The notes under the pieces were generated by a model. It was not told where the DNA came from. It made no database searches and saw only the letters and a list, made by a program, of their open reading frames with translations. Positions 1-64,000 of a stretch of DNA of 64,000 nucleotides are shown here, in pieces. The stretch covers positions 496,001 to 560,000 of the forward strand of contig NC_092812.1 of assembly GCF_040954645.1 (NCBI RefSeq). Direction: 5' to 3'. Numbering within the stretch: the stretch's first letter is position 1; each line of letters starts with the position of its first letter. This DNA comes from Diabrotica undecimpunctata (lineage: Eukaryota > Arthropoda > Insecta > Coleoptera > Chrysomelidae). The position numbers and the translations under genes were made by a program.

Positions 1-720
1 CTTAGTTGGTATTGGCTCATATTACCGGATGAGGGTACGAGCTAATTTAGTTATTAGCATTAGTGAGAATTGGTCCTTTCCTGATCGTTCTTCTTTGGAT
101 ATGCTCTATTTATAAATCTGGTGTCCATCGATAGTCCGATTTTGGATTCAGTGTCCGATTCCTCACTTATTTGGTTTATTTGGTTATGTAGGTTCGTATC
201 ACCAGATGTGGGTGTACGTAGACCTCATTTAGTTTTGAGATTTAGTATTGGTGTGAATGGGTTCATAAATCTTCCTGGTCGTTCTTCTTTGGATATGCTT
301 TTATGAATCTGGTGTCCATTGATAGTCTGACTTTGGATTAAGCGTCCTATTTCACATTTATTTTGGTTATTACGTCTTTGATATACTTTGGTATGTTTAC
401 GATTTAGATTACTATTTGTGTTATTTGGTTTGGTGAGAATTGCTCCATAAATTTTCCTGATTGTTCTTCTCTGGATATATTACTATGAATCTGGTGTCCA
501 TTGTTAGTTCAATTTTGGATTAAGTGTTCAATTCTTAACCTATTTAGTTTATGATTTCTTTGATCTTAGTTTAGTATATCTCCGGGTGAGATATTGGTTG
601 AATTGGCTCATAATTTGCCTGGTTGTTCGTCCTTGGATATACTTAGTCTTATAGATCTGATGTCCATGGATAGTTCAATTTTGGATTTAGTGCCCAATTC
701 GACATTTATTTGTCAGCAAG
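1..720. repeat. Degenerate tandem repeat, about four copies of 160-195 bp
   Basis: A shared block recurs four times: a GTTCTTC-like word, then TTGGATAT, then an ATCTG(G/A)TGTCCAT word, then a GATTTTGGATT-like word. The TTGGATAT core sits near 95, 289, 471 and 633, so the spacing shrinks from 194 to 182 to 162 bp. Copies differ by many substitutions and small indels. No convincing coding sequence was seen; the short open frame at 121-306 lies across repeat units. The family is not recognised. Confidence 0.6.
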
Positions 721-2005
721 AATTTAGTTGGTATATTTAGTTAATATTTGGCTTTTAAGCATATTGTCGATTGAGATTTTGATTCGACTTTCGAGTCATC
801 TGAGTTTGTGGTGTCTGGCGCCATGACCATTCTTTTTTTTCCGTGATCTTTAGTTCGTGGTTATTTTTTTTGTGTAAACTTGCAGATCAACGTGGAATGT
901 TAGGCCAGTACACTTAGTTATTGATACTTTTAATTTTAGGAACAAAAAAAAAAATTTTGATTAAATTTTTTTCCCGACTAGTAGGGGAATGTAACAGTCG
1001 TTACTTATATTACAATTTAAATTAAAATAATAAACAATTTATATTAAAATAATTTCAGAGATGTAGTATGGGTTGCCTAACTTTAAGTGTTCATTTGCCC
1101 ATTAAGTGTGTATTTTTAATAATTTAAGTTGTCACTCTGATCTAATTTGGTACCATTGCGAACCAAAGAGAGGACAGGAGATTAGGAGAAGTGGAAATTG
1201 GCTCTTCTTGGTTAATTAACTGTGAATTAAAATTCACTTTTGATCTAGAGTTTGAAGTGGTACAAGGTGGCAGTTAGCGAAAGAAAATCCAATTAATGCA
1301 TAGAATTTCCTTCACTTCAAGAAGTTAAATATTCTAAGTATAACTATAACAATTTAATTGACGGTGTTTTCGCAAACTCGGGAAGTTGAAGTGAGATTTC
1401 TAGCACGGAATTAAGTAGCTATCTGGTAAATAATAATTTTTTATATTATAAACATTAGAGTATTTTATCTATATCCTATTATTCAGATTCATTATTTCAT
1501 ATTTTAATATAGTATTTTGTCCAAGGCCATTATATTTTTACTCTATGTGAAGCAAGGTCACGCTACATCCGATTGGATGGGTTTTTTATCTACCATAATT
1601 ATCTTTTTGCTCCGGTTTCTTATGCTGAAAGAAACTTTCCTCACTTCTTCTTTGATTTCTTTTTATCAATGTTGAGATTAGAAGTAACGGGGAATTGTTT
1701 TCAGCCACCTACCATGGAATTATAAATTTCCCTCAGAACATCCTAGGGAGAGTACCACTTCAACTCTATTAGAATCAGGGTCATTGGGACAAGCCAGGGA
1801 GTATTGTCTACTCCACCCTCATTTTTTTTCTCCAGCCTGCACCTAGAGGTAGGGCAGGACCGTAATTATCGGAACTGAGCCAGTTAGCACCAGCTCCGTG
1901 CTAATTTCGGACCTCAAGGAGGACGTCGCTGGGACACCGAAGCCATTCGGGAGTATCCTTCCAGACAACTGTTTCACCTAGGAGGACAGTTGGTTTTTAC
2001 TTCAG

Positions 2006-2100
<95 letters not shown>

Positions 2101-3130
2101 GTTTCACCAGTTATAGGTTTTTTTTATAACATATATTATATATATATTAATTAATATAACTCCCCTTGGTGCAAGGTATCGGTAAGTTTGAGCTCAAATT
2201 CTACCCAGAGATTATCTTCCATTGTTTTTTTGTATTAACCATTTATTTCATTATTAACTTTAATTATTTCATTATGTGTTTACTTAACTAATTTTTTTAT
2301 ATTTCATCTTGCGTTATTAACTCTGGCTATTATCCCTTCAGGATAATAGACCGTTTCAATTGTTTAACTTGGCTTGTTCCCATTTATATATATTACTTTG
2401 TTTATATTTAAATTTAGAGGTGTTTAATAATATTGTTGGTCATATTGTAGGTTAGTATGATATAGTTACTTGGCTATACGTTCTTCCAACGTTAGCATTA
2501 TTTTGTTTAAGGTTGTTTTTTAACCTAGATGTAGGTTGTACACTCTATATCAGAGTTATTCTGTCTAGTTTTCAACTTTTTATTATAGTTGTTTTCAACA
2601 TTTCTTTTTTTTAAATATTATATTGTGAAATTTTCATATACTTTTTGGGTAACTTAGAGATTGTCAAAATCCAAGAAGTTATATTTAATAAACTTGAATT
2701 TGTTTTGCATATAATTTTTTATTAATATTTCCTTACCTTTTTACATTTACAGCATTTTTGTTTATTAAATCAACTTTAATTAATATTAGCAGTATACGAT
2801 ACCTGGAAGAGTGACCGTTACTCTTTTTTAGAGTAGTATCCCCCTTCTGGCGCCCTCAATTTGTTTTCTTTGTTAATTTTCATTATATCTATTCATTTTT
2901 CTTATCTTCTTTTCTATCCATCATACATATTTTCCTGATTTACTGTCTTTAAAAGGCATGCAAATTGGCCGTATCCATCCTTGAGTTTCTAGTGGTCATT
3001 ATCTTGCCTACATTGCTAGCCTAGCCACATTCCGTTCAATATTCTTTTTTATACTTCTTTACTTAATTGTTATCTATTTGACTTCTATCAATTTTATCCC
3101 ATATATATAGACCACTCTTCTTATACATCT
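721..3130. other. Noncoding AT-rich stretch, possible old LTR remnant
   Basis: No reading frame of interest is seen on either strand. A purine-rich AGTAGGGGAA at about 980-989 is followed at 990 by TGTAACAGTCGTTAC, which resembles a polypurine tract followed by an LTR start. TGGCGCC, a word found at some LTR-element primer-binding sites, occurs at about 817 and 2848. The sequences upstream of the two TGGCGCC words do not match each other, so no LTR pair can be claimed. A long TA microsatellite interrupts the stretch at 2009-2097. Confidence 0.3.
2009..2097. repeat. (TA)n microsatellite
   Basis: Uninterrupted alternating TA for about 89 bases. It is one of at least ten long TA arrays in the window. 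The assembled length may be unreliable. Confidence 0.95.
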
Positions 3131-3153
3131 CTCCTCCTACACACCCCAGTATT

Positions 3154-5190
3154 TTGCTACAGAATGGCAGACGGCTCTGTGCCTATCTCGAGACGAAAAA
3201 CAATACCTATGCAGTTGGCCCAACAGACCCAACATGCTACAACGGTGTAGCAGAACCAACTCATCTCGATATTGCAATCCTACACAACGTGGGTCAACAA
3301 TATGAAATACACTCATTGAATGAAGGCGATTCCACTCATAATCTAATCGTCCTGACGTCAAGACGAACTCGAAAAGGCTTGTCAAAACAACGAACACCCT
3401 TACGAAGACGTTGACTTTACCATCAAGTCGAGAACTTCGCAAGCAGACTAAAAAAGAGAAAGGGAAGAATAGGACTAGACCACACGTCCCCCGAAGAAAT
3501 CAAAAATTTGATAAAATGACAAATGCGAAAAAAGCACCACGACCGGATAACATTACCAACAAGGCCCTCAAGAATCTACCGACGAAAGCAGTAGTATACA
3601 TCACCAACATCGTGAATGGCATACTAAAACTGCGATACTTCCCGGACAGATGGAAGGAAGTCCACGTAATGATGATAGCAAAACCGGGAAAAGACGGCAC
3701 TTTTCCACAAAACTACAGACCGATAAGCTTACTCTCATCAGTAAGCAAAATTGCATAGAGATTCATTCTAAAAAGACACAATGATGAATCTCTAGCTTTG
3801 GGATCTATACCAGAATCTCAGTTCGGATTCAGATCTGAACATTCATGTGAACTTCAAGTACTGAGACTTACAGAACACATCACCAAAGGTTTTAATGAAA
3901 AGTTGTACACAGCAACTGCGTTCCTCGACGTGAGTAAAGCGTTCGATAGGGTATGGCATCTGGGTCTGCTCTACAAAATGAGTAACCTAGGTTATAGTAA
4001 GGCGATGACATGTCTCCTTGCGTCATACCTGGCCAACAGAAGGTTCAGAGTTAAGATAGGACCAACACTATCTGAGCTCGGGACTCTGGAGGCGGGTGTG
4101 CCTCAGGGGGCGGTGCTGTCGCCTTAGCTGTACACTATCTACACTGCTGATACTCCGACAGAAATCCGGAACACTGGTTAGTCTGCACGCGGACGATACA
4201 GCCATAGCAGCCAGTAGTAGAGATCCAAATCTGGCTGCAAATCATCTGCAAAGTGCTCTGAATAGATTCCAAAGATGGTGTATAAAGTGGAAAATTGCAC
4301 TAAATCCCGACAAGACGCAAGCCGTTATGTACAAACACAGGAAAAAGAGACCAGACAGGGAGATCACGGTAGGAAACACCCCTGTAGAATGGACGAACGG
4401 GGCTAAATACCTCGGAGTCATACTAAACAGTAAACTTAACTTTACGAATCATATCAAATAAACTGTCTATAAGGCAAAAGCATTAAGAAGTCAACTCTCA
4501 CCGCTGATAGGCAGAAAGAGCAAACTTCGCTTTAAAACAAAAATGAGGGTAGCTAACAGCATAATACTACCCTCCCTAACTTATGCATCTGCCGCCTGGG
4601 GACATACATGCAAAACGAACAGGAAGAAAATCCAAACAACGCAAAATTGGATAATAAGGGAAGCTCTGAACCTACCTAACTATGTACCGCTAAGGTACCT
4701 CTACAGGGACTCAGGAGAGAAAAGAATACTAAGAATCATGGACGAAAGAGCCCATAAGATCTTCGATGAAGTCAGAAACCATCCTAATATAAAATTAAGA
4801 GAGTTGACAAACTACGACATAAACCACAGATTGGTACATAAACGGCCAATTGCAGCAGCTTATAGGATATAGGAATTAAGAAACATGAAGAAATGAGATA
4901 GCCACAGAGTGAACTAAAAGAATCAGGTAAATAGTGAGCAACAAAAATAACTTGTATTAAGTACAATATACACCGAGGTGTGTGCAGGCACTATACACCC
5001 GGGAATGCACACCTCAACACACCCACACGTAGCAGATAGATTAGAATTAGATTAGCTATAGGCATATACACGGAGTGTGTGAGAGCGTTATACACTTGGG
5101 AATGCACACTCCATAGTTAGGTTAGCATAAGTAGATAGGTAAAAAAATAACAAAAATGCTCACTGACTAATAAAACCACGCTACTAAAAA
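3154..5190 (+). pseudogene. Jockey-type LINE, 5'-truncated (endonuclease end, reverse transcriptase, 3' UTR)
   Basis: The copy starts inside the AP-type endonuclease (THLDIAIL near 3277; the terminal SDH-type motif reads STHNLIV). Reverse transcriptase then follows in broken frames: PDNITNKALKNLP and NYRPISLLSSVSKIA (3540-3757), SQFGFR and FLDVSKAFDRVWH (3810-3960), GVPQGAVLSP (to 4124), then a shift into ADDTAIAAS and KYLGVILN (4190-4460). The catalytic Y/FADD box reads HADD. In-frame stops lie near 3756, 4125 and 4459, with frameshifts near 3400 and 4170. The C-terminal domain ends at 4872. The order endonuclease, RT, C-terminal domain and the motif wording fit the Jockey clade. Dead copy; 5' half of ORF2 and ORF1 are absent. 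The 3' UTR carries the paired hairpins at 4975-5112. Confidence 0.85.
4975..5112 (+). other. Two covarying hairpins in the LINE 3' UTR
   Basis: Hairpin 1 (4975-5015) has arms GAGGTGTG and CACACCTC; hairpin 2 (5072-5112) has arms GGAGTGTG and CACACTCC. Both are 41 nt and share a loop word TATACAC followed by GGGAATG. Two stem positions differ between the copies, and both changes are matched on the opposite arm, so pairing is kept. The position just after the ORF2 stop suggests a 3' UTR element recognised by the LINE reverse transcriptase, but that role is inference. Confidence 0.75.
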
Positions 5191-5830
5191 AAGTTAAAAA
5201 AACGCATCTTTCTAATTAACATTATCGTTAATAATAGGAATAAATTTTACGAACTAACAGCGACGGAAATTAGCATAACCCGCAAAACCGGGAATTATAT
5301 CATCTGATTCTGTGGCTAATCGCCATATAGAACAGAGATAATTAATATACCGAGGAAAAAATGTTCCATCTCGACTAGCGAGGTGAGACCGGTTTGATCT
5401 TCGAGCATGTGGATCCCTCTCTTACATTGGTATACACATGCTCCTAGGGGTAGGGTTGATCGCCTCGTGTGTTAATGTGTGTGTGCCTTTATAATACCTG
5501 TTTTACAGGTGCTATTATATTCACCAGCAATTTTTTTTCTATGTTGAATGCTTCTGTTTGGACCAACCACTGCCAATTTTAGTGTTTTCAATGTTTTTAA
5601 ACCTTTTAATTATTGAAATTAGATTGTTTTTCCTCCTAAATAATTTTTGATTATTTCACGTTTTCTGTCCATTTTCAGTAATCAAACAAAGATTTTTTTT
5701 ATGTATTGTGACAGAGAGCAACCAAACATTATAGGGATATATATTTGATTACAGTGCTAAATAAATGTAATGCGCTTGCGCGAATTTTGTTTTCATTTGC
5801 AATCCCTTATATAAAAGATTTAACTGCAAT
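5191..5830. other. Intergenic, no gene seen
   Basis: No coding potential was recognised. A G/C-richer patch at 5360-5510 contains a short inverted repeat (ACCTG/CAGGT around 5500). From about 5830 the sequence becomes the presumed 5' leader of the next Jockey element. Confidence 0.5.
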
Positions 5831-8065
5831 CCCTTTATAATAAGTTTGGTTCGAGTAGCCGAGCAGTGCAGAGGCGTTTTTGGAGAGTCGCAACCGACCT
5901 AAGTCAAGGGAGCTTGTCAGCTCCTAGCGGCGAGTAAGACACCGCAAGTGACTTGGGCGCTTGAGATAATTCAAAGCGAAGAGTGAATGCGATTGTATTA
6001 TTAGCTTGAACCGCAGAGAGGTTGTATTTATAGGCCTCTCTCAGAGGGCTATAATAAATAGCATTTACGAAGAATAGGGATCTCTGTATGGTGTCGACAG
6101 GACTGACACTGTAAGGCCTAGTTTTGAATCTAGGTCGGACAGCAACGGCCCCTGCGCTTACAGAGCGAGAAACGTCAAGAGGCACCCTCCTGGAGACAAG
6201 AGTGAACGGCCCCGCTAGGGCCTGGGAAGATACCCAGAATCCACTCGACATGTGTCGGGTGGACAAACAAAAAACTACAGTCTTCGAAGTAGACAGATCT
6301 CAAATGTCGTCGGTTTCTTATGAGACCACCGAGCTTTCCGCTCAAGTTGTGAATTCCCCACAACCTAACCCAAACCCTGAATCGGAGTATGTATCTCATG
6401 ATACAGCACCGTATTCTATCCCAGCATCCCCAACCATCTCAGAGATGGACACCCTTGTCGATGGCTCCTTGTTGTCTGACAATGAATATAGTAATGATAT
6501 CTCTGACCGTCAGTCAGTAGTATCAAACTTTGATGACAGAACGACCTCGGACTTACAGTCAAAACGACAAATTTACGACACGAACAATGTCTACACTTCT
6601 CGTCGCAGCGAGGACATGAGAAAAAGGCCATGCTCCAGTCCAGGGAAAAATCCTGAGACTGATAAGAAAAAGCAAAGAGAAGAGGAAGAATCAACAATAC
6701 AAATTCTCATCCAGAAAATGGATGAGATGCAAAAAAGTCATAACAGACAAATCGAGGCTCTACTTGATCAACTTAATGAGTTGAGACAAGAAAATAAAAA
6801 GTTAATTGCACAAATAGTGCAGTTAACTGAGAAGAAGGAGGAGACTACAGTCCACACTAAACGCATGCGCGAGGCAAGCACTGACAAAAGGGTAGAACAA
6901 CCCGAAAAAATATCCAACAAACAGCTCGATAAGGTTGAAAAACCGATTACTGTTGTAAAAAACAACGAGGCATGCGATGAGTCCTGGCAAAAAATAGCCA
7001 AGAAACAGAGAAAGAGGGAAACCACTGCTAAAACCATCGACGAAGCCACGCCCGCAGAAACTGTGAGTGTAGCGCAAAAACAACGCTAGACTAAAGACAA
7101 GAAAAAATAATGGATGACGTGATTGGATCACGCCAATTCGAAAAAAGCCCTAAAAAATGAGATAGAAACAAAACCAAGCACAAGCAAAGAACCAGTGGTA
7201 CCCGCTGAAAAAGCAACAAAAATGCCGAAACCTCCGGCAATAATTCTAAAGTCGGTGAATGAAAGCCAGAATATCCTGCGGAAAGCCGCAGAGAAATTCA
7301 TTTAATCGGACAAGTTCGCAAAATCAGGGTGGTCTGTTATAATACAGACAAAAGCAGAGAGGGATATTTAGGGATGGTAAAAATCCTAGAGGAACATCGA
7401 CCGGCTATAAACTTTGTAGATTATCCTATCGACGTACCAAAGAACAAAAGATTTGTAATCAGAGGATTGCAAACCAATGTCGAGTTGCGAACAATCGCAA
7501 TCGAATTAGAAAACAAAGGCATCGACGTTATCAAAGTTGAAACTGTCTCAGGAATAAGAGATGGGAGAAAAGTACAACTCCCACCATTTAAAATCACGGT
7601 TCCTGAAGAGGAAGCCGAAAACACCAGAAAAATAAACAACCTCTGCTATCTTCGAGTAAGAATCGAAGATGAATATAAACAACAACGTGACGTGGTTCAG
7701 TCTTATAATTGCCAGGACTTCTATCATGGTTCCAGTGTCTGCCATTGCGCCTCGCGATGCGTAAAATGTGGAGACTACCACAGGTCTTCAGACTGTCCAA
7801 AAGACAGGGAAACACCGGCCAAGTGTGCGAACTGCGACGGAGCTCATACAGCCAGCTAGAGGGGGTGCACAAAAGCACCCAAAAAGAAAACAAATACGAC
7901 GGTACAACCAAAGTACAAGGATGCACCAAGTGCACCAACCACACGGCCTAACATTAGTTATGCCGCAGCGACAAAGGCAGCAGAACAACCAAAAACTGCC
8001 CCTGTAGCAAGCACAAACATAACAAGTGACGAACTTATGGAAATTATGAACAGCAAACTGAAGGC
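5831..8065 (+). pseudogene. Jockey-type LINE ORF1 (Gag-like, zinc knuckles), first copy
   Basis: A leader (5831-6249) precedes an ORF1 whose likely start is ATG at 6250 or 6304. The N-terminal part is acidic/Ser-rich. A coiled-coil-like stretch rich in K/E/Q follows (about 6680-6850), then a Lys-rich linker with stops at about 7087 and 7303. A KPPAIILK motif near 7232 leads into an RRM-like region (EGYLGMVKILEEH, KNKRFVIRGL). Cysteine knuckles follow near 7705-7850 (YNCQDFYHGSSVCHC, CVKCGDYHRSSDC, CANCDGAHTA), with a stop at 7857. A trailing frame still reads NISYAAATKAA (7955-7985), a usual ORF1 tail. ORF1 proteins bind the element RNA. The copy is cut off at about 8060, where an inverted relative begins; ORF2 is absent. 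Confidence 0.85.
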
Positions 8066-9960
8066 TCTGCTTTTAGGTCTGCTTTTCTGTTGTGTTCTGG
8101 TTGGAGGTCTTCTTTTCGGCGCTTTGGTGCATCCACGGTAGTTTGCCGTGTGTTCTCCATTGCAGTTTGCGCATTTTGGGATGAATTCTCCTTCCATATC
8201 GCATTCGCTACTGATGTGGCTTTTGCCGCATTTAACACACTTTGCTCCACAATGACACGCTTTGGAGCTGTGGTAATATCCCTGGCAGTTGTTGCACTGC
8301 ATGGTTTCTCTGTTATTTTTTGGTCGTCTTCCTCACGGATTGTGACCAAAAACATAGGAAGAGGCTTTTTATCTTCCTTTTTTGATATGATATTTATCAC
8401 TCGAGTTGCTTCATCACGCTGTCTTTGAAGTTCCTCTTGTATTACTTTTGGGTCGGTAGTGGCGGCTAGCCCTCTGACTATTACTCTCTTCTTTCTGTCG
8501 CCATCTATTGGATATGCGACAAACTCTACTCTTGGTTCGTGGTTTTCCAATACTTTGACCATTCCTAGATAGTCCTCTCTTGATTTGGTTTGAATAACAA
8601 TTGTTCTTCCTGATCGGGCGAACTTGTTTACGGATATTATTTTCCTTTCAGCGACTTTTTGGAAGATACGCTGATGTTCATTTACTGTCTTTAAGATGAT
8701 GGCCGGTGGTTTAGGCGCTAGTTTTATTGTCTTCTCTGTTGTTTCATTTTCGGGGTTGTTCGCTTTGCTGGTGCCGGGCTGCATCCTTTTTTCTTTTTCC
8801 TGTCTCTTCTCCTGAATTTGTTTTATGTTCAAGTCCATTTCTTTTTCTTTCCTTCTTTTAATTATTTCCGTTTGCTGCTCAGCTGCGCTGGCAGTTGTCC
8901 TGGGTTTTTTGCACTTGGGCGATTGCCAGTCGTTTTCTTGGACTTTTGTTTTTTCCTTGTTCTTTTCAGATTCGTAGTTACTTACATTTTTTGTTGCAGT
9001 TTTCTGCTTTTCTTCCTGTTTTTTCTTTTCTTGTTCCTTTGTAGGTTGCTTAGTTTCTTTATTCGGTTTGGATTCCGTTTTTTTCACCGGAATCTCCGTC
9101 TTTTTTGGTTTTTCTGTTTTCTGCGTGGATTTGTCCTTTTAGTTTTCTTCTTTTTTGTCAAGAAGGGCCAGTATTTTGTCCGTGAGACGTCTGTTGTCGG
9201 CGTCCTTTTCTTTGATTATTTTCTGTAAGTCCTTGATTTGGGCTTGCAAGTCTTCTTGCGTTTTTCTGTAGCATTTATGCTGTACCTCTATTATTCTATG
9301 AAGCTTCTCTATGGCTTGGAGCATTTCTGTCTTCTCCATGAGTTCAATGTCTTCTTTTTTGGTTTTCTTCATTTCTTCGTCCGAGTCGTCAGGGAGGGCT
9401 TTCTTTTTTTGGGTGTCATCGTCCATGATGTCCTCTTGTAATTGCTTTTGTTGCTCGCGCGTTTCTTTAATTTCAGTGATTATTTCCGTTAGTTCATTAT
9501 CAAGTATGTTATAATAGTTATAAGTGTCAACCTGAGGGGTTGGCGACAAGGGATTGTCGCTAACTTCATCTTCAAGTTCCGACACCTGCGTGTCGGGACT
9601 TCCTGGGGGGGAGTCACTAGCCTTACGGCAGTCAACAAATTGTTCGAACGAAAATTATAGTGTCTTACTGAAGAGACTGTTTTTTTCGTCCGTGCTGGCC
9701 GCTGCCAGTCCGTATTCTGGGTGCCGTCCCAAAAGCCTACTCGGTAGTTCACTCCCTGTGTTGACAGGGGGGTTCCACTTGCTGTTCTCTATACCACAGG
9801 GGTAGTGTCATCCCTTGCGGACCCACTGTGGTTAACCCGAACGTGTTCTGAATTTACCGCTATTACCGGTATCCGTGAAGGCGCCAATGAATTCAACGGT
9901 CTTCAACGGTTTTACAGATAACAACGGTTCATTCGTTATTTTCTTTGTTTGAGAACAAAG
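8050..9960 (-). pseudogene. Jockey-type LINE ORF1 (Gag-like, zinc knuckles), second copy, inverted
   Basis: ORF1 starts at 9585 (MSELEDEV) after a leader reaching about 9960. It has a Glu/Lys-rich coiled-coil region (9500-9150), one in-frame stop at 9139-9141, then the same frame resumes. The KPPAIILKTVNEHQ motif lies near 8700 and the RRM-like region (EDYLGMVKVLENH, KKRVIVRGL) near 8580-8470. A frameshift near 8303 moves the zinc knuckles into another frame: CNNCQGYYHSSKACHC, CVKCGKSHISSEC, CANCNGEHTAN (8300-8120). The architecture matches the first copy but the protein is clearly divergent, so it is a different subfamily. It ends at the junction with the opposite-strand copy near 8055. Confidence 0.85.
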
Positions 9961-10221
9961 GACAATTTACTTTCATTGCTTACATTCACTGGGTGCTGAT
10001 AAACACCATGAAGTACCCATTTTTTAAATTTTTCCTAATGGGAGTGGAGATGCATGGTATGTCCTTTCCTTTTGATGTGCTTGCCCCTTCATTAACATAC
10101 TAAAATAATAATATGTGTTACACAAACAAAACTTAATTATAATTAAATGAAAATTTGTAAACTATTCTGCAAAGATGGTCATTAACTCATTATTTAGCTC
10201 TGGCACATCAAATCAACTAAC
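9961..10221. other. Short intergenic stretch
   Basis: AT-rich sequence between the LINE leader and the last recognised exon of the Myb/SANT gene. No independent feature is seen; the 3' end of the Myb/SANT gene may lie here. Confidence 0.4.
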
Positions 10222-11080
10222 CTGTTTCATTTCTTCAATCTCCACCTCTGTAAATTCTTCACTCTCCATTGGTAACAATATATCATTCTCAAATATCTAA
10301 TAAAAGATGTTTTCATTAATCATATACCATAATTAAAAAATTTAAATCTTTGATAAATCTACTGACCTTTAATTGGGTGTCCACTTCTTCACTAGTACTT
10401 GGTTCCATTTCATAGTTTGATAATTGTATTATCTGTGAAAAACAAAATTTAATGTAATGTATATAATAATACCTATTATATGAAAACTCACAGGGCCATC
10501 AGAATCATATACATTATGATCTCTCAACAATTCTGCAGGATTCATGATGTCCTTAATCTCCATCACTGTCTCATCTGGAATTGTGAGTGCCTGTCTTTTT
10601 CTGTTCTCGAGTATAGTCGCTGTACACCTTGCGGGTATTCATTTTCATATGTTTCCATTGGGTCTGCAATTGTCTTAAATCCCTAAGTCTGCTATTTACT
10701 TCATTGAACCTAAACAAAAAAAAATCAAAGTTGGGGAATTGTTAATTAAACAAATTGAATAAATAAATATGAAATGTCTGTGTACTTTTTACAAAAATGT
10801 TTATATAGGTATTAATAATTAATAAAATTTTATTCTCACTTTTGATGAACTGCTTCCCATGCTTTTGTTTTTGATGTATTTTAGTTTGCATTTAAAGATT
10901 TCTCCTCTGTGATGTGGGAATAGTCTCAAAATACTGTGAAACAATTGCTGGAATATTACAAAAAAAAAAACAATCAGAAATAGCAAAATTTCTAATATAA
11001 ACTTTTAAGCAAATTACTTACCCTTTCTTCTTCATGCCAATTCATTGAACGAACACGTTTTGCTTTTTATTCGGACATTG
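10222..11080 (-). pseudogene. Myb/SANT-like DNA-binding accessory protein of a Harbinger-type transposon, five exons
   Basis: Five exons can be read on the minus strand. Exon 1 (11080-11032) reads KAKRVRSMNWHEEER with one stop. Exon 2 (10947-10840) covers the middle of a Myb/SANT-like domain and contains a frameshift. Exon 3 (10709-10492) reads FNEVNSRLRDLRQLQTQWKH. Exon 4 is 10432-10367 (IIQLSNYEMEPSTSEEVDTQ) and exon 5 is 10296-10222 (acidic). Splice sites are visible; the exon 2/3 junction (AAAA/GTGAGA to TTTAG/GTTCAAT) restores the reading AVHQKFNEVN. The helix pattern resembles the Myb_DNA-bind_5 family found in PIF/Harbinger second genes, and the acidic tail resembles the accessory gene at 41672. 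No transposase lies beside it, so this is an orphaned half of an element. Confidence 0.6.
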
Positions 11081-11203
11081 TAAGTTAAAAAGTTTAAAAT
11101 TTTTCAGGTAAAAAGAACTAATATAAAATATAAATAACCTTTCTCAGAACACAGACCAACTAAAATTAACTCCACGTGCTCCAACTTATGCTAACTGTCA
11201 AAT

Positions 11204-11272
11204 CACAGAATACTAATCACAACATGTTGTGATTAGTATTCATCACAATCATGTTGTGATTAGTATTCTGTG
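11204..11272. repeat. Perfect palindromes with alternative pairing
   Basis: 11209-11240 is a perfect 32-bp palindrome (arm AATACTAATCACAACA). The first arm, extended to 23 bp (11204-11226, starting CACAGAATACTAATC), is also perfectly complementary to a second copy at 11250-11272. The sequence can therefore form either a compact hairpin or a larger one. It may be a transposon terminus; no owner was identified. Confidence 0.85.
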
Positions 11273-11576
11273 GTCAAATTCACAAATATTTTTCTTCTTT
11301 TTCACAAAATACTCTCCATTTTTCTTCTTTTTCGCAATGGTTGCCAACATGAACTTGTTGTAACTATGAGGAGTAAACTAAAAAGACAGATTCACACTCA
11401 AGAAAGTTACTAGAAAAGTCACCAAATACATCTTCTCTTTTGGTTGCTTATCTCGGCCTTGCGGTAATCCAGTAATCAGTATTGGACTACCTCACATCGA
11501 TTCTAACCTAATTTTGTTTGTTTATGTTTAAATAATAATGTTTTCCAATACACTTCATCTAGTTTATATAACGATT

Positions 11577-12024
11577 TACGTCATCGGCGTCATAGCCTGT
11601 GACGTCACATGATACCAACACGAAATATTTAGGGTATAGGTGTGTTCTTTGTTAGAATCACTTTAACGAGTAAACTGGCATTACAGCCACTAGACATATT
11701 TTATTATATACACGTAGAAATAATATTTAAAAATTTCTATTGATGTTAACTTAAAGAAATACACAATAATATGTTTCATTTAATTTGTATAAATGCATTA
11801 GAAAGCGTTTTTATCAAGAACATTTGTTCGGAACACACTGTAACTGTAATCGAACGAAGGTAAAATTTTGGCATAAATTGGTAACACTTATTTGACAGTT
11901 GCGGTGTTGACACTTTTTGTACTTTATTATTTGAAATTTTAAAGTGAATATCTCTTGTTTTATATTTTTAACTATTTAATAAAATCTGTTCTTTTTAGAA
12001 CAAAATTAGTGTTTTATTTCAAAA
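11577..12024 (+). repeat. 5' noncoding region of Tc1/mariner-related transposon A, shared with 23265-23660
   Basis: From about 11577 to 11912 the sequence is roughly 90% identical to 23265-23660 in the same orientation; shared words include ACCAACACGAAATATTTA and TTGACAGTTGCGGTGTTGAC. It lies directly upstream of the transposase start at 12025, so it is read as the element's 5' end. No terminal inverted repeat could be assigned. Confidence 0.6.
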
Positions 12025-12389
12025 ATGCCACGTAAGAATTTAAATAATCGTTGTAAAGAGATGGTAGCTTCTTTGATTCATTATTTTGAACAGGATCGTG
12101 ATAATAACGGCCCCATTCTACCCGTGCCGTGACTGCTGTTAGAAAAGTATGTAAATGTATGTTTTGTATATTATTGTAGATGCTTAAAATATACATTCTT
12201 GTTTTAGCGTGTAGCTACAGCTTTAAATTTACATGTTTCAACTGTGAGTTCTATTTCTCAGGCCGTAAAAAGTAATACACTTATATCACCGCCCAAAAAA
12301 CGTACCAGGTCTAAGAAAGTTACCAATACTAATTTAATAAATACAATTGAAATTCGTAATACAATTTACAGTATGTATGAACGAAGTAA

Positions 12390-12836
12390 GTATACTTTTC
12401 GTTAGATAACATAAAGTGTATTAAATTAAGAGCGCAGGAGCAAAATTTCAGATGAACATTTTTTAAATGCATTCATTTTTTTCGAATCCTGAGAAAACTA
12501 TTTTTGAAAAATTTAAACCCAGAATGAAAAACTACATTATCACTGTAGGCCGAAAGTAAATAACAACACACAAGAAATTTCTTTTGAATGAAATTTTCTC
12601 TTTTCTTTGCGCATATGAAACATATTAAAATAAACAGATTTCAGGAACTTTCGGCACTCAGCAATAACGCAATCTTTCATTTTGTGTTCAAATTTTTCAA
12701 AAATACTTATTAATTTTCTAAAGATTCGTAAATAATGAATGGTTTAAGGGCAGTTAAAGTCCGAAAATTGAATGTTTTGTTTTTTTTTTTTTTTAATTAT
12801 GGTTGAAAATTATTTTCTGAAATCTTCTCTTTCCAA
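12390..12836. other. Insertion in intron 2 of transposase A, left part, noncoding
   Basis: AT-rich sequence without coding content, continuing beyond the RTE-like insertion at 13724-14170. It is probably an unidentified noncoding element or old intron sequence. A T-rich run sits at 12780-12794. Confidence 0.4.
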
Positions 12837-12931
12837 CGATATATAACACATTATAGTAGAAAATATTATTGATGTATTCAATAATATTTTCTACTATAAT
12901 GTGTTATATATCGTGAATACATCAATAATAT
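12837..12931. repeat. Nested inverted repeats at the 5' junction of an RTE-like LINE
   Basis: A perfect 36-bp inverted repeat pairs 12837-12872 with 12878-12913 around a 5-nt loop. A second perfect 17-bp inverted repeat pairs 12863-12879 with 12915-12931. The 12915-12931 arm is coding sequence of the LINE (EYINNI, just before RYADD). The 12837-12862 arm matches target DNA, because AGTAGAAAATAT recurs just after the LINE tail at 13724. Confidence 0.9.
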
Positions 12932-13723
12932 CCGCTACGCCGATGACACTGTGTTACTAGCAACCAGCCTAAACGATCTGCAGGCCTTACTAGACCGAGT
13001 GCGAACTGTGAGCGTATCATACGGACTGAACCTTAATATTAAGAAAACTAAATTCATGGTTGTCAGCCGTACAAATTTAGATCCCGGGGCACTAATGGCA
13101 GGTAGCGAAGAGATCCAGAGAGTCGACAGATTCACTTACCTTGGAACTACCCTCAACGTACAATGGGACTACGCTCAAGAGATTAGATCCAGAATTGAAA
13201 TGGCACGGTCTACATTTATTAAGTTGAGATCCTTGCTGTGCTGCAGTGATCTCAGTTTGGGAACCAAGATGCGGATAGTGAGGTGCTACGTTCTTCCAGT
13301 ATTACTATATGGAGTTGAAGCCTGGACACTGACGCAAGCCACTGAAAAACGAATCGAAGCCTTCGAGATGTGGATATACAGAAGGATACTAAAAATATCT
13401 TATGTGGACCATGTCACCAACGTTGAGGTCCTACAGCGCATGACAAAAGAAAAAGAAGTGCTTAATTTAATTAAACAACGTAAGCTTGAGTACCTCGGCC
13501 ACGTGATGCGGAATGAAGAAAAATATCGAATTCTTCAACTTGTTATGCAGGGTAAAGTATTTGGCAGAAGAGGACCGGGACGCCGTCGTATCTCGTGGTT
13601 GAAAAATCTCCGACAATGGTTTGGGATGACCTCAGCGGAGCTGTTTCGCAGAGCAGTCAACAAAACCATGATAGCCTTGATGATCGCCAACATCCGGACC
13701 GGATAAGGCACTGAAGAAGAAGA
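12914..13723 (+). pseudogene. RTE-like LINE, severely 5'-truncated, with (GAA)n-like tail
   Basis: The open frame runs continuously from about 12914 to the stop at 13704-13706. It starts in the RT palm (NIRYADDTVLLATS), then KKTKFMVVS, the FTYLGTTLN motif and the C-terminal domain (YGVEAWTLTQATEKRIEAFE, LEYLGHVMRNEEKYRILQLV, GRRGPGRRRISWLKNLRQWF). It ends with a short GAAGAAGAAG tail. The YADD box is intact and no stops interrupt the 260-codon remnant, so this insertion is younger than most LINE pieces here. RTE-type clade assignment is by motif wording only. Confidence 0.8.
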
Positions 13724-14170
13724 AGTAGAAAATATCCATGGTTATAAAATTATTTGTTTTTTGAACCTCTTTATTCTGAACTGGTCAACGGCATAACCAG
13801 AATAATCCTTAGGGGGTGGTCAAATATCTCTGTATCCTTAGATGATAAAAGATCCAAATTTTACAGTGGTCGTAGATAGATAATATCAAATTCCTGGTAA
13901 AATTTTATTGAAAAATGTACAAAAACAAGTAAAATAAAAAATAAAATCTAAACTTTTTTGTGTTTTTTTTTGTATTTTTAAATAAATGTTTTTTACTTTT
14001 TACAAAAATCTATGCAGAACTAAACAATACATCTAAGTTTCAAAATAAAAAACTAATTGCTTTGGTTACAGGGATATGTGATATAATGTTAACATTGTCG
14101 TTAAATGGGAGTTCAGATGCCCTTAAAGACATTGGCTCGAAATTTTGTGCCTACACTCATCAAATTTAAT
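13724..14170. other. Insertion in intron 2 of transposase A, right part, noncoding
   Basis: Noncoding AT-rich sequence; the open frame at 13960-14169 is low-complexity and unsupported. Exon 3 of transposase A starts at 14180 after a TTTCAG acceptor. Confidence 0.4.
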
Positions 14171-15303
14171 TCATTTCAGAAGAACATGTGACTTTGGACT
14201 CTCTATTGATTCAACTGAAGGAAAAAAAATTGTTTAGTGGATGTCGTGCGTCACTCGGTACTGTACGGAATGACATTGGTTTTAAATGGCTCAAAGATAA
14301 TCCAAGACGAGGACTGATGGAACAGTCTCATATTGCTGTGAAGAGAGCTGAATTTTTGATACTATATCAAAATTATAAACATGAAGGGCTATATAAGTTT
14401 GTTTTTATAGATGAAACCTGGATTTTTCAGAATGGATCTATATGTCACTCTTAGCAAGATGACAATAAAAGAAGTGTACGATCTATTAAAACTGATGGAA
14501 AACGGTAATAATATTTAATCATATTGAAAAAGTAAAGGTATTAAAATAATTCTTTTTTGTAGTTACATTATTCTTCATGCTGGTAATGAAAATGGCTTCA
14601 TTGAAGGTGCAGAGGCTATATTTTCTTCTAAATCGGCTTTAATGGACTACCATGGGGAAATGAATCAAGAAAATTTTTTATTGTGGTTTGAAAATCAATT
14701 ATTAAAAAGTTTGACTGAACCATCCCTAATTATAATGGATAATGCTCCATACCATAACATGTTATTGGAAAAAGCACCAAACACATCTTCAACTAAGAGT
14801 GACATAAAAGTTTGGTTAAATAACAAAAAACTACCTTTTAATGAGACTATGTTGAGAAACGAGCTTTTGCAGATTGTTGCGCAGTAAGTACCCCTAATAA
14901 TAGTTTAGTTCAGGTTATCATATTTATTTTTAGAAACAAACCACCTCCAAAATACATTGTGGATGATTTAGCAGAACAATATGGCCATAAAATATTATGT
15001 CTGCCACCATACCACTGTATTTTCAATGCAATAGAATTAATATGGGGAACTGCCAAAACTTATTATAATAAACATGTTGGTAGAGATGGCTATAAAGAAT
15101 GTGATGCTTTAAACATGTGGAAAGAAGCTCTACAAACTATTACACCTCAGAAATGGCAAAATTCTATTAGACACACAGAAGATATAATTAAACAGTGGTA
15201 TCAAAGAGAGCGTATAATAGATAGACAGGAAATTCTACCTATTAGAATTAATATAAATGGCGACAGTGACTCCAGTAGCATCTGTGAGATGGACAGTGAT
15301 TAG

Positions 15304-16089
15304 TAAGTAAAGCATTTTATGGCTCTTTGAGCATTAAAATTAAGATTAATTTTTTTTTAGACTGATTTCATTTAAACTGATGATAATACAAACCTTCTTG
15401 AAAACAACCATAAGATGGATGAGAAACATATAAGAAAGACTAAAATCTGAAAACAGAAGCATGAACTAGTGTGTAACTTTTGGGCACCACACTTTTTTAC
15501 ATTATTTACAAATTGTATAAAACCATCATAATCTGCACATGGACTACCTAAGCTCTGTCGTCACAATGGATGAGCGTTAGAAAACCTTTCAAATTCCTGT
15601 GTGTTTGTCCCAGTAGCGGTTGGAAATATTTTTTGACAATTTATCAATAAAAATCAAAATAATTAAACATTAAAGAAATAAGATTACAGCAATAATGTCC
15701 TCACAGCTATATTTATTGTTAAATAAAAAAATATTAAATACATTAGACCAGCCAGTTGATTCTGTTGATCAAGATTTACATTTACATTATAGAGTATCTA
15801 CTAAGTTGTGATGAAATGGAGATAATTAAATTACTGGTTAACTTAAGATTTACATTTAATAATATAGAAAAAATAATTAAGGTTTGCTATCCAAATTTAT
15901 CTTAATAATAAATAGAACATGACATGTACTAAAACAAAAATATACAAATGTCTTATGACAATTAGACTTAAGACTTTACTTAATGCTATTTACGTAAACA
16001 AAATGTGATATAATATACAGTTAAAAATATGATGAAATAATATGAAGTAATAAAATATTTTTGAATTCCTTTATTTTGTTAGTCACTAG
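15304..16089. other. No gene seen; presumed 3' flank of transposon A
   Basis: AT-rich, no supported reading frame. The right end of transposon A must lie here or near here, but no inverted repeat matching its left side was found. Confidence 0.4.
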
Positions 16090-16930
16090 TCATTGGTGTA
16101 ACAATTTTGCCAAATATTGAGCCAAATAAAAATTTTCTAATAAAGTAATGTTTCTGGCCCAGGTCAAATCTTTTTCTATTATCAATGTAGTTACATCCTT
16201 CAATGTCCATATATACAAATAACAGTTTTGTTGTCTAAAATATGCAGGCATCCTTGAATTTGGTGGTAGTATTGTCCTGTTTAATAAGGATTCATCCTGA
16301 TCATTACATGATATAAATTTATCTGAATTTTTCAGATTATTTAATTCACAGATTGTGGCTAATAGAAACCTACAAAAATAAAATTTTTAATAAATCATAC
16401 ATATAACTTATTTCAATCATTTCCTATTGTCAAGTATTATGTTAGATGCCCTTCGTTGCTACTAAAAAATTAACATTTATTGACATTAATGGCAATTAAT
16501 GTTTTACAACTTCTCAAAGAGAACACCATGAACAGGTTTAGCAAATATTCAGGTGAAGATATTAGTTAAAATGATTTAAAAAATCAGTTTTATTCGAGCT
16601 CTTAAAATCACTGATTTGTTTTGCTGTTGTGACAATTTGATATATACCTAACAAATTATCACTTGGGATATAAATTAATAATTTTAGAGCTCTTGTGTAA
16701 TTACTAATGATAATTTGTCATTTCTAAATGTTCTGAACACTTTATTTCTATGAGGCTTTTATCACCAATTAATCCATCTGGACTTGTTCCTAATAGGCCT
16801 GATTGTCAGCCAAATAGCAGTAGGCTGCATATTAAAATTTAGTGTGTTTTCCTCCACAATAAATTTAATACCATCTAAATTATAAGCCCCTAAAACTGTT
16901 TGATTAAAAAAATATTGTATGAGCTAGATA
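16090..16930 (-). pseudogene. YqaJ-type (lambda exonuclease-like) nuclease remnant
   Basis: Two minus-strand pieces are seen. The first (about 16930-16725) reads FNQTVLGAYNLDGIKFIVEE, then after a frameshift GLLGTSPDGLIGDKSLIEIK followed by CS. The SPDGL plus EIKC combination is the metal-binding core of YqaJ/lambda-type exonucleases. The second (16369-16090) is a clean terminal exon starting after TTTTGTAG, reading RTILPPNSRMPAYFRQQNCY and LYIWTLKDVTTLIIEKDLTW, with a stop at 16090-16092. Such proteins occur in many copies in some insect genomes and usually travel with mobile elements. The link between the two pieces is inferred from order and strand. Confidence 0.5.
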
Positions 16931-17045
16931 TGAAATATGAAAGGGTAACAAAATGTTGTGTTTATTATAAATAGTAGTGTATATTCTTAAAACTGGTCAA
17001 CAATACAGTTAACCTGCACTACCATAATTATTAGACATATATGCA

Positions 17046-17335
17046 AACAATTAATTGAAATATCATCATCATCCAGCCTCAAGAGTCCACTGCTGAACAT
17101 AGGCCTCTTCCTCATGTTTCCAACCCTGCTATCTTGCGCCGCTCTTATCCAGTTTTTATTGAGTCTTCTTAAATCGTCAGTCCATCTTGTAGGTGGTCGA
17201 CCGACGCTTCTCTTGTCTTCCCTTGGCCTCCATTCCAATAACCTCTTTGTCCATCGCCCATCTGTCATTCTGGCTATGTGTCCTGCCCATCTCCATTTTA
17301 GTCTGGCTATCTTCTCGATGATGTCAATCAATTGA
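17046..17335 (-). pseudogene. LINE 3' end (RTE/CR1-like C-terminal domain)
   Basis: Minus-strand reading IIEKIARLKWRWAGHIARM, DGRWTKRLLEWRPRE, VGRPPTRWTDDLRR, NWIRAAQDS, GLLRLDDDD. This is the conserved tail of insect endonuclease-reverse-transcriptase LINEs. The element ends at about 17050 in a short run of GAT repeats, a typical LINE 3' tail. Only the last ~95 codons remain. Confidence 0.75.
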
Positions 17336-17703
17336 AATATACTCTGATACAAAACCTCCAATGCAAATAAATCCAATGCCAAAAAAGAATTTAGGTATTG
17401 CATTTACTTGCACATAACAAAATAATATAAATACAGTACTTAAATTGTTCAGCTTCACATAGGGAATATACATTGAGATAATGTATTCTGGCTATGTGTC
17501 CTGCCCATCTCTATTTTAGTCTGGCTATCTTCTCGATGATGTCAGTCAATTGAAATATACTCTGATACAAAACCTCCAATGCAAATAAATCCAATGCCAA
17601 AAAAGAATTTAGGTATTGCATTTACTTGCACATAACAAAATAATATAAATACAGTACTTAAATTGTTCAGCTTCACATAGGGAATATAGATTGAGATAAT
17701 TGT
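17268..17703. repeat. Tandem duplication, two copies of 218 bp
   Basis: 17268-17485 and 17486-17703 are nearly identical (only a few substitutions, for example C/T near 17296/17514 and A/G near 17325/17543). The unit includes the first ~70 bp of the LINE C-terminal fragment plus ~150 bp of adjacent non-LINE sequence, so the duplication postdates the LINE insertion. Confidence 0.9.
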
Positions 17704-18157
17704 GGCAACTGCGCTGACCAGTGTTTGATGAACCTTCTGTTGGAGTATGAGTTTCTGATGCAATAGAGCTGTTAGACGGAATATAATGAGTGAGTTTGGA
17801 AGCGAGGCTGTCCATAAATAAATCAAAAACAAAGATTATGATTAAGAAGTTAATTTTACCTTAATATTTAAAATATTTTTTATTTAAAAACTAATTTCAA
17901 AATTAAACAGACACAGTTTTCATTGTTTAACCAAAAATATTTACTACATTGTTATGTTTCGACGTTTATTTGTGTCAGTAGAAATGAGTTGAGTCAATTT
18001 TGAGTTTTAATGTTCCCTAATACTAACAACAATATTGCCATCGAGAGAGCGTAGTTGCCACAATCATCTCGATGTATATTCCCTATCTCCTGCTGAACTG
18101 AATAAGTGTTTTAAATAAACTTTCTGAGTCCTTGTTTCACTCAAAATAGTGGTGTCA
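17704..18157. other. No gene assigned
   Basis: A minus-strand frame at 17815-17609 (MDSLASKLTHYIPSNSS) resembles a low-complexity N-terminus and might belong to the YqaJ-type gene downstream, but nothing supports this firmly. The rest is AT-rich and noncoding. Confidence 0.3.
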
Positions 18158-18492
18158 ACAAAACTAAATGTTAAAATGAAAATCTAAAAGCACAACTAGT
18201 GAAAACCATAACAACCCAAGATCAAAACCAAAAGTTAAAGAAGATATATTTTTTTTAAGCCAGAAGTGGAAAAGACGCCACACGTTGGGTCTAGCCAATT
18301 GAAACCTCTATACTTCGGGAGTATTGGATTTTAGGAAGCGTATAGCTTACAAATTTCAGAAGCACTGGAAGAGAGGTGATGCAAAATACTAAAGATATGG
18401 CTAAGCTCAGAGGAAAAAAATTTAAATAGCCAAAGAGACACTAAATCTCAAGTGAGGATTCGGGCTAGCTTCAATGTACTGAATCGTGGCTG
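18158..18492 (-). repeat. Direct repeat flanking the Gypsy element, probable 3' LTR
   Basis: About 335 bp, roughly 97% identical to 22199-22534, with the Gypsy genes between them on the minus strand. The ends are AAAACTAAATG and GAATCGTGGCT on the plus strand; the canonical TG...CA borders are missing. A 150-bp core is found a third time at 46908-47058. The repeat directly abuts the middle of the integrase, implying deletion of the rest of pol. Confidence 0.65.
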
Positions 18493-20310
18493 AAACTTAG
18501 TAAAATAATCAACAACTACTAAAGCATATTGGGAACCTTTATAAGACCTAGGGTACGGACCAATGAGATCTAAAGGTAGAAGTTGAAATGGAAAATCAAT
18601 CTGTCGATAACTACCCATTAAACCTGGTTGAGGAAGATTTGTTGGTTTGCATGTAGCACAGATTTTGCATTTAGCAATATAGCTACGTACAGTTTGACGC
18701 ATCTTAGGCCAGTAATAAAGTTCAGATATTCGACGCAAAGTTTTGTAAAAACCAAAATGAGCTGACGTAGGATGGTCATGAAAGGTGGCCAAAACCTCTG
18801 CTCTATTAGGAGTTGGAACGACTATCTTCCAATCCGACATTCCAGTAAGGGCATCCATGGAACTTAAGACATGTTTATACAAAACACCATGTTCAACTTT
18901 AAAATCAGGAAATTTACCTGGTACATTCTATACATCATACAACATTTTCCGATACCAGTCATCTGGTTGTAAGGAAGATAAGTCTAACAAATTAATATCA
19001 AAAGTTCTAGAGAGTGCATTAGCGACTACTACACGCCAAACGAGGAGATGGGTTCTTCATACTTTGTAACCACACCAAACTACTGTGGTCAGTTATGACC
19101 GTAAACGAACGACCTTCAAGAAAATATCTAAAATGTTCAATACCTGTAATTATAGCTAACAACTCCTTTTCAGTTGTAGTATAATTTTTCTGGACTTTAT
19201 TTAATTTCCTGCTGGTGTAGGCTATGGGGTGTTCTTCTCCATCAATAATTTGATAGAGTACCCCACCAGATGCTGTGTTTGAACAATTAGTCATTAAATA
19301 GAAAGGCTTAGAGAAATCCGGTGCTACCATAACTGGGGAATTTGTGAGAGCCTCCTTGATTTTAATGAAAGCTTCATTAGCTTCAGGAGTCCACACAATA
19401 TTTTGTCCCTTTTTCCTATTTTGAAGTAGATCAGTGATAGGGGACAACAAGGTAGAATAAGACTTGACAAATTTTTTATAATAACCCACCATTCCTAACA
19501 ATTGACGGACTTGAGTGGTATTTTTAGGCACTGGAAAATCACGAATAGCCGATACCATATCAGGATCAGTATGGAGACCATGTGAATCTACAACATATCC
19601 CAAAAACTTAATAGACTCACGACAAAAGCTACTTTTATCTAAGTTAATAGTCAAATTTGCATCTTTTAAACGCTGAAACAACTGCTGCAATACAGAGATA
19701 TGAGTTTCAAAATCAGGAGTAATAACAAGAATATCATCAAGATAATACTGACAAAAAGGATCTCAAGCAGGACCAATTACCAAATCCATTAACCGACACA
19801 TAGTCTGCGGAGCAGACACAAGAGCAAAAGGCATTGTAGTGAACTGATACAATCCTTTTCCATTGACTGCAAAAGCAGTGAGCTTCTTACTCTCTTCGCT
19901 CAGTGGAATCTGTAAAAATGCTTTCTTCAAGTCAATAGATGAAATGAATTTAGCGTTTTGTAACTTACTCAGGATGATATCTATACGAGGTATAGGATAC
20001 GCATCTCTGTTCATGGTTATACTGTTAAGTTTACGTCCGTCAAAACAGACACGAAAAGTCCAGTCTTTCTTTTTTGTCAACCACAAAGGGCTACAAAAAG
20101 AGCATTTCATCTACCTCCTTTACTAGGCTTTCATGCCAGGCTTGAGGCAAGGGATATTGATATTGCCTGAAGGGCTTGGACGAACCCACATCAATGTGAT
20201 GTTCGATGAGATGAGTTTTACCCAACTTATTTTTCGAAGAGATAGAAGAGAATAATTTGATAACATTATTTAACTGCTCTACTTCACGAGCATTAAGTCT
20301 ACTCATATCT
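18493..20310 (-). pseudogene. Ty3/Gypsy pol: reverse transcriptase, RNase H and partial integrase
   Basis: From 20306 downward: SRLNAREVEQLNNVI, a frameshift near 20100, then RT motifs LTKKKDWTFRVCFDGRKLN, YPIPRID, FISSIDLKKAFLQIPL, YQFTTMPFALVSAPQT and YYLDDILV. The RT is broken by a stop near 19763 in front of the YLDD box. The connection and RNase H follow (KFLGYVV, LLGMVGYYKKF, AYTSRKLNKVQKNYTTTEKE, FTVITDHSSLVWL). A frameshift near 19030 leads to VVVANALSR and the integrase zinc domain (HDHPTSAHFGFYKTL, CKICATCK), then LDLIGPYPRS and VVVDYFTKF before truncation at 18492. RT copies the element RNA and integrase inserts it. No protease is seen between gag and RT. Confidence 0.9.
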
Positions 20311-20432
20311 TTAACTGCATTGACACAAGAGATATTAAACGAAGAGACAGATAAGGAAAATTCAGAAAAATTTAATTCACTATTAAAAGTTTTCAGAAAA
20401 TCCAGTTTTCAGAAATCATTCTTTTACAAAAA

Positions 20433-21833
20433 CTAACAGAAACTTTTGTCTTTCGGTGGAGGATGAAAAGTTTGACTGGTGGATGCTTGAGCATCCAGAC
20501 TCCAGAAACGTCTTCCTGGTTTTTGAGGATTTTCGGCTGTATTCCCTGTATTTCGTTGAGGAGCGGGAGCCAGGGACAACCCACCCCTTCTGTCGTTTCC
20601 CGAACAGAATTGACATTCAAATTTGCGGACACCTTGACGTCCACATCCATAACAAAACCGAATTCTAGGTTCAGAACATTCATAATACCCATGTCCTGAT
20701 TGACGACAATTCCAACAGGTAATCTTTGAGTTAAAAGCAGAGACATTATCAGACCGAGAATAATTTGGTCTACCCGAATAGGACGAATCAGGATTTCTAA
20801 ACATCTGCCTAATAGGAGCTCTAGACACACTGTCAGACGTCCATGACAAAACTTCTTCCAGCTTCTTACATTTTTCAGTAACATCAACAATCGAGGGAAT
20901 ATCTGTAAGTGCCAGACTAGAATGGTACGATGGCAACAAATTTTTCTTGATAATCCTGACAATATGAGGTTTAGAAAGAGGAGTCTCCAGACGTTTACAC
21001 AGACTAACAATCTCGTTAATAAAAATTGTAACTTTCTCTTGTGGAGCTTGTTTACGAGACTTGATTTCATCAAGGAGATTATTCTCGTAGTTATAAGGGA
21101 GAAAATCTGATCTAAGTTTGGCAACTAACTCTTGCCAAGAAGCAAAACTACCTCGGTTATTGAGGTACCAAGTAAAAGCTGAATTTTTAAATAAGTCAGC
21201 AGCAGAAGAGTAACACTCTTCCTCGCTGTTACCACGTGCTATACGCAGACATTCTACCTTCTCCAAGAAACTACCAACATTTTCATTTGATTGTCGTGAA
21301 AAATGTACACCCCATTTATGAATAGGAGCAGACTTAACAAAAGGAAAGGAATTTACAGAAACATTAGCATTATGAGGAGTGGAATGAGCCTGTGGAGTCA
21401 CTCTAAAATCAAGTTCACCTTCCAGAGTAAGAATTCTAAGATTAAGAGACTTCTTTAGTTCATCCTCTTCCTCTATTGTAGATTCTAAAGGATGGACTCT
21501 ACCTGCAACATGACCTAACCGAGAAGTATAACGACCATAGGCAGTGTCACAAGAAGAACCAACAAAAGAACCAATTTTCACTTTCAAATCTGCAAGAGTA
21601 GCCTCTATTTCAGGAATCTCATCACTAAAATTAAGATTGGAAGTTGACAGAACAACATGACTCCTATTTGCTGAAGCTTGCTTCAAAGCACCTCTCAGAA
21701 CACCCCTTTTTTCATCAACTGTTTTTAACAATGGACTGGTTAAATGACGGACTCTCAACTCATACCCTAATTCAGGAGCTAATAGATGCTCTACCTTAAA
21801 AGCTGACATATTACACAACTGAGAGATATACAA
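20433..21833 (-). CDS. gag: Ty3/Gypsy Gag polyprotein, 466 codons, uninterrupted
   Basis: One open frame starts at ATG 21833 (MYISQLCNMSAFKVEHLLAP); a second ATG (MSAFKVEH) nine codons in is an equally good start. The capsid-like middle contains FLEKVECLRIARGNSEEECY and WQELVAKLRSDFLPYNYENN, typical of Gypsy capsid. Two zinc knuckles follow: CWNCRQSGHGYYEC and CYGCGRQGVRKFEC, the second with an Arg-Lys-Phe where the histidine should be. The tail is Pro/Gln-rich. Gag packages the element RNA. It is the only intact frame of this element; protease is missing downstream and pol is broken, so at best it encodes Gag alone. Confidence 0.85.
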   Translation of the reverse strand: MYISQLCNMSAFKVEHLLAPELGYELRVRHLTSPLLKTVDEKRGVLRGALKQASANRSHVVLSTSNLNFSDEIPEIEATLADLKVKIGSFVGSSCDTAYGRYTSRLGHVAGRVHPLESTIEEEDELKKSLNLRILTLEGELDFRVTPQAHSTPHNANVSVNSFPFVKSAPIHKWGVHFSRQSNENVGSFLEKVECLRIARGNSEEECYSSAADLFKNSAFTWYLNNRGSFASWQELVAKLRSDFLPYNYENNLLDEIKSRKQAPQEKVTIFINEIVSLCKRLETPLSKPHIVRIIKKNLLPSYHSSLALTDIPSIVDVTEKCKKLEEVLSWTSDSVSRAPIRQMFRNPDSSYSGRPNYSRSDNVSAFNSKITCWNCRQSGHGYYECSEPRIRFCYGCGRQGVRKFECQFCSGNDRRGGLSLAPAPQRNTGNTAENPQKPGRRFWSLDAQASTSQTFHPPPKDKSFC

Positions 21834-22198
21834 GAGAATGAGTAAAAGTAGTACTTACTCTCTGACTCCAAGTTAATATTCTGAAGAGATACCTATACCA
21901 GTAATGTTTACTTGTTTTGGTCCAGTCGTGAAATCCAATGAAATATACTGCTACAACTCCCAAAGGAACCTAAAATTTCAAAAACTGTTATTTCGAGGTA
22001 GTGACTCAACTTATTGACTACTCCGGACTTGTAAAATATGTGAAATAGTTAACTTTAAGTTATTTAAATTTTTAATTTATTTATTATTAATCTAAAATAG
22101 TTATTTAACCAATCAAAACCAAAGCAATTTATTCAGTCTACACAGAATATAGCAAAACAAGTTGATTTAAGGTATAGATATAAAAAAAAATTTTGAAG
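21834..22198. other. Leader between Gypsy gag and its 5' flanking repeat
   Basis: About 365 bp of AT-rich noncoding sequence. No convincing tRNA primer-binding site was found next to the repeat edge at 22199. Confidence 0.45.
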
Positions 22199-22534
22199 TA
22201 CAAAAACTAAATGTTAAAATGAAAATCTAAAAGCACAACTAGTGGAAACCATAACAACCCAAGATCAAAACCAAAAGTTAAAGGAGATATATTTTTTTTA
22301 AGCCAGAAGTGGAAAAGAAGCCACACGTTGGGTCTAGCCAATTGAAACCTCTATACTTCGGGAGTATTGGATTTTAGGAAGCGTATAGCTTACAAATTTC
22401 AGAAGCACTGGAAGAGAGGTGATGCAAAATACTAAAGATATGGCTAAGCTCAGAGGAACAAATTTAAATAGCCAAAGAGACACTAAATCTCAAGTGAGGA
22501 TTCGGGCTAGCTTTAATGCACTGAATCGTGGCTT
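22199..22534 (-). repeat. Direct repeat flanking the Gypsy element, probable 5' LTR
   Basis: Mate of 18158-18492 (see there), same orientation, about 4 kb away. The few differences (for example GTGGAAACC/GTGAAAACC and AAGGAGAT/AAAGAAGAT) show limited decay since they were identical. No target-site duplication was found outside the pair. Confidence 0.65.
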
Positions 22535-23264
22535 TAAAGATGAACTGATGGGACAAGAAACAAAATGAGACCTGTAATGTCAAATGTGATACAACTAAGG
22601 AAGGTCACTGGGAATAAATCTATACAAAGAGGATGACAAGTAGAAAAGAAGAAGGGTGCCAACTCAACAATAGTTAAGATTTTGAAGTAAGGAATGACTG
22701 GAAATAATGATACTGGAGATAATCACCTGAAATACAAAATACTAAAGACTAATCTTATCTTGCTATATTATATACTGGTTAGTAGAAACTGAAATAAAAC
22801 GCAAAATATCAATGATAAATATATTGATAGCAATATGTATATAGATATAGAAATATTAACAATAGACATATAATGTAAAAACTAACTTATCAAAAGTGAG
22901 TTTGGTCAGTACTCCTTATATCCTCTTTAAAAAAACCACTTTAAATGTATTTCCCTCCCCTAATATATCAAAATTATATAAGTTTTATTTACCCAGACCT
23001 GATTTAAGAAAAAAAACCAAAAACCTACTATGTATATTGATATATTAAGGTATACATATCCAAAAAGATGGTTGACTTACCTGAAAAATATTTTTAAAAA
23101 TATAACCTGTATTTAATTTTAAAAAACTCTTTGTTAGCAACCATGTCTTAACAGCACAGTCTGTAATAATACCAAAGAATATATACTTCGACTGTTCGAC
23201 TTCATCTAATTTACAAAGAATAGAGACGCTTTATATTCTTTGTAATTTATTTCCGTTGCACGTG
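22535..23264. other. No gene seen
   Basis: AT-rich sequence, no supported frame. CCAAAGAATATA-like words occur at 23170 and 23216 and resemble the arms of the palindrome at 23291-23330, suggesting decayed ends of an unidentified element. Confidence 0.35.
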
Positions 23265-23660
23265 AACCGCGTCATAGCCCGTCCCGTGATACCAAAAAAT
23301 ATAGACGCTTAAGCGTCTATATTCTTTGGTGATACTATGCCGTGAGGTTACCATGTTACCAACACGAAATATTTAGGCGGTAGGTGTGTTCCTTTTTAGA
23401 ATCACTTTGCCGAGTACACTGATATTACAGCCACTAGATATATTTTATTATATACGCGTAGAAATAATATTTAAAGATTTCTACTGATGTTAACTTAATG
23501 AAATACACAATAATATGTTTCATTTAATTTGTATAAATGCATTATAAAGCGTTTTTATGAAGAACATTATTTATTCGGAACACACTGTAACTGTAATCGA
23601 AGGAAGGTGATATTTTGGCATAAATTGGTAACACTTATTTGACAGTTGCGGTGTTGACTA
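23265..23660 (+). repeat. Solo 5' region of the transposon A family
   Basis: A second copy of the 11577-11912 sequence, ~90% identical and in the same orientation, but not followed by transposase exons. After TTGCGGTGTTGAC (ending near 23658) the two copies diverge completely. It is a truncated relative or a nonautonomous derivative. The palindrome at 23291-23330 is inserted near its left end and is absent from the 11.6-kb copy. Confidence 0.6.
23291..23330. repeat. 40-bp near-perfect palindrome
   Basis: Arms ACCAAAAAATATAGACGCTT and AAGCGTCTATATTCTTTGGT pair with one mismatch and no loop. The same word appears decayed nearby at 23170 and 23216. It is an insertion relative to the paralogous copy at 11.6 kb. 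Confidence 0.85.
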
Positions 23661-24084
23661 ATGTTAATAAGTAATAAAAAAAACTGTTGTTTTTCTTTAA
23701 GTATTCCATTTTACATCTTTACACGACGCATACAAGCGGCTTAAATTGTTTTTAACAAGATTATTTTTTAACTCTTGTTTTGTATCTATTTATTTACATT
23801 AAATATTAATTTGTTTTGTTGTATAATCCACTTTTGCAATAATAGGGAACTTGACAATTGTTTTTTTATTTATTTATTATATTTGTCTACATATAGAAAC
23901 AACGCATACCAAATATCAACCCTCAAATCGCAATATTTAATTTACAATGAACATTTAAAGTTATGATCGCCAGCTTTTCATTTTAAACAACACGAGCTAT
24001 ATGACGTCACGCTGCTCGTTCCAGGACAAGAGAACAACGAACTGGCAACACTGTTGCCGTTGCCACACACTGTCATTCATAATA
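23661..24084. other. No gene seen
   Basis: AT-rich DNA with a slightly GC-richer patch at 24000-24070. No supported frame. The missing first THAP exon of the ISL2EU-type gene, whose second exon is at 34964, could lie here if the MULE inserted in that gene's intron, but I could not recognise it. Confidence 0.35.
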
Positions 24085-24700
24085 AAGTCCGTGTCAGACG
24101 GTCAAATATTTGATCAAACTAGTTTGAGCAAACTGACGTAATGACGTCATAATTACAGTTTGTTCAAATTTTAAAAATCTACCTGTCACACGATCATTCA
24201 AATTTGATCAAATTGACGTATGTCAAGGAAATTAATTGTCTTTTTTGCTTATTTTATTAGTTACTTGGCTTTATTTACGATTCTAATTTTTCTTATACAC
24301 AAAGAAAATAAATAGGGCGAAAGGATTTTTATAATAATATGGATGTTTGACATTATAAACAGCTTCTTTCTCGGTATAAATCAATTATGTAGAAACTTGT
24401 TCCTGGCTGCAAGATATTTTAAATTTTTATTTTTATTTTATAACAAAATAGGAAGACAAATAAACCACACACTGTCAACTACAGAAAAAAGGAAATTATC
24501 GTTATGTCTAACTGCTGATTGTCATTTGACTTTAGATATTTTTCGACCAATCAAAATTAAAGTTTGATCAAACTGACCTTGAAAATAGAAGATCCTCTAT
24601 TTTTAAGGAGCGCCTAAAAGGAGGACTTCGCAGATTGTGCCGTGACGTCACACTTGACAGATATGAATAGTGACGTCACCATCATCAATTATGTTATATT
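24085..24700 (+). repeat. MULE left terminal inverted repeat
   Basis: Starts AAGTCCGTGTCAGACGGTC. It contains self-complementary words TCAAATATTTGA and TCAAACTAGTTTGA and several TGACGTCA-type words. The mate lies at 34720-34914. The middle (24240-24540) has no counterpart on the right and is an insertion. Confidence 0.75.
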
Positions 24701-25218
24701 TATATTGTATAACGTAAATTAATAAGATCGTCGCTATAGTAAAAAGACTTATTCTGGTAATTCGGAAAGTTTCTTCACCTCCGATTAAGTATTTCTCTGG
24801 CAGATGAAAAAGGTAGCCTAATCACGAATAAACTTACCGACAGATAAAATATTTATTTGCCAAATAAGTTATCTGAAAGATAAATTGTGTTTATTGCAGT
24901 TTCTAGGTTATAGTGAAAGTAAAAATATAATCTAAATATTGTTTTTTAGTGTTAATCTTGGGTGAGAGACACAGTTCCGGCTTATTAGATTAGATTTCTT
25001 AAATGAAATCTAAGAGTGTGATGTTTGTGAACGTGGTGCGAAAATATAATATTTGAGAGAGGATGAACAATTTTAATTTGTGTAATGAATAATGAAGTTT
25101 TTTAATAGGTTTAGCATTAGGTAAACCAACAGTGATCAGTGAATATATGTAAACAGTTGTTAATTGTTAATAAAAGATTATAAAAGTACTCTACCTCGTT
25201 TTCTTCACTTTGATATTA
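24701..25218. other. MULE interior, left, noncoding
   Basis: No coding sequence was recognised. Words of the ATCTG(G/A)CAGAT type recur at 24798-24890 and again at 28070-28170 beyond the first piggyBac, suggesting another small, unresolved repeat around it. Confidence 0.4.
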
Positions 25219-25225
25219 TTTACTA

Positions 25226-25292
<67 letters not shown>

Positions 25293-25301
25293 ACATTATA
25301 T

Positions 25302-25362
<61 letters not shown>

Positions 25363-25373
25363 ACATTATTTAT

Positions 25374-25432
<59 letters not shown>
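25219..25432. repeat. Compound (TA)n array with spacer words
   Basis: Three TA blocks are separated by CTACATTATATATACCTTA (25291) and a variant CTACATTATTTATATACCTT (25361), giving a 70-bp higher-order period. The long Tyr-Ile reading frames across it are simply translated TA repeat. Confidence 0.95.
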
Positions 25433-25433
<1 letters not shown>

Positions 25434-25576
25434 TAAAAAGTAATGGCATGTCTCGCAAAACAGAAAACCAAAAATGGTATATCGATGGAAGGCAACCGTA
25501 TATACGTATTTCTGACTATTGGTCGTCTTCAGTACGGTGCAGCCAAGTTAGAAAAGGAGCATATTAACTTGGGAAA

Positions 25577-25579
<3 letters not shown>

Positions 25580-25657
<78 letters not shown>
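25580..25657. repeat. (TA)n microsatellite
   Basis: About 78 bases of alternating TA, 80 bp to the left of the first piggyBac border. Confidence 0.95.
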
Positions 25658-25658
<1 letters not shown>

Positions 25659-26046
25659 ATATATCTATTATTTTTTGTGAGGTTCTGAAACTGCTTCCTT
25701 GTGGAACATCGAATTTAAATATTGTGTTTATATGGGATTAACCCATTTACGGCCAAAGGTGCGTAAACGCAACCTTTATTGTTAATTTTTTTTTGGCCCG
25801 AAAATAGTTTTTTTAATGTTCTCTTTTTATTGAAGTAACATTTCAATAGATTGAGGTATATAGTATCATTTTTCTTTTGATAAAAATATTACTTTTTAAA
25901 TATTTTAAGATTATTATAATTTTGCATAATTTAATGATTTATGCACATCTTCATACAAAAAATTTTTCCGATACTAATTATAAACTTAATTCATATTAAA
26001 AATAAAATTAAAGACAGTCAAGATTTCTTTTCACGCAAAAATAGTC

Positions 26047-26104
26047 TATGTATCTGTTGATACGTATTTCGCTTTAATAAAGCTCATCAGAACAGTTATT
26101 CATA
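26047..26104 (-). ncRNA. Type I hammerhead ribozyme, copy 1
   Basis: On the minus strand: stem I strand UAUG-AAUAA-CUGUU, core CUGAUGA, stem II GCUUU-AUU-AAAGC, core GAA, a very short stem III from the self-complementary AUACGUAU, cleavage-site C, then stem I return strand AACAG-AUA-CAUA. All invariant core bases are present. Predicted cleavage falls between plus-strand positions 26059 and 26058. The minimal stem III is typical of hammerheads in Penelope-like elements and retrozymes, which may act as dimers. Confidence 0.85.
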
Positions 26105-26448
26105 CGCTTTCTCAACGTGAAAATTAATCTTTTCCTGTCTTTGTGAAGCAACGATAAAATGGCTTCGAAACGGACGCAATAGCGACATCTGATATTAAAT
26201 CCGTAAAATAGTTTCGAAACACAATTCAGATAACTGCCTTAATCTGAACCTTCTATAAATGCAAGGTATAACAGACGCTGATAAAGATGTTAATAGAGAC
26301 ATGGGGAATCTAAAATTTGCATTCCACGACATGTCTCCTCAGCTAAGCAGAAATCGTTAGCGAATTGGTTTCTTGTACTCATACAGAGTAGATCCGAATA
26401 AAAATAAAATTAAAGACAGTCAAGATTTCTTTTCACGCAAAAATAGTC

Positions 26449-26506
26449 TATGTATCTGTTGATACGTATTTCGCTTTAATAAAGCTCATCAGAACAGTTA
26501 TTCATA
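26449..26506 (-). ncRNA. Type I hammerhead ribozyme, copy 2
   Basis: Identical to copy 1 over the whole 58-nt motif, including core, stem II and both stem I segments. The predicted cleavage site lies between plus-strand positions 26461 and 26460. Cleavage at both sites would release a 402-nt RNA. Confidence 0.85.
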
Positions 26507-26899
26507 GGCTTTCTCATATTTTGTATTCTATAATTATAAAAATATGTTGAAATTTTTATTATTCTAAAAACTTATTCATTCATACTTTAAAAATAAGGTC
26601 TATAATTGCATGTTTATACGATGGATTCGTATACGCACCTTTGGCCGAAACCATATTATATTTTTTTCGTAGACTAAACAATCTGAAATTACGATCTCGT
26701 CAATAGTCAATACTATTATATTTGCTTTTTTCTTGACTTAAATCAGTTTGAAAGTTTCCTTGTGTTTATTTGTTTTATATTCCATATAAGTTGAAATAAG
26801 GTAAGCTAAATTATTATCATATGAATGCGTGTATATAGTAGTAGTATATTTTTAATAGTGCATGTTTTTGTTTATTTTAGTAAATTCTCGAAATAGGTA

Positions 26900-27837
26900 A
26901 TGAAGAGGGCACTAATTACTAAAGAGTTAATGGCTTTGTTAGAAGAAGACTCAGACTGTGAAAATGCTGACTCACTTGATGTGGTTTATGTGCCGCCGGA
27001 AACAGATGAAATTTCCGATGTAGAAGACATTGATGATAATATTATTGGTACAGAAGGAATAAAAACAGATTTTTGCAGGTATATATGAAATACAAGTGAA
27101 TGGGAATTCTGATGATGATATTCCTCTGAACCACAGATCAAAACGTCCAAAGAAAGAACCAGGCAAAAATAATAAATCCAAATTTGTCCCAAGTTGGGTA
27201 AAAACAGATACTTCTTCGTACTCGGCAGTAATTCAACATCAGTCTGATCGATATTTAGAAAATATAAAAGCCAACCATGGAGGCAAGTAACATTGAAGTT
27301 TTTTTACTCTTTTTTGATAAAGAAGTAAGTGAGAGCATTCGATATTTTACAAATATTTATGCATCGCAGAATAACCGCCACAGATTTAAAAAAATTTATT
27401 GGCATATGTATATTATCTGGTTATCACAGTCTGCCTCAACTTGATATGTATTGGTCGAAGGATGAGGATAAAGAAGCGAACATTGTAAGAGAAAGCATGA
27501 GCCGACATAGATTTCGTTCAATCAAACAGAACATACATTTGTCAGACAACACCTTACTGAATAAAAATGATAAATTTGCAAAATTGTCACCAATTTTTGA
27601 AATAATTAACCGAAAGTTTGCACAAAATTGGAGTCTTTGCAAAAAATCTTTCCATTGACGAGGAAATGGTTCCATATTTCGGGCGACATTCGTGCAAAAT
27701 GGCCACATTGTAAAAAGAGACGATAATAGTGCAAGAAGAAAATGTCGGATGTGCAAAAGTAATACTATTTATTTATGTAAAAAGTGTACAGTGCATCTAC
27801 ACCCCGAATGTTTCGAAAATTTTTATCTTAAAATTTA
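26900..27837 (+). pseudogene. piggyBac transposase 1, central domain deleted
   Basis: Pieces in order: acidic N-terminus (26900-27088, LMALLEEDSDCENADSLDVV); a basic stretch (HRSKRPKKEPGKNNKS, 27130); the conserved DDE_Tnp_1_7 start (DLKKFIGICILSGYHSLPQL near 27390, MSRHRFRSIKQNIHLSDN near 27500); then SIDEEMVPYFGRHSCK with the first catalytic D near 27655. Reading then jumps directly to the C-terminal cysteine domain (CRMCKSNTIYLCKKCTVHLH, 27740-27800). The second and third catalytic Asp regions are gone. Two or more frameshifts are present. Dead; it could only be moved by a related enzyme in trans. Confidence 0.85.
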
Positions 27838-28049
27838 ATTTACAGTTAAGATACAATATGTTACTTTTTTAAAAATTGTATGCGTATTCGGCCAAAGGTG
27901 CGTATACGCACCAACCTGTTTTTCCTTTCATGAGAAAAAAAAAATCTTTTTGGTTGTAAATTAGTCTTAATTTATGTGTTTTTAATCCAATCTAATAAAT
28001 CAATTGTCAAATTTCTCTTTGTTTATTGTCTTGGCCTTTAATGGGTTAA

Positions 28050-28559
28050 TCCACAATTATTGGTTTCTGTTTATCTGACAGATAAGTAAACACCACATAA
28101 TAGATGGGTACATTTTATCCTACAAATAAACGTTTATCCTCCAGATAACTATCTGGCAGATAGAATCATATTTATCTGGAGATGAAAAGATTGGCCCTTA
28201 GTAGAATAATACTAACACAAAATTATAAAAGCTTAGATAGTAATATACTAAGATACACAAAATGAAGTTATTTTAAGTAGTCTTAGTATTATTCTAAAGA
28301 AAGAAATATTTAAATTTGTAGACTATTCGCTTTATAACACAAGTTTCTATAAGCTGTAGCTATAAATGAAAAATTAAATTTTTGCTAAATTTTTAATTTT
28401 GTCTTATCAAATGAAAAATATTTTGCATCAAATAGTCACGAAGAAATTTTGCAGAGTTATGTTAAACGAGAAATTATATTAAATGTAGAATAAAACAAAA
28501 AGGTGACAGATAATAATTTATTAAAAAGTACATGTGTAGTTACTTAAGTTAAATAATTA
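28050..28559. other. MULE interior between the two piggyBac insertions
   Basis: Noncoding, AT-rich. ATCTGNCAGATA-like words at 28070-28170 echo 24798-24890. Confidence 0.4.
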
Positions 28560-28578
28560 TTAACACATTCGCGGGCGT

Positions 28579-28668
28579 GTCTGCAATTGCAGACACATGT
28601 GTAGGGACAGGTCTGCGATTGCAGACGATTTTTGTACCATCAAAAATATCACGTCTGCTACTGCAGCC
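28579..28668. repeat. Left subterminal palindromes of piggyBac 2
   Basis: GTCTGCAATTGCAGAC (28579-28594, perfect), GTCTGCGATTGCAGAC (28611-28626) and a decayed third at 28653-28668. Probably transposase binding sites, by analogy with subterminal repeats of other piggyBac elements; binding is inferred. Confidence 0.7.
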
Positions 28669-29312
28669 GCAATGCCCATAAGAAATACATTAAATATGAA
28701 GGTTGGTGTCCCTATATATCGAGTTTGTTGTCAGGGAAGTGTCCCATGAAAGCATTTTATTTGACCTTGATTCTTTCGCGCTCTCCTACTCACATTATAT
28801 TTTCCTGGCGTCACGTCTGTTAAAACAGGCAGTCTCTCCATATACTTTGCATGGTGCAGTCGTTTATTGTGCGTTTCTACAGACGCGTTTTGGGTGTCGC
28901 AAGCAAATTGTCGCAATTATAGCAAAAGTAAGTACATTTAAAAGTTTATTATTATTTTTAAAAACTGCCTCAGATAAAATCTATATTTATTCCCACGATA
29001 GACTAAAACAAAACCATTATTTTCACTGGTATATTTATTCTCAAAATAGACTAAAACAAAACCATTATTTTTGCGTGATTGCTGATTCGATATTGAACAG
29101 CCAGACTTATTGTTTAGTTTGAAAGTCGCTCAAACCTTCGGCTAACGCTAACAGATACATGGTATATTATTACCTTGTTCTACGTGTTATTTTTCGTCCA
29201 TCACATATGACTCTTACATATTTTTGTGCTTAGCCTATCTTTGAAATAAAAATGTATTGACGGTCAAAGTAAATTATTTTACAAATAAACACTTGTTCCA
29301 GGTTCTGAAAAA

Positions 29313-31145
29313 ATGGACCCTAAAGAAGAACGCAGATTACTGGATCTTTTTGATGAAGTTGAACCTGAATCGGATGATGAAAATGATGATCACGAGAGTA
29401 GCAGCGATACAGACCAATTTGCTGGATCAGATGATAGATACCTAGAGTATTCACCTACAAATGATAGTTATTCTGCTAATTCATCTGACGAATCTAATTT
29501 CAATTCAACTCCACTACCACCACCAGATAAAACTAATTCAACTCCGCTACCTGTCGTAGGTCAAACTAACCCAATTCCACCACCTGTCGTAAATCAAACT
29601 GTAGAGGTTGCGGATGGTTCTAGTTCCGAAGAATCTGATGATTGGGAAGAAACGTATGATGACATACCAGACTTTCAGTTCGATCATGCTGCTGCCGGGA
29701 TACAACTACATTTTGACCATGAACCTGTACCACTAGAAATTTTCAAATTGCTTTGGACTGACGAAGTAATGGATCTTCTTGTAAATAGTACCAATGGATA
29801 TGGTCTCAAGCTGGAGATATCAAATCGCCCTAAACCTAAACATTCCAGAACAACTAACTTTGTTGAGACTACAAAAGAAGAACTTTACAAATTTATAGGG
29901 ATTTCTTTATTGCAAGGACAAATTCGATTTCCAATTATGCGAAAACTTTTCTCATATGATCCACTATACTACCACCCTGTATTTTCCTATGTTATGTCCG
30001 GACGCCGATACGAACATCTGCTCAGATGTTTCAACTGCACAAATGAAAAAGACAAAAATGATAGGCTCAATAAAGTAAGTGAATTATTGAAGATTTTGAT
30101 TAGGAACTACCAGAGCGCTTACTCTCCCGAGGAAGCATTGTCCCTGGATGAGTCCCTATTATTACATAGAGGCAGGCTGAGTTTCAGACAATACATCAAA
30201 GGAAAGAAAGCAAAATATGGAATCAAATTCTACGAGCTGTGCACGACAAAAGGTTATACTTGCAACATCGACATTTATAAAGGCAAAGAAATAGAAGAAG
30301 GCAATATGACAAAATTGCAATCTATCGTATTTAGGCTTCTTTCACCTTTTTTGGACAAGGGACACCATGCTGTTATGGATAATTATTATAACAGCGTTCC
30401 CCTGTCAAACCAATTACTTCAACGTAAAACTCATACAACAGGAACCCTTAGGTCGAATCGCAGAGGAAATCCTAAAGAAATCACCACCAAAAAAATTAAG
30501 AAGGGTGAGCATAAATGGCTGCGAAAGGGCAAGGTGTATGTCTCCAAATGGAAAGATAAGCGGGAGGTGTTGATGATTACCACCAAATTCCATCCAGAAA
30601 TGATCGAGACTACTAATTCTTACAACAAAACTAAAATTAAACCAAAAGAAGTCTCAGAATATAACCTAAATATGGCAGGTATTGACAGAAGTGACCAGTT
30701 AACATCTTATTACAGCTGTCCACGAAAATCGATACGATGGTATAAAAAAGTAATATTTCATCTGATTGACGTTACTGTTGTCAACAGTTACCTTCTTTAC
30801 CGAGATATAACGAAATCGAAGATCACCCTTCTTATGTTTCGAGATGCTATAATAAAAGATCTACTTGGAATTTCACCAAATATAAAAGACGGAAGAAAAC
30901 TTGTCAAACGTGGGTCGATAAATAATCCCAGGGAATGTTCAAGTTCAGCCCCTCCTCAAGCTGCTTTACAACATGTTTTGGAGAAAATACCCTTGCCTTC
31001 CAGTTACAAAAGAAAAAGTTATTTTTTGAGATGTCGCCAATGCTCCAGAAATGGAAAAAGAGGACAGACATCATGGCGCTGCTCTGGATGTGATGAGAAG
31101 CCACCGCTATGTGCAGGAGATTGTTTTAAAAATTTTCACTTGTAA
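29313..31145 (+). CDS. piggyBac transposase 2, intact, 610 residues
   Basis: Full-length piggyBac-family transposase, which excises and reinserts DNA at TTAA without leaving a footprint. The acidic/Ser-rich N-terminus contains a three-fold 11-residue repeat (64-96, NSTPLP/NSTPLP/NPIPPP). The DDE_Tnp_1_7 catalytic domain spans about 135-500, with candidate Asp 279 (LSLDESL), 356 (VMDNYYN) and 458 (AGIDRSD). The C-terminal cysteine domain (574-609) has C574, C577, C590, C593, C600, C604 and a late His, which reads TIR DNA in relatives. Start: ATG at 29313 just after a TTGTTCCAG that looks like a 5' UTR splice acceptor. No stop or shift; length fits active family members. Residue numbers are by hand count. 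Confidence 0.95.
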   Translation: MDPKEERRLLDLFDEVEPESDDENDDHESSSDTDQFAGSDDRYLEYSPTNDSYSANSSDESNFNSTPLPPPDKTNSTPLPVVGQTNPIPPPVVNQTVEVADGSSSEESDDWEETYDDIPDFQFDHAAAGIQLHFDHEPVPLEIFKLLWTDEVMDLLVNSTNGYGLKLEISNRPKPKHSRTTNFVETTKEELYKFIGISLLQGQIRFPIMRKLFSYDPLYYHPVFSYVMSGRRYEHLLRCFNCTNEKDKNDRLNKVSELLKILIRNYQSAYSPEEALSLDESLLLHRGRLSFRQYIKGKKAKYGIKFYELCTTKGYTCNIDIYKGKEIEEGNMTKLQSIVFRLLSPFLDKGHHAVMDNYYNSVPLSNQLLQRKTHTTGTLRSNRRGNPKEITTKKIKKGEHKWLRKGKVYVSKWKDKREVLMITTKFHPEMIETTNSYNKTKIKPKEVSEYNLNMAGIDRSDQLTSYYSCPRKSIRWYKKVIFHLIDVTVVNSYLLYRDITKSKITLLMFRDAIIKDLLGISPNIKDGRKLVKRGSINNPRECSSSAPPQAALQHVLEKIPLPSSYKRKSYFLRCRQCSRNGKRGQTSWRCSGCDEKPPLCAGDCFKNFHL

Positions 31146-31278
31146 ATTTTCCCAAGTATTTTTTTCTAGAGAAAATGTTTTCCTCTTGCGTTGAGTATTA
31201 TTAACGACAGTAACTAGTTTTATATCAAAATACGTGGTTTTTTATTTATTTTGGCAATATCTGTTTCTACTACTATGC

Positions 31279-31350
31279 GTCTGCAATAGCAGACTGTGTC
31301 CCTGTACATTCAAATTTTCAATGTATAGGGACACGTCTGTAATAGCAGAC
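31279..31350. repeat. Right subterminal palindromes of piggyBac 2
   Basis: GTCTGCAATAGCAGAC (31279-31294) and GTCTGTAATAGCAGAC (31335-31350). The second is preceded by TAGGGACAC, matching TAGGGACAG before the second left copy, in direct orientation. Confidence 0.7.
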
Positions 31351-31494
31351 ACCTATTTTTTTCTAGAAAAAAAGACGAAATCGCTTTTCTAACTCTTGAT
31401 CAGTACTTATTATTGCAATAAAAAAGGATTTTAAAACAAAAAACTAGTGATGTTCTGAGTAGGTTAAAAATATACCAAGTGTCCGCGAATGGGT

Positions 31495-34400
31495 TAAATG
31501 TATTGATGATCATTATCAACATTGTTAGATACTACTAGTTCACTATTTAACGTCTCCTTAACAAGAGTTTTCTCTTTTGGTGTACTCTTACTTAAATTTA
31601 CAGATTTTAGTTTTCTTCTTTTTGTAGAAGTAAATGATTTCTGTTTTGTGATATTTTTATTTGAAGGCTCTTGGCTTGTGGCGGGACTGCTCATAAAGTT
31701 AATATTAGAGGGCATTGAAATGTTAGTAACTGCTAAGGCAGTTTTCAGATGATGATTAACAGATTTCAAGTGGTCAAGAGATAAATCCTTCGAAATTACA
31801 TTTTGTAAAATATTATCTAAATTTGTAATGACATTTTCTTTAAGACCTTCTTTGTTATTTGATGTGTTAGAGATATGAGAAAAAAGCTGTTCAACATCAC
31901 CTGACACGGTTTGATTTTTAGAAAATGAACAGTCTTCAGGTTGAATGTGATCTGCAGTATCTTGCATTGCTACATAATGAATGTGTTTACATATGGTATT
32001 TTTTATTAAACAATCTATACAGGTACAGCTATATGAATGTATACATATATTGCAAAAATTACATTTAATGGAGCAGCAACTAACAGTTCTTTGTCTTTCA
32101 ACGAGGTATTCATTGTTTTCTTCTTTTAATATATAGGCACTGTTATCTTGTAACATTGTAAAAGAGCAAGCTAATGCAGTTCGATGTCTAGATTTTATAG
32201 AGCTTTCAACCGGCTTACCTTTTTTAAGCTTTATAATCCTTTCGACAGTTTTATCCCTTAAAAACAACAACTGGTGGATACTCTTATCCAATCTTTTCAT
32301 TTTTTTCTTATCTAAATAAAAGTATTTTAAAACTTTATGAAAATTTTCAATGCCCATATTGGTATTAATTCCACAACCCTTCCTATAACAATAGGCCCAT
32401 TGTTGGATGTTATTTCAGTAGTCCTGCTGGAAATATTTACCAAAATTGTATGTATCTGCATCATTTAGAATTTTACCCAAAAAGCTATTAATACTCTCTA
32501 AAAATCTATCTGAATCTAACATATATTGCAGCTCTTTCAACATCTTGTATACATAGGATTTTTTTTCAGAATCAGATATTTTATTAAGATTTACTTGCCA
32601 TGCCCTATCTATTTGCCAGGAACATAACAGCCTATTAGAAACAGAACCCATTACATTTGACCAGGCATTGTAAAAAGTGTTAGTTATGTCTGACATGAAA
32701 ACGTTCGACTGTATAGTACCAACATGCTCATGTATTTTAGAAAAAAAAAGTTGGTAAATAAAAGTATCTTTTCTATTTGAAAATAAGAAAGCAGTCGGAA
32801 ATCCATTTCCAAATTCATCTTTCACTAATACTGTCGTAAGTTCAAAGTCATAGGAGTTGAGCCCATGAGTTCCATCAATGGCGATAACGGATTTGCCAAA
32901 CTTTATTAATATTTCCTTTTGCACAACATTCATGAAAAGACAAAAATCATTATTGTTAAATTCAGGATGATTATCCATTAGTATGCCCTGTTGTTTGTAA
33001 AATAATATTGGACATGAATCAGTCTGTAAGCATTCAGTCACCCACAAATGAACACTGGTTGCGTCATCTTTGTGCCTACATCCATCTTTCAAATCAATGC
33101 CATAAGAGTGTTTAATGTTCGTGATATCTTTTCTTGTAAGTAAATCAACTCTTTTTAATTCACCTCCTATGCTATCCCGAACATTCTGAAGTACACTAAA
33201 AAAGTAAAATATATATTAGGAGAATCATACACGCTAGTTTAAAGTTGTAAACTGTAGTAAATATTCATGATTAACATTTAAAAAGTGGTTTAGTGGTAAC
33301 ATTTTTGTTTTTAGTTAAATTTGTGTATATGCAAATATTTTTCTTACATTTTTGAAGAAACCCCCAAAATAAGCTTTGAAGCAATATTTTCTTTATCTGA
33401 TTTTGGTATATGTAAGTGCTCTATGTCATCCTCATGTCCATAATGTGTTTTAAAATATTTTATTACACAACAATCAGTTTGAATATTTTTAGATACTATT
33501 ATTTGACTAGTACATGAATTAACCATTTTGAAGGATCCTTGAGATTTTAAAGCTCTTTCTCTATCTTTTTTTGCAGAATAATTTTTTGAGGATCGAATAC
33601 ATTCATAATAAGATGTTTCCTGTTCTTTGTGACGCTTTACTCCTGTGACTTTGCAGTACTGAACATTATTTTGTTTCTCTTCCTGTGCCATCCACACAGT
33701 AAAATCTACAAAAACAACATAAAAGTTGATTACATGTCAGTTATACTACTTATATCTTACAGTAATAAGTTATACATAAAACTACCTATAAGATCTAAAT
33801 TTTTGATATCAACCTGCATACTTACATAAATAATAATGTGTAAGTTTCCTATACTTACCTAAAAAGTTTTTGAATTGCAATTTTACCAACTGGGTAGGTT
33901 GCCCATGGTTTTTGTGCAAATAGAATCGTAAATCCCTATTACCATTAAAAAATAATCTGCACTGTAAACAAGTATATTTCTTTTGAGCTTCATTTTTTTC
34001 AAAAGATTGTAACTGTACTGATTTCGCATCATGGCCATAATGAGTTTTAAAGTATGATACAGTAGATACTTGTGTCAACATTTCTGACCATTTTTATTTG
34101 ACTTGTGCAAGAATTATGTGTTTTTCGTAACTCCTTAGATTGAGGTGTGCTTGGTAGACCTGTATTAGTACAGTATGAGAAAGACAAACATTCATAATAA
34201 TGTTTTTCTAATTGTCCTGAACGCATTAATCCATTGGCTTTGTAATACTTAATTCCATATTTTTCCTGTTCCTGTACCATCCAAGTAGTAAATTCTAAAA
34301 ATACAAATAAACTTTATTATGAAAATGCAAAGAGTAACAAATTTATACCTACCTGAAAAGTCTTTAAACTGAAGATTGACTAATTCTGTAACACGGTTGT

Positions 34401-34590
34401 GTTTCTCCATTAAATGAGCACGTAAGTCTTTATTAAAATTGAAAAACATGTTACATTCCTTGCAGCAATATCTTTTAGAACTTTCATATTCTATATAATT
34501 TGCATACTTTTTATGCAAGTTTCTATTGTGCCGATTAAGACTTGATTGGGTCTGAAACACCTTATTACACTCAAGACAAAACACTCCCAT
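31495..34590 (-). pseudogene. MULE transposase with duplicated zinc-binding modules and SWIM finger
   Basis: Exons: 34590-34353, 34294-33859, 33705-33348 and 33195-31495, with GT-AG borders. Exon 1 has two C2H2-type fingers (CLECNKVFQTQSSLNRHNRN and CKECNMFFNFNKDLRAHL). Exons 2 and 3 each carry a GCM/WRKY-like module (YYEC...SCTSQI...YFKTHYGH); exon 2 adds another C2H2 finger and has a frameshift near 34080. Exon 4 holds the MULE DDE domain: D in AIDGTHGLNSYDFELTT, D in FMSDITNTFYNAW, RLLCSWQIDRAW, and E in NMGIENFHK. A stop at 32414-32416 separates the last two. A SWIM-type finger follows (CTCIDCLIKNTICKHIHY). The stop TAA lies in the piggyBac 2 TTAA. One stop and one shift make it inactive as it stands. 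Confidence 0.88.
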
Positions 34591-34719
34591 TTTCTTTTCT
34601 TTTTGAAGAAAGAAATCTATAAATTCTACAATTAAAATACCAACGAATTGACCGTCAAAAAATAATTTCTTAGGTTATACGTTATTATACCAAAGAATAC
34701 TCGTATATACCAAAAATCA

Positions 34720-34914
34720 CGTGGTGGGTGGTGACATCACCTAAAGTTTAGAAACTGATTGGTGACGTCACGGCACGATCTGCGAAGTCCTCCTTTTAGG
34801 CGCTCCTTATTTTTAGAGGATTTGATCAAACTCAGGATGTGACGTCATATGCTGTCAATTTTTTGGTTTGGTCAAACTAGTTTGATCAAATATTTGACCG
34901 TCTGACACGGACTT
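34720..34914 (-). repeat. MULE right terminal inverted repeat
   Basis: Reverse complement matches the left end at 24085: 43 bp exact at the border, then blocks around the TGACGTCA words and the GGAGCGCC block. Shorter than the left side, which has an insertion. Confidence 0.75.
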
Positions 34915-34963
34915 AACACATATTTTTATATGGCTTATTTAGTTATTTATTTATTTATTCTAG

Positions 34964-35293
34964 CTTGAAGAAGACATGGATAACTATGTTAAGTACAAGT
35001 TAATGGGTGGTCAGAAAAAAATGGAAACTAATGTAGTGCCTCATATATTTGATTGCCAGCAAAATAGAAAAAGATCGTTTGAAAATCATCCCACTGCTGC
35101 AGGTACTAAGAGAACTCCAAAAATAATTGTTGATGAAGCTATTTCTTTGGTGCCACAAGATCCAGTTTGTATTCAGGAGAATTTGGAGATAGTTGCATGT
35201 GGTATAGGTCGGTTATATTTATTTGAGAAAAATGCGATAAGCAGCACTATGACTGGTGAAGAACAGGATAGTACCGACCTACATGAAACATAA
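34964..35293 (+). pseudogene. THAP-domain exon of an ISL2EU-type transposon
   Basis: The exon starts after a TTATTCTAG acceptor and reads LEEDMDNYVKYKLMGGQKK, then NVVPHIFDCQQNRKRSFE. The basic stretch followed by VVPHIF matches the AVPTIF-type end of THAP zinc fingers; the N-terminal C2CH part must be in an earlier exon, not found. The rest is acidic and ends at a stop. The adjacent plus-strand ISL2EU transposase (37630-38704) probably belongs to the same element, now separated by transposon B. The MULE end lies only ~50 bp upstream, so the MULE seems to have landed in this gene's intron. Confidence 0.55.
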
Positions 35294-35786
35294 TATGGTA
35301 TATTTTATAAGAAATTGGTTCTATAAATTTGTATTGTTATAAACAAAGCTTAATTTTATGTCTTGATGATTTTGTGTAAGTTTAAATTACTTTGGTCATA
35401 TTTCTGCAATGCATTTTCTATAAAATGTTCAAGCAATAATTGGTTTGTATACAAAAACTAATTAATAATTGAGCAAACGGTAAGTAGTGAAAGATAAAAA
35501 AATATATATTTAAATAATTTATAAAACCTTGAAGTAAAAATTAAAAGTTTATCTAGTCAACACTTACTTACATTATTATTTTCTCTTAAGAACTTATTTC
35601 AAAGATATAGATATTGCAGCAATAGTTTTGTGAAGTTTTCATAATAATTATAAATAATAAATCCACGTTTTTCTTGAAAAATTGAAGCAGTAGTTTGGTG
35701 TTGAACATATGTCGATAATCCCTACACCTGATTATGTAATAAAATATTTCGGGTAAACTCAGTATTGAGAGAAAGTTTTCTTGGCA
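35294..35786. other. No gene seen
   Basis: AT-rich, low-complexity. It probably contains the 3' side of the THAP gene and the right border of transposon B (coding end at 35787). No inverted repeat recognised. Confidence 0.4.
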
Positions 35787-37080
35787 TTACACTTCGTCAC
35801 TTTCTTTCTCTGAATCACTGTTCTCCACATTGATAATAATTTTATTTAGAACAGGAATGTTTTTAAGATATTCTTTTTTAATATTTTTTACTTGCTCTAT
35901 TGCTTTCTTCCAGTTATCCTGATATATTTTTAAATTCAGAATCTATTGGAGTCACGACAGTGTTATAACATTTTGGACTTACATTTTTTTGTCTCACATT
36001 ATATTTCAGTTGAGACCATAACAACTCTATTGGATTTAAAACGCAGTAATATGGTAGTAGTCTTAAAGTTGTATGTCCATTTTTACTTGCTGCATCATCA
36101 ATAATATATTCCTTTACAAATAATTTTGTAATAAGTACCTCTACTAATTGGTCTTTAGTGTACCAAGCTTCAAAATATAAATCTTGTGATAATAAAAAAT
36201 CTTGCAATTCATCCTTTCTAGAGTATTTATTCGGAATTTTTTTAAGTTGTCTAGAATGATAGGATGCATTATCTAAAACAATAACATATCTTGATGATAA
36301 TCCAAACAATTGTCTTTAATGTCTTTTGCACTTAATAGTAAGCCATCGGTTGCCCAACCGTCTTCCCCTCCACAATGTAAAATGTATATTCGTTTGCCCC
36401 TGGAAACAGGTACCTTTGCCAATTGTTTCGTTAGTGTCAAACCACGTTTCATCTAAGTAATAAATTTTTCTTCCGCTATTTCTGTACTCTGTTATCTTTT
36501 CCAAATATTCATTATGCCATTTTATTAAACAGGCACTTTCCATTATAGTATGTCGTTTATTGATTGTTTTATATTTAAAACCATTTGATAGTTACAATTT
36601 TCTTAAAGTTGATTTACAGCAATTAATAATATTTTTAGATTTTAATTCAGCTAAAATTTGGTTAAGTGTGGGTATAATATTACCTGCACATATATCATAA
36701 ATGGTTTCTGAAATGAGACCTAAAAGATCTTGCTCAATAGATCGATGTAGTCCAAAGTCGCTCCTTTTTTGTCTATTTGTAATGCCTTCATTTATAATTC
36801 GATATACAGTAGTAAATGAAACTTTTGTTAAAGCCGCAGGTTTTAAAACACTCTCGTGACGTTCCAATTCTTCACATAATCCATTAAACACATTTAACAC
36901 AATTTCTTTAGCGTCTTTCAATAAATATTTTTTTTTCTGGCTTTTTAATACTTCCGCTACTTGGTCCAGCAACATTTTCAGGATTATTTGGTGGTAGAAT
37001 TTCCTCATTTTCTTCAACAATTTCTACTTCATAATTCTCAACAATTTCTAATGCACTATCCTCCCATGGACGCCACATTT
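35787..37080 (-). pseudogene. Tc1/mariner-related transposase B with 81 residues between D2 and E
   Basis: Minus strand, from MWRPWEDSALEIVENYEVEI (near 37078), a frameshift near 36940, then the HTH-like region (KDAKEIVLNVFNGLCEELER, SFTTVYRIINEG) to 36592. Next: GRKIYYLDETWFDTNET (first D, ~36470), a stop and a small internal loss near 36320, then YVIVLDNASYHSRQL (second D, ~36270) and LLPYYCVLNPIELLW (E, ~36020). The last part (NWKKAIEQVKN to DSEKESDEV) ends with a stop at 35787-35789. Between the second D and the E there are 81 residues, the same as in transposons A and C, although the sequence is far from both. It lies inside the ISL2EU element. Confidence 0.8.
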
Positions 37081-37629
37081 TTATTTAGGTTCTTAATATT
37101 TTTCTGATAGCGAAATCGTCACTAATAAATGCGTGTTCTCTTTACAGAGTTTAAACTAAAAATTATATGTATAACAATACCGAAAGCCACATCAGTCTTG
37201 TTATCGGTCGTTCAGAATTTCGTGGAAATTTAAGAACCTTGATCAGCATAGCAGGGCTGTGACAAGAACTCGACAATCGAGTAAGAGGAGTCATAAACTC
37301 ATAAACTTTTATTGATAGGTATAAAAAGGGGCTTAAATCGTCAAATTTTAGCAGTAGTGTAAATAAAAGCTATATTGTGATTAAAGATAAAAACATTATT
37401 TTGATTAAATAGACCTAACACGTATTACAAATTATTTAAATATAATTTTCGCGTTTTTCTAAATACTACCCTGTAAAAAGGCAAAATATTAAAGAGGAAC
37501 TATTAAAACCGATGTCATTTGATCTAAGCACATGGATTATTTTGTTCGGTACCATTTTTACACCAATTGGTCTATCTCTTTAAATTTCTCAATTATCTGT
37601 AACCGGGCTTTAGTAAGAGCATTCACCCT
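37081..37629. other. No gene assigned
   Basis: Contains the left border of transposon B and perhaps an ISL2EU intron. A short plus-strand frame (37532-37630) precedes the ISL2EU transposase but is not recognisable. Confidence 0.35.
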
Positions 37630-38704
37630 ATGGAAATTCAGCTGGAAACAAATGACATTGAAGTTTCGAAAAGGGATGTCTCTTCACAAACCTGTCTTAG
37701 TGTTAGGACTAAAGATGTTCAATGTAACCTACAGTGTGGATTTACAGTAGGGTTATCACCAATCAAAATTATTCCAGTCAACGTAGAGATGAAGCCATCA
37801 ACAAGTTATCTGGCCAATATTTCTGAAACTACTCTAAGCATACAAAGTAGTGATCATGAAAATTTTAGTGAAAGTAGTGAGTATACTTTAACGCCCAGTG
37901 AAGTGAAAAAACTTAATGATGAAAAGAGAACTGAATTTAAAAATATGACAATGAATTGTACAATCACAAAGTTACAAAACAGATCTAGATTGTAGACCTT
38001 TCTTTTATAGCTCTAGCAGATGATTTTGGCATAACTGAAAGTTATGCTTCAAAAATATTTTCGAAATCTGTTCCAATTATAAGTAAATATTTAAGAAAAT
38101 GTATAATACAACCTCAGGTTTCATTCGTGAAATCAAATTTACCAATATCTTTTCGAGCTTGATATTGTAATGTTTATTGTATAATTGATTGTTTAGAAAT
38201 AGAGATAAAGAAACCAACAGATGCAGTGAAACAATCTTTAACATGGTCGGAATATAAAAAATGTAATATACTTAAATATTTAATATGTTGCACTCCTGAT
38301 GGTATCATAAATTATATATCTACAGCATTTGGGGTCGTACATCTGATGCTGTCATTGCAGAACATAGTGGTTTTTTAAATATTTTACCTCCAAAAGTTGC
38401 TGTTATGGCAGATAGGGGATTTAAACATATTGACCATTTACTTATGTCTAAAGGTTGTGTCCTAATTAGGCCACCGAGTGTCTCTGTATGTACAAAACCT
38501 AGTAAAGATGAGGTATTTGAGACCAAACGAATAGCTAGCTTGAGAATTCATGTGGAAAGAGTTATTCGTAGATTGAGAGAATTTTCATTTTTAGCACCAC
38601 ATGCATGTATTGATAATAAATTGTTGTGTTATTCAGATAATATTATCAAAATAGTGTGTGGATCAATAATCAACTTGCAATCAGGAATAATTTCAGGACG
38701 GTAA
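37630..38704 (+). pseudogene. ISL2EU-type (PIF/Harbinger-related) transposase
   Basis: N-terminal part: Ser-rich with PSEVKKLNDEKRTEFKNM (37900). A frameshift near 37990 leads to the helix-turn-helix ALADDFGITESYASKIFSKS, then IIDCLEIEIKKPTDAVKQS (first D region, ~38190), LKYLICCTPDGIINYIS, a shift near 38330, FGGRTSDAVIAEHSGFL, VAVMADRGFKHIDHLL (second D, ~38420), then FETKRIASLRIHVERVIRRL (E region, ~38520) and a final CYSDNIIKIVCGSIINLQ. This is a DDE_Tnp_4-type layout usually fused to or paired with THAP in ISL2EU elements. One stop near 38162 and two shifts make it dead, but the last ~300 bp are clean. Confidence 0.8.
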
Positions 38705-39067
38705 CTTTTTGTAGGTTTTACTTTTATACTTTATAGGTAGTTATTTAGTTTTAGAAAAAAATTTTAGAATGTTTTTAAGAAAATGGTTGGTAAAAACCTG
38801 ATATTTCATCTTATTACTATTTGCAATATATATTATGTTCAATAAAATATAAGCAATAAATGTATGCAAGTAACATTTATTTTGTTTTATTTCACAATTA
38901 CACCAGATTCCCAAGTGCATCTATCTAGGGATTGGTCAAGGTCAAACACAGTAAAAGTGATTTAATAAAAACAAATCAAACTAATATCCTCCTGCAAGTG
39001 GTTTTATTATTCATACCTTAATTATAGGTACATACCTACATTATACTTTATATATTAATATTTCATA
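38705..39067. other. No gene seen
   Basis: AT-rich 3' flank of the ISL2EU gene. No inverted repeat recognised. Confidence 0.4.
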
Positions 39068-41640
<2,573 letters not shown>

Positions 41641-41813
41641 GTAGTAAATGAGGCTTCACATATTTATACAGGTCCTAAACCACCATCTCCTCCTCCTGAG
41701 GTATTGGAGATAGCAAAAATGATTCCCCTTGAATTAGAAGTGGATCATAATGAATTTGACAGTGATGGTGTAAAGGTACAATATTGAATCTAGTATTTTC
41801 TTATTTATTTTAT

Positions 41814-41851
<38 letters not shown>

Positions 41852-41988
41852 TTTTAGGAATCTGTAGTGGTCCAGAACATTGAAGTAGAAGTTTTAAATT
41901 ATTCTAGTACTTCATTTGGGGTAAGATATTTTATAGAATGTAATAAAAAAAAAGTTTTTCATTAGTATATTTTCTTAAAATCAGAATG

Positions 41989-42113
<125 letters not shown>

Positions 42114-42274
42114 AACATACTTCTATCTTTTTAGGAATCTGCAGTGGCCCAGAAAATTGAAGTAGAAGATATAAATTATCCTAGTACTTCATTTGTGGTA
42201 AGATGTTTTATAGAATGTAATAAATAAATAAAAATTACATTTTTTCATTAGTATATTTTCTTATAATCAGAGTA

Positions 42275-42362
<88 letters not shown>

Positions 42363-42510
42363 ATATATTATTGAGTTTACCACCCAACCATAAATGTCAA
42401 CCATGAAATGAAATATTTCGGTTTGGCAGTGTTGGGATGTTTTTATAATGAATATGTTGTATGCTCAAATACAAAGAGAGAACGCTTTTAAAAAGTACAT
42501 TTTGATTATA

Positions 42511-43222
42511 CAGTATACTCCCTCTATAACGAACACGGTTATTACGAGGTTTCGCTTATAACGAGATACATTAGATGTCCCGTGAAATTTCTATTGAACT
42601 ATAACCGACTATAGCGAGGCAAATTTGGTTATAACGAGAGAAAATAAGATCCAAAAACGTGTTTTTTACGTTTTTAGTCCGGTCGTGGCTATAAATAAAT
42701 ACCTTTTCAAACAGCCCCTCAATAAACTTAACTGCAGCCCGCAATAAACTTCTTTACAATGAATAAATACAACTGTTTCACATCTTTAGAAAATATATGA
42801 TAGAATGATACTGGATCATTTAAAGCAGTTAAAAATAACAGAGTTCTTAAAATTGCAGAAGCAATAGTTTATGTTATCCTTGAAAATACGATTTATACAT
42901 TATGTAGTTGGAAAAAAATATAAGTACCTACAGCTTTTTGTTTTAACGTATATCATTGATAATAAAAGTAAACAACTCTTTTATGTTTTAATATATTTCA
43001 TTGACAATAAAAGTAAATAACTTTTTTTCAAAAACGCCATTCAAACAATATTTATTAGCATCTTATATTGCTCCGAATGGCTTCACTATAGGAAGTTAAT
43101 GGTTTAGAAAACTACAGATTCATATGTATGCACAGTATTATGATTGTCTGATATAACAAGATCTGCTTATAACGAGATAATTAGTCTGTCATTTCAGTTC
43201 TCATTATAGAGGGAGTCTACTG
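42511..43222. mobile_element. pogo/Tigger-like MITE, 712 bp
   Basis: Ends CAGTATACTCCCTCTATAA and, reverse-complemented, CAGTAGACTCCCTCTATAA, with TA on both outer sides (42509-42510, 43223-43224). Internal CTTATAACGAGATA words occur near both ends. CAGT-starting ends with TA duplication fit pogo-type elements. No transposase frame. It lies in the intron between the second and third copies of the triplicated exon, so it came after the triplication. Confidence 0.8.
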
Positions 43223-43546
43223 TACTATTTTATGAATTTTGCAATTTTAATTTTATATGAAACAATAACGAGTAAATATTTGTCTCTTTCGAGGTTAATG
43301 GCAAACATCTGTTGCAATCTGGCAACTGCTGAATTGACGATTGCCAAATCTGTCCCCTAATCTATCAAAGGGCAATTGCCAAAAAAATTTCTAACAATTA
43401 ACTGCAATTAATCTACAAAGAAACAAATATTTACTTATTGTTGTTTTATAAGAATCAAAAATTGCTGAATTAATAACATAATATAAACAAAATGTAGTTT
43501 TCTAAAACTATATTTATATTTGAAGCATACAGCATCTGCATGTATA

Positions 43547-43604
<58 letters not shown>

Positions 43605-44179
43605 AACATACTTTTATCTTTTTAGGAATCTGCAGTGGCCCAGAACATTGAACAAGAAGTTTTAAATTATCCTAGTACTTCATTTGGCGTAAGATATTTT
43701 ATAGAATGTAATAAAAAATAAAGAAACATTTTTTTCATTAGTATATTTTCTTACAATCAGAATGAACATATAAATAAAAGTCTACAAAAAACTAATTCTA
43801 ACATTTTGTTACAGATACAACATCATGACATTGAAGAAGCTAGAATGAGTAAATCAATACCAACACCTAAGCGAGCTACAAAGAAAACATGGGTATGATT
43901 ATATAAAAAGAATAATTATCATGATATAACATTTTTTTAAATTTTGTTTCAGACATCCACGAATACTTTTAATTTTTCTAAGGCCTCATATGAAGATATG
44001 CACTATTTTAGGGTCCAGGAGAACAAACGATTAATGAAAAGCATAAGCTACGCGTAAAGCACATGTGTGAGCAACATGCTCAAACTATGAAAATTTTAAA
44101 GTTGCAAGAGGATATTTTAAAAAAGAAAAAGGAAGAAAATATATAAATATAAATGATGACATATAGTTTTATTTTCCTC

Positions 44180-45000
44180 AAAAATTTTGTTCTATAAATA
44201 CAGATCTTGATGCAGCACCCCTTTGTATATTATTATGCATTACTGGTGCTATTAGTGGTTGAGGTGGATATTGCACATCACCATCATCAGGAAAAGGTTC
44301 CTCATTTAAATAAATTGCAATATTATGTAATACTGCCAAAGCTACAATATACATTTTTGTATTATCTAAGGATGTTCTGAATCCACTCAGTAAACACCTA
44401 AATCGGTTTTTCTAAACACCAAAACATCTTTCAACAGTATTACGTGTTCTGGTGTGTGCATAATTGTATCGTTCCTCTTGACGGTGTGAAGGATTTAAAA
44501 CTGGTGTAAATAAATAAGGGGAACAAGCATAACCAGAGTCTCCCAATAACAACACATGAAATTCTCCTCCCTCAAACCGTTGTTTTAATGTACTTTCATT
44601 AAAAAATGCGGGAGTCATGTGTACTTCCTCTCCAATGAGCAACAATATTTCTTATTTTTAAATGATTGTCACTAACCACCTAAAACAAAACTTATTAAAC
44701 CACATACCTATATTACAAAAAAATGTATAACAACTCACCTGAACATTTAAGGAACTATATCCTTTCCTATTTATATAATATTGTCCACTTGGCCCTTGTA
44801 TTTTAGGTATTCTGATGTGAGTACAGTCTATAGTACCAATTACTTTTTTAAAACCAGCTATTTGTTCAAACTGTCGCATTAAAATTAATTCTTCATGAAG
44901 AGAAGGCATTTTGATATAATCAAATCTTTTCTCCAATATCGCTCTTGCGACTCGACGACGTACATTAGTGATAGACTGCTGGGAGTGCTGGGTTAAGTTA
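44180..45000 (-). pseudogene. Harbinger 1 transposase (DDE_Tnp_4), 3' part
   Basis: Reading downward from about 44990: QQSITNVRRRVARAILEKRF, EKRFDYIKMPSLHEELILM, KKVIGTIDCTHIRIP (first D), GQYYINRKGYSSLNVQ, a short intron (44737-44683), DNHLKIRNIVAHWRGS, a frameshift, then LLLGDSGYACSPYLFTPVLN (second D, ~44540) and RTRNTVERCFGV (E, ~44430). A stop at 44411 follows; sequence further on still reads LAVLHNIAIYLNEEP. The element-specific DDE triad can be followed. It converges with the accessory gene, as in Harbinger 2. Inactive because of stops and shifts. Confidence 0.85.
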
Positions 45001-45078
45001 AGCCATGAATATCTGCTGCATCATCTTGAATCTACAAAAATCAAGAAAAACTTTTGTGTTAACAGTAGTTAATTTAGT

Positions 45079-45473
45079 ACAAAATTTCCAATTGTCATGT
45101 CAATTGTCACTATTGTCAGTAGACGAATCAATCAACGATCATTGTTCTATGGCTGTCTTTGTTCAATGCATGGTGTTGTGTATGGACAGGCGGTTTAAGT
45201 TAATAGTTTTAGTTTCTGTAAGTAGGAAAGAGACGTAACATAAAAAATATTTCGTGAATAATGTCATACTTGTGGAAAGATCCGGCGGACCGACTGTAAA
45301 TCTCCTCCCTATTGAACATTAAAATATCCCTAGAAATCCCTAGATTGAAATAAATGTATATATGGTTGCCTAATTCTGAGTAAAATGATGGGATGTATTG
45401 ATGGTTGCCTAATAAAATAACATGGATATATAAAATACTTGTTGTTTTATACCTTTATTTTAAAAACATTAAA
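45079..45473. repeat. Duplicated segment, unoccupied copy
   Basis: Almost identical to 51574-51958 in the same orientation; the main difference is a 10-bp TGTCACTATT-type expansion at about 45107. At its right end ACATTAAATTTTAAACGG continues without the Harbinger 2 terminus that interrupts the other copy at the same place. No coding function is apparent. Confidence 0.9.
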
Positions 45474-46226
45474 TTTTAAACGGTACAATAGCGAATATTT
45501 GAATAAATTTAACCAAAACAGAATAACGTACTTATTTATGGCTTTGAATATTCTATTTAATATATTATTATGTATTATTCACTTAATCTAATTAATACAA
45601 AATACAACTTAGAAGAAAAATGAGAAGGTGAAGCCTAGAACTTTATTTATATATTTCCACGACTTCTGTAATTCACCCGATTCCTAGTAAATCCTCTAAT
45701 TATTTATTTTATAAAACCTAAGATGTTTGAAAATCCCCTAATTCCTGCTCCAGAATTTGCTTCTCCTTTCTGAAAATATATAGGAATCTATTTTTGGCAG
45801 AAATCTATTTGGTAGCATAAAATAAAGATTCCAAGAACGTGGACAGTTAGCGAAATCTGATAATAGAATAATTAAGTAGTTTACTCCGGATTTATGCAAT
45901 TGCATTGCAATGCATTGTATTGCATTAACGGCCGATTTCCGAAAGGATGATCATCTCAAAAATTATGTAATCGATGGTTAATCGTTGATTAAACGCATTT
46001 TGAGTTTCAGAAACGTCAATCAAACTACATTCAACAACGGTCGATCACCTGATTTAACAAGCGATTAATCGTTAATTAACAGTCGATCTTATGCTACTAA
46101 AATAACCGTATGCATTACTATGCTGTATAACAAAATGATTTTAAACAGACTTTAAAGAAAATAAATATATACTTAATTTATTGGCTATTTATTTATTCCA
46201 CAGTTATATTATATCCATATGCTTCA
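45474..46226. other. No gene seen; possible Harbinger-like terminus
   Basis: AT-rich. At 45925 TTAACGGCCGATTTCC resembles the left end of Harbinger 2 (TTAAGGGCCGATTGTTC) and is followed by several GATTAA-type words, so a small Harbinger-like MITE may start here. No matching right end found. Confidence 0.35.
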
Positions 46227-46639
46227 TTGAGAACTATAGGTGAAGCTAAAGTATATGAAATATACTTTAGCTTTAGTAATAGAAGTATTACTATAAACAG
46301 AAGTATAAATACTATAAATAACAGTAATAGAAGTTTTGACCATCCATACATAGAGACTTTAGCAAAGGTCTTCCGTACAACTCTAGAAAATATATCAAGC
46401 AAAATGAACTGGCAGAACAAAGGCCAATCGTTTGATGGAGAATACATCAGCCATGTGAGGTTTGCAGATGACATTGTTCTGATGGCTAATAATCCTGCAG
46501 AACTTATAAGCGACCTAAATGCAGCTAACAATGAAGTTGAACTAAAAATAAACTTGAAAAAAACTATGTACAACAAACTAGTGGATGTCCAAGATGTAAT
46601 AATAAACACTACTGATAGTATCTGCATACATACATAACA
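46227..46639 (+). pseudogene. RTE-like LINE reverse transcriptase fragment
   Basis: From about 46350 the frame reads TLENISSKMNWQNKG, GEYISHVRFADDIVLMANN, and ELKINLKKTMYNK, which is the palm of an RTE-type reverse transcriptase with an intact FADD box. The first 120 bp of the open frame is repetitive and contains a 14-bp-arm inverted repeat (46243-46273), probably not LINE. Only ~95 codons remain. Confidence 0.75.
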
Positions 46640-46743
46640 CCAAGATAACTGCTACACTATATCCAAAGGTTTAGGATTGAAGAGACAGAAAAACAAACAA
46701 AACTTCATATTTTATAATTTAAAAATTTAATTAAAAAAAAACT

Positions 46744-46850
46744 TATAATTCATTTAAGAAACCTTTTATGTTATCTAGCTCCCTGGAAATTGTTTTGAGG
46801 ACTTCTGTTTGTTCTCTTATTGCTTCAGTTTGATCAGTCATAATTTTTAA
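46744..46850 (-). pseudogene. C-terminal helical fragment of a transposon accessory protein
   Basis: Reads KIMTDQTEAIREQTEVLKTI, then SRELDNIKGFLNEL and a stop at 46744-46746. A short amphipathic helix at a C-terminus like this is common in Myb/SANT-type second genes of Harbinger elements; the assignment is tentative. Confidence 0.35.
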
Positions 46851-46907
46851 TTTTTTTTTCTATGTATGATTGTGTGAGTGGTTTTTTATTGACTCACTCA
46901 GTCTCTG

Positions 46908-47058
46908 AAACCGCTATACTTCGGGAGTATTGGATTTTAGGAAGCGTATAGCTTACAAATTTCAGAAGCACTGGAAGAGAGATGATGCAAAATACTAAAG
47001 ATATGGCTAAGCTCAGAGGAACAAATTTAAATAGCCAAAGAGACACTAAATCTCAAGT
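46908..47058 (-). repeat. Fragment of the Gypsy flanking repeat
   Basis: 150 bp matching the core of the repeats at 18158 and 22199 (shared words CTATACTTCGGGAGTATTGG and AAGCGTATAGC), with very few differences. It stops at AAATCTCAAGTGA and runs directly into the 109-bp tandem array. Confidence 0.85.
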
Positions 47059-47059
47059 G

Positions 47060-47365
47060 ATCATTCCAGCTCTTTTGCACCGCTAGAAAAAAAGTTAGGA
47101 AACTAATAAGATTTTCTAACGGTGCGTTCCCTTTTTGGAACGCCGAGAGCACAACAATCACGTATGTAATCATTCCAGCTCTTTTGCACCGCTAGAAAAA
47201 AAGTTAGGAAACTAATAAGATTTTCTAACGGTGCGTTACCTTTTTGGAACTCCGAGAGCACAACTATCACATATGTAATCATTCCAGCTCTTTTGCACCG
47301 CTAGAAAAAAAGTTAAGAAAATAATAAGATTTTCTAACGGTGCGTTACCTTTTTGGAACTCCGAG
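47060..47365. repeat. Tandem array, 2.8 copies of a 109-bp unit
   Basis: Units start at 47061, 47170 and 47279 with TCATTCCAGCTC. Each contains TTGCACCGCTAGAAAAAAAG and ACGGTGCGTT(C/A)CC; the CACCGC and GCGGTG-like words give internal inverted symmetry. The array abuts the 3' end of the P-like gene and may be its subterminal repeat. Confidence 0.9.
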
Positions 47366-49540
47366 AGGACATAAAAATTTAAGACCTTTTAATAGTTTTT
47401 TAGATAAGTAAGAAAACCCCTTTAAAGTGTGGACCCAGTTTTTTATTGATGGAGGTACAATTCGTTTTCTTTTATCATTAAAAAACTTTATGGAGCTAAA
47501 AACATTTATTGCTTCTGCCCAAAATTTTAAATGTGGAGATGTAGCAGTAACAGCACATTTTAACAACTTCCCATGTTTTTGGTTAATAGAGGCACCGTTA
47601 ATGCTATCAAATGCCTTATCCATAAAAAGCAGAAATTCTGCCGTACTTTCAGCATCTTGAGGCAAGCTGTCTGGATGATTGCTTTTGTTGTTCAAAGCCA
47701 TTCTCCGCATGACTGCTGCTACATTGTTGCTAAAAGTTTGGGCAGCAACAGACACTTTCATCTTTTTACTGTTGTCTATATGGGAAATGGTTAGATTTTT
47801 ACATAATTTATAGTCGTCATCTTCAGTGCCCTCAATTTCGACGAGTTTCTTTATATGATCCCATTTAGCACTTCATATTGTGCCTTTCTCCATTTGAATT
47901 TTAAATTTTTTTCTCACACCTTTTAGTAAATGTGGAGGATCATATAAAGGAACTACCTCTTTACCACCAATAAGAACACCAAAGAGACTATTATCTTCTC
48001 CTTTCCGAATAAAATATTGATTGGTTTCCTCATATAGCCTCTTTATCGTACCTACATTTGATGACCCTTGGTCGCAAATAATGGTTTTTACTAAAAGGCC
48101 TACTTGTTGACAAGCTAGCACAATTTCTTTAATGACTTTTACAAGAATATCTTTACTCATGCCAGATTCATTAAAGTAATATGCCAGAGGTTGTTTCCAT
48201 TTTTTACATATACCCCTTGCCATGAAAACCATAACTTTGTCTACAATTACAGGCCTTCTAGTATGTTCCCCATTGTCTTGAAACCCCTCTACAACATCTT
48301 TCCATTTATTATATTGAAGTGTAGGATCCAAAGACATTTCATCCAAAATAATGCTACACATCTTACCACTCTCAGACATAGACTGTACCTTGTGCGATAA
48401 TGACTCCATAATAACTGGATTTATGCCAGTATTAAAAGATATTTTCTTTAAAAGATTTATTAGGGTCTTTCTTGAAGGAGCTGCAAATAATTTTCTGAAT
48501 AACTTGTAACCCTTCGGGCTTTGTTTCAAGAAAGATAAAAAAAGGATTTTCTCGTCAAGAGAATATCTCCTTCATTTAGGTTGCTTATCCTGGCATCTTA
48601 TTTGGGACATCATAAAATCATATGTTGGTTTATTTAAAGCTGCTTTTAAATAATCTGTAGAATAGGTAATATTTTCCATTTTCTTAACCTTTGCTCTGAG
48701 ATTTCAACACTTAAAATTTAATCTTTTAGCAGATTTTCTCAAATTGGAGGCTATTCTATACAGCTTTCTTGCTTTGGAGGTAAGTTCTGATGTTCTTCGT
48801 ACTTCCGTGTAGGCCAATAAGTTTATTTGTTTCTTTAAACCTAAAATAAATAAGAATGTTAATAAATACATTTTTTAATTTTTGTTTAATTCAAATATTC
48901 TGTACCAATTATTTATTTTTAAGATATCAATAGTTAAGGAGAATGTGTGATTTGTTAAAAACGCTCATATTTGCAGTCATTGTATGCACTTTTGGCATTA
49001 TTTTTGACATTTACAACAAAAAAAAATATATCATGTTCATTGTGGCAAGTCTCCTTTTCAACTGTTTGTCCCTTTTTTCATAAAAAATTTGCAAAGTTTT
49101 AACTAACCTTGAATTTTTTTATAAAAAAAAAATAGGGAACATTTTGAAAAAGTAAGAAGGAAACATAGATATGACTACTTTTTTCCTGTTAAAATTCTCA
49201 ATGGTACCATCAATCCATTTTTGCAAAAAATGTCACTTATCCTATTTTTAATATACATATATCCATTAGCAAAGTTTACTTACTTAATAGATTAGCAGCA
49301 GTAGATGTAGAAGGAAGTGGTGTCACATTCTGCAAGTGTCTCTCTACCTCAACAGATTCTTCTACTTCCATATTTTCTATAGGCAAATCTACCTCAGCAG
49401 ATTCTTCTACTTCCATATTTACTCTCAGCAAATCTTCGCCTGCATTTGTTGACAAAGCAGCTGTAAAACAGTTGGTATATAGTGACCAGTAATAACTTAA
49501 AATTAAATATGATGTAACTTTGTAAAAATTGTAAGTAAAT

Positions 49541-49587
<47 letters not shown>

Positions 49588-49850
49588 ATAAATAATAATA
49601 ATAATAAATATGCTATGATAAATTATATGATAATATCTAACTACATTCTTCTAATTGAATTTTTTTTTTTTCGTAAATTCGATAATAAAAAAGTTTCCCA
49701 GATGGTTCCAAGTTAGGCAGACACACTGTATATATAAATCTATTAAACATACTTACTTGGTGGTAAAAATAAAGATGGAATAGCATCTTTTTTAATAGTG
49801 GATTTATTTGTTAGTCCAATATATTGTGCATCTGGCCCAAAATGGTATGT
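47345..49850 (-). pseudogene. P-element/THAP9-like transposase
   Basis: Exons on the minus strand: a THAP end exon (about 49845-49757) reading HFGPDAQYIGLTNKSTIKKD then AIPSLFLPP; exon 49460-49284 with two 15-residue repeats (NMEVEESAEVDLPIE, NMEVEESVEVERHLQ); and a long exon from 48840 with a coiled coil (LTSKARKLYRIASNLRKSA), YSLDEKILFLSFLKQSPKGY, the RNase H-like catalytic part (CSIILDEMSLDPTLQYNKW, IICDQGSSNVG, YDPPHLLKGVRKKF) and the GTP-binding/insertion region (SVAAQTFSNNVAAVMRRMAL). Stops near 48708, 48572 and 47873; the end is lost at the tandem array near 47345. P transposases are THAP-headed and use GTP. Dead copy. Transposon C lies immediately upstream of the THAP exon. Confidence 0.85.
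49542..49582. repeat. (TA)n microsatellite
   Basis: About 40 bases of TA followed by AATAATAAT repeats, in the intron between the THAP exon and the next P-like exon. Confidence 0.9.
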
Positions 49851-49876
49851 AAACAGCCACGTAGCCAATCATAGAT

Positions 49877-51299
49877 TTAAGAATCTTCACTATCAGAATC
49901 TGAGTCACTCATATTACCAGTGTCTGTTATGATTGGTTGAATGTTAGTGTCAACCATATTTTTTTCTCGGATATACCACTTTGTAATAATTTCATGAGTA
50001 TGTTTCACACATTTTTCCCAAATTTCTGTGTTACATTGGTTTAGTGCCTCTTTCCACATATTTATAACAGCACTATCAGAATGTCCATCTCTACCAATAT
50101 GCTTATTGTAATATGACTTGCAGTTTGCTCAAATTAATTCAATAGCGTTGAATTCACAGTGATAAGGAGGTAGTCTCAACACTTCATGGCCGTGTTCTCT
50201 TAGTAGTTCATCAATTATATACACATTCTCTTTTTTGTTCATTTTCGCAATTTGTAATAATTCAGGTTTTGTGAGTTTTGCCTCATACTTGATCTTGTGA
50301 GTTGTCAACCAGGTAATAATTTCCATTCTAGTTGAAATAGTGGAAGGTTGCTTTTCTAAAAGCACACTGTGGTATGGAGCATTATCCATTAGGTACAATT
50401 AATGATGGCTCTTCTAAATTGGGAATTAATTTTTCACTTATCCATTTAGTGAAAATTTTATTGTTCATTTCCCCATGAAAATCAGCTACTTTAGATTTTA
50501 AGCAAAATAATAAACTTGCTTCAGTAACAAATCCTTTCGAAGAACCAGCGTGTAACTTCTTTATCCCTTAATTCATTACTTATACTTTACAGAGTAACAT
50601 GTTTCTCTAAAAAAAAAAAGAACAGATAAGTACAGAACAAACCACACTATTAAAACTGGTTCAATGAAAAAAAAATAATACTTTGTTTTTATAAAACTAT
50701 AAATTATTTCAAATTAAAAAACTCACAAGAAAAGTGACTTACTATCCATTAATGTATTCAGCAGAAATTTTCTTAAACTACTCTCAACAATTTTTTTTAC
50801 TACATACATTTATATAAAGTATTGATTAAAAAGTACCTTCTGGTTATCATGGTACATGATAACCAGATCTTGGTCTCTTAAGATCATGGTACATGATCTT
50901 AGGGTATATCAAATTCAGATTGAAGAAATTGGTAACTACTTACTTTGTTGGTACATGTCGTATACTGTATTACGCACTGCCATTTTTGATCCCTCAGATA
51001 GATCAGTTGTTTTGTTTTTCGGACGAGGTCTACTTTTGCTTGGCTTTGAAAGAATGTGATTATTTTCTTTCCTTTTAATAATTGTACATACTGTTCGTCG
51101 TGATATTTTTAATGCAGCAGCTACTCTCTTAAATAAAGAATTGTTTAATGATTTTCATAAACGAACATACATTTCAATATGTTACCTGTTGAACAGATGA
51201 AAATGGCTCCAAAGGCCCTCCATTTACTTTTTCTAATTCGAAATACTCCAACATATTCAACAGAAGTTGCTGAGAAGTCTAAGGCTTGCCAGGCATACT
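49877..51299 (-). pseudogene. Tc1/mariner-related transposase C with 81 residues between D2 and E, internally deleted
   Basis: Exons: 51299-51185 (MPGKP, then LLLNMLEYFELEKVNGGP), 51133-50937 (HTH: RVAAALKISRRTVCTIIKRK), a remnant of exon 3 near 50600 (EKHVTL, ISNELRDK), then LHAGSSKGFVTEASLLF and ADFHGEMNNKIFTKWISEKL (50570-50410), a frameshift at 50398, LMDNAPYHSVLLEK (second D) and RLPPYHCEFNAIELI (E). A single stop at 50129-50131 replaces the expected Trp. The C-terminal piece (50125-49880) ends in a run of Ser/Asp. The first catalytic D region is deleted. 81 residues separate the second D and E. It is clearly the closest relative of transposon A, matching exon by exon. Confidence 0.82.
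50840..50901. repeat. Two neighbouring hairpins with a shared core
   Basis: Hairpin 1 (50840-50866): arms CTGGTTATCATG and CATGATAACCAG, loop GTA. Hairpin 2 (50879-50901): arms TAAGATCATG and CATGATCTTA, loop GTA. Both share ATCATGGTACATGAT at the tip but have different perfect stems. They lie in the second intron of transposase C. Confidence 0.9.
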
Positions 51300-51573
51300 C
51301 TAAAAATAAAAACCTTTAAAAATATTTCATATTGTCCGTTGACGTAGTTTTAGCTATATTTAAATAATTAATGTCAATTTAGAGGTTAAAAAAATATATT
51401 ATTCGTTATTAGCTAATACATGAATTCTTACCTTAATAAATTGAACACGAAGGTAAGGGTTAGTCGTTATAACAATTGTTTGTTAAAAAATATGTATATT
51501 TAAAGTATGAAAAAGGATTGATTATTTAAATCAAACGAAAATAATTTATAAAAATATTACAAACTCTGTCAAA
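51300..51573. other. No gene seen
   Basis: AT-rich, presumably the 5' end of transposon C. No match to the 5' region of transposon A was noticed. Confidence 0.4.
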
Positions 51574-51958
51574 ACAAAATTTCCAATTGTCATGTCAATT
51601 GTCAGTAGACGAATCAATCAACGATCATTGTTCTATGGCTGTCTTTGTTCAATGCATGGTGTTGTGTATGGACAGGCGGTTTAAGTTAATAGTTTTAGTT
51701 TCTGTGAGTAGGAAAGAGACGTAACATAAAAAATAATTCGTGAATAATGTCATACTTGTGGAAAGATCCGGCGGACCGACTGTAAATCTCCTCCCTATTG
51801 AACATTAAAATATCCCTAGAAATCCCTAGATTGAAATAAATGTATATATGGTTGCCTAATTCTGAGTAAAATGATGGGATGTATTGATGGTTGCCTAATA
51901 AAATAACATGGATATATAAAATACTTGTTGTTTTATACCTTTATTTTAAAAACATTAA
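51574..51958. repeat. Duplicated segment, copy occupied by Harbinger 2
   Basis: Mate of 45079-45473. It ends in ACATTAA at 51952-51958, directly followed by the presumed Harbinger 2 terminus GGGCCGATTG at 51959. Confidence 0.9.
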
Positions 51959-52303
51959 GGGCCGATTGTTCAATTGGAGATTATCTTCAGATTAAAAATA
52001 ATCTTCAATTAAACTTAATATAGCGTTGTTCAATGCAAGTTTAACACTTAACCATCTGTTAACCAGAGATTACCTTAATCGCCCAAAAACGAAGGATTAA
52101 CGGTGTTAACAAGAGATTTGTAACCTTACTTTCTAGTTTTAAATTAAATATTGTCTCTAGCTCTAGACAATTCCAGATTAAAACAACCATATTTATATCA
52201 CTTAAATATATTGTGTTTTTATTGCTACAAATTTGCAGTCGTAGATAAGATTTACAGTAATAATGGTTTATTTTATAATAATTTCGTGTCTATAATAATA
52301 AAT

Positions 52304-53446
52304 ATGGCTATTGGTAATAATGGTGTCTTTGATTTTGATGATGGAGATATTACAGAGGATGAAGATTTCTTAGCTGTTGTTAATATAATTTTTCCTCTGC
52401 GAAAAAATCCTGTTTTTCGAGTAAGAGAAGATCATTTTCATAAATGGTCAAATAATGAGTTTTTGAATAGATTCCGTTTACCAAAGGAAACCGTTTTTAT
52501 GCTGGTTGATCGCATAAGAGACAGAATAGCTCATCTTACAAATAGGTAAGCTTTTTATAATAGTTAATTAAAAAAATATATATTAAATAATTTTTAGAAA
52601 TCATGCTGTCATGCCAGAGTCAATGGTTTTGCTTACTATGCGATTTTATGCATTAGGAAGCATGATAATTACTGTGGCAGACTTTTGTTGTATCGACAAA
52701 TCTACAGCTTGTAGAATAATCCATAGAGTGTCAGATGCAATTGCTAATTTGTACAGAGTATTTATAAAAATGCCTAGTACTGAAGAGGAAATTAATTCGA
52801 AGATATTTGAATTTTATCAATTAAGTAGATTTCCACAATGTATAGGAGCTCTTGACTGTACACACATTAAGATTCAGTCACCAGGCGGAAATGATGCAGA
52901 GATATTTCGAAACCGTAAAGGGTACTTTTCTTTTAATGTTCAGGTTGTCTGTGATGCAAATTTGAAGATACAGGATATTGTGTGTCGTTGGCCAGGATCT
53001 AGTCATGACTCCACAATATTTAATAACAGCAGACTTAGATATAATTTTGAAGCTGGTCTGTACAGAAATTCATTAATTGTTGGAGACAGCGGATATCCAA
53101 TTAGAAAGTATTTAATAACCCCTTTAACTCAACCACGAACTCCTGCAGAACATTTATTTAACGAGTCACAAATAAGGACACGAAATCCCATAGAAAGATT
53201 TTTGGTACATGGAAGAGACGATTTCCTATCTTGGCTTTAGGGCTACGTGTAAAGAGAAATAGAATAGAAGCAATTGTTGTTGCCACAGCAATTCTTCATA
53301 ACATTGCAAAAGAAGCAAATGTTCCTGAACCAGATGTATCAGATGAGTTACGACAAACTATTGAGGAAGATTTGGCAGCAAATTTAAATGCTAATAATAA
53401 TGTACACTTTGAACAAAATGACAGACTAAATAATAATACAAAATAG
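52304..53446 (+). pseudogene. Harbinger 2 transposase (DDE_Tnp_4), one frameshift
   Basis: Exons 52304-52545 (ATG start, MAIGNNGVFDFDDGDITEDE, a Myb-like/HTH-like N-terminus ending LVDRIRDRIAHL) and 52598-53446, spliced by GT-AG. The catalytic part has CIDKSTACRIIHRVSDAI (HTH), CIGALDCTHIKIQSPGG (first D), FRNRKGYFSFNVQVVCD, RWPGSSHDSTIF, VGDSGYPIRKYLITPL (second D) and RTRNPIERF (E). A 1-bp deletion in a T run near 53201 shifts the frame; the shifted reading is clean (GTWKRRFPILALGLRVKRNR) to VATAILHNIAKEANVPEPD and the stop. This is the best-preserved Harbinger enzyme in the window, broken by this one lesson-sized indel. Confidence 0.88.
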
Positions 53447-54023
53447 ATTGTCAATAATACATAACCATTTTGCAAGGTTGTTGCAATAAAATTACATTTC
53501 AAACAAAATTCATTTATTATTATTAATTTGTTTCTTTTTCCTAGTGATATTTTTACACAACAGTTGTTGTTAATGCTTTAGATTTTTTAATAAATATTTG
53601 CAACTCTTTATTGTATTTTATATTTTTTAGTATAATACATGTAAAAAATGAAAATTAAATGTCCTAGATTTTGTAATAAAACGATGTATTATAAAGCATT
53701 ATAAATTAAGAAAAATAAGTGTTTCATTTCCATCCAAATTGTTTTGCTAATTACATTTTGACTTCAAAAAATGTACTAATATTATTATAATCCAGTGATA
53801 CACATAGGCAGCAAAAATATAAATTAGATTTCTGTGTATACTTATTGGTTTTACCAAATTAATTACCAAAATTAATGCCTGGTATATTTATAAATACCCA
53901 TTGCCATTTTCAAGTTTTTCATTATGTGTAAAAATCATTAATTGTTTTGGGAAGGAAATCCAAAGAAAAAACATTCATTTGATATAAAAAATTTTATTTT
54001 TATAAGCTAAAAAATCAACATTA
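53447..54023. other. Spacer between the convergent Harbinger 2 genes
   Basis: AT-rich 3' UTR sequence of both genes; no frame supported. AATAAA-like signals follow the transposase stop near 53486. Confidence 0.5.
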
Positions 54024-54950
54024 CTATTTAAACATATGTTTTTCTTTTTCTAGAAGCAGTATTTTCTTTTCAATTTCCCAATCTTCCTTTTGAATATTCA
54101 TATGCAATTCATGTTTTTCTTGCATATGCTGAAGTTTTAGTTGGTGCTCTTCAAGAAAACATTTTCGTTGCAGTTCCACTAATTCTGTTTTGGATAAAGC
54201 CCAAGTCGAAACTTTTTTTTGAATATTTTTTTCATCATTTTTTAATCTCAACTCTGAGGACTTCGGCCTTTTCAGTTTTACAGTATTATATTTTGACCAA
54301 TGGGTTGAATTGGTCGTGGGGGTTTCTGGCATTAAAGTAATCTTCATTGAATCATTAATGCTTTTTTCACAACTTTCTTCTGAGTTTACTGTGGGTTCTG
54401 TTTCTAAAAAAAAATGTATATATAATATTACCAAAAATTCAAAATATATTGTACAGTACTTTGAAGATGAGTTTTATCAGTGAAGTCAATCAAAAAAATA
54501 GTTTATGTAACATTATTTGTATTACTTACCACCAACATATTCTATGATTAATTCTTCTTGAAAATCTTCTGTGGCAACATCATTAGCAGGATTGTGTTTG
54601 TCTGAATCGGCGTCATAGTTAGAAACAAAACCAGTTACAGTATCTCCTAACATTTCCTTAATTGTGTTGTCTGTACTGGAAATATCCACATTAATTGAAG
54701 GCCCTCCTCCTGTACATCTCAAATAATTTTTTTCTTCTGCAAATTTTTTCTTGACATTTTTTTTCATGTTGTTGTATTTTGTTCTTAAACATAAACTTGT
54801 TTTTGAACTGCCCATTACACTACAATATTCTTGGGCTATTTTTTCCCAAATTTTCAGTTTCTCGGAATTTGTAACTGCATCACTTTTTTTATTTTCCAGA
54901 ATATGTTTATATTTTTTAACAAAAGATATTAACATTTGGGTAATTATTTA
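54024..54950 (-). pseudogene. Harbinger 2 accessory protein (Myb/SANT-like)
   Basis: Exon 1 (to 54540) reads FVKKYKHILENKKSDAVTNS, KLKIWEKIAQEYCSVMGSSK and RTKYNNMKKNVKKKFAEEK, a Myb/SANT-like trihelix resembling Myb_DNA-bind_5. GT-AG splicing joins it to exon 2 (54403-54024) with a Lys/Glu-rich helical tail (ELVELQRKCFLEEHQLKLQH, EKKILLLEKEKHMFK). No internal stop was seen. The start is uncertain: the open frame begins at 54935 inside the first helix, and upstream sequence diverges at about 54955, so the N-terminus is probably lost. Accessory proteins of this type help Harbinger transposase bind DNA and enter the nucleus. Confidence 0.75.
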
Positions 54951-54955
54951 GTAAG

Positions 54956-55192
54956 CCGGAACGCCGCAAAAATGCCAAATTTTTTGTGGACTTTGCCGAA
55001 AAAGTGAAAAAAAACCTCAAATTTTAATGTTTTCTTTGCTTTAAACTAGTAAAAGTGCCCAAATAATCAAAAATACAGAAAAAATAACAAAAAAAGTAGT
55101 ATGAATAAAAAAAAATTACATAAAAAGCAAAGAAAAGTATATATACATGTCTTAATAAAAAAAACGTAACTAAAACATATTAAATCTCTCTA
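54956..55192. other. A-rich spacer
   Basis: A-rich sequence between the broken Harbinger 2 right side and the next LINE; nothing recognised. Confidence 0.4.
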
Positions 55193-57500
55193 TTGAGGGT
55201 TGAAGACAGATTCAATAAAAGTAATATCGCTTTTACTCCCAGTTCTTTACGCGCTCAATCTTTCTCCACCATCTCGTCAACTCCACACGATGTCACGTTT
55301 ATGAACGCCTCGTTTACCCTAAATAAACTAAAATTTACCTTGTTTTCATGTACAAAATCTGCTGATGATCATTATGATACCCCTTATATATTTTTAAAAA
55401 ATCTCTCTAATACATCTCTCTCCAAACTTCTCGAAAATTTTATAACCTTATCTAGAACACACAAAATTCCCAGATGTTTGGCGCAATTCTATAATCATTC
55501 CAATTAAAAAACCTGACCCACCCTCTATAACTCCAATATCTTTCGTCTGATTTCTCTTACTTGTATTACCTGCACACTTCTTGAAACAATGATTAATAAA
55601 ATACCCACTAGGTTCGTTAAACAGTATAATATTATTCCCGACGCTCAATCCGGCTTCCGACGTCATCGGTCTACTATTGATAACCTTTTTATTTTTCAAA
55701 CACACATTTCTTAAGCAATCTATAATCAACAAGATGTCGTAGCAACTATATTTAACGTTGAGGGGGCATTTTATTCAATCTCCAGAAAAGCAATCATTGA
55801 CAAAATCTCCCACTATAAATTAAATGGTAATATTTTCTCATTCGTGAAAAACTATCTAATTGGAAGAATCTTTAAAGACCTTGTCAAGGGTAAACTTTTT
55901 CAATCTATTCCTCAAAATTAAGGTGTCCCTTTAGAATCTGCATTAAGTTTAACTCTATTCATTCTTGCAATCAACGAACTTTGCCTCCCATCAAATATGT
56001 TCAATACACTGATGACCTAATGCCTACTGCCATGTTAAATCTGTCCCAACCTCATATAAACTTATACAAAGTGTAGTAAATCTACTTCAAGATAGATCTA
56101 ACGAACTAGGATTATCTCTCTCTAGGATTATCACTCCCTTACCCCAAATTTTATTTAACAATTCTCTACTTTCTGTTATTAATTAATGTAAAATTCTCGG
56201 TTTTATGTTTGACTCCAGATTAAATTGAAAGAATCAAATCTCTGAACTTAAAACCAATTGTTTTAAAAGGTTGAACATTTTTAAAACCCTCAGTCATCTT
56301 CAATGGGGTGCCGATAAAACTACATCTAGGTATGACCGCTTTTCGCTTTAGTCCTATTGAGAGTGTATACCGTGAATCTAATGAACTTTCTCTTACCCTA
56401 AGACGATAATCACTTCTACTTTCGTATGCTGCATCAACATCCGCAAATCATTTAATCCCGTTCATTATCTAATTGCCACAATGCCGTCTTCTTCCACTAA
56501 CAATACCCAACACTTTATCATAAAACCTATATCTCAATTAATTTGTCCACTACTTAAAAATATTGACCTCCTTCTGACTAGTTCATTTCCTCTACCTTTA
56601 CTTCCCCTCTGGGCTAAAGATCTCCCTTCAATATATACCTCACTCACCATTTTTAACAAACTTGAATCTTCTAACCTTCTTATAAAGAAAGCATTTTTAG
56701 AATTTAATTCTCTATACAGATGCTTCTAAAACTACCACTCAACAGTAAAAGTAACCACTAAACATGAACTTGTAAGATCATCTCGGTTACCCTTAATATG
56801 CAACGTTTGCACAGGTGAACTATATAGTATGCAGTTGGCTTTTAAATGCATCTCCCATCAAAAGAGACATATTGCCATTTGTTCAGATCCCCTTTCATAT
56901 ATCCATTTAGTCAATACAATTTCCACTGGCCACCTATTAGTTCAAAACATTCATGACATATACCAAAATCTCTCTGCTTACGATGTAACAGTCTCTCTCA
57001 TATGGCTGCCTTCTCACACGGGAATTACTGGTAATAAAACAGCCGATCATTTTGCCAAAGAAGCTACAAACCATGGGGTGACTAAAGTCACCCTAATTCA
57101 ACTAGCTAACGAATCTCGAAATTCGTTTTCAAAAAGTCAGTAGAGGATACTTAACAAAACTTATAGCAAAAGAGCAAAACAACTTTTCATAAACTTTAAT
57201 CTTTTATTGGTCATCTCTCCCTAGACTTCATAACTAGAAGAGAAGCATCGACTACTAGAAGACTACGAATCAACCATACCAAACTTACCAACTGCAAACA
57301 ATTCACCAACCTGTATAAAGCACTGGACTTGAAACATACTCTAAGGAACTGCTTAACAACCCTACAGACATAACAAAAACTATTCAAAAAGAGAAATCAT
57401 ACGATTTCTACCTGACGAAATCGAATTCAAATTTTTACCACTGTGCTTTCTAAAACTTGCAAAGCAAACAGCTTCATAAAATACTTGGCAAGGGAATCTA
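55193..57500 (+). pseudogene. I/R1-type LINE with RNase H, heavily decayed
   Basis: RT pieces on the plus strand: TLNKLKFTLFSCTKSADDH (55320), IPRCLAQFYNHSN then IIIPIKKPDPP (55480), SFRLISLTCITCTLLETMIN, IIPDAQSGFRRHRSTIDNLF (55630), VEGAFYSISRKAIIDKISHY (55760), RIFKDLVKGKLFQSIPQ (55870). The RT active site is not recognisable. An RNase H end is clear at 56990-57070: VSLIWLPSHTGITGNKTADH then FAKEA. Having RNase H after RT points to the I/R1/Loa side of LINEs rather than Jockey. Dozens of stops; one of the oldest pieces here. Confidence 0.7.
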
Positions 57501-57601
57501 AAATTGTATTCCACATGCCGTTCATCGTGGTTAAAATTCGTAGTGAATTCAATTTCTGGTACTTCCAAACGGAGTAAAGAAATAAATCATAATGACGGTA
57601 C

Positions 57602-57664
<63 letters not shown>
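57602..57664. repeat. (TA)n microsatellite
   Basis: Alternating TA of about 60 bases just after the I-type LINE remnant, after an initial TATATATAAA. Confidence 0.95.
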
Positions 57665-57669
<5 letters not shown>

Positions 57670-58780
57670 TAGCGGTTAATGTAAGCTCCGTTCTAAAACG
57701 GTATTATACTAACTCCAGTAGAATATACACCGTGTATTTTATTATCTAAGTAGCGCTTTATGTAGACTCCGACCAACACGTAGGATTAAGTGGACTCCAC
57801 AAAAGTATAAACCATTTTTGGGATCCGTATTTACGATATTGCATATACTTCTAAACTCCTGCGATGTTGCCAATAATTGTATTAGTAGTAGATTTTCAAA
57901 TTTTACAGCAGATACCTTCTGGAACTTGAAATTTATTTAAATATCTATCAATTTAATCATGGAGGAATTTAAGGACTATTTGGCTAATTTATGTAGTTAA
58001 ATATAAATTGTTAACCGCCATATACCTTTATTTTACTTTTTAGTTTTAATAAGCAAGGCGGTAATTTATATTACTTTTATATATTTTCAAACATAAGAAA
58101 GTGTGTATTATAAACTTGGAAAAGCGAAAATCTCCGTTTTTATTAATTAGTATTTTTTATTAAAATGCATTGGCACTAAAACATTTAGTACCTACATGTA
58201 CATATATCAAATAGAGTAATCGTGTAACAGTTTCTGAAATTAGAAGCCCCTTCGGTATGATTATAAAGTTTGTTACCACAAAAAATCTACTAGCATACAC
58301 AGAGATGAGAGAGACCTACACAGAAGAAGATTTATTTTTAGCGAATGACAGGGCCATTTATGTAGCCAACCATTGGAAATACAAAATTTAAAGCTGTTGG
58401 TGTTCCGGACACGGAAAGTAAAGTAAGTACAAAAAGGGGTAAAAGTAAAATGAAAAAAAAAAAACTAAAATACTTATATAACATGTAGACCTGAAAGTGC
58501 GCCGGAGGGTTTGAAATAAGAATTTACCTAAGGAATGAAATAAGAATTTACCTAATATAAAACAGATCTGAAAGAGAATAAAAAACAGATCAAAGAATTA
58601 ATAGAGATTAAGTACATCCTTAAGTAACATATCTCAAATCCGCCTGCAGTTTTTTTGGGTAGATTGAGTAGCTCGACAGAACTGTTGCCGGTTCCAAGCC
58701 CAAATAAAGGAGGAGGGGGTCTACAGCCAGTTTCGCACCCTACTGATAGACTTTAAAACCATACAGCTCATAGAAACAGA
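57665..58780. other. No gene seen
   Basis: Mixed AT-rich sequence without supported frames. TTTATGTAG(A/C)C-like words recur at about 57760 and 58350 but no repeat unit could be defined. A decayed LINE 5' part may begin around 58640 (GC-richer patch). Confidence 0.4.
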
Positions 58781-58783
58781 ATT

Positions 58784-61012
58784 ATGCCTCGGGACAGGAA
58801 TGATTTCATTACGACGACTAACGGGAGAAAGAGGACAACAAATTTGTGGTAAACGAGAAATACACTTCGCATCGGTGCTTTGAACGTAAAGTCTCTACAA
58901 GAGAGCAGAAAATTACAAAAGAGCTTGTAGAAAAAAAAATATAGACATGTGTGCGTTAAAAGATACAAAGAAAAAAGGAAAAGGGTCAAATTATTATAGA
59001 TGACCATCTCATGATTTACAGTGGTGTTGCCAAAGAAACCAGAGCCAAAGAAGGAGTCGCTCTGTTAGTACACAAAAATTTTTTACACCAAATATAAAAA
59101 TAGTAAGTGTAAAAATTATACTGGATGTTAAACCTCTGCATGTGGTAGCAATTCACTTCCAGAGAACAACAAAGATACCACCACAAGGGAAAACTTCTAG
59201 GAACACCTTCAGACTGTAATAAACGAGACCCCAAATGATAAATATATAATCATTATGGGTGATTTTAACGCCCGTGTTGGCAATGATTTAGTTCCAGCGA
59301 TAAAACAGCGATATAACGAAAATATCAGAAATGAAAACGGAAACCTTCTAACGGACCTCTGCAGCAAAAACCAGATACGTAATAATAATACATTTTTCCC
59401 TCACAAAGAACAATACAAATACATTTTTGAAAACAGTAGAGGACAAAGATCTATTATAGACTATATTCTGTTGAATAGATAGCACTAACATCAGCAGAAA
59501 TAGGAAGCGATCACAAATTGGTATTGTGTCGAATGAAAACACATATATGTGATAACAAAACACCGAAATACACCACAAAGATAAAAGTCGAAAGCTTACA
59601 GGATGACTCGACAAGATACCTATTCCAGAAAAGAAGAACCGAGAAAAACAGAAATACATATATCACAGAAAGTGATGGAGTCGAAGAAAGCTGAACAATA
59701 CTTAAGTCTAATATCTTAGCCTCGGCCAAGAAAGTTCTCGGTAAAAGAAATATAAGTAAAGTGAAGGAAAAATGTAAAGAAAACAAAAAAGCTTACCTGA
59801 AATACATGTCAACCAAAACACAAGAGGCATAACATAATTACAAGACAATTAGAAACGTAACGCATGCACTTATAAGAAAAATAAAAAATGGTCACTGGGA
59901 ACGTTTTTCGAAAGAAATGGAACATAATTTTTCTCGTCTGCAAAAGGAAATATAGCGCTTCATCAGACGTCAAAGAACGAAGGTAAAGTAACTAATAGAA
60001 CTAAAATACATAAAAAATGATACGTGGATTGACTACCTAAAAAAGCTATATACAGGAGAAGAACAAACGACGCTAGAACCGGAAATATCAGAAATTACAA
60101 CATATAAAGAACTTAATATAAATGTACAGGAAGTTTGGAAAATACTTGAAAACCTGAGGAACAGAAAAGCAGCAGGTCAAGACGAGATACCAAACGAATA
60201 CTGAAATATTGTGGAGCAGCAATGACAGAACAATTAACAATATTAATTAATAAAATTATAAAACACAATAAAATGCCGGAAGAATGGAGAAGGAGCGAAC
60301 TAACTCTACTATATAAAAAAGGAGATAAAAACAGACAAAAAACTACAGAAGTATAAACTTGTTAAATACTACGCTAAAACTTACAACTAAAATTTTACAA
60401 GTGCTAATTAATCACAATATAAGTTTAGCAGATGAACAACCGGGTTTTTTAAGTGGTAGATCGTGTACAGATGCAAAATTCGTTATAAAGCAAATTACTG
60501 AGAAATCACTGAAGTATAATAGACTAGCATTTCTGTGTCTGATTGACCTAAAGAAAGCGTTTGACAGAGTAAGACTGAAAGATGTAATCCATCTTCTGTA
60601 TAATAGAGAAGCTCTCCTAAATATTATAAAAACTATCGAAAACATCGACCAAAACAACAAAATTGAAGTCAGAATAGAGGGACAACTTACAGAACCTATA
60701 GAAATAGGCAGCAGAATAAGACAAGGGGATTCGTTGAGATTGAGCCCCATGCTCTTCAATTTGATCATGGATCAAATCATCAAAAGCGTTAACAAACGAA
60801 GAGGATACAGAATGGGAAACAAAGAAATTAAAATACTCCGTTACGCAGATGACGCAATATTAATAGCCCAAGATGAAGATAGTCTGCAAAGATTGGTCCA
60901 CAAATTTAACATAAGAGCAAAAGAATTTAATATGACAATCTCATCTCAGAAAACTAAAACCATAGTAGTCAGCACAGGACCACAGATGTAAAATAGAAAT
61001 TGATGGCATTAG
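58784..61012 (+). pseudogene. LINE with AP endonuclease and reverse transcriptase (RTE-like)
   Basis: Endonuclease pieces: RIGALNVKSLQES (58870), EGVALLVHKNF (59050), IIMGDFNARVGND (59255) and GQRSIIDYILLNR (59440), then SAEIGSDHKLVLCRMK (59495), so the GDFN and SDH motifs are preserved. The linker holds IKNGHWERFSKEMEHNFSRL (59890) and IRRQRTKVK. RT (60359-60991) is open: QPGFLSGRSCTDAKFV, FLCLIDLKKAFDRVRLKDVI, RIRQGDSLRLSPMLFNLIMD and ILRYADDAILIAQDEDSLQR; YADD is intact. It then breaks at 61000 and jumps to the C-terminal piece at 61015. Many stops before the RT. Clade by motif wording only. Confidence 0.85.
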
Positions 61013-61305
61013 CAGAAACAAGACCCGACACAGCCACAACGCAAAGAATAATGGACGCGGCAGAGATGAGAGTACTGAGAAGAATTACAGGAAATACTCT
61101 GAGAAATCGAAAAGAAAATGTAACGTATAGTGTATAAATGAATGGATACAAAATAGAAAAAAAGAATGGAATAACCACATAGGTAATGGAAATAAAATAC
61201 CTGGCATTATGAATTTATTATGACAATTTCATCTCAGAAAACTAAAACAATAGTAGTCAGCAAAGAACCAACTAGATGTAAAATAAAAATTGATGGCATC
61301 AGTAT
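61008..61305 (+). pseudogene. LINE C-terminal fragments with a repeated RT segment
   Basis: 61015-61110 reads TRPDTATTQRIMDAAEMRVL and RRITGNTLRN, part of the C-terminal domain, joined out of order to the RT. Then 61219-61305 repeats the end of the RT (ISSQKTKTIVVSKEPTRCKI, IDGISIEQIMK), matching 60937-61008 at about 90%. The order RT, C-terminal, RT shows either two overlapping insertions or an internal rearrangement. Confidence 0.7.
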
Positions 61306-62000
61306 TGAACAAATAATGAAAATAATATACTTGAACTTTATTTTACTGTAGTTTTGAAATTTTAAACTTTCTAGTGGGTATCTTTATGTCTTTATTACCA
61401 ATTGTTATTAACATGCGTTTACACAACGTTATAACGTTGTGTATTATAAAAGTATTCCATTTCTTTTTATCGTAGTAAGTCATTACTCAGACAAAATATT
61501 TTGGTGTCTTATGGTATTGGTAACTTGATTCTGTAATAAAATTCATGGCAGACGACAAGCGGTTTCATAACCACTAAACATATCTATTTCTTTATTGTTT
61601 TCGTATATATTATGTGTTACAGTTATGATATTATGTTCGGTCTAATTGTTTTAAAAACTTTGTCGCTTGTATAAGCTTTAACTTTAATAATAATTTTATA
61701 GACCTTAATCATTTAGAAGTAAATGTATATATAATTTTTTTTCTGTCACTTGGTTTAAATATAGTTCTTATTATATATATGAGCAGAAAATAACACTTAT
61801 TTCAGTTCGTACGATTTGCGGTAATTTATTTAATGTTAATTCTGGAATTTCACGTTTATACTCAGTTTCTGTTGTTCCGCTTATTTATCTGAGAGATGTT
61901 ACTTTTTTTTCTTGTTATTATTTCTCTTTATAAGCAATTTTACTTGTTCATTGGTGGAATAATACCTCTATGGAAGGTTATCACTTCATTTTTTGCGCGA
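61306..62000. other. No gene seen
   Basis: AT-rich, no supported frame. ACAACGTTATAACGTTGT (61422-61439) is a perfect 18-bp palindrome. Confidence 0.4.
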
Positions 62001-62396
62001 TCATCCGATACTTCTTCTGCCGATTCGTGACTTATCTCTTCCAATTTTGACGTCACGGGTCTCCTCCATTCTGCTTATGTAATTATTCCATTCTTTTTTT
62101 CTATTTTGTGTAAATTCATTTATACACTTTACGTTACATTTTCTTCTAATGTCTTCACTTCTCTTTTGATTTCTCAGCGTATTTCCTATAATTGTTCTCA
62201 GTACTCTCATCTCTGCCGTTTCCATTATTCTTTGCGTTGTGGCTGTGCCGGGTCTTGTTTCTGAAGCATATGTGATTATTTGTCTTACACTGGCTTTATA
62301 AATTGATATCATCTCAGTGTTAATGTGTCTGTTTAGCCATATAGTGTTATTAAGGCATCCTGCCAGTCTATTTGCTTTTAGTACTTGATCTCTCAT
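62001..62396 (-). pseudogene. LINE C-terminal domain, inverted relative of 61015
   Basis: An open minus-strand frame of 131 codons: MRDQVLKANRLAGCLNNTIW, IYKASVRQIITYASETRPGT, AEMRVLRTIIGNTLRNQKR, CNVKCINEFTQNRKKEWNNY and DKSRIGRRSIG. This is the last part of the same LINE family as 58784-61305, in opposite orientation, truncated at the GRPxxRW motif. Confidence 0.8.
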
Positions 62397-62806
62397 TTCT
62401 TTGTCCAGGTCTCTATTAAGTTTTTTCTAATTCCACACTAATAGTCTCCTATTTGATAGTTCACCTATTCACTCAATCGTTATAGGTTTATCAGAAAAAA
62501 ATCTGTATATCCTAATAATTAATATATAGCTTATACCGCTATAGTTTGTGCACTACATTTTATCATCCCTTTTGTGTATGGGTATGCTTTTCAGCAAGTT
62601 GGTACTTGCTCTTACTTTTAAATTGACAGGTTAGCTGTTTAACTGCCTATACTGAACTTTCTTCTTCATATTGCAAATATATATAAAAATTAATAAAAAC
62701 CACTCTGACATACCATTGACTGAAATATTGGAGACCCTATATTATTCAATCAATGGAAATACTAAGATCACACGGGGGGAATATTATGGGTTATTTCTGG
62801 TTTCGT
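62397..62806. other. No gene seen
   Basis: AT-rich; nothing recognised before the SINE target site. Confidence 0.45.
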
Positions 62807-62819
62807 CATAATTTACACT

Positions 62820-63065
62820 AGTAAGTAAGTAAGTTCGTGTAACCTTCTGGCCAAGGTCTAGTGTTAGGGTTTTCAGGTCGCGCAAGCGCCCCTAACATGA
62901 CTTAACGACTACTTTCGTAGCCGGGACCGACGGCTTTACGTACCCTCCGAAGCACGGTGGCAGCGCAGTTAAATTAGAAATTGAAAATTTTGTTGGTGCC
63001 AGGATTCAAACCCGGGCCCTCCAGCTTGTTAAACCAGTAACACAGCCACTGAGCTACGGCTGCCA
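62820..63065 (-). mobile_element. tRNA-headed SINE with perfect 13-bp target duplication
   Basis: On the minus strand the head (from 63065) contains an A box TAGCTCAGTGGC and a B box GGTTTGAATCC spaced as in a tRNA. A GC-rich body follows (ACCGTGCTTCGGAGGGTACG reading minus), then a TTAC tail ending at 62820. CATAATTTACACT stands at 62807-62819 and 63066-63078. RNA polymerase III transcription from the A/B boxes and LINE-driven retroposition are expected from the class. The perfect duplication means a fairly recent insertion. Confidence 0.92.
62993..63065 (-). promoter_or_regulatory. Internal RNA polymerase III promoter (A and B boxes) of the SINE
   Basis: TAGCTCAGTGGC near 63055 and GGTTTGAATCC near 63006 fit the TRGCNNAGYNGG and GGTTCGANTCC consensus; the B box has T for C at position 5. 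The region around them no longer folds as a clean tRNA, so this is not a tRNA gene. Confidence 0.8.
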
Positions 63066-63078
63066 CATAATTTACACT

Positions 63079-63690
63079 GAAAATACTAACAAGAGAGTGC
63101 TCTCACTTCCACATGTTAAAATTGATATATAGTACCAACAGATGCTAGTTATATACCATCAGTACTAATAAAATGGAAACTATTAAATTAATATCAATTT
63201 CATTTAATCAAACGTACTAACCTTAAACATGGTCATTTAAGGAAACACCTCAAAAATATTGACAAAAAATTAAAAATAGCTTAAGCGTTATACAAGTAAC
63301 AGAGCAGCAAAGCTCACAGCATGAGAATATTGCCTCGTACTTTTATATAGCAATTTGTTCTCACAATTTTATAGTTTTTTGAAAAATGAACTCCGATTAG
63401 AAGATTAAAACGTCAAACAAAATGTAAAAACCTATTCATATTTTGTGATACAAAATCTTCAATTTCGATATTGAATATTCTTAATAAATGTATAATCTAA
63501 TATTTAAGCCTGTTTATGTTTTACAGACTTGGAAAACACTAAACAGACAAATATTTATTCCTTTATGTACTAGGTTCTAAAAAAAGTGTACTCAAAACAA
63601 ATAAATATTATCTACCAAGTGTTTTATTCCAGTTTCATATGAAAGCACCAGATATTAGATATGTATTATAAATTTCGTCATAGGTGCAAA
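63079..63690. other. No gene seen
   Basis: AT-rich, no supported frame. Confidence 0.45.
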
Positions 63691-63694
63691 TTTG

Positions 63695-63960
63695 AGATAA
63701 AAACCAAATGATAGAGCATATAGTGAAATATAAATATCTTAGAATACCTGTATCGAGCGAGGATAAGATAAGGTTATTGATGAGGAAAAAAAGACCTATC
63801 GCTGAGGAAGTGAAAAAGTAATTGGCAAACGCAAATGAAATATGCATTACAATCTATCATGATACACATATATTCGTACTGCAGAAACAAGACAATTAAT
63901 AAACACGTTAAGGGAATCTTAATAATAAGCAAAATTTAACTTTTAATACACAGAAGAAAT
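63695..63960 (+). pseudogene. LINE RT/C-terminal fragment
   Basis: Plus-strand pieces QMIEHIVKYKYLRIPVSSED (63706) and IRTAETRQLINTLRE (63871) match the YLGI(P)VSS and TYAAETR motifs of RTE-like C-terminal domains. Badly decayed and cut by the window end or nearby. Confidence 0.5.
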
Positions 63961-64000
63961 AATGATATGCAGAAGAAACACAAATTAAAAAACGTTATCC

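Follow-up and report, generated by a model that had tools for sequence, protein, structure and literature searches.

Animal non-LTR retrozymes, as described by Cervera and de la Pena (2020; PMC7229834, in the text available to us) from hosts that include insects, are low-GC, non-coding tandem repeats with units of 150–450 bp, each carrying a type I hammerhead ribozyme; they are present in many dispersed copies, and their RNA is predicted to form a compact circle. Their helper enzyme and integration route are left open in the available parts of PMC7229834 and PMC7761336, the latter stating that no motif in animal retrozymes points to a helper, and the available parts of PMC8490949 and PMC12910113 add nothing further on either point. 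Plant LTR retrozymes (PMC4918200, in part) are also non-autonomous and hammerhead-bearing, with a circular RNA intermediate, but have a type III hammerhead, an LTR with PBS/PPT, and 4-bp duplications.

The other close system is that of the Penelope/Poseidon-type elements, which carry a hammerhead in the terminal repeat and have sense-divergent inverted ends, two starts and an AT-rich target (PMC11167929 and PMC3846280, in the parts available). A purified Penelope protein, predicted to be a dimer, was reported to cut and extend both DNA strands with a preference for 5'-ATT-3', and to start copying at two positions inside the RNA, by which the genomic tail is set (PMC11167929). These sites are adjacent, are used alike on both strands, and showed no homology to the cut DNA. 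The protein inserted unprocessed RNA and the hammerhead was not needed; therefore, a ribozyme-made circle is not required by that enzyme. The later insertion steps are called unvalidated in the same source. In rotifers, Penelope copies have inverted repeats arranged head to head, one of which may carry a tail, together with 8–10-bp duplications, and the inverted repeats have been attributed, as a hypothesis, to self-priming (PMC3846280).

We analyzed a 64,000-nucleotide stretch of contig NC_092812.1 from the beetle Diabrotica undecimpunctata (the window; all positions below refer to it unless a contig or locus is named). Two 118-bp repeats at 25997–26114 and 26399–26516 are spaced by 402 bp and differ at a single base, exactly as the first-pass annotation had claimed. 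A type I hammerhead descriptor matched the window twice, both times within the repeat pair on the minus strand (CTGATGA at 26090 and 26492), and 60 dinucleotide-shuffled windows gave 1 match, which bears out the tandem hammerheads proposed there. Copy 1 (26046–26105, minus strand) was delimited by the descriptor and by comparison with other copies, and copy 2 (26448–26507, minus strand) by the descriptor and a constrained fold of the consensus; cleavage is predicted between 26059 and 26058, and between 26461 and 26460, respectively. The one mismatch lies at unit position 109, within ribozyme stem I. This position is G in 226 of 227 unit pieces from L009–L045, the sole exception being L009, a duplicate of the window locus. 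Because C replaces G there, the outermost stem I pair is missing from copy 1, and the earlier description of both hammerheads as intact was slightly too strong.

Covariance models gave only sub-threshold matches. An Rfam search of 5 kb returned no hammerhead at E ≤ 1, and a search of the whole 64-kb window gave no match reaching the gathering score. When 91 bases were searched alone, the two top bit scores, 17.8 and 16.1, belonged to hammerhead families (E = 0.096 and 0.95, respectively), whose gathering scores are much higher, at 48.5 and 56.3. The hammerhead was not the minimum-energy structure in a plain RNAfold run on the 62–66-nt ribozyme, and enforcing it in the whole consensus circle cost 4.9 kcal/mol. 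In both the descriptor and the constrained fold, stem III has at least 2 bp; this short stem sets the ribozyme apart from the minimal hammerhead without helix III that characterizes Penelope.

One unit (25997–26398, minus strand; GC 35%) was defined by repeat spacing, 402-mer mapping and a coding check. It is non-coding: the longest stop-to-stop frame over three rounds of the 402-nt circle is 54 aa. No open reading frame for a Penelope-like reverse transcriptase or GIY-YIG nuclease lies between the window repeats. The predicted circle of the window unit folds at -100.7 kcal/mol (z = -4.7 against 100 shuffles), the consensus circle is predicted to be 62% paired, and the fold places site A and a stretch beside site B, the two start sites described below, at a central junction. 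The earlier suggestion of a 402-nt unit that could yield a circular RNA is supported.

A genome check for further 402-nt tandem units, proposed in the first-pass annotation, revealed many copies. A 37-nt core occurs 2,885 times at up to 2 mismatches in the 1.74-Gb assembly (1,423 forward and 1,462 reverse), and the reversed core 0 times. With the 520-bp query, at least 234 matches were found in 39 scored of 869 candidate places, and the matches listed are 99–100% identical. Older copies (contig C1, L046 and L050) have core spacings of 403–406 bp and identities of 92–94%, from which there is probably more than one subfamily.

The element thus carries several features of animal non-LTR retrozymes: a conserved type I core, a low-GC tandem unit within 150–450 bp, high copy number, no coding capacity, and, in its two-arm insertions elsewhere in the genome, a target duplication longer than 4 bp (12 bp). 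Because only a non-coding 402-nt unit separates the repeats, the sequence supports a non-autonomous animal retrozyme of D. undecimpunctata rather than a Penelope terminal-repeat pair. The first-pass annotation had posed these as alternatives; the content decides for the retrozyme, yet the insertion marks resemble Penelope, and the question is less either-or than it was put.

The window copy is a one-arm insertion of 1.28 units (25997–26513, minus strand), delimited by 402-mer mapping and by an empty site in other piggyBac copies. It runs from unit position 1 to 118 over more than one round; the RNA sense is the minus strand, and the plus strand corresponds to the cDNA. Start site A (unit positions 1–8; 25997–26004) was used by this copy. 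Start site B (unit positions 199–206; 26195–26202), where the second arm begins elsewhere in the genome, was not. The predicted 12-nt target, CTTAATTCATAT (25985–25996, plus strand), has AAA before it and, in the empty site, TTT after it, which fits the AAN-12-NTT pattern described below. On the far side, as comparison with the empty site shows, all that is left of the target is TCATATT (26514–26520, plus strand), whose TCA also belongs to the element end. The window copy is therefore read as a one-sided event, in which the second overhang was trimmed and joined through the TCA microhomology.

The host is a non-autonomous piggyBac-like element (25738–28049, plus strand) with TTAA-bounded ends and a broken transposase (PF13843, 78.5 bits), so that the dead piggyBac of the first-pass annotation is real. 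A 205-nt query of the joined flanks found a full-length match in 40 of 40 scored places among 162 candidates, with the top score of 370 bits in 25 places and 366 bits in 15. Because these flanks recur almost unchanged, the host family looks young, as judged on 205 nt, and the claim that the unit is young relative to a decayed host was not supported. The same insertion, with identical private bases, is found at C1:95394335 (L009), where the segment duplicated along with it measures 2.9 kb or more. Transport inside a moving piggyBac was rejected as the source of this twin: the shared stretch extends from 25654 to at least 28563, beyond both piggyBac ends. About 1.2 kb to the right of the host lies a second piggyBac element (29289–31145, plus strand) with a 618-aa stop-to-stop transposase frame (DDE_Tnp_1_7, 278.5 bits).

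We analyzed 45 distinct insertions (the window copy, L010–L051, L063 and L064). This is a small sample against thousands of cores, chosen mostly by best match: 36 (L010–L045) were picked in this way, with a bias to long young arrays, and 8 came from a coordinate-ordered list on contig C1. By reading, 32 insertions have two arms and 13 have one, L051 being a doubtful one-arm case among other diverged pieces. In all 32 two-arm insertions, the plus-strand arm lies to the left of the minus-strand arm, and the RNA sense thus diverges from the center. Likewise, among clusters of exact cores on contig C1, by our own grouping, 10 of 31 were mixed-strand, and all of these ran plus, then minus.

The outer ends fall at two fixed unit positions, A (about 1–8) and B (about 199–210). 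One A end and one B end were present in 30 of the 32 two-arm insertions, and A/A or B/B pairs in none; the exceptions are L027 (left end at 369) and L034 (left end at 217, in (AT)n). Among the 27 two-arm insertions tested, the first base of the element itself lay at 2–8 on the A side in all 27, and on the B side at 199–206 in 26 and at 210 in one; the left end was of type A in 13 insertions and of type B in 14. The inner ends are scattered, and the arms meet at junctions with few-base overlaps or filler. Extra pieces occur in L011 and L017, and 119 bp of other sequence separates the arms of L032. In L044, about 4 kb of other sequence, perhaps a later insertion, lies between the arms. The filler of L049 (2111–2122) resembles a reverse-complement copy of its own target duplication, which suggests templated end joining. 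The retrozymes of PMC7229834 are, in the text available, direct tandem repeats, unlike these beetle copies with two arms of divergent sense and two fixed cDNA starts.

Self-priming, as proposed for rotifer Penelope in PMC3846280, would produce an inverted arm when the cDNA folds back or jumps template and is recopied. Penelope elements typically do have head-to-head inverted repeats and junction palindromes, according to the same partial text, but such recopying predicts mirror-image arms from one start. Here the outer ends lie at two different positions in 32 of 32 insertions, and the arms are unequal in length and inner break point. We disfavor this explanation and give it very little weight.

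In two-arm insertions, a 12-bp target duplication without mismatch surrounds both arms in 25 of the 27 tested; L044 (11/12) and L030 (10/12) are imperfect. Of the one-arm insertions, only L014 and L031 have such a duplication. Across the sample, the longest string shared by the two flanks reached 8 or more in 39 of 43 insertions, some of these strings, including that of the window copy, lying away from the boundary, compared with 33 of 600 mismatched pairs. Three paralogous empty sites, 82–96% identical, each contain a single target copy. For L039 the site is L062 (96%), with just 13 bases to compare past the target; for L032 it is L023 (82%), which aligns without a gap; and for L049 it is L031 (84%), where small gaps lie clear of the target.

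These data bear on whether the arrays are ordinary satellite DNA that grew by unequal crossing-over and was inverted by later rearrangement or assembly error. Tandem arrays do reach 15.5 units in the longest case (L031), and the irregular variants of L013, L022 and L036 described below may reflect later exchange. Rearrangement should not, however, give dispersed insertions, 12-bp duplications around both arms, or empty sites, and fixed outer ends with a single polarity in 32 of 32 would be unexpected from it. We regard the satellite explanation as disfavored and extremely improbable.

When the 27 two-arm insertions were aligned on the duplication, the flanks gave the consensus AAN-[12]-NTT, with A at -2 in 25, A at -1 in 24, T at +14 in 24 and T at +15 in 21 (p = 4e-10 to 3e-6 against window base composition). 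Because this motif is symmetric, each strand appears to be cut just before NTT. The duplication and the motif go beyond the description of retrozymes in the available text of PMC7229834. Two insertions were read once the rule had been set: L063 has one A and one B end, a 12/12 duplication and AAAT / ATTT flanks; L064 likewise has an end of each type but lies in a (TA)n tract, in which a duplication would be masked. Retrozymes within (TA)n are L034, L035, L047 and L064; most sit elsewhere. The primer 3' ends match the RNA template over a mean of 1.83 nt, compared with 0.65 nt after shuffling (maximum of 2,000 shuffles, 1.17), and 13 of 54 have no template match. This slight matching differs from the homology-free starts of the purified Penelope protein in the available text of PMC11167929.

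Two-sided target-primed copying of one RNA could also be the work of a LINE-type enzyme. L1 twin priming yields inverted arms together with target duplications, both target ends priming on one RNA much as we propose for the retrozyme. It is occasional, acts on linear RNA, and its second start is not known to be fixed, unlike the two fixed sites used in 30 of 32 beetle insertions. In the parts available, PMC7229834 leaves the choice between LINE and Penelope open while favoring Penelope, and PMC4918200 likens the 15-bp duplications of Nematostella repeats to those of LINEs. Against a LINE-type enzyme, the constant 12-bp stagger and the symmetric AAN...NTT suit a nuclease that treats the two strands in the same way when cutting, which has been reported of a Penelope protein (PMC11167929, in part). 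We consider a LINE-type enzyme unlikely.

We then examined template variants, defined as testable when one arm had at least 2 units covering the position and all of them carried the variant. The set comprised 27 of the 32 two-arm loci, and five were testable (L024, L025, L033, L034 and L044). All six variants at these loci were present in every covering unit of both arms, and five of the six were absent or seen once elsewhere, indicating that at these five loci the two arms go back to a single template or to sister RNAs from the same locus. Mean unit distances (0.0060 in the same arm, 0.0051 in the opposite arm and 0.0064 between insertions) separate insertions poorly.

The templates might instead be long linear multimers, or several sister RNAs of one source locus, rather than a single circle. 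Sister RNAs would indeed hold private variants in common, and in 10 or more arrays, as multimeric templates would lead one to expect, variants recur in some units only (L013, L014, L019, L020, L022, L028, L030, L036, L041 and L042). One arm of L016 repeats a three-unit pattern across seven units, which is what a trimer template would give. In L013, L022 and L036, variant spacing along the array is irregular and is not explained by a simple monomer circle. The minus arm of L013 has a 16-nt deletion in 2 of 7 units. L019 was considered as a dimer-template array and rejected, one unit breaking the alternation. Sister RNAs would, on the other hand, allow A/A and B/B pairs, which were found in 0 of 32; the hammerheads should cut linear multimers; and one variant present in all 16 covering unit pieces of L031 comes most simply from a monomer circle. 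Such templates are, in our judgment, distinctly improbable, and a circle would be the simplest template for both arms.

Penelope elements also occur in this genome. A GIY-YIG search, in which 150 of 6,686 candidates were scored, gave at least 73 matches, all above the cut-off. One element (L052) has a 605-aa Penelope frame with a GIY-YIG domain of 27.6 bits (cut-off 22.6) and a reverse transcriptase of 29.0 bits, just below the cut-off of 29.6; the frame is probably 5'-truncated, because many relatives have about 820 aa. It is flanked by inverted repeats with a hammerhead-like motif. Inverted pairs of the L052 family were sense-divergent in 5 of 5 seen (L052 and four further copies, the latter from 40 scored of 1,590 candidates), and those of a second Penelope family had the same polarity in 3 of 3 seen (40 scored of 125), making 8 of 8 for the two families together. 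In each of the four further copies, CTAACTACTTTATA closes one arm, the other arm stops at ACTTTAT, some 43 nt upstream, and both ends abut (TA)n. Two different start sites are thus present in 4 of the 5 copies read; in L052 itself, only the CTAACTACTTTATA type is clear. Four copies (L053–L056) have both ends in (TA)n microsatellites, and the family is apparently a (TA)n-targeted element, to which the retrozyme target, not confined to (TA)n, stands in contrast.

The retrozyme thus displays Penelope-like working marks, with both target strands extended into sense-divergent arms in 32 of 32 two-arm insertions and from two start sites. Because it shares two-strand extension, two starts and an AT-rich target with Penelope, a Penelope-type enzyme is a candidate helper. 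Differences are also evident: the retrozyme has no reverse transcriptase of its own, and its starts are about 200 nt apart, compared with 30–40 nt for Penelope in the available sources. A sequence link was sought and rejected: the retrozyme unit and the Penelope 3' ends read gave weak matches only (best E = 0.022) and no clear common sequence. Nor was a Penelope family with the 12-bp AAN...NTT mark found, the flanks examined being those of the L052 family in (TA)n.

One reading best joins what was observed here, namely the polarity of the arms, their two fixed starts, the 12-bp duplication with its target motif, the empty sites, and the template variants common to both arms: a Penelope-type enzyme would cut the two DNA strands, and each of the resulting 3' ends would prime on a single circular RNA. 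We put its probability at about 0.64. The circular RNA, the Penelope helper and the sequence of events are inferred to be as follows. Transcripts of retrozyme arrays would undergo self-cleavage at the hammerheads, and the 402-nt product would close into a circle. A Penelope-type protein, probably a dimer, would cut AT-rich DNA at AAN-12 bp-NTT and leave 12-nt 3' overhangs, as the duplications suggest. Each 3' end would prime reverse transcription within the same circle, one at A and the other at B, about half a circle apart. Each cDNA might run from a fraction of a round to many rounds before both ends were joined mid-insertion. The outcome would be a pair of tandem arms copied from a common template and enclosed by a single 12-bp duplication. 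Where one side only was copied, the other overhang would be trimmed and joined by microhomology, and the window copy may be such a case. By a slender balance, we also favor a wider hypothesis, that a Penelope-type dimer inserts circles by two-sided target-primed rolling-circle reverse transcription and that two-sided priming, not self-priming, also makes the inverted terminal repeats of Penelope.

The two-arm insertion anatomy was not found in the open-licence literature searched on retrozymes, hammerheads and Penelope-like elements; animal retrozymes themselves are already known. The near-identical beetle insertions record start sites, cut, template and joining, and suggest a testable route by which ribozyme circles may return to animal genomes. 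Given these records, both the return of retrozymes and the origin of Penelope inverted repeats can be tested in vitro with a known type of enzyme. If the proposed reading is true, D. undecimpunctata would harbor a natural system by which circular RNA is written into DNA in the form of a tandem array.
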